From IMG/VR virus record IMGVR_UViG_3300025769_000230, positions 1 to 44,180 of that record: a stretch of DNA of 44,180 bases; one strand, written 5' to 3'. The notes under the pieces are model-generated. The model searched no databases. It was given only the letters and a program-made list of their open reading frames with translations, and was not told the DNA's origin. Shown here piece by piece: positions 1 through 44,180 of this stretch. The DNA comes from a virus. Within the stretch, counting starts at the first letter, position 1; every line of letters starts with the position of its first letter. A program made the position numbers and the translations under genes.

Positions 1-3000
1 CGTAAGTTCTTGAGATTGTACAACCCAACTACAGGTAAAGGTGGTGTAGCGTCATTCACCGGAATAGCAAGTAGCACATTCACAGGATGTGTAGGAGATA
101 CTGACTTCCAAGAAATAATTAAGGGTGATATATCTTCTTACAAAGTAGTCCCATCTTACTACATACCTGCTGGTTCTACTCGATTCTTTGCAGCACGAAG
201 ATTGCGTGACCACGCTGAGGTAAGCGGTAACAGCCCCGATACAGCCCATACTCTATACTTTAGAGGTGCTACAGAAGAAGTACCAAAGACACTCTTTAGA
301 AGAACAAGATTATCACCATTGGCTGCACCTCGTATGGGTCATCACTTCGTAAACCCAACTATGGCAGTGTTACCCGGACATTGGGCACATCCTGCATATC
401 AAGGACTTTACAATAAGCATTTAGCAATAAGGTCTGCAACTCTAAATTCTGAAGAAAAGGCATTAATGAAAGAGCAAGATTTAGACCATATAAAAAATGA
501 CATCAGTAGCACACTAACAAACAAATTACACGGATATGATACCCTTCATAGATTTGGTGCATTGAATGCTACCCCAAGTGGACCGAGTGATGTTCACGGC
601 GGGGCATTTACTTTGATGTTTGAAACTAAGATTAAGACCGATGGGTATGGTGTACTTGCGTCTGAAGGTCAAGCAGGTGTAGTAAATGCCGCAGGTGGAC
701 ATACTGTAGTGCTTGAGGCTGCTGCTAACTACACACTAGACAACCACTTCCCCGACCCTTCAGAAGTTGGCGCATATCAGATTGTTATACAACCTAACGT
801 ATTCAAATCTCAAATGTTGGGTTTCCATGCAAACGGTCCTGCTGATGATGTGCCCGATGGAACAGTCAATGAGTTAACAAGTCAACAAGTAGCACTTGTC
901 ATAGGTATTAGAGAATCTGATAGCGCAACAGGTGGGCTAGGACTTGTATTGGCTGAAGCAACTATGGCTGATGTAAGAGGATGTGAGATATTCATTAACG
1001 AAATTATGATTGACCACGACCCCGACCATATGAGTCAATTTACAAATATACCACCGTTGATGACTTACAATCCATTAGGAGTACAATCTACCGAATCACC
1101 GGCGTTTGTAAAGAACTCATTACCATATCAACCACAAATGTTCGTAAAGGCTACACCCGGTTATACTACTAACATACCGTGGTGGAGTATCACACATAGA
1201 TACGGCCCCGACCATTCTCAAGCAACATCGTTTAGACATCTAAGCCACCATAGATTCGATAACTACTATGAGTTTATACGAGCAGGTGCAGGTAGCATAG
1301 GATGTCAAATTACGCTTGCTGGTTACCCAAGTACACACCCCGACATTTATCATGAGATTCTTGAAAATGTAAGTTTGAATCCTGTATGTACTGTAGTATC
1401 TGTAGCGGCTACAACTATCACGGTAGACGATGCAAGAGGCTTCCCAATGGTGCCTTACTACGGTAACAAATTAGAGTACACCGATGCAAGCGGAATAAGA
1501 CGCACTCATGATTACACTGAGCGTAGTGGATATGATTTATCCAATATGAATAAACCAAAGCAATTCACTATCACAACAAATACTAATTTCACGAGTAATT
1601 TAACTGCTGGTACAAAATTGCGTTTAACTCGTGCTTATGATTTCAGACCATCGGGTAGTATCTTTACTGATTCTAAATCTAGTATGGTAACAAGAATTTT
1701 ACCGCAGATGCTACAAGGTAGCAGAGATACTAACAGCCTACACATGGCTGATGCATTCTTATGCCTGTGGCACCCTAATCTTGGTCGCCCACATACTTTC
1801 TATTCTGATTCAAGTCGTACATGGTTATCCCCTACACTAGATAGAGCAGTAGACAAGAAACCATTGAACAGTATGCCCGAACACTTTGAAACAATACACT
1901 ACCATGAGTCTACTTACTACGCAAGTATGGGTCCATTTGGTCTACAAAGAAAGACACCTCGCCCACCTCATAAATACAAGAACAGTAGCAACACAGCAAT
2001 TACTTTCACGTCTAAACATTCGGGAAGTGTAATGAATGTCAATACCACGACAGGATTGACAGGTACCCCTACCATAATGGTAGATGGTGTGGTTTTCACT
2101 GTAGCGAGTTTTACAGCGAGTCCAGCCCGTATAACTGTGAATGAAACAATACCGGATAATCTCACTGCTGGTGTAAACATTCTGCTCAGTGCTGATGGTA
2201 CAATGATAACCGCTAATGATATGGAAGGCTCGTTAGCATCTGTAGATGGAGGTACGATTCAACAATTCTTCATACAAGGTGGTAGAGCATTAACAGGAGA
2301 TGCAAACTCTGACAACATGCTAAACCACTTTTGGCCTTGTGGCTCTCGTGGTGGGCCACTTGTCAGTAGACTTGATGGGTATGGGTATGTGTCTACTTCG
2401 TGGGACTATCCGAGAGACTACACATTCGATGCACCTGTTTGGGTAGATGACGATGATAACGGGTCTTACACAGTAAGTAGCGGTATTAGTAAAACTAACT
2501 ACAGTAGTATATCTAATCCAACTCGTGTTAGACCATTTGGTTACAGATTTGGATTGCGACAACCATACAACAAACCACAGTGGTCTACTTATGGTTTAAG
2601 GGCACTAAGAGAAACCGCTATCACAGCAACTAATGCATCAGTGAGTTATCAACACGGCCCACTTGTACAAAGAGAAACGCAGACTTGGACATACGCTGGT
2701 GGTTCAGCCGGTGCATCTAACCCTGCATATCCTAACACATATGTCGGTATAATGGAAAGACAAACTAACTTTAGTGGTATGTTAGGTGTGGACATTCCCG
2801 AAAGACAAGTGCGTTACAGTGACGGTATGAGAGTTACACGACCATTCGGTTGTCCTGTACGCACACTAAGAAACGCATCTACTGTAGTAAGAGAATGGTG
2901 GGGCGAAGGAAACGGTAAGGGTATCTACAACATTGACGATGCACTAAGATACTACATTGTAGATTGGTGGGGTAATACTCGTGGTGAAGATGTACGCAGA

Positions 3001-4713
3001 TTCCCTGTTCGTGGGTTTGGTATCAAACCTGCATGGGACAGTGCTGATGTTTACGAGTATGACAGAACTAATGATAGAACTCCTTACCAACGTCTGTACA
3101 ATGACGGCTCACCAATTGTAAACGGTAAGGGTATCATAGACAATTCGGGAGATGTAAGTGTATCAAGCGGGTTTACTATTCCTAAGTATGGTGGTAGACT
3201 AAACAACAATAACAACAACAGTTCTACAACATTAGTTGACGTATTCTTACCAACCAATGCACAGAGAGTTGGTGATAGTGGTAGAGGTTACGGTGTAAGA
3301 TACCCTACTGCATTCAATGAAGATTTACTAACAGACATAGATGAGCCTATCCATACAACAGGTGTAGTCTTGTCTCACCACACAGCAGAACCTAACATGA
3401 ATGATGGTTACATTAGAGCAAGAGATGACGTACTACAAAGTGATGAAGTACCCCGTGGTATAAGTGCTAGACTAGATATTGCTGAAGACGGACTATTGAA
3501 ACCCGATGCTGTAGTAAGCGACAGAATAGAAACAGTCAGTGGTGACTCGCCACACAAAGACGCTATCAGCAGAAGTAGTCCTCGTATTGGATTAGACACA
3601 GAAAACATTGAGGGTGTAGATGAGAACATGATAATCATTAACACCGAAGCACACAGTCTCCACACTGACAGAAACGTGGGACAGCGTGTAGTTCTACACG
3701 GCGGTATGCAGACAGGTTCTCAGACTCTAGGTGACTATGACCTCACTGCACTAAACTTCGGTGGACAGCCGCAAGGTGGTGTGATTAGACTAAGCCATAC
3801 GTCAAATTTCAATCCTCTTGGTGGTACATTCCTTGCTGAAACACGCAACTTCGTATCTCCTATTGATGACAGCAATTGGGGTGGGTTTACTGATGCTACA
3901 TGTGACTACAACAATGACCCTACTATCACTATGGATTCTACTGCAAAGTTAGTTGTAGGCATGACAGTAACCGGTACAGGTATTCCAGCAGGTGCCACTG
4001 TATCTTCAATTACTGATGCTACTACATTTGAGTTATCAGCCTCAACTACCGGTGGCTCAGTAACCAATGGTACTCTGAGTTTCGGACCGCCTGTAGGAAT
4101 GGGAAGCAACCCCTATGCTACCAGCGTATTTACAACTGCCGGTAAGAGAGCCAACATCACTGATAAGAAAATCACATACATGTTGCGCCCTATTCGATTA
4201 CTAGACAAGCAACACGCTGAGATGTTTAGGTCGAACTCTAACCTACACTCTTCTTCACCACAGTACGGTAGTAACTACTTCGGTGCTACGGCAGGTGGTA
4301 AGTATGGATTGTATCTTTACGAAGTAGAAAACGGAAGGGCGACAAGCGGAGGCATATACATGCGAAGCACCAGCCCCGACTCCAACCCACCGTATGCCCC
4401 TGCATATCACATGGACATATCAGCAAGTGACACTGTACCAATCAGTAAGGGTCCAAAGATTAAGGGTACAGAGGTTACAACTTTCGATAAGACATTGTTA
4501 GACAATGAGGTAACTCGTGTAATAATTAGCGAAAATTCACTACAGCATCATCGTGCCGATGCCCCTCGTAGAAGGTCACACGAAGAAGGAGATGTAAAAG
4601 AATTAAGGATGGATTATTCTGTTCAACCTAGATTCTCTCAGTCTCTCCATCAAAAGGGACATAAAGGCGATGTAACCTACAATAGTTCGGACCATAGCGG
4701 TGATGCGGCATGA
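1..4713 (+). CDS. Very large virion protein (tail/baseplate/fibre type), 5' partial
   Basis: The reading frame is open to the first base of the window (codons CGT AAG TTC precede the first TTG), so the true start lies upstream and at least 1570 residues are visible. The protein is rich in Gly, Thr, Ser, Asn and Tyr, without a membrane segment or an enzymatic motif that I recognise. Around residues 1290-1360 is a beta-rich block with the pattern GMTVTGTGIPAGATVSSI, which is common in structural proteins of marine tailed phages. An Asn-rich stretch lies near residue 1065. It ends in an ATGA overlap with the next gene and heads the late module, upstream of tail-hub and fibre genes. A virion role is inferred from composition and position; the exact part of the particle is unknown. 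Confidence 0.6.
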   Translation, partial: RKFLRLYNPTTGKGGVASFTGIASSTFTGCVGDTDFQEIIKGDISSYKVVPSYYIPAGSTRFFAARRLRDHAEVSGNSPDTAHTLYFRGATEEVPKTLFRRTRLSPLAAPRMGHHFVNPTMAVLPGHWAHPAYQGLYNKHLAIRSATLNSEEKALMKEQDLDHIKNDISSTLTNKLHGYDTLHRFGALNATPSGPSDVHGGAFTLMFETKIKTDGYGVLASEGQAGVVNAAGGHTVVLEAAANYTLDNHFPDPSEVGAYQIVIQPNVFKSQMLGFHANGPADDVPDGTVNELTSQQVALVIGIRESDSATGGLGLVLAEATMADVRGCEIFINEIMIDHDPDHMSQFTNIPPLMTYNPLGVQSTESPAFVKNSLPYQPQMFVKATPGYTTNIPWWSITHRYGPDHSQATSFRHLSHHRFDNYYEFIRAGAGSIGCQITLAGYPSTHPDIYHEILENVSLNPVCTVVSVAATTITVDDARGFPMVPYYGNKLEYTDASGIRRTHDYTERSGYDLSNMNKPKQFTITTNTNFTSNLTAGTKLRLTRAYDFRPSGSIFTDSKSSMVTRILPQMLQGSRDTNSLHMADAFLCLWHPNLGRPHTFYSDSSRTWLSPTLDRAVDKKPLNSMPEHFETIHYHESTYYASMGPFGLQRKTPRPPHKYKNSSNTAITFTSKHSGSVMNVNTTTGLTGTPTIMVDGVVFTVASFTASPARITVNETIPDNLTAGVNILLSADGTMITANDMEGSLASVDGGTIQQFFIQGGRALTGDANSDNMLNHFWPCGSRGGPLVSRLDGYGYVSTSWDYPRDYTFDAPVWVDDDDNGSYTVSSGISKTNYSSISNPTRVRPFGYRFGLRQPYNKPQWSTYGLRALRETAITATNASVSYQHGPLVQRETQTWTYAGGSAGASNPAYPNTYVGIMERQTNFSGMLGVDIPERQVRYSDGMRVTRPFGCPVRTLRNASTVVREWWGEGNGKGIYNIDDALRYYIVDWWGNTRGEDVRRFPVRGFGIKPAWDSADVYEYDRTNDRTPYQRLYNDGSPIVNGKGIIDNSGDVSVSSGFTIPKYGGRLNNNNNNSSTTLVDVFLPTNAQRVGDSGRGYGVRYPTAFNEDLLTDIDEPIHTTGVVLSHHTAEPNMNDGYIRARDDVLQSDEVPRGISARLDIAEDGLLKPDAVVSDRIETVSGDSPHKDAISRSSPRIGLDTENIEGVDENMIIINTEAHSLHTDRNVGQRVVLHGGMQTGSQTLGDYDLTALNFGGQPQGGVIRLSHTSNFNPLGGTFLAETRNFVSPIDDSNWGGFTDATCDYNNDPTITMDSTAKLVVGMTVTGTGIPAGATVSSITDATTFELSASTTGGSVTNGTLSFGPPVGMGSNPYATSVFTTAGKRANITDKKITYMLRPIRLLDKQHAEMFRSNSNLHSSSPQYGSNYFGATAGGKYGLYLYEVENGRATSGGIYMRSTSPDSNPPYAPAYHMDISASDTVPISKGPKIKGTEVTTFDKTLLDNEVTRVIISENSLQHHRADAPRRRSHEEGDVKELRMDYSVQPRFSQSLHQKGHKGDVTYNSSDHSGDAA

Positions 4714-5540
4714 TTAGTGTAAAGGTGTATGAGGTAGGCCCAAGAGATGGATTACAGTCGTTAGGATATACTGTAGATACGGAGACAAAGAGACAACTTA
4801 TCCAATCTCTTTATGATGCAGGTATAGAGACAGTAGAAGAGACATCTTTTGTTCATCCTAAACTTGTACCTAACATGGCAGATGCAGAAAAAGTATTCAC
4901 CGGCAAAGGTTCAGCACTTGTCCTTAACAAGCGTGGATATGAAAGAGCGAAGGCAGCAGGTGTAGAAAAATTCAACATTGTGCTATCCCCCTGTGAAACT
5001 TTCAATATGAAGAATATGAATGCTAGACACGATGAATTAGTATTACGATACAGGACTTTCATGTTGAATGTACCAAAAGAAAATGTAAGAGTGTATATCT
5101 CTATGGCTTTTGGTTCACCGTATAGTGGTCTTACATCTGACAATCAAATTATCAAATGCATTCGTGATGCAAAAATGTTTGGTGACACAGTAGTATTTGC
5201 TGACACTGTAGGGTGTGCAGATAGATTACAGATTGGAACATGGGCTGACTATGCACACAAAGAAGGCTTGAACGTAGCGTTACATCTACATCATAAGGGA
5301 GATGAGAGTAACCCACTATCTATGATAAGAGCAGGTATATTCTCCGGTATTACAGAGTTTGATACCAGCATAGGAGGATTAGGAGGTTGTCCTTTTGTAG
5401 AAGACAGTGGTGCTAATTTAGCCACTGAAACCCTTGTCAGACATCTAAAGGCATGGGGAGTGCATTGTGATGTTGATGAAGATAAACTCCAACAGGCACT
5501 AAAAATTACTCGTAAAATAAAAAGTGGGGCGACGGCGTGA
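4710..5540 (+). CDS. HMG-CoA lyase homologue (DRE-TIM metallolyase)
   Basis: Members of this family cleave 3-hydroxy-3-methylglutaryl-CoA to acetyl-CoA and acetoacetate in a TIM barrel with a divalent metal. The signature EVGPRDGLQ (residues 8-16) carries the catalytic Arg12 and metal-binding Asp13. VEETSFVHPKLVP (42-54) supplies Glu43, HLHH (192-195) supplies the two metal-ligand His (192, 194), GLGGCPF (223-229) supplies the catalytic Cys227, and Asn236 lies in the ANLATE segment. FGSPYSG (134-140) also matches the family. All key residues I could align are present, so it is probably active. At 276 residues it is slightly shorter than the usual ~300. It overlaps both neighbours by 4 bases (ATGA at the start, GTGA at the end), so it is cotranslated with virion genes. 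A metabolic enzyme in this place is odd. A related lyase or synthase activity cannot be excluded. Confidence 0.88.
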   Translation: MISVKVYEVGPRDGLQSLGYTVDTETKRQLIQSLYDAGIETVEETSFVHPKLVPNMADAEKVFTGKGSALVLNKRGYERAKAAGVEKFNIVLSPCETFNMKNMNARHDELVLRYRTFMLNVPKENVRVYISMAFGSPYSGLTSDNQIIKCIRDAKMFGDTVVFADTVGCADRLQIGTWADYAHKEGLNVALHLHHKGDESNPLSMIRAGIFSGITEFDTSIGGLGGCPFVEDSGANLATETLVRHLKAWGVHCDVDEDKLQQALKITRKIKSGATA

Positions 5541-6952
5541 CAGTAATCAAGAATACCGCAACGGGTCGTTACAGCACTGATGCTGATGAAATTATGACCC
5601 ATGTAAGAAAGCCGGTATTTGTTGATAACGCTGTACACCATGCCCGTTTATCACTACAAAAGAGTAACAAGGCTAAGGTGATTATTGAGAAAAACAATAC
5701 TCGTACATTGCAGGTTATGCCTCAGAGAGCATATCAACTTTTGGAAGGCGAATCGTATGTTCAACTCACCCATGTAAACAAACCGGGTCACTCTAGTCTT
5801 AATGCACCATTCTTTAACGATGATGTAATTTCATCTACCAATACACCTATGCTATTGTATAATACTGAATCGGGTAGCCAGCGATTACTACCTTCTACCA
5901 TAGATACATCATCTTATGGTGTCAAAGCGAATCTAAGAAACATGAAAGCCAAGACGCTAGACAGCATAGGGTTTACAGGTAATACAGTTAAGTTAGGACA
6001 GCCTATAGACGTAGGACTTCGTACTTCTGACTTGGCTGTAAGGTTGGGTGAATCAATAGATAGCGGTGCTACCAGCGTAAATATTTCAAGAGCAAAGAAC
6101 GTCACAGCATCCTCAGCCCGTAAGCATAGCAAACGCTTCGTAGGTCAAGACTTTAACAACATGAATTTAATGACAGCACTGAGATTCCTTAGTAGACATG
6201 ATAGTAGAATGGTGCTACTAGATAGGTTTGGTAATCTATTGTATATACCAATTACATTTAGCGAGTCTAACTTTGATGTTGATGGTAACTTTAGAACAGG
6301 TGCAAGAACAGAAAACCCTGTAGATAACATACCAAACAGAGTTACTGTACAAGGTCTACCTCTAGCACTTAACGACTTAGTAATAGTAACTGTAGATGAT
6401 GTGGAAGGGCAAGTAGAAGAAGTAAGAGAAGATTCTGCACCAATAATGGACAGTACAGTAAGAACTACTAACGCAGCACGAAGAGTTGCAAGACAGATGC
6501 TAAAGTCACGTTCATTGATTCAAGGGTCTATAACAAGCGAAGGTCACCCCGGTATCATAGGATTAAGACCCGGCATGGTCATAAAATATAGTGGTGAAAA
6601 TAAAGTTGTTACCGAGGTAAAACACATGCCAATCAGAAACATGAGTGACATATCTTTGCTAAACCTAGATACAGGTATAGAAGGTATTCTACAAGGTATA
6701 TCTGAAGGTTCTACTGTGGGTGCTAACGAGACTAACCCTGCGACATATGTACAGGTAGTAGAACAAAACTTGGCATTGTTTGGTAAGATAGAATTGCGTA
6801 TCAGTACAAGTGTTACCTCTCGTGGTGTATTTAATACAGCATACCTTATCGGCGGTGTGAAGGGTACTCAAGATAGAGGTAAGATAGGTAAGGCCGATGG
6901 TCTACCTATTGGTGGTAGTAAGACAAGAAGGGGGCGATTATATTCCGGTTAG
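5537..6952 (+). CDS. Putative tail hub / baseplate protein
   Basis: The start is the GTG in the GTGA overlap with the lyase gene. The 471-residue product shows the layout of tail-hub proteins related to phage late-control gpD and T4 gp27: a mid-region with LMTALRFLSRHDSRMVLLDRFGNLLYIP (about residues 214-240), then NRVTVQG, then an Arg-rich helix with repeated Ala/Arg. After that comes GSITSEGHPGIIGLRPGMVI (about 332-351), which resembles the lrpGdvi turn that precedes the last domain in hub proteins. No signal peptide or membrane helix is seen. Its position between a huge virion protein and a tail fibre supports a baseplate or hub role. The assignment is from pattern only and needs profile or structure comparison. 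Confidence 0.5.
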   Translation: MTVIKNTATGRYSTDADEIMTHVRKPVFVDNAVHHARLSLQKSNKAKVIIEKNNTRTLQVMPQRAYQLLEGESYVQLTHVNKPGHSSLNAPFFNDDVISSTNTPMLLYNTESGSQRLLPSTIDTSSYGVKANLRNMKAKTLDSIGFTGNTVKLGQPIDVGLRTSDLAVRLGESIDSGATSVNISRAKNVTASSARKHSKRFVGQDFNNMNLMTALRFLSRHDSRMVLLDRFGNLLYIPITFSESNFDVDGNFRTGARTENPVDNIPNRVTVQGLPLALNDLVIVTVDDVEGQVEEVREDSAPIMDSTVRTTNAARRVARQMLKSRSLIQGSITSEGHPGIIGLRPGMVIKYSGENKVVTEVKHMPIRNMSDISLLNLDTGIEGILQGISEGSTVGANETNPATYVQVVEQNLALFGKIELRISTSVTSRGVFNTAYLIGGVKGTQDRGKIGKADGLPIGGSKTRRGRLYSG

Positions 6953-7286
6953 TGATTACATAAAGAGACTACTGCTTGAGACATTGGCAGATAACATCAA
7001 CGAAGTCATCTTAGGTTTCGATGGTACACCTGCTACAAGTGATGACGGTTCAGCAGGTCGCCCTGCTATTACTCTAGTACCGTCTGTCACCATAGTAGAT
7101 GAAACATCACTATTGGTCGAAGTAACACTACCATATACAGAATCCTTTACTGATAAAATAAGAGAGGTGTATGTACAGTTTCGTGACACTGATGAGTTTA
7201 CACCTGTGGCGAGATACACAATTAGTCCAATTACTAAATCGAATACAAATGAATTACTTATTCAAATAGCAATAGAGGTGGCATAA
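6897..7286 (+). CDS. Small structural-module protein, unknown
   Basis: The first ATG (6897) lies inside the preceding gene and gives 129 residues. The segment before about residue 16 is probably not translated, or the overlap is long: a purine-rich AAGAAGGGGG at 6926-6935 could be a ribosome site for a rare ATT start at 6942. The body, from SDYIKRLLLETLADNINEVILG onward, is a short helix followed by beta-rich sequence ending in LLIQIAIEVA. I do not recognise a family. It sits between the hub-like and fibre genes, and its stop codon TAA shares one base with the ATG of the next gene. A small baseplate or adaptor role is possible but is only inferred from position. Confidence 0.55.
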   Translation: MVYLLVVVRQEGGDYIPVSDYIKRLLLETLADNINEVILGFDGTPATSDDGSAGRPAITLVPSVTIVDETSLLVEVTLPYTESFTDKIREVYVQFRDTDEFTPVARYTISPITKSNTNELLIQIAIEVA

Positions 7287-9493
7287 TGACAGGCAATCCG
7301 TTATCGGGACATACAAAAGCGAATGAATCTACAATGGCTGGTACAGCCACGTTTACAGATGGACTAACAGATGGTGACCATATTCAAAGTCCCACCCTAA
7401 CTAATTACTTAGAAGGATTACACGGTAATGGTATATTGTTAGAAGAAGATACAGCCTATGGTGCTACCAATAGAAACGTGCCCGAAGATTTACCGGGTGT
7501 GGTAGAACAGAATACTAATTCAGATAGGATTAGAGTAACGGGTGGCACTGCTGTTATTGATGGTGTACCATTCCAATTCGCAGGTGGCCCCGGCTCTCAC
7601 ATTGATATTGATTTAACAACTACAAGTCCTAACAGAAGAGCAACATACTCAGCATTAACATCCGGTCAAGAGGCATTGGTGGTAGTTTATGTATCTACCA
7701 AAGACTCTGAAGGCGGGTCGGCTGTAAATAATGTACAGTGGGAGATGGGTACTGCAATTACTACAGCAACTAACGCATACCCTACCACCCCTTCGGCTTT
7801 TCTTAATGACCCAAAGGCTGCTACCGGTTTAGCAACTGATAGCACATCTTTCCAATCTGTAGTGCTGGCAGTTCTTAGAGTGGTTTACAGTGCAAGTGCC
7901 CCCGGTGATTTGAAAATATCAGTCACAGAAAGTAATGACAAGAGGGTATTCATTAGACCATCTCCTATCTATCTGACATCGGTTACTGATGGTATAGTAG
8001 GTGCAACTACTGCTATTGATAGTCATAGTGAAATTGACTCGGCATTAATTACAGGTTCTACAGGTGATTTAGCAGGTAGTCGTTTGGGTGCATTGTGGCA
8101 ATCATATAATGCCGATGGTGATACGATATTGTATTACTCGTCAAAGGATTCGGGAGGTACAAGACATACCCATGTACTAGGACCGGTAGGATATGTAACT
8201 AAGTCACCAAGTGCCACTACGACTTTCACTTTCAATGAGGGACAAGTCTTCGTACTCAATCCTTCAACTGCTATGCAATTCAATCCTAGCGGTACATTCC
8301 CGTTAGGACATTTGGTGTATGTAACTAATGAAGCAGCACATGGTACTAACGGAGTAACATTCGATAATGCTGGTATAGGTATTGTATTATTAGGAAAAGA
8401 ATCGGGGGTATTCGTTTACACCGGTAGTGCGTGGAAGAACGTGATGTTAGCAAGCGGTGCTGTGTCACCTAATGGTCATGGTGCTTCCGGTAACGTACAA
8501 CTATCAGATGGTGCTGGTGGATTTACAAGTGATAATAATCTTAATTTTGACACAGGCACAGATGCTCTTACCGTAAACGATTTGAAAATATCTAGTAGTT
8601 CAAACAATGTAATCATTGAAAATGTAACTTCAAATAAAGACATCATTTTCCAAATAAATGATAATGGTGTTACAACTGAAGTAATGCGTATTGACGGTTC
8701 AACTGCAAGAGTAGGTATGGGAACTACTGCTGCAAGCGCAACTCTACATTTAAAATCATCAACATCAAATCAACCCGAAATACGATTAGAAAACACAAAT
8801 GCCGATACTCAAGAGGCAGTTCTTAGATTTGTGAAAAATACTGCGTCACCTGCTGCCGGTGATGATTTAGGTATAATTAGATTTGAGGGTGAAGATACTA
8901 ACGGTGATAATAACCTATATGCTTATCTTATGGCTCAAATGGTTGACCCAACAAATGGTCAAGAAGCAGGAGAGTTCTTTTTCCATGTCAAACATCAAGG
9001 GCTAACTAACGCAGTAAATGTGTTTGGTATTTCCGGTAGTGCTACAGGTGATGGTGAAATTGTAGTGAATGATGGTGGAAGAAGTGATTTTAACTTCAGA
9101 GTAGAAGGAGATACTGAGCAACATTTACTATTTACTGATGCTGCTAATGATAGAGTAGCAATAGGTCATAGTGGCCCTACTGCTATGCTTGATATAGAAA
9201 CAGGTGGAACTTTTAGAAATACAAGATTGCTTACTGTATCGGTATCAGCAAGCACTACTCTAACGGAATCAGCACACGCTGGAAGGTACAATATATGTGC
9301 AGGAAACATAACATTACCTTCAACTTCAACTGCTGGTGAACATTATGCAATTCTAAATACAACAGGCGGTGACATCACCATTGGTCGTAATGGAAATAAT
9401 ATCAATGGCGCAGGTTCAGACTTTACTTTAGGAACTTTCAAAGCAGCAACTTGTATTGCTATTGGTTCTAATAATTGGATGGTAGTTGGTTGA
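7286..9493 (+). CDS. Tail fibre / receptor-binding type protein
   Basis: The start ATG overlaps the previous stop by one base (TAATG). The 735-residue protein begins with a short Gly/Thr-rich segment and a section with VTGGTAVIDGVPFQFAGG (about residues 86-103). It continues with long beta-rich repeats. Residues about 480-650 hold the pattern LHLKSSTSNQPEIRLENTN, then RFVKNT..., GIIRFEGED, FRVEGDTEQHLLFTDA and DRVAIG. This pattern is typical of tail fibres and tail spikes of marine phages. The end, ITIGRNGNNINGAGSDFTLG, resembles a fibre tip with short strands. It would bind the host surface during attachment. No enzymatic motif is seen. Confidence 0.7.
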   Translation: MTGNPLSGHTKANESTMAGTATFTDGLTDGDHIQSPTLTNYLEGLHGNGILLEEDTAYGATNRNVPEDLPGVVEQNTNSDRIRVTGGTAVIDGVPFQFAGGPGSHIDIDLTTTSPNRRATYSALTSGQEALVVVYVSTKDSEGGSAVNNVQWEMGTAITTATNAYPTTPSAFLNDPKAATGLATDSTSFQSVVLAVLRVVYSASAPGDLKISVTESNDKRVFIRPSPIYLTSVTDGIVGATTAIDSHSEIDSALITGSTGDLAGSRLGALWQSYNADGDTILYYSSKDSGGTRHTHVLGPVGYVTKSPSATTTFTFNEGQVFVLNPSTAMQFNPSGTFPLGHLVYVTNEAAHGTNGVTFDNAGIGIVLLGKESGVFVYTGSAWKNVMLASGAVSPNGHGASGNVQLSDGAGGFTSDNNLNFDTGTDALTVNDLKISSSSNNVIIENVTSNKDIIFQINDNGVTTEVMRIDGSTARVGMGTTAASATLHLKSSTSNQPEIRLENTNADTQEAVLRFVKNTASPAAGDDLGIIRFEGEDTNGDNNLYAYLMAQMVDPTNGQEAGEFFFHVKHQGLTNAVNVFGISGSATGDGEIVVNDGGRSDFNFRVEGDTEQHLLFTDAANDRVAIGHSGPTAMLDIETGGTFRNTRLLTVSVSASTTLTESAHAGRYNICAGNITLPSTSTAGEHYAILNTTGGDITIGRNGNNINGAGSDFTLGTFKAATCIAIGSNNWMVVG

Positions 9494-9494
9494 T

Positions 9495-9926
9495 ATGTAT
9501 ATTGCTTTAATGGGTTGCGCTCAACAGGGTTCTGCTGCACCTTTAGCAGCCACAATTGATGGTGCATCTTTATCTGATACTGCTGTTGAAGTAGGCCCCG
9601 CTACAGGTTCAGTTGTTACTTTCACTACGGCATCGGGGGCACTGAGTGCTACTGTAGTCGCAACGGGAGGAAGTGGTAGTTACACTTACTCTTGGTCGGT
9701 ATTAGCAAAGACTTTGGATGATTCAGATACAGGTAATAGATTTTCTATTAACAACGGAGGAACAACCACTAATGCAACTTACAATTCACTAACCATTGAT
9801 GGTGCAAGACCCGCAAGTGCTGGCCTCCCATTCGTAGGTGAATTTTTGATTAGGTGTGCAGTAAATGATGGTTCTTCCACCTTTAACGTAGATTTACCAT
9901 TTACAATACTTGGAGAATCGGTTTGA
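9495..9926 (+). CDS. Small Ig/PKD-like surface protein
   Basis: ATG 9495 is preferred; a TTG at 9486 lies in the same frame and would add three residues. Both overlap or abut the end of the fibre gene (stop 9491-9493). The 143-residue product starts with MYIALMGCAQQGSAAP, a short hydrophobic stretch with a Cys, and continues with SATVVATGGSGSYTYSWSV, which resembles the strand pattern of PKD/Ig-like folds. It ends in AVNDGSSTFNVDLPFTILG. It is the last gene of the late module. It may decorate the virion or a fibre; the N-terminal LMGC could be read as a lipobox, but no signal-peptide positive charge precedes it. Function unknown. Confidence 0.6.
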   Translation: MYIALMGCAQQGSAAPLAATIDGASLSDTAVEVGPATGSVVTFTTASGALSATVVATGGSGSYTYSWSVLAKTLDDSDTGNRFSINNGGTTTNATYNSLTIDGARPASAGLPFVGEFLIRCAVNDGSSTFNVDLPFTILGESV

Positions 9927-10124
9927 TTAACTATTATCTGTAAACACAGAGCGTGATTTCTTACGCATCGTTGGGTCTTTCCAATAATGCTCACACACTC
10001 TGCAACACATCAGATACACACGTTCGTTACCCTCGTCAAGAAAGCGGCCCGAAAGCCGTCTAGGTACTTGCATCTCACCACACTTAGGACAGGGACGTTT
10101 CAGTTTCTCCATGAGTTTACCCAT
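9927..10124 (-). CDS. Small zinc-ribbon protein
   Basis: The 65-residue protein has two Cys pairs, CPKC (residues 12-15) and CRVC (42-45, after a further Cys41), the layout of a single zinc ribbon. Its sequence is basic. The start ATG 10124 has GGTG a few bases upstream and follows the thermosome stop by 8 bases, so it is the last gene of the helicase-exonuclease-thermosome train. Its stop codon abuts the stop of the convergent + strand module with no base between. It may bind nucleic acid. The resemblance to ribbons of TFIIS/RpoM type is superficial and I do not assign a function. Confidence 0.7.
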   Translation of the reverse strand: MGKLMEKLKRPCPKCGEMQVPRRLSGRFLDEGNERVYLMCCRVCEHYWKDPTMRKKSRSVFTDNS

Positions 10125-10132
10125 GTTGACAC

Positions 10133-11638
10133 CTACTGTACAGGTCGTCGTGCTACTATGTCATCAATACGCAAGATAGCGTTAGTGACTTCTGCTGCGC
10201 TCAGTACAGCCTGTCTAACCAAATCAAGAGGTTCTACTACACCTTCTGCTAATAGGTCTTTGACACCGCCTTCTGTAACATCCGGCCCTACTGTTATCTC
10301 TCCTTGCAGGATGCTGTGTCGCATAGCAAGAATAGTATCTAGTGGGTCATGACCTGCATTCTCTGCAATAGTAGCAGGAATAATTTCTAGTGCATCAGCA
10401 AACGCCTCAATAGCCATCTGTGCCCTACCACCTATCTGTGCTGCATGTTGACGTAGGTATGTAGCCATACGCACATAGGAGTTGCCTCCACCCACGACAT
10501 AGTTCTGCCCCTTCATTACAAGAGATACTACACCGAGTGCATCATCAAACCCACGCTCGACTTCTTCAAGTGTATGCGAAGTAGCACCACGCAGTACAAG
10601 GGTGGCCTCGTTATGTTCAGCCTCACCATGAACAAATAAATACCAAATATCATTCTTTCTTTCACGAGTAATTAAAACTTCACCGGCGGCCTCAATCTCA
10701 TCGGGAGACTGAGCAATAGGTAAGTTGCTAACTCTACTCAATGCACGAAGAGTAGATTCGGGAGTGCGTCTAACTGCCATGATATTGTGCTTCTTCAGAT
10801 GAGAACATACCATATCATTGATACCATCACGCACGAATACAACTCCACCTTTAGGCAGTGCCTTTACGATGTGCTTTGCATTAGCAAGTAAGTCAGCCTT
10901 ACCTGCACTCTTGTAGGTTTGATATGACTGAGCGTCTACAGACAACTGTATGTTATCTTCACTCTTCTCAGTCTCAAGACCTGTGTTAATCAATAGTAAC
11001 TTACTATAATTATCATCACCTTCAAGCACATAGTCCTTGTTTACAATGACACCGTTGAATAGATGCGAATCTTCTATTGAACCACCGGGGAATGAAACTA
11101 CCTTGACGCTTTCAGCATCACCGGCTTTTTCTACTGCTGATACACACAGTTCTGAAACTGCATCCAAAGCATTCTCAAGAGTCTTACCCGTAATCGCTGT
11201 CTTAGCAATGCTTACTAAAAGACCCCTAGATTTACTCTGTTTAGCAATCTCTGTTGTTAGGTACTGCGTAGCCATCTGTGCTGCTTCGTGATAACCACGG
11301 CATATCACATTCGGGTGCAACCCTTTCTCAAACAACATCTCACTGTTACCAAGCAGTTGACCCGATAGCACTACTGTACTTGTTGTACCATCGTAACATA
11401 ATGACTCTTGTGTACGAGCCACTTCTGCTATCATCTTACCGCCGGGGTGAGATACATCTAGTTCACGAAGGATGGTAGCACCATCATTTGTTACAATGAC
11501 ATTGCCGTGTCCATCCACCATCATTTTATCCATACCCATAGGACCAAGCGTAGACCTAACTGTTTCTGCTACAGTCTTCGCTGCTCTTATGTTGTGTATT
11601 TGCGCCTTATCTTGCTTTACATTTCCTGTCTCTGACAT
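10133..11638 (-). CDS. ths: Group II chaperonin subunit (thermosome)
   Basis: Thermosomes are double-ring ATP-driven folding machines of archaea. This 501-residue subunit has the usual order of motifs: LGPMGMDKM (31-39), NDGATIL (51-57), VARTQ (73-77), DGTTSTVVL (83-91), a central apical region, FDDALGVV near residue 365, [12 protein letters not shown], and [15 protein letters not shown]. It is shorter than cellular subunits (about 540-550), mainly in the apical part and at the C-terminus, and lacks the Gly-Gly-Met tail. The conserved GDGTT nucleotide motif reads YDGTT (Tyr82), although the Asp is kept. It lies one base after the exonuclease gene in the same train. A virus-encoded thermosome is a known trait of magroviruses. 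It may fold capsid or replication proteins, alone or mixed with host subunits. Confidence 0.95.
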
Positions 11639-11639
11639 A

Positions 11640-12245
11640 CTACCACTCTACTTCCAAGTCTATTTTTTCACCTGTTTCTAAACTACGAGATGAGATATAA
11701 CCCTCGCTCTTACCAAACTGATACAAATCGTATGTTAGTTTAGCATCGCTCAGACAATATTTAGCCACCTCGTCATACTTCCCCTCTCTCCACGCTACAG
11801 GGGCATCGCTGCTGTTCATTAACTTGCTGTCTGCAAAGGTTTGTTTAACGAGCATTCCGAGTGAAGAATCTACTTTACCAAATGCAAGTGCTGCTTTGTT
11901 TACTAACAACTTAGTATCAATTACAGCATCTTCTTTGCCAAGTATATCACCGGCTGTCCAACAATCCAATGCGTCACGCAAAACAGGTAAATCGAATGAG
12001 CGAAGATTATGACCTAGAATCTTACCGCCCTTTGCTATATGGTCTGCAAGGTCATCACCAAGTGTACGAGGGTGTAATGCTTTGACTGTATCATCTACAC
12101 TCAAAGACTTGTTACAATAGATAGTGCCCTTGTCACCATCCCATGTAGCAACCACTGATGGCTCAAACATAGATGTGTTGTGCCATCCTCCTATTTCATG
12201 TGAGAAGTTTGCAGTTTCAATATCTAATGCTAGTAAGTCACTCAT
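11640..12245 (-). CDS. DEDD-family 3'-5' exonuclease (RNase H-like)
   Basis: The 201-residue protein carries the DEDDy pattern of DnaQ-like exonucleases: [10 protein letters not shown] with Asp8 and Glu10, [12 protein letters not shown] with Asp85, and [13 protein letters not shown] with Tyr163 and Asp167. These residues would hold two metal ions for removal of nucleotides from 3' ends. No other domain is present. The start ATG overlaps the helicase stop (ATGA), so the two are probably cotranslated. A role in replication or repair is inferred from its neighbours. Since the polymerase of this virus has its own exonuclease domain, this enzyme may act on RNA primers or recombination intermediates. 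Confidence 0.85.
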
Positions 12246-13639
12246 TCTTTTTCACCCTTCTTTCTTAGGTAAACCCGGCCACCGGACTTCTTCCTATTGA
12301 ACAAGTTACCACCGAAGTCTTTGAAATGTCTTTCTGCTGTACTCTTAGATACCTTTGACTTAGACATGTAAACTGATTGTACGAGGGACTGTAGTCTCCA
12401 CCCGTCACCATGATTCTCCAAGTCGTGAGGGGTACACTCACCGTAGGCAACAAGCATTGCGTCGTGAATCTTAGCCTCTTTCTGTTTGTTACCACCGACT
12501 TCAACAGAGTCCTCTAACCATGAGATTAGATTTTGAAACATGTCAAACAGTATGTCGTGAGCCAAGTCTACATGCTCTGCATTAACAACCCACTTCTCAT
12601 CAAGTATAGCCATGTGTACCGAGAAGATACCTAAGTAGTTCTCAACGGCTGGTACGAAAGATGCTACAATCTCAGACATAGATGGACTCATATCTCTGAG
12701 CAAATCATAGATGTCATCAGATGCTTGGTACAGTGCAGTTTGGTAATCGGGAGATGGGGTAAACATATCCCACATGTGCTTTTGTACTATTTCCTCTTTC
12801 TCTTGATTTGAGGCCTCTTCCCATTGTGTGAATTTTATCTCTTCCATATTCAATAGTCTATCACGAAGTCTCTTGTCTGTAGAGATAAAGTAATCATACA
12901 AATCTTCCTTAGTGTATTCTTCTTCAGAAGGCTTTGACATAAACGTACCAAGTCTTCTGTTACTGACATCTTGTCTCTCATCCATGTCCCAATGCCTATA
13001 GTAAAGCAGGACACGCTGGAAGATACCTTTTGTTAGAACGTACTCCTTTACCCCCTTTGGTGGATATGTAGTAATCCATAATGATACGAGAGATGGACAT
13101 TCAATCTTCTTACCCTTCATGTGCTTGACAAGAGTATTGTTTCCACTACCTACAGGGTTACATGCAGTTTGAAGATACAGCACAGTTTCTTGACTGTGCT
13201 TGTTAGGGGTGAGAAGAATAGAACCTTCATCGAAATTAATTGCCTTTCTACCTGCAAGTAGACCTTCAACGATTTTTACATCACCTGTAGGTTTGCCGTT
13301 CTCATCAAACTCCTGCTCTGTGCTTCCAATCAATCCTGCATCTGTACCGGATGCGAATAACTCAAATGGTATCTCTGCCTTTTCCATGATGTCACTAATG
13401 AAGTTCCAAGCAATTGACTTACCTGTTCTTGATGGTTGAATCCAAAACACATGCACTCTCAAGTCAAGGTGAGTGTCCCATGTTGGTAGTCTAACATATG
13501 GTAGTGTTGTTTGACCTTGAATGAAAAAGAAAGAGAGAAGTCCCGGTACCTCATTCTTCATTGATGTTCTTGAGAAGTGACTCAAGTATGCATCTAATAT
13601 TGGAAACTTCTCTAATGCCTTGTATGTTTTTATCGCCAT
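12242..13639 (-). CDS. AAA+ ATPase, putative replicative helicase with winged helix
   Basis: I place the start at the ATG at 13639, not at the upstream in-frame TTG (13660), because a TATA-like element begins 35 bases upstream, as for two other genes here. The 465-residue protein has a Walker A motif, QPSRTGKS (68-75), in an unusual form without the first Gly; a Walker B-like INFDEGS (134-140, Asp137/Glu138); a sensor-1-like SLWITTYPP; and a possible arginine finger in GIFQRVLLYYRHWD. The order resembles MCM or DUF3987-like ATPases. The last 85 residues look like a winged helix (AKIHDAMLVAYGECTPHDL to the Arg/Lys-rich end). It would unwind DNA at the fork. MCM identity is not proven. Confidence 0.7.
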   Translation of the reverse strand: MAIKTYKALEKFPILDAYLSHFSRTSMKNEVPGLLSFFFIQGQTTLPYVRLPTWDTHLDLRVHVFWIQPSRTGKSIAWNFISDIMEKAEIPFELFASGTDAGLIGSTEQEFDENGKPTGDVKIVEGLLAGRKAINFDEGSILLTPNKHSQETVLYLQTACNPVGSGNNTLVKHMKGKKIECPSLVSLWITTYPPKGVKEYVLTKGIFQRVLLYYRHWDMDERQDVSNRRLGTFMSKPSEEEYTKEDLYDYFISTDKRLRDRLLNMEEIKFTQWEEASNQEKEEIVQKHMWDMFTPSPDYQTALYQASDDIYDLLRDMSPSMSEIVASFVPAVENYLGIFSVHMAILDEKWVVNAEHVDLAHDILFDMFQNLISWLEDSVEVGGNKQKEAKIHDAMLVAYGECTPHDLENHGDGWRLQSLVQSVYMSKSKVSKSTAERHFKDFGGNLFNRKKSGGRVYLRKKGEKE

Positions 13640-13665
13640 GCCTACCACACCTATTCTCAATATTA

Positions 13666-13677
13666 GTTTAAATACTC
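13666..13677 (-). promoter_or_regulatory. TATA-like promoter element of the helicase-thermosome train
   Basis: Minus-strand GAGTATTTAAAC, identical at five places in this window. TATTTAAA resembles archaeal TATA boxes. The first T (13674) is 35 bases upstream of the helicase ATG at 13639, which leaves almost no leader. It is followed by TAATATTGAGAATAGG, close to the downstream part of the other copies. The stop codon of the ERCC4 nuclease gene directly abuts it. Confidence 0.75.
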
Positions 13678-14372
13678 TAGCGTCTAACCTTACGCTCTTG
13701 TCTTACAGGTTCCTCGCTTGTAAGAATCTCGATTAACAACTTTCTTCTCACTGTACCAAGCCCCTTGATTTCCTTTAGAGATTCGGGGAAACACATCTCT
13801 TCAATGCTACCACACTTCTCTAACATCTTCTGTGCTGTCTCCATCCCAATACCGGGTACAGTAGCAAGCATGTCGGCTCTAAGGTCATTAGAAGCCACCC
13901 TGCGAATTGATTGCGCCCCATGCTTACTTGCTGGCTTGTGTAACTTATCATGAAGCCTTACAATGAATGATGCTGCTTCACTGACATTGTTACAATAGAA
14001 TACTTGGCATTCAAAGTCTGACATCAAACGAGCCAATGTACCAATCAACTCATTTTGTATTCTTGAGTATGATACCTTCTTACCATTCTTCTTAGCCATC
14101 GCTACATACTTATCTATAGAACCGTGTACTACGAGGAAGAATCTCTCATAGTTAGCATCCATGTTGTCTAACTGTCGCCATAAGTGACCGCTATGACTTG
14201 ACTGAAACAAATCGGATATACTCTTGGCTTCTACACAGGCACCACCAAGTAGGTAGTCGCCTACCACTAATGCTTGGCGAGCCACCGTCAGCCCCGCCTT
14301 CGCCGCCTTGCGTTCTACTGACTCGCACAGCGTACCTCTTTCATTACTATCAATTATCAACTGCGGTTTCAT
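13677..14372 (-). CDS. ERCC4 (XPF/Hef-type) structure-specific nuclease
   Basis: The family cuts branched DNA next to the duplex-single-strand junction. The N-terminal ERCC4 nuclease domain shows LIIDSNERG (Asp8, Glu11, Arg12), VVGDYLLGG (Gly38-Asp39) and VEAKSISDLF (Glu48, Lys50, Asp54), followed by GHLWRQLDNM. The usual ERK triad reads EAK, so the central Arg is replaced by Ala while the metal-binding Glu and Lys remain. The C-terminus holds a helix-hairpin-helix DNA-binding domain (ATVPGIGMETAQKML and IKGLGTVRRKLL). No helicase domain is present. It is the last gene of the PCNA-polymerase train and overlaps the zinc-finger gene upstream by 23 bases. Such nucleases are part of the known magrovirus gene set. 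Confidence 0.88.
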   Translation of the reverse strand: MKPQLIIDSNERGTLCESVERKAAKAGLTVARQALVVGDYLLGGACVEAKSISDLFQSSHSGHLWRQLDNMDANYERFFLVVHGSIDKYVAMAKKNGKKVSYSRIQNELIGTLARLMSDFECQVFYCNNVSEAASFIVRLHDKLHKPASKHGAQSIRRVASNDLRADMLATVPGIGMETAQKMLEKCGSIEEMCFPESLKEIKGLGTVRRKLLIEILTSEEPVRQERKVRR

Positions 14373-14643
14373 TTTCTATCACCTGTTTTTTGTGTGTTGA
14401 GCAGGTTTTACAACCTAGTCTTGAAATCCAATTCCTACATCTATCACCACGATGTTGACCTTTGCTTCTCTTGGAACGTGGGCCGGTAGAGCCTCGTTTT
14501 ATTGTTCCTTGACATCTATAGTCATCGGGTGGTACTGATGTTCTACATTTATGACATCTAGCAAAGTGAGTTTCATCTGCATGGTATTGGGGCGAAATAA
14601 CAACTCTTGTATCACAAAATGTACACTTTACTCTTGGCATCAT
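14350..14643 (-). CDS. Multi-cysteine zinc-binding protein
   Basis: This 97-residue protein has an N-terminal pair CTFC (7-10), CHKC (30-33), and a C-terminal CRNW...CKTC...H cluster, with a basic linker rich in Arg, Lys and Gly. It could fold one zinc ribbon plus a second Cys/His site and bind nucleic acid. The start overlaps the primase stop (ATGA at 14643; a second ATG follows directly). It lies between the primase and the ERCC4 nuclease genes and is probably a replication accessory protein. No family is recognised. Confidence 0.65.
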   Translation of the reverse strand: MMPRVKCTFCDTRVVISPQYHADETHFARCHKCRTSVPPDDYRCQGTIKRGSTGPRSKRSKGQHRGDRCRNWISRLGCKTCSTHKKQVIENETAVDN

Positions 14644-15728
14644 ATCACTCCCGTATTATCGAAATATTTGCACTTTCCAACGCAGAATCCTTCGCTTATT
14701 AAAGTTGCACAAGTTGCATGTGAATAGCCTGTCATTACTATACTCCTAACCTGTTCTTCTGTCCTGTCGTAACTGTAGTCAACCCACTCTTGACTCTTGC
14801 AAATGTTCACTATACTGTTGATGTGTAACTCCTTCTCTTCATCAGATACACGCCATGCAGGAAAGAAGAAGCGTAGCCTATCAGCAAGATAGGATGCGAA
14901 GTGATACCTCGCTCTGTGTGGTGGGTTGCCCCCACCCATTGCTGCTTGAGACAAGCAGGGTAGAATATGAATGTCATCGAATGCTACTGTTGGTAACTCA
15001 ACAGGCTTCAAATCAAAATTTTGAGAAAACTTATTCTCAATTACTTTCATCTTTGTTTTATTTTCTCCGAGGGCGATGTAACCGGAATGAGGATTCATAC
15101 CCCTCTCCATCAAGTCATCAAATGATAGATTCAGAACGTCATCGCTTGTTAGTGGTATGCACCAAGTACCACGCTTTGCATTGTACGAATTTGGTATGCG
15201 TATCATACCGGATGTATCGAATGCTACTGTAGGGTCATTACAATTGAGTTGACCTATCTCTTTCTCCCAACCACCGATTAGTACCCTACCGGAGTGCTTT
15301 ATGCGTGACAGTTCACTACCGTTCTTTGGCTCTAGTGTTTCATCTAGTGGAATCCATACATGAAAACCACCGCCACTAAACCAAATAAAATGAAGAGTAT
15401 TTTTCTTCATCAGAAAGCGGTGTAATCTGCGTACCTCTTCTTGTGGAACTTCAAAGGCTACCTCTGCACCCTTGTTCTTGAAGTCCTTACAATCAAAGTC
15501 CATCACGAAGTGATGTATCTTTGGAGTATTGTAATCCACTCTGTGATGTTTAGGTGCTTGAGTTTCATTGTAACCGTATGCTGTGAAATAGACATTACCC
15601 GACCCATTCTTACCACGCCAATATCTCTCTAAGTCAGCAGCATCTTTTACCATGCGCCTCCAACCACGCTCACCATTGGAGGCTATCTCTAACACTTCAC
15701 GAGGGAAGTCTATCGGCACAAATGACAT
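14640..15728 (-). CDS. DNA primase: PriS-like catalytic domain fused to PriL C-terminal Fe-S-like domain
   Basis: Archaeo-eukaryotic primases make primers for DNA synthesis. The catalytic motifs are visible: VMDFD with Asp77 and Asp79, SGGGFHVW (118-125) with Ser118 and His123, and FDTSGMIRIPNS (170-181) with Asp171. The second half (about 255-362) resembles the C-terminal domain of the archaeal large subunit PriL: LPCLSQAA, HRARYHFASYL, TEEQVRSIVMTGYSHATC and GFCVGKC, with Cys258, Cys340, Cys349 and Cys353 as likely ligands of a 4Fe-4S cluster. Cellular PriS and PriL are separate proteins; here both functions appear in 362 residues. The start ATG follows the upstream stop by four bases. Its partners would be the polymerase B and helicase in the neighbouring genes. 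Confidence 0.85.
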   Translation of the reverse strand: MSFVPIDFPREVLEIASNGERGWRRMVKDAADLERYWRGKNGSGNVYFTAYGYNETQAPKHHRVDYNTPKIHHFVMDFDCKDFKNKGAEVAFEVPQEEVRRLHRFLMKKNTLHFIWFSGGGFHVWIPLDETLEPKNGSELSRIKHSGRVLIGGWEKEIGQLNCNDPTVAFDTSGMIRIPNSYNAKRGTWCIPLTSDDVLNLSFDDLMERGMNPHSGYIALGENKTKMKVIENKFSQNFDLKPVELPTVAFDDIHILPCLSQAAMGGGNPPHRARYHFASYLADRLRFFFPAWRVSDEEKELHINSIVNICKSQEWVDYSYDRTEEQVRSIVMTGYSHATCATLISEGFCVGKCKYFDNTGVI

Positions 15729-15732
15729 TCAA

Positions 15733-16050
15733 TCACCTGTGCTTTCTAATGTACTCATCTAAGTCTTGTAGTATCATGTTGTATGTCTTCAGAACCCTTT
15801 CATCCTTTAACTCACGAGGATGGATAGTGTATATCACATCCTTGTCATGAGTGACATCCGGTACGGGTATCACGTCACCTATTGCTGTTGGCATGAACTC
15901 ATACAGTGATGTTTGTCGCATCACCTGTCTGATGAACGGTGCCCTTTTTGGTAGGTTACCACCCGTAGATTTTCTCAGCCTAACATTATAGTTAGTGCCT
16001 CTTGTCTTCTCATTTATCACATACTCCATTAACAGTATTACTTCTTTCAT
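15733..16050 (-). CDS. Hypothetical protein in replication train
   Basis: The 105-residue product overlaps the nuclease gene upstream by an ATGA and ends four bases before the primase. It is basic in the first half (NYNVRLRKSTGGNLPKRAPF) and ends with a predicted helix, VLKTYNMILQDLDEYIRKHR. No Cys pairs, membrane segment or catalytic motif is seen. The middle contains IHPRELKDERVLK. The location between a Cas4-like nuclease and the primase suggests a replication accessory role, but I do not recognise a family. Confidence 0.65.
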   Translation of the reverse strand: MKEVILLMEYVINEKTRGTNYNVRLRKSTGGNLPKRAPFIRQVMRQTSLYEFMPTAIGDVIPVPDVTHDKDVIYTIHPRELKDERVLKTYNMILQDLDEYIRKHR

Positions 16051-17075
16051 TGTTCTTCCTCCATTATATCATCTAAAAATTCATCTGTCACTGCCCATTG
16101 AGAACAGTGGTCTTTGTAGTCACACCACGAACACTTCAAAGCATTACGCTCAAGTGCTTCCTCCATAGTTTCACCCTCTCTAAACTTCAACATAAAAGGT
16201 GAAGGTGGGAAATCCATATTGATATGCGCCCTAACTAATTTTTCTAAAGCATTCTCAACGCTCTTTGAAACTCTACTTCCTTTGCTTACATGCTCGTAGT
16301 AGATAGTTGGGCCATCTCCATCAGCCATTCCTCCACCGGGAAACTCCCACCCCCAATGAGTGATGGGTAGAAACTCATGGTGCTTACTATGTTCAAGCAT
16401 CATACGATAGAACCCCATCTCCTTACGCATCGGGCCAACCTTGCTACGCTTCTTGTACTTGCCCGTCTTCAATTCCATAAGAGCGAAGCCGTCATCATCA
16501 GCAAACAATGTATCAATGAATCCACTCATATGAATAGGTACAGGCTCACCATCTATCTCAACTACACGAGTTGCCTGTATGTTAGCCTCCACCCCTACGG
16601 GTTCCCAATCCTTTCCTTTAGTAATCTTCAATCTGTGAAACTGCCATTCAACCCACTGAGCAATCTGCTCATCCTCACCATACGCATATGGTTCGGGTGG
16701 CTGAGGGATATGGTCATACAATATCTGTTTAGCATCGTCTTCCCTGCCCTGCTCAATGAGAGTCAATGCCTCATCCTTTCTATCGAATGTGGCCCAAAAG
16801 TATTCCATCATGTCGTGGACATTCAGCCCTCTTACATGATGTGGTTGTTGCTCGCCACGCAAGTCCTTGAACTTCTCAAGGTAATACTGTTCGGGACACC
16901 AACCGAATGTACCAAGACTAGATTTAGTAACTCTCAACTTTTTTGTTTCATCCTCATTTGGATTCCAAGCGTAGGTGCTGATTTTGTATGAGTCATACTC
17001 TTCTTGATTGCCTGTCTCTGCAAGGTAATCTTCTATAGTCGGGCGACTATCATCAGCGTTAGGATTGAATCTCAT
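16047..17075 (-). CDS. PD-(D/E)XK nuclease of Cas4/RecB-AddB type
   Basis: I choose ATG 17075, which forms an ATGA overlap with the gene upstream; the longer frame from 17147 would run through that gene. The 342-residue protein shows a first Cys in FGWCPEQYYLEKF (Cys60), GLNVHDMMEYF (84-94, His87), SGFIDTL (184-190, Asp188), MELKTGK (200-206, Glu201/Lys203) and a C-terminal cluster CSWCDYKDHC. This matches Cas4- and AddB-type exonucleases in which four Cys hold a 4Fe-4S cluster around a PD-(D/E)XK core. It probably processes DNA ends during replication or recombination. No CRISPR array or other cas gene is visible, so a CRISPR role is not supported. Confidence 0.85.
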   Translation of the reverse strand: MRFNPNADDSRPTIEDYLAETGNQEEYDSYKISTYAWNPNEDETKKLRVTKSSLGTFGWCPEQYYLEKFKDLRGEQQPHHVRGLNVHDMMEYFWATFDRKDEALTLIEQGREDDAKQILYDHIPQPPEPYAYGEDEQIAQWVEWQFHRLKITKGKDWEPVGVEANIQATRVVEIDGEPVPIHMSGFIDTLFADDDGFALMELKTGKYKKRSKVGPMRKEMGFYRMMLEHSKHHEFLPITHWGWEFPGGGMADGDGPTIYYEHVSKGSRVSKSVENALEKLVRAHINMDFPPSPFMLKFREGETMEEALERNALKCSWCDYKDHCSQWAVTDEFLDDIMEEEQ

Positions 17076-17254
17076 TCTACCATCCCTAATAATTTCTCGA
17101 CATATACAGCCGCATCCATCAACTCTTCTTGTAGGTGTACAAGCCATTCACGCATGGATAGAATCTCTTCCTCCATAGTCACCCCGTACTTCTCTTTACC
17201 TACATCAGACCTAGCCTTAATCTTCTTACACACTGAATCTTCTATTGCGCTCAT
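17072..17254 (-). CDS. Small MazG-like / nucleotide pyrophosphohydrolase-type protein
   Basis: The 60-residue protein reads GKEKYGVTMEEE (19-30) and REWLVHLQEELMDAAVYVEKLL, a pattern seen in short phage proteins of the MazG-like/dNTP pyrophosphohydrolase group, where the EExxD helix binds metal. Here EEL-MDAA supplies the acidic residues. It is much shorter than a full MazG domain (about 100), so it may work as an oligomer or be a remnant. It overlaps neighbours on both sides by ATGA. A role in cleaning or balancing the nucleotide pool during replication is inferred. Confidence 0.55.
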   Translation of the reverse strand: MSAIEDSVCKKIKARSDVGKEKYGVTMEEEILSMREWLVHLQEELMDAAVYVEKLLGMVE

Positions 17255-17469
17255 ATCATTCCTCTCCTTTTGCGAGTATTACCACCCAATCCAATTGTCT
17301 CCACCACTTCAGCGTTTTCCAATTCGATAGGTAATCTCTTTTGCTCTTTAGATAAAATATCCATAAACTCGTCAAGAGTTGTTTGTCTCATCATCTTACC
17401 ACCGCACTCACAACAGTATTGTACAGGTGCGACTTCTTCTTTCTTTTTCTTAAACCATTTCCATCCCAT
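17251..17469 (-). CDS. Small basic protein with Cys pairs
   Basis: The 72-residue product has a basic start (MGWKWFKKKKEE), a CCEC motif (19-22) and ends in NTRKRRGMI. The middle contains QTTLDEFMDILSKEQKRLP, a QTTLDEF segment that looks like a PIP box (Q-x-x-h-x-x-a; here Q-T-T-L-D-E-F), which would bind the PCNA clamp encoded two genes away. The second aromatic residue is absent, so this is tentative. It starts 4 bases after polymerase B and overlaps the MazG-like gene. Confidence 0.6.
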   Translation of the reverse strand: MGWKWFKKKKEEVAPVQYCCECGGKMMRQTTLDEFMDILSKEQKRLPIELENAEVVETIGLGGNTRKRRGMI

Positions 17470-17473
17470 AGTA

Positions 17474-19873
17474 TCACCAAAACCTCTTGGGCACTCTTCG
17501 TGCCGTTAGTCCATCAAGATTCCAATTGAGAGTTTGATACACAGATTTGAGTTTAGCGTGAATCCACTTGTTCACTACTGTACCCCAATCAATACTGTAG
17601 CCCTCCAACTCCCTTTCATTCTCATACGCAATCACGTTACAGTACGGTTGACCTTCGGGTACGTCATCAATGAATACCCACTTTACGCTATCACGCTTAC
17701 CAAAGTCTGTACCGTTGTATTGATTAGAATATATGGCTGCTTTTGCTGCATTAGGAGTATGTGATGGATGATACTCATCTAATTCCTTGCTCAAAGAACC
17801 ATAAGATGAGGCATCTGAAATCGTCATATCACCATTAAACACACTTTTGATGAGTGGTCTTGCAATCTCGTATATCGCATCTTCATCCTCACCCGTTGCA
17901 ATTAAAGTAAATACTTTACCGAGTATTTCTTTTGTTAGCGGTGGCGCACTTGATGCTTTGATTGAGAAACCTGTAACCTTCATGTCACCTGCTTCTTCGG
18001 GAGGCCATGACTTTACACCAAAATTACGATTCTTCATGTTAGCAGTAAACCAATACGGGAAGAATGCTTCTAATTCGACATCAAGATATTTCAGATTCAT
18101 TTCATTCTGAGCAATATCTGTAAGTTTAACAGCCACTTCTTCTGCTTCTTCAAACGGAACCTGTATGTAACACGAATCAGTGTGACCTGCAAGACCACGA
18201 TAACCCATCTCTTCACTCTTGTCAACTAACATAGAGATAGACTTACGACCTAGATAGGTGATAGACTGAGCAATTGGATAACTAACCCATGCGCCTTGTA
18301 TCATACTCAAACCTACCATACCGTAAATCGCATTCACGCTGACCTTGACAGCCATCTGTAACATGTTGTAACCCAACTTCTCATCAGCATTCGTAGCCTC
18401 TTTCATGAGTCTCTTGTAGTGCTTACGCAACTTCAACAACTCTCTAACCACAGATGGAAGAATACCTTCGATGTCTTGTCTCCAATGGTATGTACCACCT
18501 GTACCTTTGATGTAGTTACCATCTTCATCTATCTTAGGTGGTATCTTGAGTGTCAGTGTGTTAGGCCCCGGCTTGTCAGTCAGTGTAGTATGACATAGGT
18601 TAGCCGAGATAATGATGTTAGGATATAGAGATGCGAAATCCACTAGCGCAACATTCTCATGTCTTCCTGCTACGGGAGGCATAACCCATGCTGCCTGTAG
18701 TTCGGGTCTACTTTCTTTCCATGATGAAGGTGCTTTCAATTCTGTGTGCCTACCAATCAACCCTCTGAAGTATCGTGATACATTGTGGGTGCTACCAAAC
18801 TGTACACCACACACTTGCTGCATTGCAAGGTGGTATGCTGTACAATTCAATTTGTCATCAATGTCACGCAAGAGAGTAGTATCAACTAGACAGTAATCTA
18901 CGAAGTCATCATAGTATTCAGACCAACCGTTGAATACAGTCATACCTTCTATTTCATCAGTAAGTTTGTGTCCTAAGTCTAATGCTTCTGCAAACCATGC
19001 AAGTTTCCTTGATTGTGCTTGACCTTTACCGGCCTTCTGCCACACACCCTCAAAACCACTACCTTCACTATATGTTGCAGCAGTATCAAATACCAACCTA
19101 CCCTTGATAGGTTGGGCTGTAGACTTGTAGCCCTCACCATTCTTCTTAGGTGGAAGGAATGTATTGATAGGTGACATGTCATCTCTGAGTGGGCCAAGCC
19201 TATCATACAGTTTGGGTAAGTCAGCCCATGCCCCTGCGTGAGCAATCAACATGTCCGGGTCACGTTCTCTTAGATAGTCTAAGAATCCCTCAAGCATCAT
19301 CAACTCATCGGGGAACGTGCGTAGTTCATATCCATCATAACGGTCTATCCATTCTGTCTTTGTAACATTGTCACGGATAGACTCTTGACTCCAAGCGAAT
19401 ACTACAGGACTTTCAGCATCAGAATCAGCCACGGCTATCACAGTGATAAGACCCTCACCATCTGTTTGCCACTCCATATCGTAGTACCACTTACGAGGTT
19501 TGAACTCCGGTAACTTATCGGGATAGTTTGTGAGTAGGATTTGGTCAAGGTAGTTTAGGTCAGCCTCGCATGTCCACTTACCAACCATGTCTTTGATTTC
19601 CCATAGTTGGTTCGGGTGATTGACTTCGGCCTTCCATACTAAACCACCATTAAGTGCGTAAGAAGTTTCATCTTTATTTATTCTGACATTCATTCTCTCA
19701 AGACGATTGAGAACATATGAAGGTGCATTCTGCTTTATCCAACAGAAAGGATATACGAAGTCGTCATCCTCATGCGTGATGTATCTTTCATGAAGTACAC
19801 CATCATTCCCACGAGTACGCTCATAGATGATGGGCGGCTCATACGGGTCATTGGATATGAAATCAATAATCAT
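17474..19873 (-). CDS. polB: Family B DNA polymerase with exonuclease domain
   Basis: The main replicative polymerase. The start is the ATG at 19873, which shares a base with the PCNA stop (TGATG); an upstream TTG is less likely. The exonuclease motifs are Exo I YYDMEW (Asp132, Glu134), Exo II AHAGAWADL (Asp218) and Exo III YCLVD (Tyr327, Asp331). The polymerase motifs are A, VDFASLYPNI (Asp412), and B, KVSVNAIYG (Lys510). Motif C reads LAGHTDSCYI, so the first Asp of YGDTDS is His564 while the catalytic Asp566 remains. I checked this at nucleotide level near 18182-18200. The protein has 799 residues, within the family range. It lies directly behind the clamp gene, with nuclease, primase and ERCC4 downstream. 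Confidence 0.97.
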   Translation of the reverse strand: MIIDFISNDPYEPPIIYERTRGNDGVLHERYITHEDDDFVYPFCWIKQNAPSYVLNRLERMNVRINKDETSYALNGGLVWKAEVNHPNQLWEIKDMVGKWTCEADLNYLDQILLTNYPDKLPEFKPRKWYYDMEWQTDGEGLITVIAVADSDAESPVVFAWSQESIRDNVTKTEWIDRYDGYELRTFPDELMMLEGFLDYLRERDPDMLIAHAGAWADLPKLYDRLGPLRDDMSPINTFLPPKKNGEGYKSTAQPIKGRLVFDTAATYSEGSGFEGVWQKAGKGQAQSRKLAWFAEALDLGHKLTDEIEGMTVFNGWSEYYDDFVDYCLVDTTLLRDIDDKLNCTAYHLAMQQVCGVQFGSTHNVSRYFRGLIGRHTELKAPSSWKESRPELQAAWVMPPVAGRHENVALVDFASLYPNIIISANLCHTTLTDKPGPNTLTLKIPPKIDEDGNYIKGTGGTYHWRQDIEGILPSVVRELLKLRKHYKRLMKEATNADEKLGYNMLQMAVKVSVNAIYGMVGLSMIQGAWVSYPIAQSITYLGRKSISMLVDKSEEMGYRGLAGHTDSCYIQVPFEEAEEVAVKLTDIAQNEMNLKYLDVELEAFFPYWFTANMKNRNFGVKSWPPEEAGDMKVTGFSIKASSAPPLTKEILGKVFTLIATGEDEDAIYEIARPLIKSVFNGDMTISDASSYGSLSKELDEYHPSHTPNAAKAAIYSNQYNGTDFGKRDSVKWVFIDDVPEGQPYCNVIAYENERELEGYSIDWGTVVNKWIHAKLKSVYQTLNWNLDGLTARRVPKRFW

Positions 19874-20625
19874 CAAGCATCACTCTCATTTATTATTAAG
19901 AGTAAAGTATTATCTTGCTCAAAGATTACAGGTTCGTTGTCGCCCATGTGAAATCTAGCATTGCCCTCATCAAGATACTGTAAGCACTTGGGTAACCAAT
20001 CACCAAAGTACGTTTCGACTGTAGCGTTAGGCCCGTCAGCATCAGTGATAGGTAGTGTAGTGAACAGACGACCTGTAGCAGCCTTACCAGCCACTATACC
20101 CAAGTCATCCTCTCCACAGTGTACCCTCAACTTGAACTGAGAATCAGCCGCAACCAATCCCTTCATACCAGCCAATGAAATCAAATCCTTAGTTTGAACA
20201 TTAGCATGTACATTGAGTATCGCACCGGAGAAATCAGACCAACCTACAGATGCACAATCGGAAAGTAACTTACGGATAACCACAGTTTTACTTGCTGATA
20301 AAATATCATCAGTGCTTGGTATCTGCAACTTGTTACCACCTGCTTCAATGTGAAGAGGTTTCACCGGTGTAGTCTGTCTAAGAGTTACGTTGTCTTGCTT
20401 GCTCGCCTTCAAGAAACCGATTGCTTTCTCAAGCATAGCGATGTGGATAAACCCTTCATCAACTATCGTAACACCTGTAATGTGCTTACGCAAGTAGTAG
20501 TTAGCAAACCCTACCTCGATAGTAATACGATTACCAGCGCAACTCATACGCACGTCTGTTACACCTTTTCCAAAAGAGGAAAGGAAGGTAAGCAACTCTT
20601 TTCTATCTACACTAATTTTACACAT
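19873..20625 (-). CDS. pcn: PCNA-like sliding clamp
   Basis: The clamp is a ring that tethers the polymerase to DNA. This 250-residue protein has the family length and beta-alpha rhythm: an N-terminal RKELLTFLSSFGKGVTDVRMSC, a middle segment where the interdomain loop would be, and a C-terminal NARFHMGDNEPVIFEQDNTLLLII, which matches the end of PCNA (strand, Gly-x-Asn/Asp, Pro, then a hydrophobic strand). It is diverged and lacks strongly diagnostic motifs, so its place directly before polymerase B is part of the evidence. A ribosome site GAGGTG (20631-20636) lies 5 bases before the ATG. It is the first gene after the longest noncoding gap in the window. Confidence 0.8.
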   Translation of the reverse strand: MCKISVDRKELLTFLSSFGKGVTDVRMSCAGNRITIEVGFANYYLRKHITGVTIVDEGFIHIAMLEKAIGFLKASKQDNVTLRQTTPVKPLHIEAGGNKLQIPSTDDILSASKTVVIRKLLSDCASVGWSDFSGAILNVHANVQTKDLISLAGMKGLVAADSQFKLRVHCGEDDLGIVAGKAATGRLFTTLPITDADGPNATVETYFGDWLPKCLQYLDEGNARFHMGDNEPVIFEQDNTLLLIINESDA

Positions 20626-20757
20626 AACAACACCTCAAGCAAAGTAGGAAAACGGCGGGAGGAAAACAAAGGAAACACACCCAAAAAACAAACCCCCCGT
20701 CTGCGGAAGCGATAACTATACCGTTTATTACTGCTCAAAACCTACCTCGTAAGAGTA
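20626..20757 (-). promoter_or_regulatory. Longest noncoding gap: probable terminator and promoter before PCNA
   Basis: These 132 bases separate the RecA-like ATPase gene from PCNA. On the minus strand the segment 20640-20700 is almost entirely G and T, with a run of six G followed by TTTGTTTTTT and more T-rich tracts. Such U-rich tracts act as archaeal terminators. A weak AT-rich segment, AGTAATAAACGGTATAG (about 20717-20733), could be a TATA region, but the five-copy element GAGTATTTAAAC is absent. The ribosome site GAGGTG of PCNA is at 20631-20636. A replication origin is possible but not shown. Confidence 0.45.
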
Positions 20758-21726
20758 TCACAAACTCCCATCATGTAGTTCGGGTAATCCGAACCACTGA
20801 TAATCTCCATCCGGCTTCGTTACAAAGACCGTCTTAGTTTGGTCTTGTAGTGAAGGGTTAGTCTTACACTTATGGAAGCGAGCCTTGTACTCAGTCTTTA
20901 CCAACTCACCTTCATCATCATATTCTTCTTCAGTCTCCATCCAAATAATAGTCGGAAGGTAATTGTTAGTCTTCTTCTCCCATTCCGGTTGCCAAGATGA
21001 CTCAGCATCCTTACTGAATGAGAAGTTAGTATTGCGAAGGTGAGTCTCCCAAAAGACTCTGACACCTGCTCTCACTAGGTTGCGAGATAGTGCAGTTAGT
21101 TGGTGGAAGCGAGTATTACGAATAGCCCAATCAGACTGTCGCTCGACACGCTTTGCATCACCTGCACCACGGTTGTCAGCCGCTTCGATACCATCCTTAG
21201 CCAATCCTAAGTCAATGATTCTCATGTTGTTAGTACAAATCTCTAACCATGAATCAAGTCCACTCACAAGTACACCCCATACAGGCGCACCTTCGTTAGT
21301 GACTCTGTGTAATATGAACTTCATAATGTCCATGACACGCTGATGTGTACCGGGATAGTCATAGGCAGTACGGTCTTGAATACCCATCTGCCACGGATTC
21401 CAACACTTGATGTTGTCATTGTTACCCAATGCTGAGTTTAGCATTGTAACACCCATGTCGAAATCAATCGCATGTAACTCTGCTTCGGGGTGCTTTGCTT
21501 TGTCATTCTCAAATGCATCCTTTACAATACCCGATTTACAAGTACCATCATGTCCTGCAATACCGATGAACTGATGAGTCAACTTCTTCTCTTCAGTCAT
21601 GCGGTTCTCTTCAGCACGAAGATGAGCGTATAGGTCATTGCCAGCCTTTACCTGTTGAGGCTTAGGTGCTACCTTTACTTCCTTCTCTTCTGCTTGCGCT
21701 ACCACTGTTTCTCCAAATCCTGCCAT
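20758..21726 (-). CDS. RecA-like/Sak4-type ATPase
   Basis: The 322-residue protein has a basic and charged N-terminal tail, then FIGIAGHDGTCKSGIV with a P-loop GHDGTCKS (58-65) in which Cys replaces the usual Gly before Lys. A Walker B-like strand, WGVLVSGLDSWLEI, lies around residues 149-162. Further on are QLTALSRNLVRAGVRVFWETHLRNT and a C-terminal beta-rich part. This fits the single-domain RecA-fold ATPases of archaeal viruses and phages (RadA-like/Sak4), which help single-strand annealing or strand exchange. An AAGGAG ribosome site precedes the ATG. It is the last gene of the clamp-loader train, next to a putative ssDNA-binding protein. Confidence 0.7.
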   Translation of the reverse strand: MAGFGETVVAQAEEKEVKVAPKPQQVKAGNDLYAHLRAEENRMTEEKKLTHQFIGIAGHDGTCKSGIVKDAFENDKAKHPEAELHAIDFDMGVTMLNSALGNNDNIKCWNPWQMGIQDRTAYDYPGTHQRVMDIMKFILHRVTNEGAPVWGVLVSGLDSWLEICTNNMRIIDLGLAKDGIEAADNRGAGDAKRVERQSDWAIRNTRFHQLTALSRNLVRAGVRVFWETHLRNTNFSFSKDAESSWQPEWEKKTNNYLPTIIWMETEEEYDDEGELVKTEYKARFHKCKTNPSLQDQTKTVFVTKPDGDYQWFGLPELHDGSL

Positions 21727-21727
21727 T

Positions 21728-21937
21728 TTAATCTCTCCTTATACAATCTGCTTTTAGATTAGGTTTTGACTCGACTAACTCACCAATCAATTCATTGACT
21801 ACCTCATCTATTTCATGAGTTGCTGATACATTGTCTATGATACACTCAACAAGTTTGTGCAAATCTTTCACATCATAGAAGTCGAATAGTAAATCTAAGT
21901 CTCTTCTGTAACCTAACTGTTCTGCGTAATCATTCAA
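21728..21937 (-). CDS. Small acidic protein, unknown
   Basis: The frame is open from an ATG at 22006, but that start would overlap the preceding gene by 77 bases. A TTG at 21937, just before the upstream stop codon and behind CAGGAG, gives 69 residues starting MNDYAEQLGYRRDL and an 8-base overlap. I prefer it, though the long form is possible. The product is rich in Asp and Glu (LLFDFYDVKDLHKLVECIIDN, EIDEVVNELIGELVE), probably all helical. No family is recognised. It lies between the putative ssDNA-binding protein and the RecA-like ATPase. Confidence 0.5.
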   Translation of the reverse strand: MNDYAEQLGYRRDLDLLFDFYDVKDLHKLVECIIDNVSATHEIDEVVNELIGELVESKPNLKADCIRRD

Positions 21938-23264
21938 ACTGACCGACTCCTGTGTTACCACCTGTCTCACGGCGGCGGCATCTTCGTGGATGACCATAGA
22001 TGCCATAGACGGTCATCTTAGGTGTAGTGAGTCCATCTCTTGTAGCCATACCAATACGGCCAAAGACAAAGACTGTGGACTTCTCAGCGTATGGGAATGC
22101 TTCTTCACCCCAATGCGCTCTGAATGGGTTACAGGTCTTACCTACTGCACCCGGAATCCAACAAGTGATGTCACCAGCAATTGGACTGTTGAGTGTCATT
22201 AGGTAGTTCTCTCCCTCAGAATCATACTCGCTTTCACGAGGCTCAGTGTTGAGTGAGTTGATGATACCTCTTGTAATTACAAGAGGCCCGAACTGTCTCT
22301 TCTCTCCACCGGATGTATAGAATTGCTTGCGCTCTTCATATGCTTCTTCAAGCGAATCAATGTTCACATACAAGTCGTGGAACTCTCCGTTAGTCCAATA
22401 CTTTGTAGGTTGAAGAAGTGGTCTTACATTCTCACTAACGAAGTCGTCAGTGTATGTAATCTCAAAGTTGGAATAGATACCTAGTACATCTTTGAATGCT
22501 TCACTTGCATTCTCTCTAGGTGGTACAACCTGTATCTTACATGGTCTTCCAATGTCCAAGTTGTGATAGATGAAGTCTTGAGTCATGTCAACACGCCACA
22601 GAGAGATAGAACCATTCTTTACGAAGTCTTCTTCCTCTCCACCCAAGAAGTATGCATAGCGGCCCATCTTTGTACTTGGTGCAGGTTGGTTGTCATAGGT
22701 AGTCAAACATACCCAATCATTGTCAGCCTTGATACCAAATGGTGGTTTGTTTTCTGTAGACACATCAAGAAGAGTCATACCCTCTTTGTGATGTAATGCC
22801 CACTTACCATCCTTCTTCTCAAAGACTCCAAGCCTACCACTTGATACAGCCTCATTAGGGTCTTCCTTGTACAACTTGAGATTTGCACGAACAATGTTAG
22901 CAAGCCTGTCGCTCTTCTTGTCATGCATACCTAAGAATGACCCAACCCATGTCTGTAGTTTACTGTTAGAGCCACTGCTCTGTCTTCTTGTCTCTAATAC
23001 GAACTGCTCAGACCAATCAACTAGCAAGTCTTCATCTTCTTGTGTTGGGTCATCACATGCATAATTGGTTTTGATGTCTTCAAGGAACTCGTTGATTGCA
23101 TCAGCAAGTTTCTTTCCTGTCCTCTCAGCATACTTGCTAAGGCGGTCAGTGACACCTTGTGGAAGGTTGGCAGTGCTGCTGCTCTCTGCAACTGCACCAA
23201 AGCCGTTTCCTTCCGGTTCGTAGTTATCTTCGTATTCATCCTCTTTGTCCCATGCGGTACTCAT
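21930..23264 (-). CDS. Putative ssDNA-binding (RPA-like) replication protein
   Basis: The start is the ATG 23264 in the ATGA overlap with the clamp-loader gene, although the frame is open further upstream. The 444-residue product has an acidic N-terminal tail, a helical region (PQGVTDRLSKYAERTGKKLADAI...) and a long beta-rich part with short strands such as DWVCLTTYDN, ISLWRVDM and GRPCKIQVVPP. The late segment TCWIPGAVGKTC followed by TVFVFGRIGMA looks like the last strands of an OB fold. No enzymatic motif is seen. Its position between clamp loader and RecA-like ATPase and its many beta strands suggest an RPA-type ssDNA-binding protein. This is an inference; it could also be a virus-specific replication factor. 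Confidence 0.5.
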   Translation of the reverse strand: MSTAWDKEDEYEDNYEPEGNGFGAVAESSSTANLPQGVTDRLSKYAERTGKKLADAINEFLEDIKTNYACDDPTQEDEDLLVDWSEQFVLETRRQSSGSNSKLQTWVGSFLGMHDKKSDRLANIVRANLKLYKEDPNEAVSSGRLGVFEKKDGKWALHHKEGMTLLDVSTENKPPFGIKADNDWVCLTTYDNQPAPSTKMGRYAYFLGGEEEDFVKNGSISLWRVDMTQDFIYHNLDIGRPCKIQVVPPRENASEAFKDVLGIYSNFEITYTDDFVSENVRPLLQPTKYWTNGEFHDLYVNIDSLEEAYEERKQFYTSGGEKRQFGPLVITRGIINSLNTEPRESEYDSEGENYLMTLNSPIAGDITCWIPGAVGKTCNPFRAHWGEEAFPYAEKSTVFVFGRIGMATRDGLTTPKMTVYGIYGHPRRCRRRETGGNTGVGQFE

Positions 23265-24199
23265 TTTTTCATCTCCTTTTTTAGTTGGGCTACTAATACT
23301 TCTACGAAGGATTCTGAACTCCCTGCCCATTCGTAGACGTATTTCATCATGTCACCCCATACTGCCATAATAGCAAATGTAGTGTCGGGGTCATTGTCAA
23401 AGTGCTTTCTAATTGCACGATGGAAGTTATTCATGAATGATAACTTGTCCCCCGATGAATCTAATAAATCCAACAAGTTTTCTCTTAGGTCATTCCACTC
23501 GTTGGATATAGTCATGTCCCACCAATCATCATCATCTTGTTTCATGGTGAATTGTTTTATTGAATCTGCTGTCTTTGGAATACGCTCAAGTGAATTTACT
23601 GCTGCTCGCAAATCTCCACCGTGGTAGTCCACTACATCACCGTAGTATGGTTCCCACTCTATAGGTACACCACAAGACTCTGTAAGTCTAGTTAGGTGAG
23701 AAGCACCCTGCTTGGCATCAACACGCTTGAACGTATATGCTGTACATCTGCTCTTGATGGCAGGGCGTATCTTGTCACCGTAGTTAGCGGTTAGAATGAA
23801 GAGTACCTTGTTAGCGTACTTCTCCATGATACCACGCATTGCATCTTGCGCTTGTGGAGTAAGACCATCGGCCTCATCAAACACAATCACTTTGCGCTTT
23901 GTACCTATACCACTCAACCTAGAGAAGTTTTTGACTTCCTCTCTAATGTGTCCGATACCCCTGTCATCACTAGCATTAGTCCACATTACATTCATGTCAT
24001 TGTAGGCATTGCCAAGCAGGGTACGGGCAACAGCATTGGCAGCACTTGTTTTACCTGTGCCGGGTTCCCCTACGAATAGAAGGGCTGCGGGGTATTCGCC
24101 TGTCCTCTCCCATTCAAGGGCATCATTCACGAAACTATCATTGCCTACCACTTGGGTAACACTGACAGGTCGTAAAACCTCATTCCAATTAGTTGCCAT
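23261..24199 (-). CDS. rfcS: Clamp loader small subunit (RFC-S)
   Basis: RFC loads PCNA onto primed DNA using ATP. The 312-residue protein starts at ATG 24199 (upstream TTG 24208 rejected; the TATA-like element begins 35 bases before this ATG). Motifs are Walker A, VGEPGTGKTS (43-52); Walker B, VIVFDEADG (104-112); sensor 1, LFILTANY (133-140); and the SRC motif with the arginine finger (150-152), followed by a C-terminal helical domain. Length matches archaeal small subunits. No large subunit was seen in the window. It is the first gene of its train. The ATGA overlap with the next gene suggests coupled translation. Confidence 0.95.
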   Translation of the reverse strand: MATNWNEVLRPVSVTQVVGNDSFVNDALEWERTGEYPAALLFVGEPGTGKTSAANAVARTLLGNAYNDMNVMWTNASDDRGIGHIREEVKNFSRLSGIGTKRKVIVFDEADGLTPQAQDAMRGIMEKYANKVLFILTANYGDKIRPAIKSRCTAYTFKRVDAKQGASHLTRLTESCGVPIEWEPYYGDVVDYHGGDLRAAVNSLERIPKTADSIKQFTMKQDDDDWWDMTISNEWNDLRENLLDLLDSSGDKLSFMNNFHRAIRKHFDNDPDTTFAIMAVWGDMMKYVYEWAGSSESFVEVLVAQLKKEMKK

Positions 24200-24222
24200 T
24201 TTCCTCAAACCTTATCTCAATT

Positions 24223-24654
24223 CTAGTTTAAATACTCTGACTTCAAGTCTTCGTATTTTTCATCGTGCTGATTTACCCAAGCCATGAACTTCTTCCAATT
24301 GCGATGCTTGTTTCTAGGAATCTTGGGTATAGGATTGTCAAGTACCCACTTCAACATGTTGTACTTGACCCTATCAGTAGGACACAATAAGAACTCAAAT
24401 GCGTCTAACACCTTTACCCACTTCTCCAACTTCTCCACTCGCTGTATTCTCCGGGTTTCCATGACACTTAAACCGTGTGAATTAGCCCACACCTCGATAC
24501 ACTTCTTCTGCTCTTCAGTAGTGTTAGGCTTGAGACTAACGTACTTTCTTACACTCAAGCCGTAACCGTATGGTGACTTGTCAACTGCCACTCTGAAGTT
24601 AAGACGAGTAACCGCCAGCCCCAACCCAATGAACTCAGTCGGATTCAACCTCAT
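24223..24654 (-). CDS. Hypothetical basic protein
   Basis: ATG 24654 gives 143 residues and a 20-base overlap with the gene upstream; an adjoining GTG (24657) is also in frame. The sequence is basic and helical, with several Trp and Tyr (EKLEKWVKVLDAFEFLL, RNKHRNWKKFMAWVNQHDEKY). The N-terminal TEFIGLGLAVTRLNF weakly recalls a LAGLIDADG helix, but no catalytic Asp pair is convincing. The last codons (EYLN and the stop) are part of the promoter element of the next train. Function unknown. Confidence 0.6.
   Translation of the reverse strand: MRLNPTEFIGLGLAVTRLNFRVAVDKSPYGYGLSVRKYVSLKPNTTEEQKKCIEVWANSHGLSVMETRRIQRVEKLEKWVKVLDAFEFLLCPTDRVKYNMLKWVLDNPIPKIPRNKHRNWKKFMAWVNQHDEKYEDLKSEYLN
24226..24237 (-). 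promoter_or_regulatory. TATA-like promoter element of the clamp-loader train
   Basis: Minus-strand GAGTATTTAAAC, followed by TAGAATTGAGATAAGG. The first T of TATTTAAA (24234) is 35 bases upstream of the RFC-S ATG (24199), the same distance as at two other copies. The element overlaps the 3' end and stop codon (TAG, 24225-24223) of the preceding gene. Confidence 0.8.
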
Positions 24655-25849
24655 CACCTACCACTGCATAGAAATCGGTTATGTCATCTATGTCATCTAC
24701 ACCCATTTCATTCTCATTACAAACATACGATAGATGCCAACCATCAGAAGGCAACCATGTATGATTTAATTTCACCACTAAACAATCCTCAATGTTGTGG
24801 AACGTGTGACGTATGTTTGCATATACACCTCTTCTCTTCAGACCCTCATCCAATTCATATGGAATGCTGTCCATCAAGAGCGTCGTCGCATCCACAATTT
24901 CACCACCGTCACTAAAACCGATAACAAATTCATAACCTCCCTTTCCTAAATTCCTCACGCTTAACATCTGTGCATACAATGTATTAGTACCATTAGTCAA
25001 TAAATAATAATTAGTTTCATCAGTAATTAAAAATCCACCCTTCGCATATGACTGAAGTAACACCTGTGATTCATGCCACTCCTGCGTCATTGGTTTCTTG
25101 TATGTTGAAAACGATAGTTCAATGTCCTCACTGTGCCACTTACCTGTGCCTAGTGGATTGTCCCATACCCAACACTCTTCATCTCCATTCAGTAGTAGTG
25201 TATGTTCAGCATTCAGTGAACCATTTCTATTCCTTGCTACTCCTTTACTCAGATTCATCATCTTTGAACAGTCTGTAATGAACCACCACTTAGAAGGAGT
25301 AACTGTACTATCCCATGATTGTAATTTATTATTTGATGAGGCTACTATTTGAGAGGGTTTTATTCCGTAAAAAATTACGTTCATGTATTCTTCAAAGGAT
25401 GCTTGGTCTAACTCACTGTGCTTCTTCAACCACTTGACCATCCTGTTTCTTATCGAACCCCATCTGTAGTCTACTGCCCATCTCCATATCAGTTCAGCCT
25501 CTTTGACACCTATACTGTGACAGAATGGTAATATCCACTTTGAATCATTGGTAGCACCACGCATTACAGCAGTGGCCTCTTTCAGAGTGATGATAGTCTC
25601 CTGCTCATCAGACTCCCATGTAAGCACCTCACACAGTGGCTTACCTTCTGACACCTCATCCAAGTCATCTACGAATACACCTAACTCCTTAGCGAAGTTA
25701 ATCTTCAACATGTGATTAGATATTGCTAACCTATCATGGGTATTCAAGAATGCCCAAATAGTACGACATTCTTTTTCTGAAATATCTTTCAAGAGTAATT
25801 TATTTGGCATCAGAGAGATTATCTCTGTCACTCTTGCGAGTGTCAGCAT
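24635..25849 (-). CDS. Hypothetical protein, possibly degenerate ATP-dependent ligase-like
   Basis: This 404-residue protein has an N-terminal helical half (KWILPFCHSIGVKEAELIWRWAVDYRWGSIRNRMVKWL) and a beta-rich second half. The order helical domain, central mixed domain, and a C-terminal stretch YEFVIGFSDGGEIVDATTLL followed by CLVVKLNHTWL recalls DNA ligases with a terminal OB fold. AKGGFLITDETNYYLL sits where ligase motif IV would be. However, I cannot find the catalytic KxDG lysine motif, so an active ligase is not supported. It starts 5 bases after the upstream stop. An unrelated virus-specific protein is equally possible. Confidence 0.6.
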   Translation of the reverse strand: MLTLARVTEIISLMPNKLLLKDISEKECRTIWAFLNTHDRLAISNHMLKINFAKELGVFVDDLDEVSEGKPLCEVLTWESDEQETIITLKEATAVMRGATNDSKWILPFCHSIGVKEAELIWRWAVDYRWGSIRNRMVKWLKKHSELDQASFEEYMNVIFYGIKPSQIVASSNNKLQSWDSTVTPSKWWFITDCSKMMNLSKGVARNRNGSLNAEHTLLLNGDEECWVWDNPLGTGKWHSEDIELSFSTYKKPMTQEWHESQVLLQSYAKGGFLITDETNYYLLTNGTNTLYAQMLSVRNLGKGGYEFVIGFSDGGEIVDATTLLMDSIPYELDEGLKRRGVYANIRHTFHNIEDCLVVKLNHTWLPSDGWHLSYVCNENEMGVDDIDDITDFYAVVGDEVESD

Positions 25850-25853
25850 GCTA

Positions 25854-26558
25854 TCACTCTTCTTCTCTTATTGGGGAATGGATAACAGACAAGCCCCATA
25901 GCCACGGTGGTACACGTTCACCGTTGCGCTCTTGGCCTAGTACAGTAATACCATTATCGTACCCCTCATCGAACATACCTGCATCTGCAAAGTCCTTGAG
26001 TTGCGCTCTTGTCAAGGCAATGTAACCGTTCCACTTCATGAACAGTTCATCACCTGCTAGTAGATGGAAGTCATCCGGGTCTACTGAATTTACCTTACCG
26101 CAGTTACTACACTTGAGCATGTATCTCCATAGGTCAATAGGTACAGTCTCATTCGTATTTGTTTGTGCTTCCACTGTTTCAACGTATTCACACTCAGCAT
26201 TGTCTAGGTCACAGTTAGCAAGTGGGTAACTGCATTCGCATACCCATGCTCTTGCTATCGCCTGTCGCCTCTCAAACTCCATGTGTGCTTGAGCCTGTGG
26301 GTTCAGTGGTGGTGTGACTACTTGTACGTCATCCGGTTCCTCCACTGTGTAACCACACTCTTTCAAAAGAATAGTTAGTCTCTCATAATGTTCTTCAGAT
26401 ACAGGATGATTCATCCTGTAAACCAAAGCGTATGTTTTATCGTCAGTCTTTCTGAATGTAACACCGCTATCATCGGGCGACCAAATGCTGTCAACAGCCA
26501 TGCTCGCAAAATGTTCGTTACCCCAATTAATCAAATCCTCACTCGGTTGCCACTCCAT
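25854..26558 (-). CDS. Hypothetical zinc-binding protein
   Basis: I choose ATG 26558; the in-frame GTG 26567 would add three residues. The 234-residue product has an N-terminal mixed region and a Cys-rich centre: CECSYPLANC and ECEYVET, followed by CSNC. This suggests one zinc site. The C-terminus is rich in Gly, Trp and Pro (NGERVPPWLWGLSVIHS). The segment ALTRAQLKDFADAGMFDEGYDN is helical. It overlaps the upstream gene by 20 bases. No family is recognised. Confidence 0.65.
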   Translation of the reverse strand: MEWQPSEDLINWGNEHFASMAVDSIWSPDDSGVTFRKTDDKTYALVYRMNHPVSEEHYERLTILLKECGYTVEEPDDVQVVTPPLNPQAQAHMEFERRQAIARAWVCECSYPLANCDLDNAECEYVETVEAQTNTNETVPIDLWRYMLKCSNCGKVNSVDPDDFHLLAGDELFMKWNGYIALTRAQLKDFADAGMFDEGYDNGITVLGQERNGERVPPWLWGLSVIHSPIREEE

Positions 26559-26820
26559 TGTCCTCACCTGTTACCTCGCAAATCGCAAACTCCCCACAGC
26601 AAAGGGCTATGTAAAGATAACGACCATCATCCATCTGTAGTATCTTATTTCCAATCGAAGGGTCAGCACCGCATACCGGACAATCGAATCCGTAGTCTGA
26701 TGCATTATGTTCTGTTACGAACTTCCTTTCTTCACCATCAATCAGAATCACATCATTGATGAACTCATCATCAAAATCTTTCATCGTTATAGATTGGTAC
26801 TTGTGGTAGTTATCATCCAT
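26539..26820 (-). CDS. Small zinc-binding protein
   Basis: The 93-residue product contains CPVC (47-50) and a second Cys pair, CCGEFAIC, separated by a beta-rich segment (ILQMDDGRYLYIAL), the layout of a zinc ribbon. It overlaps the tiny gene upstream by 8 bases and the gene downstream by 20 bases. It belongs to a run of very short Cys-rich genes between 26539 and 29231. Function unknown. Confidence 0.65.
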   Translation of the reverse strand: MDDNYHKYQSITMKDFDDEFINDVILIDGEERKFVTEHNASDYGFDCPVCGADPSIGNKILQMDDGRYLYIALCCGEFAICEVTGEDNGVATE

Positions 26821-26965
26821 TTGTAATCACCATCTCTCCACAAAACGTACCATTAAAGTGATGATGAGGATGTGGTTTCTTCATACCTAGTTCCTCAAAG
26901 GTTCCTTGATTGTATGTGTTACCGCAAGTCAAACACTTACACAGTCTGTATGTACGTTCACTCAT
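26813..26965 (-). CDS. 50-residue Cys/His-rich protein
   Basis: Translated directly from the minus strand: it starts MSERTYRLCKCLTCGNTYNQ and contains a His run PHPHHHF and a later Cys. The CKCLTC cluster, the His run and the last Cys could bind one zinc ion. The ATG overlaps the methyltransferase stop within the junction repeat GGAGGTGACGGCATGA, which provides a strong ribosome site. Function unknown. Confidence 0.65.
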   Translation of the reverse strand: MSERTYRLCKCLTCGNTYNQGTFEELGMKKPHPHHHFNGTFCGEMVITNG

Positions 26966-27708
26966 GCCGTCACCTCCACGCCTCGCATTATACAGATGTC
27001 AATATACTCTTCAAGTAATTCACACCCAAGACTATTCCTTAGTAATTCTTTAGCAACCACACAAGTAGTACCTGTGCCTAAGAACGGGTCGAACACCAAG
27101 TCACCTTCGTTTGAATGGCCTTTGATAATTCTTTCAACAAGAGCCTTTGGAAATTGAGCAGGATGATTATATTTCATTTCAACCGACCCTGTTCCACCAA
27201 CAACCCGCTTAATTTCCCACACGTCAGTAGGATTTTTACCAAGCGGATTGTTTCTTTTATCAATCGCCTTCCACTCTTTCACTCTCACATCATCAAGGTT
27301 GAATGTGCAATTGTCGGGGTCTTTGGTGAGCCACATGATACGCTCGGCTCTGTGGGTGTAGCGCAGTTTGTATGACATTCCACCGAAGTATCTCCATACA
27401 ATCTCTTGAACTAATTTCAAACCGTGTTTTGTAGCGAGTCGGTGATATAGATAAGTCAATGGCAAGGTTTCGTTTCTGCCGACTTTGGTGTAGCCGACAT
27501 TAAGCATCATCGTACCTGTCCATTTGAGAATCCTTGAGGCTTGTTTAATCCATTGGTCAGCAAAATCTTCGTAGTCCTCAAAGGATTCCCAAGACTCATA
27601 GGACTTGTTCGCCTTGTAGGGAGGTGAAGTGCAAATTAAATCTACACTTTCCTTATCCATCCCCTTCATGTAATTGATGCAATCGGCCTGTACTACTTCA
27701 CAATTCAT
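26962..27708 (-). CDS. DNA methyltransferase (N4-cytosine/N6-adenine, beta type)
   Basis: The enzyme transfers a methyl group from S-adenosylmethionine to an amino group of a base in DNA. Catalytic motif IV is TSPPY (27-31) and the SAM-binding motif is DPFLGTGTT (about 212-220). Motif IV before motif I makes it a beta-type enzyme, and TSPPY is often found in N4-cytosine methylases. Length (248) is typical for a single-domain enzyme without specificity domain. No restriction nuclease lies nearby, so it is probably a protective or regulatory orphan methylase. Both ends lie in copies of the VEVTA junction repeat. Confidence 0.92.
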   Translation of the reverse strand: MNCEVVQADCINYMKGMDKESVDLICTSPPYKANKSYESWESFEDYEDFADQWIKQASRILKWTGTMMLNVGYTKVGRNETLPLTYLYHRLATKHGLKLVQEIVWRYFGGMSYKLRYTHRAERIMWLTKDPDNCTFNLDDVRVKEWKAIDKRNNPLGKNPTDVWEIKRVVGGTGSVEMKYNHPAQFPKALVERIIKGHSNEGDLVFDPFLGTGTTCVVAKELLRNSLGCELLEEYIDICIMRGVEVTA

Positions 27709-27866
27709 GCCGTCACCTCCACGAAATCTCTCTCACTTCTTTTACCACAGTGAGGGCATTGGTAAGTCACTATAAGCATCCTACCACTAAACCCAAATGT
27801 AGTGTGGTTATCATGCCACATATCATCGTCTATCCAATCGTCATCTATTTTGTCACAACACTTCAC
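27705..27866 (-). CDS. 53-residue zinc-binding protein, GTG start
   Basis: Translated from the minus strand with a GTG start at 27866 directly behind the junction repeat GGAGGTGACGGC. The product reads MKCCDKIDDDWIDDD at the start and has CPHC (37-40). The two Cys pairs suggest a mini zinc ribbon; the middle is acidic. It ends FVEVTA, and its stop overlaps the methyltransferase ATG. Confidence 0.65.
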   Translation of the reverse strand: MKCCDKIDDDWIDDDMWHDNHTTFGFSGRMLIVTYQCPHCGKRSERDFVEVTA

Positions 27867-28012
27867 GCCGTCACCTCCAATTCACAACCGGGGCAACCAA
27901 CAGTTGAACATTCTATGTGGTAAGTATCTTCCACAAGATATTCAATTTCGTTACCTTTACTATCCAATACTTTTAGTATTTCATCATCATGTGTCAGTAT
28001 TATTGTAATCAT
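27863..28012 (-). CDS. 49-residue protein with Cys cluster
   Basis: Translated from the minus strand. It starts MITIILTHDDEILKVLDSKG (a beta hairpin-like start) and ends with CSTVGCPGCELEVTA, a three-Cys cluster immediately before the repeated VEVTA end. The start is at ATG 28012, behind another copy of the junction repeat. Function unknown. Confidence 0.65.
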   Translation of the reverse strand: MITIILTHDDEILKVLDSKGNEIEYLVEDTYHIECSTVGCPGCELEVTA

Positions 28013-28164
28013 GCCGTCACCTCCACGCCTTGCTCTATTTTCTTTTTGAGATAATACAAGCGGTCATGTAGCATGTCTGTGCCATATTTTATAACCCACG
28101 CTAACTGTTTGTCTGTCATTTGTTTCATACTGTTCATGCAAATTACCACTTTCATTGATTCCAC
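28009..28164 (-). CDS. Small helical protein, unknown
   Basis: By analogy with the neighbouring junctions I place the start at GTG 28164 (behind GGAGGTGATGGC), giving 51 residues; an ATG at 28155 in an ATGA overlap is the alternative. The product is helical and basic at the end (KQLAWVIKYGTDMLHDRLYYLKKKIEQG) and finishes with GVEVTA. No known family is recognised. Confidence 0.55.
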   Translation of the reverse strand: MESMKVVICMNSMKQMTDKQLAWVIKYGTDMLHDRLYYLKKKIEQGVEVTA

Positions 28165-28667
28165 GCCATCACCTCCACGCCTCGCCACCAATCGGGGGCA
28201 GGTGTACCCTTCTCCCACTTGGCGAATTGCTTGGAATGGTAGTATGCTCGGTATGCCTTGACTGTATCATCGTCACGGTATTCATCGGGCATGGCCTGTG
28301 CAAATGGTGTAAGTTCACCTTCGGGTATTATATTCCACATTGTACACATGGTCTTAATCGGCAGTTCACAAGCATGTTCTTTACCAAACCTTCTTTCATA
28401 TTCTAAGAACAATATACAAGCATGTTGAGCAAGCCATTGAAAATTGTCCCGACTGTCACCAGCCCATACTGTGCATGGGTGGTGAGCGTAACCTCCCTTG
28501 TAGGGTGTGCCACTCTTAGTCAGTGGCATTTGCTCATCAGTAGCACCATGCCTACGCAGGGCTGATGCCATCATCTGTGCTGCCTCAACACACATCTTGG
28601 GGATATGCTTGTCGCAGTGCATTCTTGCCGCTATTGTTGGGCTTTCATCTAATACGAATATGTTCAT
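28152..28667 (-). CDS. Conserved phage-type protein, possibly pyrimidine-dimer glycosylase-like
   Basis: ATG 28667 overlaps the upstream stop (ATGA); the 171-residue product begins MNIFVLDESPTIAARMHCDKH. It has a conserved CDKHIPKMCVEAAQM segment, YAHHPCTVWAG, then FLEYERRFGKEH and FAQAMPDEYRDDD...YRAYY, ending TPAPDWW. This pattern is common to a family of phage proteins of this size, some annotated in databases as pyrimidine dimer DNA glycosylase. I recall the family pattern but cannot confirm the enzymatic claim. It would suit repair of sunlight damage in surface-water viruses. Its end encodes GVEVMAWNQ, a variant of the junction repeat. Confidence 0.7.
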   Translation of the reverse strand: MNIFVLDESPTIAARMHCDKHIPKMCVEAAQMMASALRRHGATDEQMPLTKSGTPYKGGYAHHPCTVWAGDSRDNFQWLAQHACILFLEYERRFGKEHACELPIKTMCTMWNIIPEGELTPFAQAMPDEYRDDDTVKAYRAYYHSKQFAKWEKGTPAPDWWRGVEVMAWNQ

Positions 28668-28873
28668 ACTTCCACCTTCTGACATCTTTCCCATAGGTAA
28701 TCCATCGCCCATTCAATATCTTCTACCGTACAAATGAGAGGCGCACCGAATGTATCTGTACCACAAAGTAACCATTTGTATGCATCATAACCGTGACCCT
28801 CAAGAGCCTTATATTGCATAATGGCTATGTTCAATGCCTGTATCTTTGCTTTCGACTTAGGAAATCGCTTCAT
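28664..28873 (-). CDS. Small hypothetical protein
   Basis: This 69-residue product has a basic start (MKRFPKSKAKIQ), a helix and the sequence CTVEDIEWAMDYLWERCQKVEV at its end. The start lies behind the junction repeat at 28871-28885 and the stop overlaps the following gene (ATGA). No family is recognised. Confidence 0.6.
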   Translation of the reverse strand: MKRFPKSKAKIQALNIAIMQYKALEGHGYDAYKWLLCGTDTFGAPLICTVEDIEWAMDYLWERCQKVEV

Positions 28874-29100
28874 GCCGTCACCTCCGTATAAAATATATCA
28901 GCCATGAACGGAACAGGCAAGCCTCTTTTACCCGAACAGGAAGTACATATTTTGATAGTCTTACCACCTACTATTCTCGTCCAATGCCAAGCACAATTAC
29001 GATTAGAAAAGTTCTCTCTACTAAGTTTCACACCACAGTCATTACATGGTTCTCCTAAATGTCCTCGCTTCATTTTTTTCCATTTATATTCTTTCTTCAT
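28870..29100 (-). CDS. Small zinc-ribbon protein
   Basis: ATG 29100 overlaps the stop of the gene upstream (ATGA); the longer frame from 29124 would run into it. The 76-residue product begins MKKEYKWKKMKRGHLG (basic), then CNDC, a single Cys, and CTSC with ribbon-like spacing, and ends YTEVTA, part of the junction repeat. It may bind nucleic acid. Confidence 0.65.
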   Translation of the reverse strand: MKKEYKWKKMKRGHLGEPCNDCGVKLSRENFSNRNCAWHWTRIVGGKTIKICTSCSGKRGLPVPFMADIFYTEVTA

Positions 29101-29231
29101 CCAAATACCTCCTTGTGTCCACACTTGTCACATACAAGTGTACCCTTGTTGATTGCACCTCGGTATGCACCTGTCTTAGATTGATATACACCAATCTTCA
29201 ACTCTCCCTCTTTGCATGCAGGGCACTTCAT
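29097..29231 (-). CDS. 44-residue zinc-ribbon protein
   Basis: Translated from the minus strand: MKCPACKEGELKIGVYQSKT at the start and CDKCGH near the end, two Cys pairs 31 residues apart as in zinc ribbons of topoisomerase and TFIIS type. It overlaps its neighbours by ATGA on both sides. Too small for an independent enzyme; nucleic-acid or protein binding is inferred. Confidence 0.7.
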   Translation of the reverse strand: MKCPACKEGELKIGVYQSKTGAYRGAINKGTLVCDKCGHKEVFG

Positions 29232-30256
29232 TGTTCCACTTCCATAGGATATTTGTAGCCACTGTTCAGTGCCAACTCAAACGCCTTGCCTTTCTTACGA
29301 GCAAAGGTTCCAAACAATGCTGACTCCATACGCTTCTGACTCTTCTCACCATTAGCCAACTTAGTGAACTGATGGTCAACAGCCTCAGTGAGTGCATTGT
29401 AAGCGGCCCATGCTGTGCCAACCATGTTACCAACTTTGTTGGTAGTGTTGTCTAAATTACTTTTAACAGTGTTTAAAAGATTCCGAGAGCGAGTTGTCAA
29501 GTCACCTTCCTTGTTGTATGTAAGGTCAAGTGCATCAATGAAGTACATGTCCATCTGATGCTCTGTCAGTTTGATGTCAAGCAGTGATGCTGCTTGCTCG
29601 CCCCACTCATGGAAGTCCTTGTTGATTAGGCCGAGTGCTTCTCTAGCCTCATCAACCCTACCGTGTAACTTACCTGTGTGTCTGATATTGTAGCCACCCT
29701 TTCTCATGCTGAGTGCAAGTGTTAGTGTGTTGTTACATACTACACGAATAGGAGTCAAGAATATCTTGACTGAACCCGAACCATCGTGTGAGTTTACAAT
29801 CAGTATGTATTGGTCAACCACGTCAGCATTGTCAATGACAATACTTTCGGGCAACTTAGCCAATACCCATACCTTCTCTCCATTACCCAATGCACCGCAT
29901 ACCTCAATCTTGGCCTCAAGTGTATTGGTTAGGTCATCAAGGAAAGAGAATGCTTCAACATTCTGAAACGGTTTCCATACTCTGCCTACTGCTGTGCTTC
30001 TTGTAAGCGGTATGTACTCACCGTCTTCATCAACTCTGAATACACCGTATGTATTGGGTATCACATCATACAAGCCATCGCTGCCCTTGTACTCAAGTGG
30101 TAACTTAGTTACCTCCCAATCTAAGTGTGCTGCTGCCAACGCTTCTGTCGCTGTCATCAGACCCTCAGACTGTTGGCCCAATCTGTGCCACGGTGTGTCC
30201 CCCGCCCATGCTGTCATCCATTTTCCATTCTTCGTTTGTGCTATATTGTGTCCCAT
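29228..30256 (-). CDS. DUF932 (phage/plasmid-like) protein
   Basis: The 342-residue product shows the DUF932 pattern: GDTPWHRLGQQ (19-29), then WEVTKLPLEY, STAVGRVWKPFQNVEAFSFLDDL (with the conserved Gly-Arg and FQN...F), a middle ILIVNSHDGSGSVKIFLTPIRVVCNNTL, and a helical C-terminal domain. The family is widespread in phages, plasmids and giant viruses; its biochemical role is not established. It is the first long gene behind the promoter at 30453, with a 55-residue gene in between. Its stop overlaps the zinc-ribbon gene downstream. Confidence 0.85.
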   Translation of the reverse strand: MGHNIAQTKNGKWMTAWAGDTPWHRLGQQSEGLMTATEALAAAHLDWEVTKLPLEYKGSDGLYDVIPNTYGVFRVDEDGEYIPLTRSTAVGRVWKPFQNVEAFSFLDDLTNTLEAKIEVCGALGNGEKVWVLAKLPESIVIDNADVVDQYILIVNSHDGSGSVKIFLTPIRVVCNNTLTLALSMRKGGYNIRHTGKLHGRVDEAREALGLINKDFHEWGEQAASLLDIKLTEHQMDMYFIDALDLTYNKEGDLTTRSRNLLNTVKSNLDNTTNKVGNMVGTAWAAYNALTEAVDHQFTKLANGEKSQKRMESALFGTFARKKGKAFELALNSGYKYPMEVEQ

Positions 30257-30258
30257 GT

Positions 30259-30426
30259 TTATTCCTCCAATTCTATCTCCACTTCTTCTGCTTCAAACAG
30301 AAACTCATCGTATGGTTCACCGAATAACTTGTGAACCACCCACAACTTCTGTTCTAGTTCTTCTCCGTCTTCTGCCTCTATCTCACCTGTGTAGGTGACT
30401 CTTACTGTGTATGTTTTCTTACTCAT
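30259..30426 (-). CDS. 55-residue acidic protein, first gene of its train
   Basis: Translated from the minus strand. It starts MSKKTYTVRVTYTGEIEAED and ends in an acidic tail EEVEIELEE. A TATA-like element begins 35 bases before this ATG, which suggests a leaderless message. An in-frame ATG nine bases upstream (30435) is also possible. It probably folds as a small beta-alpha unit. Function unknown. Confidence 0.65.
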   Translation of the reverse strand: MSKKTYTVRVTYTGEIEAEDGEELEQKLWVVHKLFGEPYDEFLFEAEEVEIELEE

Positions 30427-30431
30427 CTTTC

Positions 30432-30884
30432 TCATCTCCTATCTCTTTCTTGGTTTAAATACTCTTCAATTATTCTGTCGTAATTCCACTTCCGTTTGTA
30501 AAATCTGTCACTCCACTCATCTGCTTGAGATGGGCGAGCGTCACTCATTGTCTTGAATATCTCATCGTGTGACATACCTAACATCTTGAGAAGCATGTAC
30601 ACTACACCGCCTGTCCTGTCACGGCCATGTACACAGTGTATCAGTACATCCTTGTCAGCCTCTAACAAGTCACCCACTAGGTTGAGCGCATGGCCCCAAA
30701 TAGCAGGGTCATTGTTGTGCGCTCTGAAGTAGTAGTGATGTCTCTCATTCTTGTCAGAGTGATGCCATGTAGGTTGCCACCTGCACAGTGTAACTACTAC
30801 ATGTTCCGGCTCTAATGTATCACGGAAGTCATCTATACCACACATTGTGATTGAACCCTTAACTAACTTAATTGGTGTGTTCAT
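30432..30884 (-). CDS. Dual-specificity protein phosphatase
   Basis: The 150-residue protein has the phosphatase signature HCVHGRDRTGG (83-93), with the catalytic Cys84 and Arg90 (Cys-x5-Arg) preceded by the hydrophobic strand DVLI. The segment FRAHNNDP (53-60) could provide the general acid Asp. The size fits a minimal dual-specificity phosphatase, acting on phospho-Tyr/Ser/Thr or RNA 5' phosphates. It is the last gene of its train; its C-terminal EEYLN codons coincide with the next promoter element. It is one of two CX5R phosphatases here, the other being the 424-residue protein at 41935-43206. Confidence 0.85.
   Translation of the reverse strand: MNTPIKLVKGSITMCGIDDFRDTLEPEHVVVTLCRWQPTWHHSDKNERHHYYFRAHNNDPAIWGHALNLVGDLLEADKDVLIHCVHGRDRTGGVVYMLLKMLGMSHDEIFKTMSDARPSQADEWSDRFYKRKWNYDRIIEEYLNQERDRR
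30453..30464 (-). promoter_or_regulatory. TATA-like promoter element before the 55-residue gene and DUF932
   Basis: Minus-strand GAGTATTTAAAC, 35 bases (from first T, 30461) upstream of ATG 30426. It lies completely inside the 3' coding end of the phosphatase gene, where it encodes EEYLN. The downstream part (CAAGAAAGAGATAGG) is looser than in the other copies. Confidence 0.75.
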
Positions 30885-31180
30885 TGTTCCTCATCCTCCA
30901 CTTGGTTGTTGCCGTTTGGTCTGAACTCAAGCCACGGGTCATACAAAGTTTGAGCCTTTACATCAACCTCTTCCTCTTTCTCCATACCACAAGCGTAACA
31001 CTTGGCTCTGATGGTATATCTTTCTGAATCATCAATTGGTGCAATCTGTTCTACTACCCACTGATGTACTACACATGGGTCAGCGTAATTGGTTTCACGC
31101 CAAGCCGCCAGCCTATCCATCCTCTGCTGTAGTGCAATCATCTCTTGTTTTATTTCATCCTCAATTTCTTTATCTCTCAT
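30881..31180 (-). CDS. Hypothetical protein with CxxC
   Basis: The 99-residue product begins with a charged coiled-coil-like helix (MRDKEIEDEIKQEMIALQQR), has CYAC (61-64), and ends acidic. Only one Cys pair is obvious, so a zinc site would need a partner. It follows the upstream stop by one base and overlaps the phosphatase by ATGA. No family is recognised. Confidence 0.65.
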   Translation of the reverse strand: MRDKEIEDEIKQEMIALQQRMDRLAAWRETNYADPCVVHQWVVEQIAPIDDSERYTIRAKCYACGMEKEEEVDVKAQTLYDPWLEFRPNGNNQVEDEEQ

Positions 31181-31181
31181 C

Positions 31182-31679
31182 TTAGTTCACCCTGTATATG
31201 TAAAAGGTCTTGTTACCAACCTTGACTTCGTGTTCACTACCGTCATAACTGTTGATGAAATGTCCTCGCCCATCAGATGCCACTGCGTCATCAACAAAGT
31301 GGTCGAAGTCCTTTATCATGGCCGTGATTGCCTCGTTTGCACCCTCGCACAATGACTCTTGCATTGTCTTGAGTGTACTACCGTCTACACCTGTATGCGC
31401 CTGTAAGAATGATGGTGTGAATGCCCAAACGCTGTCAGCAATGTATTCGTATCCTAACTCGTCTGCTTCTTCATCAGTGCATACTATGTAGCCTGTTTCA
31501 TCCCTCCATTCTTGAGGGGAAGAGTTACCATAATCACTGAAGTCGCCCCATTCGTACACCAATAATTTACCATCAACATTACACTCCCTTCTAATGTCAT
31601 GCTTTCCCATGTATTGTGCAAGAGCATAGCCTCTTGCGAACTCGCCTGTTAATTCATCTTCAATTGTTTTCCATATCAT
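31182..31679 (-). CDS. Hypothetical acidic protein
   Basis: A 165-residue acidic product, probably mixed alpha-beta, with DGKLLVYEWGDFSDYG and a C-terminal beta hairpin, GNKTFYIYRVN. The high content of Asp and Glu recalls antirestriction and DNA-mimic proteins, but no such motif can be confirmed. It overlaps the gene upstream by ATGA. Confidence 0.65.
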   Translation of the reverse strand: MIWKTIEDELTGEFARGYALAQYMGKHDIRRECNVDGKLLVYEWGDFSDYGNSSPQEWRDETGYIVCTDEEADELGYEYIADSVWAFTPSFLQAHTGVDGSTLKTMQESLCEGANEAITAMIKDFDHFVDDAVASDGRGHFINSYDGSEHEVKVGNKTFYIYRVN

Positions 31680-32011
31680 TTTTCTTCACTCTCCGTTAAA
31701 TCTAGTTGTGGACATTCACCACTAACAATACCACCATGCTTCTCAAGTAATGCTTGTATCACTTTAGCGGGTACATATGGGTAAACACAATCAACGTAAT
31801 TGTTCTCACCCAAATCTTGTTCTGCATACTCTTTGATTAGGTCATCCGGCTCACTAGGATAACCTAACTCGCAAGCCTTATACGCTCTTACATTATTTTC
31901 TCTCGGTATTGAGTAGTGAGCCATTGATGCCTGTATAGATACTCTAAATCCATCAGCACACACTACAGGCAATCTCAATCCGTTTATATTTACAACCCAA
32001 TTTTCATTCAT
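31676..32011 (-). CDS. Conserved phage-type hypothetical protein
   Basis: The 111-residue product carries GFRVSIQASMAHYSIPRENN (21-40), KACELGYPSEP (45-55), then YVPAKVIQALLEKHGGI. This pattern (VSVQAS-HY--PR---...ELG-PS...YVP---V----EKHGG) occurs in short proteins of many tailed phages; function not known. ATGA overlaps link it to both neighbours. Confidence 0.75.
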   Translation of the reverse strand: MNENWVVNINGLRLPVVCADGFRVSIQASMAHYSIPRENNVRAYKACELGYPSEPDDLIKEYAEQDLGENNYVDCVYPYVPAKVIQALLEKHGGIVSGECPQLDLTESEEK

Positions 32012-32277
32012 TTCTTCACTCCCTTGAATTTGTTATTCCTTGCAATTTGACAGCACACTCTAATCTTCTGTGTGGATTCAAGACTCCAAAAATCATCGTC
32101 TTCCCATCCAAACTTCGCCTCGATGTACCTGCACAATTGTTGTCTGTTCATCTTCTCAAAGTCATCGTCAATCTCTATACCCAAGATAGGCCCATCCTCA
32201 TGTGTCAAGAACCTATCAAGGAATACATACACCCTACCCATCAATCCTATCGTCTTTCTAATTATCCACTGTATCAT
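32008..32277 (-). CDS. Hypothetical protein
   Basis: An 89-residue product starting with a hydrophobic stretch, MIQWIIRKTIGLMGRVYVFL, that could be a membrane-associated helix, followed by acidic residues and RQQLCRYIEAKFG. It overlaps both neighbours by ATGA. No family is recognised. Confidence 0.6.
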   Translation of the reverse strand: MIQWIIRKTIGLMGRVYVFLDRFLTHEDGPILGIEIDDDFEKMNRQQLCRYIEAKFGWEDDDFWSLESTQKIRVCCQIARNNKFKGVKK

Positions 32278-32756
32278 TTCATCATCTCCTTATAATTTTC
32301 AATCAATTCCATCAATGTCATATTCTTTCTCAACCCAAACAATTCAAACACCTCTCCGATGTCCCAATCTGCATAGTGCCATCCTAACAAAGAATCGGAT
32401 GTACCACTATAACTCCAATCAAACAAATCACGATGTGGATGCGCTAAGCCGCCCGAATGGTCGCAAATCAATTCACCCCAACTATTACCATACACGAAGC
32501 GAAGCCAACCATCTCTTCCATCTCGCTTTACTATCAGCAAACAGTCATCAAAGTCATTCGCTATCTTTGTAATCTCTTCCTCAGACTTACCTACTACCCA
32601 TTCGTTCCACCACAGTCCCTCTTCTTCGGGCTTACCGAATGCCTCATCATCACGGTAGTTACCGGTTGACATGACCTTGCGTATCTCAAACCCTGCCTTT
32701 GTCAGTAACTTCAGTATTATTCTCGTTTCTAATTCTGCATCATATTCTATGTTCAT
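32274..32756 (-). CDS. Hypothetical protein, first gene of its train
   Basis: The 160-residue product has many Trp, Asp and Glu (EEGLWWNEWVVGKSEEEI, FVYGNSWGELICDHSGG). It begins MNIEYDAELETRIILKLLTK. AAGGAAG upstream of the ATG is a probable ribosome site; the TATA-like element lies 51 bases before the start, so this message would have a leader of about 20-25 bases, unlike those of three other trains. Function unknown. Confidence 0.65.
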   Translation of the reverse strand: MNIEYDAELETRIILKLLTKAGFEIRKVMSTGNYRDDEAFGKPEEEGLWWNEWVVGKSEEEITKIANDFDDCLLIVKRDGRDGWLRFVYGNSWGELICDHSGGLAHPHRDLFDWSYSGTSDSLLGWHYADWDIGEVFELFGLRKNMTLMELIENYKEMMK

Positions 32757-32798
32757 GTTTTCACTTCCTTGTTTTCACTAACCCTATTCTCAATTCTA

Positions 32799-32810
32799 GT
32801 TTAAATACTC
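32799..32810 (-). promoter_or_regulatory. TATA-like promoter element of the 32756-30432 train
   Basis: Minus-strand GAGTATTTAAAC, preceded by TAATTGAA and followed by TAGAATTGAGAATAGG, almost the same as the copy at 38756. Here it lies in the 65-base gap behind the kinase-like gene instead of inside a coding region. The start codon is 51 bases downstream. Confidence 0.78.
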
Positions 32811-32821
32811 TTCAATTAATT

Positions 32822-33460
32822 TCAAGCAACTCTTCTTGAAACGTCTTGTATTCTCTGTTGAAGAATATCTCTTGTCCGATTGTTACGGATGTGTTCTAAT
32901 GCATCTGTCATCGCATCAGTACCTCCATAAAAATCAAACGATTGTCCTAATTCCTTGTCGGGTATGTTCAAGAAATAAGGATTCTTTTGTCTCATTGTAT
33001 CTATCTCTCCTACCTTACTACCGAATGCTTGTCCCTTTGGTGCGCCCATTGCTCGGAAAGGGCCAGCCCCACCCAAGTCAACGTAGGATAGTGTACCATC
33101 GGGTCTGCGTACTGCATTGTCAGCATCCATACCAATCATATCCCAATTGGCTGCTACTGCATGAGGTACAAAGTCACGGCTCAACTGTGACAAGTCCTTG
33201 TCCGATACATCGAAACCTAATCGCTCGTCACCTTCGTAAGCCGTCAGCATCATACCATCCTCCATTCTTGCATCCGGTACAGGAACTCCTAGTGCATTCA
33301 TGAAACGATTGAAGTCATACTCATTTTGAATGTGAGCAGGGTGCGCCCCTCTCTTACCTACGAACTTGCCCTGTGGTGTATCGTACAGTTTAGCACCTGT
33401 ACTTCCACCCAAAGGGATGTTCTTTCGCAAGTATTCCATCGCTTCATCAATAGCAGCCAT
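32822..33460 (-). CDS. Kinase-fold (HipA/PI-kinase-like) protein
   Basis: ATG 33460 is chosen; the frame extends to a TTG inside the gene upstream. The 212-residue product has a Gly-rich loop LGGSTGAKLY (17-26), Lys36 in GKRGAHPAHIQNEY with Glu47, and a catalytic-loop-like NWDMIGMDADN (105-115: Asp107, Asn115), followed by YVDLGGAGPFRAMG (Asp128). This order (P-loop-like turn, Lys/Glu, D-x7-N, DxGG) fits an atypical protein or lipid kinase fold found in tailed-phage proteins. Phosphotransfer is predicted but the substrate is not known. It is the last gene of its train. Confidence 0.65.
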   Translation of the reverse strand: MAAIDEAMEYLRKNIPLGGSTGAKLYDTPQGKFVGKRGAHPAHIQNEYDFNRFMNALGVPVPDARMEDGMMLTAYEGDERLGFDVSDKDLSQLSRDFVPHAVAANWDMIGMDADNAVRRPDGTLSYVDLGGAGPFRAMGAPKGQAFGSKVGEIDTMRQKNPYFLNIPDKELGQSFDFYGGTDAMTDALEHIRNNRTRDILQQRIQDVSRRVA

Positions 33461-33465
33461 CTTAA

Positions 33466-33783
33466 TCAATCCCTGTACTTTTCTCCCCAATTAAAATATG
33501 TCGCCCATACTTTACCCAACAAACGACTGTAATTGTTATCTGAAACTGTGTTCTTGAAATTGTCATATTTCATGTGTGTCAATCTCAAGGTTAGGAAATC
33601 AATTATATCCTCTTTAAGTATGTCTGCCCTAAAGGGATAGTCAGCATCTTTAATGTAATACATTTCAGCATCGGGGAAGGCTCTCTCGATAGCATCGGGA
33701 TGTCTCGACCTAACTAGCAAGTGGTCGGGCTTATTCCTGTGTGCTACAATACTGAATGCACCTTCAGTTAGATATATCCACAT
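33466..33783 (-). CDS. Conserved phage-type hypothetical protein
   Basis: The 105-residue product starts MWIYLTEGAFSIVAHRNKPD and continues LLVRSRHPDAIERAFPDAE (23-41) and DYPFRADILKEDI. This pattern (MW-----FSIV--R--PD-LLVR-R---DIE--FP) recurs in small proteins of many tailed phages; the role is unknown. It shares one base with the stop of the gene upstream and lies directly before the kinase-like gene. Confidence 0.75.
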   Translation of the reverse strand: MWIYLTEGAFSIVAHRNKPDHLLVRSRHPDAIERAFPDAEMYYIKDADYPFRADILKEDIIDFLTLRLTHMKYDNFKNTVSDNNYSRLLGKVWATYFNWGEKYRD

Positions 33784-34019
33784 TATTCTTCCTCTCCTTC
33801 AAACTCAATCAACTTTACACTTGATGGGAATACATGTCTCGGAATAGGCGTGTCTATAGATTTGTACACTGTCAATCCTCTGTTGAGTAAATCGGTTCTC
33901 ATCATGTCACCGACCTCAACTTCTGTACAACGATGTGCCTCCACTATCTGCCACCATTGTCCTACTACCCATTCAACCTCAAGCCATTTGTTTTGTCCTA
34001 CTTCTATTCTTCCTCTCAT
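33783..34019 (-). CDS. Hypothetical protein
   Basis: ATG 34019 overlaps the upstream stop (ATGA); the longer frame from 34043 would overlap more. The 78-residue product starts MRGRIEVGQNKWLEVEWVVG and ends in an acidic tail (KLIEFEGEEE). Probably a small beta-rich domain. No family is recognised. Confidence 0.6.
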   Translation of the reverse strand: MRGRIEVGQNKWLEVEWVVGQWWQIVEAHRCTEVEVGDMMRTDLLNRGLTVYKSIDTPIPRHVFPSSVKLIEFEGEEE

Positions 34020-34258
34020 ACTTCCACTTCCTTTCTTGTCCATAATAATCCGTTGTGTGTCATCTCTTTGTCAAACGCATTCGTCTTCGTTAATAACAGA
34101 GACAAACCACTTGCATGTGGGATGTACTTCTGTCTGTTACCTCTGTACGGCCCCACCCAATCAAATAATCGTGATTTAATTTGACCGGTGGAATATGTCT
34201 CACCGATTTCTGTCACGTCTAGTATCATTTCAGTTAGCATTTCATTCTTTGATTTCAT
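34016..34258 (-). CDS. Small protein, possibly HTH
   Basis: The 80-residue product contains YSTGQIKSRLFDWVGPYRGN (23-42) and GLSLLLTKTNAF, which could form helix-turn-helix type secondary structure. The start at 34258 overlaps the gene upstream by 17 bases; an in-frame ATG at 34240 would avoid the overlap. It ends KEVEV. A DNA-binding role is only a guess. Confidence 0.6.
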   Translation of the reverse strand: MKSKNEMLTEMILDVTEIGETYSTGQIKSRLFDWVGPYRGNRQKYIPHASGLSLLLTKTNAFDKEMTHNGLLWTRKEVEV

Positions 34259-34586
34259 TCTTCTTCGCCTCTTTGTGTCTCTTGTAACCCTCTTTCAAGT
34301 TATCTAACCATACGGGATGGGTTTTTCCAGCCCATTCAAGAAAATGTATTTCTCCGATAATTCCAATGTGTTTCTTCAGAATCTTATTATCTTCTTCAAC
34401 TGCCTTGACTAATTTATCGTTTTCCTCACGCAACCGCTTGACTTCTTCAAGGAGAAGTGGTGCGTCTGCTATGAGTTGTGCGTCTGCTGCTGATATGGTT
34501 TGGCCCACCTTGAGGTATATTCCAAGTGGTGCGTTTGCATCCCACGGCCCTTCTGTGTGTCCTTTGTATTTGTCTGTGTCAATCAT
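34242..34586 (-). CDS. MIDTDKY-family protein 1
   Basis: The 114-residue product begins MIDTDKYKGHTEGPWDANAP and has DAQLIADAPLLLEEVKRLRE (about 36-55), then a coiled-coil helix. The two parts (a TDKY--HT-GPW start and an IADAP-LL-EV--LR helix) occur in small proteins of many tailed phages of unknown function. It is the most complete member of an array of five genes with the same start, ending at 35587. Confidence 0.7.
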   Translation of the reverse strand: MIDTDKYKGHTEGPWDANAPLGIYLKVGQTISAADAQLIADAPLLLEEVKRLREENDKLVKAVEEDNKILKKHIGIIGEIHFLEWAGKTHPVWLDNLKEGYKRHKEAKKNEIKE

Positions 34587-34870
34587 TCAATCAACTCCTT
34601 CAATGCTTTCACTATGAGTTTTCTATATCCTGTGGACATACTCTCAACCTTCGCAGTTAATTGCTTGATACCTTCACGCAACCGCTTGACTTCTTCAAGG
34701 AGAAGTGGAGCATCTCTCATAAGTTTTGCATTACCATGATGTTTGCCAATCACCATATCAGCAAGTTGCTCACCCGATTTAGTCTGTATGTTCCAAGTTA
34801 AACCATCATCTAATACCTGTATTATCCATTCGCCTTCTGCCTGTCCTTCGTATTTGTCTGTGTCAATCAT
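34583..34870 (-). CDS. MIDTDKY-family protein 2
   Basis: The 95-residue product begins MIDTDKYEGQAEGEWIIQVL and contains NAKLMRDAPLLLEEVKRLRE (about 50-69), nearly the same as protein 1 and encoded by almost the same bases. A coiled coil and KALKELIE follow. It overlaps protein 1 by 4 bases. Function unknown. Confidence 0.7.
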   Translation of the reverse strand: MIDTDKYEGQAEGEWIIQVLDDGLTWNIQTKSGEQLADMVIGKHHGNAKLMRDAPLLLEEVKRLREGIKQLTAKVESMSTGYRKLIVKALKELIE

Positions 34871-34976
34871 TCCTCTTCATCTCCTTTAATGCTAAAGTGT
34901 AATCAGCCTGTAAATCAATAATTACACCCTTCGGTATAATTACAATCGCCCCTTCGTATTTGTCTGTGTCAATCAT
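34863..34976 (-). CDS. 37-residue MIDTDKY-family mini-protein
   Basis: Translated from the minus strand: MIDTDKYEGAIVIIPKGVII followed by DLQADYTLALKEMKRND. It has the start of the family but lacks the DAP-LLLEEVKRLRE helix, so it is either a degenerate member or a new gene that has taken over the shared start. It overlaps the next member by 8 bases and abuts the previous one. Confidence 0.55.
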   Translation of the reverse strand: MIDTDKYEGAIVIIPKGVIIDLQADYTLALKEMKRND

Positions 34977-35192
34977 TCAATCGCCTCTCCTAATTCGTTC
35001 CGCTACCTCACGGTCAATCTCAAGTGTGGTATCATCTTCTGCGAAAGCATCCCAATGTATGGCATCGAGTAGTCCACGCAACCTCTCGACTTCTGCGAGT
35101 AGTAGTAAAACTTTATCAGCCATTTCAGCGTGTGTAAATAGTTCTCTCAAATCCCAATTCGTGTACCCTTTGTATCTTTCTGTGTCAATCAT
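34977..35192 (-). CDS. MIDTDKY-family protein 3
   Basis: A 71-residue product starting MIDTERYKGYTNWDLRELF and containing KVLLLLAEVERLRGLLDAI (28-46), a diverged version of the EV--LR helix. The rest is acidic. It overlaps the next upstream member by ATGA. Function unknown. Confidence 0.65.
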   Translation of the reverse strand: MIDTERYKGYTNWDLRELFTHAEMADKVLLLLAEVERLRGLLDAIHWDAFAEDDTTLEIDREVAERIRRGD

Positions 35193-35587
35193 TCAATCAT
35201 CTCCTTTACATTACCTATGAACTCAAGCGCATGGTTAGCAAACTTGTCAGCATCAGCATCAGCGTATGCCATACTCTCCATCTCCTTCACAACTTCAACT
35301 GCTTCCTTGAGTGCATCTCGTAGTTGCTTGACTTCCTGTATGATGTGTGGTAAGTCCGTAATAGCATTCATTCTTTCATCTATCTTGCACTGAAATATCA
35401 GAGAAGGTAGCACTTGATTCCACGGTTCATATGTCTTGTCGCTTCCCCTACCATCCATAAGTGTATAGCCACCCTTTTCAGCAGGGCATTCTTTGTATTC
35501 CCAAAGCACCCAACCTTCATCATCGGGGCATTCATTCCATACCCATACTACATCATCTCTTATCTTGTATTTGTCTGTGTCAATCAT
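35189..35587 (-). CDS. MIDTDKY-family protein 4
   Basis: I choose ATG 35587 (start MIDTDKYKIRDDVVW), with GGAG nine bases upstream, over ATG 35596. The 132-residue product has ECPAEKGGYTLMDGRGSD and LPHIIQEVKQLRDALKEAVE, which matches the helix of the other members, and ends GNVKEMIE. The insert between start and helix is unlike those of the others. Function unknown. Confidence 0.65.
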   Translation of the reverse strand: MIDTDKYKIRDDVVWVWNECPDDEGWVLWEYKECPAEKGGYTLMDGRGSDKTYEPWNQVLPSLIFQCKIDERMNAITDLPHIIQEVKQLRDALKEAVEVVKEMESMAYADADADKFANHALEFIGNVKEMIE

Positions 35588-35588
35588 T

Positions 35589-35852
35589 TCATTCATCTCC
35601 TAGTACCATCGCTTTGCTCATGTGTAAGTCACCAAGTGCGTATCGCAATCCATAGATTGCACCCTGCAATCCTTTGTAGTCCCTCATGTGTTGAACCATC
35701 TGTTTCTTCTTCAACTTACCCGACTGAATCTTTGTAAGGTGAAAGTTTTGTCTTGCTTCGCATGCTTTCAGCATATCATGAATCTCCTTCCATGTTCTCT
35801 CGTAAGAGAAGTTCTCACTGTCTTGGTGGTCACTCATTGGCATCTCAATCAC
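35589..35852 (-). CDS. Hypothetical helical protein
   Basis: The GTG at 35852 overlaps the upstream stop (GTGA) and gives 87 residues; ATG 35843 or 35837 (MSDHQDSENF) are alternatives. The product is helical and basic (FHLTKIQSGKLKKKQMVQHM) and ends LHMSKAMVLGDE. No family is recognised. Confidence 0.6.
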   Translation of the reverse strand: MIEMPMSDHQDSENFSYERTWKEIHDMLKACEARQNFHLTKIQSGKLKKKQMVQHMRDYKGLQGAIYGLRYALGDLHMSKAMVLGDE

Positions 35853-36004
35853 TTCTCCGCTATTACCTCAGCAATCGTAAGCAGGGCTGCTGTGATACAC
35901 GCACCAACCTTTGCTACCTGTGGCTCAACCATTGGGTCATCCCCAAGCATCAAACCTATTCCCTCAAAATATGCATCAAACTTTTTCTCTATTTCTTCAA
36001 TCAT
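35849..36004 (-). CDS. 51-residue helical protein
   Basis: Translated from the minus strand: MIEEIEKKFDAYFEGIGLML, then an alanine-rich helix ACITAALLTIAEVIAEK. The second helix is amphipathic-hydrophobic and might associate with a membrane or a partner protein. It overlaps its neighbours by ATGA and GTGA. Function unknown. Confidence 0.6.
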   Translation of the reverse strand: MIEEIEKKFDAYFEGIGLMLGDDPMVEPQVAKVGACITAALLTIAEVIAEK

Positions 36005-36390
36005 TCTTTCACCTTCTTTTTCAATACTTTATTCTCTAGTTTAATCAAACGATTATTGTGTTTAATATACAACTCCCTCATCTGTTCATCCATACTTAGC
36101 AAGGGTGTAGCCTTTCGGTTTATCTCTTGCAATTTCAAATCACTGACTATCTTGTGCATCGCATCAAGTCTTGCATTCATCTTATTGATAATGTCCTCCA
36201 TCTTTTTACTCTTGGAAGACATATCCTGTACTGCACGAAGCAATTCAACCTTAGACATCTCATCGAACGCTACATGATTCATGGCATTACGCTTGTAAGT
36301 CCTACACTCATGACATATGGATTCAGTGGACTTCATTGATACCTTGAGGAATATCTTTCCACATTTCTTACAGTTAGTCGTTTGACTCAT
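36001..36390 (-). CDS. Zinc-ribbon plus coiled-coil protein
   Basis: The 129-residue product starts with CKKC (7-10) and CHEC (26-29), a small ribbon, then a long charged helix (RAVQDMSSKSKKMEDIINKM to the end, KLENKVLKKKVKE) with coiled-coil character. A GAGGTG ribosome site precedes the ATG. Such a protein could dimerise and bind nucleic acid. No family is recognised. Confidence 0.7.
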   Translation of the reverse strand: MSQTTNCKKCGKIFLKVSMKSTESICHECRTYKRNAMNHVAFDEMSKVELLRAVQDMSSKSKKMEDIINKMNARLDAMHKIVSDLKLQEINRKATPLLSMDEQMRELYIKHNNRLIKLENKVLKKKVKE

Positions 36391-36401
36391 TTCAAATCAC
36401 C

Positions 36402-37019
36402 TCATTGGGGACTATCATCATTCTCATCAGACTCATGCGGGAATGAGAAGTCCTCACTGTTGCCTGTCAGTGTGTCCACTGCTTCATCGAAAGATATGTT
36501 GTTAGCATTAGCAAAGTTAGAGATAAACTCCTTTGTCATATTCACGAAGTCTTCCGCACCATCCGATACTGCGAAGACCCATTCCTCATCCTTGTCTATC
36601 AGTCCTGCATTCTTGGCATCCTCAAACGCTGCCCTCATCACAACAGTAGCCGACCCATCCTCATTGAACCACTTAGGTTCATTGCCAATCCTTATCTTTT
36701 GGTATGCAGGGTCAATAACAATCTGATGTGGAATCATATAGAACCAACTGACAGGTTTGTTGAATGTCTTAGCGAAGTGATTGAATATCATGTAGGACAT
36801 GACACCCTTGCTCATGGGAACATCCATGAAGAAGTCGCTACACCAAAACGCATGTATGTGTGCTGTCTCTTTGGCATTGTTTACTATGTCATCAAAGGCT
36901 AACCTTACGGGGTTGATACTTTCCATCACATACGCAGGTATGTCAAGCGCACCAGCCTTGTCTGCCAACTGCATGTCAACGTGAAACTCTTGTATCTGTT
37001 CCATGAAACTCTTCTTCAT
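36402..37019 (-). CDS. Hypothetical protein
   Basis: A 205-residue product, mixed alpha-beta, with FWCSDFFMDVPMSKGVMSYM, MIPHQIVIDPAYQKIRI and an acidic tail (HESDENDDSPQ). No motif is recognised. ATGA overlap with the gene upstream. Confidence 0.65.
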   Translation of the reverse strand: MKKSFMEQIQEFHVDMQLADKAGALDIPAYVMESINPVRLAFDDIVNNAKETAHIHAFWCSDFFMDVPMSKGVMSYMIFNHFAKTFNKPVSWFYMIPHQIVIDPAYQKIRIGNEPKWFNEDGSATVVMRAAFEDAKNAGLIDKDEEWVFAVSDGAEDFVNMTKEFISNFANANNISFDEAVDTLTGNSEDFSFPHESDENDDSPQ

Positions 37020-37459
37020 TGTTTATCACCTACGAATCTAGTCTCTTCTCCACAGTCAGTAACCATGTCATTATCTTCAAGCCAACTGATGAAATTCATA
37101 CACTGAGGTACGTTCATATCTAAACACCATGTATTGTTCAAGTTAGCATTCTTGTCATTGAGGAAGATTTGTATTTGGTAACCATCCTTGTACTTCTGTA
37201 CAGACAAGACATCACGGTAGTATATCTTTGCATCAGAAGCAAGCGACTCATAAACATGGGCTGCTTGGAACTTTTCTAACGAGTCAGTAATGTCAGCAGG
37301 TACAGTAAACTTCTGTGCAAAGCCATAGTCTCTGTTACCTACATGACCCCAACCCTGTATGTGTAGTTGGTTTGTTCCTGTACTGTTGCGTAGTTGTAAC
37401 AGTGGTGTACCCTGTGTTACTTCTTTCCCCTTTGTGTATTCTTCATTCATATTGTTCAT
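37016..37459 (-). CDS. Hypothetical protein
   Basis: A 147-residue product with beta-rich sequence (LHIQGWGHVGNRDYGFAQKF, KYKDGYQIQIFLNDKN) and three Cys near the end. The ATG shares one base with the upstream stop (TAATG). No family is recognised. Confidence 0.65.
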   Translation of the reverse strand: MNNMNEEYTKGKEVTQGTPLLQLRNSTGTNQLHIQGWGHVGNRDYGFAQKFTVPADITDSLEKFQAAHVYESLASDAKIYYRDVLSVQKYKDGYQIQIFLNDKNANLNNTWCLDMNVPQCMNFISWLEDNDMVTDCGEETRFVGDKQ

Positions 37460-38724
37460 TATTCATCAACTCCTTTCTTCTCTGTTTTATCCATGTACAT
37501 CATGTATTGTGGATAGTCATCATATAGTTTTGACATCTGTTTGTAGTTGTCAAAACCTTTGGTCATTAGTGACAGGTGAGCAGCGAGTGGTTCTTCATAG
37601 TCTTCAATCACTGCTTCCTTGTCAACTCTGTATTTGTATTCCTCAAACCCTACAGTGAATTGTGGGTCATCGGTAGTGATGTTCCAATCTTCATCTATGT
37701 GTTTAATCATGTAGTTAGATGGCTCAACTCTGCAAGAGAGTTGTGCATTCATTTGCTCACACAACAACTGTGCATCCTCTTCATTGGTGAAGAAGAATGG
37801 AAGTGTAGTGCTATCCCATATAAGTTCTGAATTGTACCCACTCCAAAATGGAACTTTCACATTCCTTGTTAAGAATTGAACGAAGTACAACTTAGGTGTT
37901 TCAACAGGTTGCCACCAATGCTGGTGTACATCCACACCATAGGTAGTGACTGTATCACCTTGAGTGTACACCCAACCGTTCACTGTGTCACCGACCTTAC
38001 GCTTCTTTGATTCACTGACTAAGTGTCTGTTACGCCAACCATCTAACCATTCCCAAGCATTCCATCTGAATGTACGGCCACGACCCTTAGTAACTTGTAT
38101 TGCCTTCTCACTCTTGACCATACGGTTGAGAGCCTTGTTGATGTAACGCAGTACAATCTTGTCCTCCATTACATTAGATAGCATACGCTCGTTCCCAAGT
38201 ACAGGCTTCGTCTGTAGTGGCGCAGTAAATGATTCAAGTAGTTCACCGTACCACCATCGGGAATTAGAGTCAACTGCTCTGATACCAGCCTTGTTGAAGA
38301 AACCATACTCACCTTCAACCTCTAGCAAAGATGCAGCAAAGTGAGTACCACTCCTGTAGTAGTGGCTAGTAATCTTGTTGCGGTGTAACTTGATGAACCT
38401 CTCATCATATACCCAAGCCCTCTCTCTTTCGTCATCATCATTCTTGTACCAACCATCAGCCACGATGCCAGCCTCAATAAGTGCAGCCAACTTCGTGCGA
38501 GGGTTGAGCATCTGCTTCGCACTAATCTCTCCGTCTTGTCCTGCGTTCAGTAACTCATACCTAATCGCTGTGTCCATTGCACACTCGTAACCTTGACTAC
38601 TTACATAGCCAAGACCCAACTTGGTAATCACTTCATCGTCTGTGAAGGATAGCCTGTCTCCAATCAATCCTAACTCAGCCCATGTTTCCGCTTTTCTATA
38701 TCCTGTAAAATGCATTTCATTCAT
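37459..38724 (-). CDS. Large hypothetical protein, first gene of its train
   Basis: ATG 38724 gives 421 residues; ATG 38715 (MHFTGYRK) has AAGGAG nine bases before it and may be the true start. The product is rich in Trp, Tyr and charged residues, with a basic centre (GRGRTFRWNAWEWLDGWRNRH...ESKKRKVGD) that could bind nucleic acid. The first 100 residues (DDEVITKLGLGYVSSQGYEC...LIEAGIVADGWYKND) might hold a winged-helix pair, as in viral replication initiators, but I cannot confirm this. A TATA-like element is 40-49 bases upstream. Function unknown. Confidence 0.65.
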   Translation of the reverse strand: MNEMHFTGYRKAETWAELGLIGDRLSFTDDEVITKLGLGYVSSQGYECAMDTAIRYELLNAGQDGEISAKQMLNPRTKLAALIEAGIVADGWYKNDDDERERAWVYDERFIKLHRNKITSHYYRSGTHFAASLLEVEGEYGFFNKAGIRAVDSNSRWWYGELLESFTAPLQTKPVLGNERMLSNVMEDKIVLRYINKALNRMVKSEKAIQVTKGRGRTFRWNAWEWLDGWRNRHLVSESKKRKVGDTVNGWVYTQGDTVTTYGVDVHQHWWQPVETPKLYFVQFLTRNVKVPFWSGYNSELIWDSTTLPFFFTNEEDAQLLCEQMNAQLSCRVEPSNYMIKHIDEDWNITTDDPQFTVGFEEYKYRVDKEAVIEDYEEPLAAHLSLMTKGFDNYKQMSKLYDDYPQYMMYMDKTEKKGVDE

Positions 38725-38752
38725 CTCCTTGTTTTCAATCCCTATCTCAATT

Positions 38753-38857
38753 CTAGTTTAAATACTCTTCAATTATTTCCAGCAGTATTTCCTTCTGTCC
38801 GTTCTCGTCTGTTCCTGTAAGCACTAACTGTGCCAGCCCATGTCTTGTCTCTATCAT
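38753..38857 (-). CDS. 34-residue protein overlapping a promoter
   Basis: Translated from the minus strand: MIETRHGLAQLVLTGTDENG followed by QKEILLEIIEEYLN. The start ATG overlaps the stop of the upstream gene (ATGA) and has AAAGGTGATTGA before it. The last codons (EEYLN, TAG) are identical to the promoter element. It may be a real mini-protein or only a translational bridge. Confidence 0.5.
   Translation of the reverse strand: MIETRHGLAQLVLTGTDENGQKEILLEIIEEYLN
38756..38767 (-). promoter_or_regulatory. TATA-like promoter element of the 38724-32822 train
   Basis: Minus-strand GAGTATTTAAAC with upstream TAATTGAA and downstream TAGAATTGAGATAGG. It encodes the last residues (EEYLN) and abuts the stop of the 34-residue gene. 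The next start codon lies 40 (ATG 38724) or 49 (ATG 38715) bases downstream of the first T (38764). Confidence 0.78.
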
Positions 38858-39024
38858 TCAATCACCTTTCCATCTTCATCCTTGTACAATCTGAGTGTAC
38901 CTATGTATTCACAACCGTCAATGTATAGTGTGACATAGTAACCTTTGTGTTCACTATTAAGCACCTTATCATAATCGTCAATCGTGAATCTTATTTCATC
39001 TTCTTCGTCGTATAACTCTTTCAT
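38854..39024 (-). CDS. 56-residue acidic protein
   Basis: Translated from the minus strand: MKELYDEEDEIRFTIDDYDK, then beta-rich HKGYYVTLYIDGCEYIGTLR and an acidic end (DEDGKVIE). It overlaps the SNF2 helicase stop (ATGA at 39024) and the next small gene. Probably a small beta domain. Function unknown. Confidence 0.65.
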   Translation of the reverse strand: MKELYDEEDEIRFTIDDYDKVLNSEHKGYYVTLYIDGCEYIGTLRLYKDEDGKVIE

Positions 39025-41588
39025 TTCTTTTCACCTTTCTTTTTCATGTTCTCTAAGAAGTCAGCAGGTAAGTCACCCGCTTCAATCATAGATTGTATCA
39101 GCATGTTAGCGATACCTTCTCTCTCCTGTATGTCTCCACCATCAAGCACTGCCTTGACAACCTCTCTCTTGGCTTCGACTACCATGTTGAATCTCTCATC
39201 AATTGTATCAGCAACAGATAGATACACTGCGTGAACCGAGTTGCTTTCCTGTCCGATACGATTGACTCTATCTTCTGCTTGCTCTTCCCATCCGGGTACC
39301 CACTCACGCTCAACGAATACTACTGTGTCTGCTGCGGTCAGTGTGATACCTTCCTTCGCTGCTACTGTGCTACAAAGCATGACCTCAATCTTACCTTGTT
39401 GGAATGCCTCGACATTCTGTTGTCTCTTGTGGGCGGGCATGTCTCCACTGATACCAGCGACCTTCCACTTCTTGTCCTTGTCACTCTGTAACTCTCTGAC
39501 GATACCCGCAAGAACATCCCTGTGGTGAGCGAAGACAACCAAAGGCTTGCCTGTAATCTCATTGTAATCCTTGATGTACTGAACAGTGGATGGTACTTTG
39601 ATAAGACCACACTCATGTCTCAGTGCAGTAAGCATGTTAAGCACGAAGCCCGGTGGTAGTCCTGTGCTGTTGACATACATCTCATACTCATCCATCCATG
39701 TACGATGCAAGTCTTTGTATCTCTTGACATCAGCCTTCGATGGTTGGATGTCATGTATGGTACGAACCTTGTCCGGTAACTCAGTCAGCACTTCACTCTT
39801 GAGTCTGCGAATACAGAAGTCTCTAGTCCTACTGTGCAACTCATCAGTGTTGCTTGCACCACTGAAGTCCCAACCGAATCTTGTCTCATGTCCATCACAG
39901 TAGGACAGTCCATAGTTGAAGAAGGATGGAAACTCATTAGGTCGTAGGAGATTGAGTGTAGTAAAGAACTCATTGGGTCTGTTAGTGATTGCTGTACCGG
40001 ACAAACAGATGACAGACTCAGACTCCTGTGCTACAGATAGTGTAGCCTGTGTACGCTTGGCCTTACTGTTCTTGAGGTAGTGTGACTCATCACACACCAC
40101 GATGTTGAAGCCGTAGTCAATCAGTGACTCTTCTCGGTAACTCATAATGTCATAGTTACATACCACTATGTCAGCGTCGGGGATGTCACCCTTCCTACCC
40201 TCAAGCACCACAGTATTCAATGATGGTAACCATGCCTTGCATTCCTTCAACCAATTGTACTTCACGCTTGCAGGTACTACAATCAGAGCAGGTAGTTTGT
40301 CTTGGTTCAATCCTATGTGTGCGATGGCTTGGATGGTCTTACCGATACCCATGTCATCACCAATCAAACAACGGCCACCTGCTAGTTGAGCAAACTGTAC
40401 ACCGACGTATTGGAATGGGTACAACTCGTAGCCTTCGGGGAATACTTCAACCAATGCTTCTTGCATCTCATCAACTGTGTTAGTATCAGACAGTGATGCT
40501 GCACCACTGATGGCTACTCTCTTGGCTCGCTCTTCCATGTAGGTATGGATTTCGGGAATCTTCTGAATCTCATCAGCCAACTTACCACACCATTCATTGT
40601 CATCATACTTGCGTAACCTTTCGATGAGTGGTGCAGCCTCGGTGATAGAGATACTCCATGTCTTAGAGTTAGGGTCGTACTTGCGACCTTGACATGCCTT
40701 GACCTCACTCATCACATCCCCACGCTCAACGGGGTCAGCGATGTAAGGCCATGACAATCTCAGTGCTGAGTTACCAATCAACTCAACAGAGATGTCCTGC
40801 TTAGTAGGTAGTGGCTTACTTACTTCACTGCTCGCCTGTTGCATGACTACATTGAGTGTAGTGTCGTCGGGCCACAAGCCTTGCTTAACCATGATGTCCA
40901 CTGCCCTTCTAATAGTCTCAGTCTCATTCTTCAGTGACCACTTCTTCAAGTCACCATGATACTTGACAGCAGGGAAACCCAACTGAGACTTGAGTGCATT
41001 GTTCAAGTCCGGTAAGTAACCACAGTTGATTACGATTCTTTTAGTCGTGAAAGTTTTTCCCCATCGGTTAGTCCATGAGTCATCCACGAATGAGAAGTGA
41101 ACTCGTAGGTGAGAAGGTGGACTCCATGTACTCACGGTCATCTCCACCAACTGTTTAGCCTCTGCCTCATCGTAGTCCAAGTCAATAAATCTCTTTGTGT
41201 ACTTGTCAACATCAACGGTTTGCCTGTCAACCAAATCAAACTCTATGTCAACCACGACATTGTTGATTGCTGCTTGCCTCTTGTTTTGTTTGGCCTTCTC
41301 TTCTTGTGCCTTGCGACCACGCTCACGCATGTCATCAAGGAAGTCCTCGATTTGATTTGCATGAGAGACTAGGCCAGCATCAATCAGTAGGCGAGGCAAC
41401 TGTGTGTTCCTGTACTTGTGGAATCTATCAGCAGCCTCTTCAAACTGTAGCGCATGGATAGTATCTTGCTGTGCAACCTTGTTGAAGAAAGGCCAATCGG
41501 GTTTGTTAGCACCCTGCCCATCCTCTTCGATAGGTTCACCGTAGCCTACGAATACTCTAATCATTTTGTGTAGTGTGTGTTGATTCAT
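39021..41588 (-). CDS. SNF2-family (SF2) helicase, SMARCAL1-like
   Basis: The 855-residue protein has an N-terminal charged region (to about 400) with two tracts that resemble HARP-type strand-annealing modules (WSLKNETETIRRAVDIM, WSISITEAAPLIERLRKY). The ATPase follows: Walker A DDMGIGKT, motif II DESH (VVCDESHYLKN), motif III LSGTAITNRPNEF, and in the second RecA lobe FAHHRDVLAGIV and the SNF2 hallmark EQAEDRVNRIGQ. SMARCAL1-like enzymes reanneal or remodel forks. A role at the viral fork or in recombination is likely. It overlaps its neighbours by ATGA. Confidence 0.92.
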   Translation of the reverse strand: MNQHTLHKMIRVFVGYGEPIEEDGQGANKPDWPFFNKVAQQDTIHALQFEEAADRFHKYRNTQLPRLLIDAGLVSHANQIEDFLDDMRERGRKAQEEKAKQNKRQAAINNVVVDIEFDLVDRQTVDVDKYTKRFIDLDYDEAEAKQLVEMTVSTWSPPSHLRVHFSFVDDSWTNRWGKTFTTKRIVINCGYLPDLNNALKSQLGFPAVKYHGDLKKWSLKNETETIRRAVDIMVKQGLWPDDTTLNVVMQQASSEVSKPLPTKQDISVELIGNSALRLSWPYIADPVERGDVMSEVKACQGRKYDPNSKTWSISITEAAPLIERLRKYDDNEWCGKLADEIQKIPEIHTYMEERAKRVAISGAASLSDTNTVDEMQEALVEVFPEGYELYPFQYVGVQFAQLAGGRCLIGDDMGIGKTIQAIAHIGLNQDKLPALIVVPASVKYNWLKECKAWLPSLNTVVLEGRKGDIPDADIVVCNYDIMSYREESLIDYGFNIVVCDESHYLKNSKAKRTQATLSVAQESESVICLSGTAITNRPNEFFTTLNLLRPNEFPSFFNYGLSYCDGHETRFGWDFSGASNTDELHSRTRDFCIRRLKSEVLTELPDKVRTIHDIQPSKADVKRYKDLHRTWMDEYEMYVNSTGLPPGFVLNMLTALRHECGLIKVPSTVQYIKDYNEITGKPLVVFAHHRDVLAGIVRELQSDKDKKWKVAGISGDMPAHKRQQNVEAFQQGKIEVMLCSTVAAKEGITLTAADTVVFVEREWVPGWEEQAEDRVNRIGQESNSVHAVYLSVADTIDERFNMVVEAKREVVKAVLDGGDIQEREGIANMLIQSMIEAGDLPADFLENMKKKGEKK

Positions 41589-41935
41589 TCTTTCACCTCA
41601 TTCAATTTCTTAATCATGTTATATGATACTGTAAACTCATTGTGCATTACCCATGCCTCATCACCAATCTCAACCCACCATACGAAATCTTTCTGTACAA
41701 CCTTGAGTCCTTTTGGAGTCAAAGCATTCAGTCTTGCTTTGGTAGTTGCTGTCTTGAATCCACCATCCATCAGTGTGATGTGGGTAGGTGTGTATTTGAT
41801 GATAGCATTGTCATGAAGTCTCATGGTTAAAGAACCGTCAAGGTTCACATGCAATCTTGTGTTGTACGCTATCGGCTTACCCTTGCTTGGGTCACTTGCG
41901 GCTCTCATCAATAAAAATGCATCTTCGTAGTTCAT
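41585..41935 (-). CDS. Conserved phage-type hypothetical protein
   Basis: ATG 41935 shares one base with the stop of the phosphatase gene (TGATG). The 116-residue product contains PIAYNTRLHVNLDGSLTMRL, then IIKYTPTHITLMDGGFKTATTKARLNAL, a pattern (YNTRL...H---I--Y-PD-I-L--GG--T-TTK-R-N) common in small proteins of tailed phages and archaeal viruses. Function unknown. Confidence 0.75.
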   Translation of the reverse strand: MNYEDAFLLMRAASDPSKGKPIAYNTRLHVNLDGSLTMRLHDNAIIKYTPTHITLMDGGFKTATTKARLNALTPKGLKVVQKDFVWWVEIGDEAWVMHNEFTVSYNMIKKLNEVKE

Positions 41936-43206
41936 CAGTAACACCCCCTGCAAATGAATCCCTTCTCAGTTGGATGGTAGTCATGTATGTACTCATTGTC
42001 TTTGACCTTCTTGCACAGTACACATTGGACACCCTTTTGGTCATGCTTGATTCTCATATCAGTAGCCAAACACTGCATGCATGTATCGGGGTCATGCATA
42101 GTAAAGTGGTGTGGTGCATACTCAATACCACAACTGTAGCATACCTTAGCCTCAGCATTCTTGTCCGGCTTGAACCAACCGCAGTTGTCGCATGCGATAA
42201 CGCTACCATCTTTGTCAACAGAAGTCATGGCAGTGTCCTCACACTCGCACGAAGGACAGACAACTGCGGGTGCATTCTCTTCAGCCTTCATGTATGGCTC
42301 AAGACATACCTCGCAGTAGGACTCAGTGTCATCGAACCAACTCTTCTGTCCACACATACCACATATCTCATACGCTTGGATAACTTTGTAGTCATCGTCA
42401 AGTAAATCTTCCCACTCCACATCATCAGAAAATACATCAGAAGTAGGAGTGAACGTTACCCCTTTTCCCAATCCACCACCACCGTAGGAGTAGCCACCAT
42501 ACCTGTCCTCGATAACATTGTCACCAACAGGCATGCCGATAACATCAGCGATGTACTGCTGTTGTTCTGTAGTCTCAACGATGTGAGAACAATACATGTC
42601 ACGCAGCATGAGAATCAAGTCACCGACATTGGTGTATGGCTTGCCGCCACTGTGAATGTTGAGCAAGTCATAGAGGATAGCCAACTGTACACCTGTGCGA
42701 CCATGACCACCAGCGCACTGCACTGATATGTTCTTGAGTTCAAGGTCAACGATGTCATGTGCAAGTGCATACCAAAACTTAGGGCCGACTTTGGGAATGC
42801 CGAAGTCGGGGAAGTCAAGGGCGATGATTGGTGGTGGGGTGAGTGGCTTGCCAACATACTCACCACAAGTGAAACCATCGGGTACAACAGTACGGTCATT
42901 AGACTTGAGGGAATAGACAAGTGTCTCATCCGGCCCCATCGCAAGGTCGGGGATGAAGTCCATCTTGTGCCAACCACCACTGCGGTTCTTGCCACCAGCA
43001 TACACGTTGATGCCTGTGTCAGTAGTAAACACAAGCGGCTGCCCTGTGTGGCAAGGTGGCTTAGGTGTGTAGTTCCACTTTGGTTTGGTCTTAGTAACCG
43101 TGAAGTTACTTGGGTTGTAGTTACTCTTCTTCTTGTCCGTCTTCTTGTCTGTCATCTTGCTCGCCTCTCTCTTTTGTCTTCTTGTCAATTTCTTTCTCTT
43201 ACCCAT
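41935..43206 (-). CDS. Tyrosine phosphatase fused to multiple zinc ribbons
   Basis: ATG 43206 follows GGAGATGAGTGAT and is preferred to ATG 43221/43215, which lie in the upstream gene. The 423-residue product has a strongly basic N-terminus (GKRKKLTRRQKREASKM), a phosphatase domain with FPDFGIP (132-138; a WPD-loop with the general acid Asp134) and QCAGGHGRTG (163-172; Cys164, Arg170), and then about seven CxxC pairs in residues 265-423 (CGMC, CEVC, CPSC, CDNC, CYSC, CMQC, CVLC, CRGC). The pattern resembles classical PTPs rather than small dual-specificity enzymes. The ribbons could target it to nucleic acid or transcription proteins. This fusion is unusual. Confidence 0.85.
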   Translation of the reverse strand: MGKRKKLTRRQKREASKMTDKKTDKKKSNYNPSNFTVTKTKPKWNYTPKPPCHTGQPLVFTTDTGINVYAGGKNRSGGWHKMDFIPDLAMGPDETLVYSLKSNDRTVVPDGFTCGEYVGKPLTPPPIIALDFPDFGIPKVGPKFWYALAHDIVDLELKNISVQCAGGHGRTGVQLAILYDLLNIHSGGKPYTNVGDLILMLRDMYCSHIVETTEQQQYIADVIGMPVGDNVIEDRYGGYSYGGGGLGKGVTFTPTSDVFSDDVEWEDLLDDDYKVIQAYEICGMCGQKSWFDDTESYCEVCLEPYMKAEENAPAVVCPSCECEDTAMTSVDKDGSVIACDNCGWFKPDKNAEAKVCYSCGIEYAPHHFTMHDPDTCMQCLATDMRIKHDQKGVQCVLCKKVKDNEYIHDYHPTEKGFICRGCY

Positions 43207-43207
43207 A

Positions 43208-44152
43208 TCACTCATCTCCATTTACAATCTTGTAGTGTTGAAGTAGTTGTTCTGTATTCAGTAGTGTAAGTATGTTAGCACTTACATGCATAGCCTTGTC
43301 ACTCAGTACCACTTCATCATCCATCAATCCCTTGATGTATTTTGAGAACCCAATGCTTTCGATACCATCCTTGATAGACTCATGGTATATGTTCAATGTG
43401 TTTACGATTTGGTCTTGAGTTGATGGTGGTGATTCCTTCTCTTCAACAGGTAGTGTCATGCAATACTGTGGTGGTGGTACAGGTAGTGAAACATTGTTGG
43501 TCATCTCCTGCATTGTCTTTTGCATAAGTTCAGACTTGTAACTTGCACACTGACCACAGCCAGCAACACCACATGGGATGAATGTATCAAGGTGATGTGC
43601 TTGACCATACTTACCCTTCGGATGTCTGTACGCACCATCAAGATGAAGGGTAGCAACTTGCAGTAGTGGGTAACCATCATTGAGTGCGAGTGGATTGTCA
43701 CGAAGGTAATTGATACCAAAAGCCATCATAGCATCGTACTCATCGAAGACATCTGTTACATCAATACCTTCCTTGCGATACTTGGTCTGAGTCAGTACAT
43801 CAATGGCAGCGTAGTACACATTGAAGAAGTAACGTGGTTGAATGGTGACAGACTTCTTGCCTGTACCCCAATCAAGTGCCATCTCTTTCATGAATTTGTT
43901 GAAGAAGCAACCGTTGTTGTGTACTGCATGTTCCAAGTCATTGATTGCACCAACCAAGTCCTGTAGTTTCTCAGCACTTGGGTCAATCATGAACCTCTCG
44001 ATGCATGTGAGAGCAAACTTACCGAGTCCGGTAGCCTTGCCGTAAGCCTTACCACCGTAGCCACTCGACCACTCAAGGTCATAGATGTCAATGAGTACAT
44101 TGAACAAGCCATGCATAGACTCTGTGTTGAGAGGGAAATTCTCGATAGCCAT
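43208..44152 (-). CDS. Hypothetical protein with Cys cluster
   Basis: The 314-residue product starts MAIENFPLNTESMHGLFNVL; 28 bases remain to the window end and no ribosome site or TATA-like element is seen there, so the gene upstream and its promoter are outside the view. It has CGVAGCGQC (about 193-201), a three-Cys motif which may bind zinc or Fe-S, and helical ends. The segment LEHAVHNNGCFFNKFMKEMALDWG is helical. No family is recognised. It ends one base before the phosphatase start. Confidence 0.65.
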   Translation of the reverse strand: MAIENFPLNTESMHGLFNVLIDIYDLEWSSGYGGKAYGKATGLGKFALTCIERFMIDPSAEKLQDLVGAINDLEHAVHNNGCFFNKFMKEMALDWGTGKKSVTIQPRYFFNVYYAAIDVLTQTKYRKEGIDVTDVFDEYDAMMAFGINYLRDNPLALNDGYPLLQVATLHLDGAYRHPKGKYGQAHHLDTFIPCGVAGCGQCASYKSELMQKTMQEMTNNVSLPVPPPQYCMTLPVEEKESPPSTQDQIVNTLNIYHESIKDGIESIGFSKYIKGLMDDEVVLSDKAMHVSANILTLLNTEQLLQHYKIVNGDE

Positions 44153-44180
44153 ATAGAAAGATTGTCTGCTGTGTGGTAGT

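Follow-up and report, generated by a model that had tools for sequence, protein, structure and literature searches.

A divergent and mobile viral branch of HMG-CoA lyase in magroviruses

Gene content of the locus

The window, meaning the whole stretch of 44,180 nucleotides that was analysed, carries an intact HMG-CoA lyase-type gene (HMGL) on the plus strand at positions 4710–5540, encoding 276 amino acids between an ATG start and a TGA stop. A sequence-only reading of the same DNA had placed an HMG-CoA lyase here; its coordinates were confirmed, and its family was borne out by profiles, structure and tree. The translational coupling to the flanking genes that it described was also found, as the stop codon of the giant gene upstream and the HMGL start share the four nucleotides ATGA (4710–4713, plus strand; GGAGG is absent upstream), and the HMGL stop and the start of the next gene share GTGA (5537–5540, plus strand), again four nucleotides.

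The upstream gene (10–4713, plus strand) is cut at the window edge and encodes the C-terminal 1567 amino acids of a giant virion protein, which in relatives reaches at least 3166–3333 amino acids. Its homologue in the related locus L005 gave a PHROG virion structural protein match (E 8e-23) and a weak LamG match. Downstream on the same strand follow a predicted ORF for a tail-module protein of 471 amino acids without an assignable fold (5537–6952; AF2 pLDDT 41, no significant match in the PDB profile search), a conserved neighbour of 129 amino acids identified from the ORF list and the locus comparison (6897–7286), a protein of 735 amino acids called fibre-like from its sequence character only (7286–9493), and a protein of 146 amino acids with a weak match to Hoc-like head-decoration proteins (9486–9926; E 0.0086). 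The virion character that had been ascribed to this module is supported by the PHROG match of the L005 protein and by the terminase, which relatives encode on the same strand as HMGL. The convergent replication module occupies the minus strand, beginning with a thermosome chaperonin (10133–11638; Pfam Cpn60_TCP1, E 8e-123) and including the family B DNA polymerase (PolB; 17474–19876; Pfam E 1.5e-43), which is thus on the strand opposite to HMGL.

Features described for magroviruses (order Magrovirales) were found, namely a tailed-virus terminase, which was seen in relatives only and not in the 44-kb window, an archaeal family B polymerase, an ERCC4 nuclease, and opposed late and replication modules. 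The magrovirus gene set and layout used for the comparison were those of PMC10160649 and PMC12999244; the phage collection searched contained no close named magrovirus record. These viruses are thought to infect abundant marine archaea. Xu et al. 2023 listed HMGCL among the metabolic genes of magroviruses and assigned it, based on KEGG, to leucine degradation (PMC10160649). Annotation and type of virus agree with those found here and the family is almost certainly identical, so the gene itself is already known. Where that study only named the gene, the clade, its spread over PolB groups, the strand rule, the exchange between viruses, the divergent loop and the membrane partner are new here. 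In the literature searched, no other study of HMG-CoA enzymes as metabolic genes carried by viruses was found.

Assignment to the HMG-CoA lyases

The 276-aa protein matched the Pfam HMGL-like domain (E 6.8e-19) and the NCBIfam HMG-CoA lyase family PRK05692 (E 1.2e-59), its 201.9 bits falling below the curated cut-off of 246 bits, which is a classification threshold and not a mechanistic feature. The second-best NCBIfam family was LEU1_arch (E 2.8e-7), and the top sequence matches in the PDB were HMG-CoA lyases (E 1.9e-36). The AF2 model (pLDDT 93.7) forms an HMGL-like TIM barrel, for which VIA-align ranked all eight solved HMG-CoA lyases first (Z 34.9–36.6), followed by 4-hydroxy-2-oxovalerate aldolase (Z 27.9) and isopropylmalate synthase (Z 26.9).

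The viral protein thus has the fold of the bacterial and human HMG-CoA lyases (EC 4.1.3.4; PDB 1ydn, 6nds, 3mp5, 2cw6, 2ftp, 1ydo), the structures of which are 29–34% identical to it across about 270 residues, and shares with them the catalytic Arg, Asp, HxH, Cys and Asn as well as the GGLGGCP loop. It differs from them in its shorter alpha3–beta3 loop and in its identity of at most 39% to cellular enzymes among the matches listed, all from bacterial loci. The other DRE-TIM metallolyases (isopropylmalate, homocitrate and citramalate synthases and 4-hydroxy-2-oxovalerate aldolase) have the fold in common with it (Z 22–28) but had far lower profile scores, and the isopropylmalate-synthase-type sequences stood apart in the tree. 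Among predicted viral-protein structures the sole strong match was the HMGL-like protein of Klosneuvirus KNV1 (A0A1V0SKU2; TM 0.89, 29% identity), a giant virus of protists belonging to another virus lineage.

The tree included 87 sequences and was rooted on isopropylmalate-synthase-type sequences; it was built with a quick method and has several long branches in the cellular rows. In it, 47 viral HMGL sequences formed one clade with a long stem branch and SH-aLRT support of 97, or 99 when the distant L039 was included, within the HMG-CoA lyase side of the tree, itself supported by 100. Because the viral clade falls inside this side, the placement that the sequence-only reading had named beforehand as its refutation, a grouping with citramalate or isopropylmalate synthase, was not found. 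Identity as an isopropylmalate, citramalate or homocitrate synthase was ruled out by profiles, tree and structure together.

Active-site residues and divergent motifs

The catalytic residues listed from the sequence at the outset (Arg12, Asp13, Glu43, His192, His194, Cys227 and Asn236) were all present and invariant among the viral relatives. Together with D165 they were unchanging across 40 aligned viral proteins and kept in 71 alignment rows (about 70 distinct viral relatives), truncated fragments excepted, and they match the complete human set of R41, D42, E72, D204, H233, H235, C266 and N275. On the plus strand of the window, R12 and D13 (4743–4748), in the motif GPRDGLQ, are the catalytic Arg and a metal-ligand Asp, roles that we take to be those of R41 and D42 in human HMGCL. 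E43 (4836–4838) and D165 (5202–5204) are the counterparts of human E72 and of human D204 in DTxG, C227 (5388–5390) is the catalytic Cys of GGLGGCP, and N236 (5415–5417) is a metal-ligand Asn. H192-L-H194-H195 (5283–5294), in strand E188–195 of the AF2 model, comprises the HxH metal and catalytic pair and an extra invariant His, and starts the loop HLHHKGDE.

The histidines were paired differently by different alignments: phmmer and the profile–profile alignment (hhalign) matched H192 and H194 with the cellular HxH, whereas MAFFT, ungapped in this region, displaced them by two positions. We prefer the former register, a judgement based on the variation at K196 and its complete absence at H192 and H194. 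Under this register catalysis is probably kept in the viral clade, and the handling of the substrate may have changed.

Two motifs near the active site were lost in comparison to a set of 80 cellular HMG-CoA lyases. The N and E of GLQNE, present in 73 and 76 of the 80, respectively, are mostly S, A or Y and L or I in the viruses. The loop after the histidines, HxH[DN]TxGxxLAN in cells, reads HLHHKGDE in the viruses, two residues having been inserted, and contains the new invariant H195 and a near-invariant E199; the corresponding loop of isopropylmalate synthase resembles the cellular form. Both motifs are common among cellular HMG-CoA lyases and not known to be essential, but as they are lost the exact viral substrate is not secure.

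Distribution, strand and exchange

Two IMG/VR scans gave 39 and 80 loci, the 80 being the best of 187 confirmed candidates, on contigs of up to 107 kb. Among records sampled by their PolB, HMGL was present in 7 of 33 and in 4 of the 10 longer than 60 kb, and it is an accessory gene. Comparison of the window gene with eight relatives indicated purifying selection, dN being far below dS (0.06 and 0.96, respectively, against L004). HMGL, accessory in the viruses, intact and under purifying selection, is a candidate auxiliary metabolic gene.

Wherever an HMGL-bearing record had a terminase match (21 records), HMGL lay on the terminase strand, and in the 21 where PolB was matched it always lay opposite to PolB; these counts come from related genomes and are not independent. 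The strand rule is informative despite this kinship since the position of HMGL differs between lineages. The late expression proposed earlier gains indirect support from these 21 of 21 genomes, strand being a proxy only.

The proposal that HMGL lies inside the virion-gene module held for the window lineage (L002–L010) and for L165–167, where the gene is inside the tail module, and failed as a general property. The tail-gene slot is not general because elsewhere the gene stands in other late positions, either closing the late module at its 3' end, beside the thermosome (L015, L017, L020–026 and others) or, in the remaining lineages, amid accessory late genes. These other positions exclude a unique or chance insertion into tail genes, and a core virion gene is excluded by the fraction of long PolB-sampled records that carry it.

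The identities of HMGL and PolB were not correlated among 17 viruses (rho 0.11, p 0.21); the pair G010 and G041, for example, had 38% identity in PolB and 87% in HMGL. These identities indicate that the gene is exchanged between distant viruses, and it appears often to travel together with the small membrane protein described below. The HMGL-bearing viruses span several PolB groups, including a lineage with a split PolB. In the records of that lineage (G038, G039, G042 and G047, with loci L031, L040, L150 and L179) the family B polymerase profile matched in two to three separate places (about 42–558 and 560–698), which suggests that the polymerase is split or interrupted there.

The phage collection also contained two Acinetobacter 'phage' records with an ordinary bacterial leucine-type degradation operon, one of them L042 (CAKLQH020000001.1), and these are probably misfiled host DNA. 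The third match in that collection was an unannotated faecal scaffold.

A membrane protein coupled to HMGL

HMGL is preceded in 22 of 48 representative lineages by an ORF that overlaps its start by four nucleotides and encodes a membrane protein of 51–90 amino acids (e.g. L018:1470–1676, L011:4974–5171 and L169:1872–2144). The protein combines a single hydrophobic helix with a conserved acidic tail, the end of which reads C-x-x-G-[ML]-R-R-G or a near variant of it, with F for C in three. The tail pattern occurred 36 times in the HMGL loci, some loci being counted twice, always at the HMGL start and nowhere else. Of 24 HMGL-bearing records, 11 matched a profile of the protein, which in three of these lies upstream of HMGL without overlap; a weak match of the transmembrane part only, in HMGL-bearing G015, was left out of the count. 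No full-length match was found in 15 records without HMGL (Fisher p 0.0015). The 3' end of the partner gene contains a ribosome site for HMGL of the GGAG or GAGG type in 21 of the 22 lineages, and for this reason the conservation of RRG may partly act at the DNA level. The window lineage has no such partner, and there the stop codon of the giant virion gene takes its place. A reading of the partner as Promethin, based on a weak match below the cut-off (E 0.002), was set aside.

Possible roles of the enzyme

HMGL is a genuine viral branch of a known enzyme; it is divergent and mobile, and earlier work had already named it. As to its function, we lean towards a catalytically competent, virus-specific HMG-CoA lyase that is made late and splits HMG-CoA or a close analogue. 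Cleavage of HMG-CoA, or of a close 3-hydroxy-3-methylacyl-CoA, would depend on a divalent metal together with Arg12, the HxH pair and Cys227 and would yield acetyl-CoA and acetoacetate. Its most likely use would be to free acetyl-CoA during virion production from host HMG-CoA, whether this comes from the breakdown of leucine or from the mevalonate pathway. The coupled one-helix partner probably keeps the enzyme near the membrane in many relatives, while the window lineage would manage without it.

The best-surviving alternative, tentative in itself, is that the enzyme completes leucine breakdown in a host that degrades proteins, with acetyl-CoA and acetoacetate as products, which would make HMGL one more auxiliary metabolic gene. 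It agrees with the assignment of magrovirus HMGCL to leucine degradation by Xu et al. 2023 (PMC10160649) and with the occurrence of cellular homologues in leucine-type operons; however, no other enzyme of the leucine or ketone-body pathways was recognised among the genes neighbouring HMGL.

The sequence-only reading had proposed a drain on the mevalonate pathway, in which the loss of HMG-CoA would lower the synthesis of isoprenoid lipids late in infection, an explanation that is plausible at a rather low probability. Archaea make their isoprenoid lipids via HMG-CoA, from which the routes to all archaeal membrane lipids branch off, and a widespread viral enzyme acting on it would, if true, tie infection directly and in a testable way to the lipid or carbon metabolism of archaea. 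The confirmed family, the location on the late strand and the coupled membrane protein of many relatives are in line with lipid diversion; against it, the same chemistry would serve carbon recovery equally well and the viral substrate pocket is altered.

That alteration bears also on a third explanation, that the metal-dependent carbon–carbon lyase chemistry is kept and another acyl-CoA or 3-hydroxyacid is used. The lost GLQNE and HDTxGxxLAN motifs with the new H195 and E199, the long stem of the viral clade and the low identity to the listed cellular enzymes point this way. A changed substrate is nevertheless rather unlikely, as every catalytic residue and the HMG-CoA lyase-type GGLGGCP loop are retained and the nearest structures are HMG-CoA lyases.

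A more far-reaching version, quite unlikely as a whole, would see HMGL and its one-helix partner as a mobile two-gene late cassette that viruses of marine group II archaea exchange with one another. The partner's cytoplasmic tail (E-E-x-F/L-x-x-x-C-x-x-G-M/L-R-R-G) would bring to the archaeal membrane a lyase whose substrate pocket has been rebuilt, and the cassette would serve to manipulate membrane-lipid metabolism at the end of infection. Proof of the membrane-linked pair or of a changed substrate would make HMGL more significant, and concrete mutants and constructs can be drawn from the active-site loop peculiar to the viruses and from the membrane partner. It is very unlikely that HMGL is instead built into the particle, in the tail or as internal cargo, its position reflecting assembly and not metabolism: tail-module genes are coupled to it in the window lineage and elsewhere it stands amid late genes for proteins with a common N-terminal tag, but it lacks the tag itself, is missing from most sampled related records, shifts its place between lineages and has strictly constrained catalytic residues.

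Other proteins of the late region

The shared N-terminal tag, M-x-(A/P)-F-(D/E)-x-A-W-x-L-L-K, was found in 153 of 1260 predicted ORFs of 49 HMGL loci, on proteins that are otherwise largely unrelated (L011–L030 and L131–L196; e.g. L169:3355–4587, L134:3145–4260, L029:9036–11435 and L178:941–2140). When 50 of the tagged proteins were scanned, none matched Pfam and the PHROG matches were to one family without known function. The tag looks like a targeting or packaging signal, in principle comparable to the T4 capsid-targeting sequence.

Another late-region protein, of 238 amino acids, is conserved in L018 (9897–10613) and 26 relatives (cluster c6); it gave no match in Pfam or PHROG, and has a GPTMVGKTT P-loop and a small-GTPase-like character. 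In the window, an ORF at 32822–33490 on the minus strand, which is that of the replication genes, has an internal Met that begins MAAIDEAMEYLRKN; this stretch is similar to the late-protein tag, and the sequence after it is possibly kinase-like.
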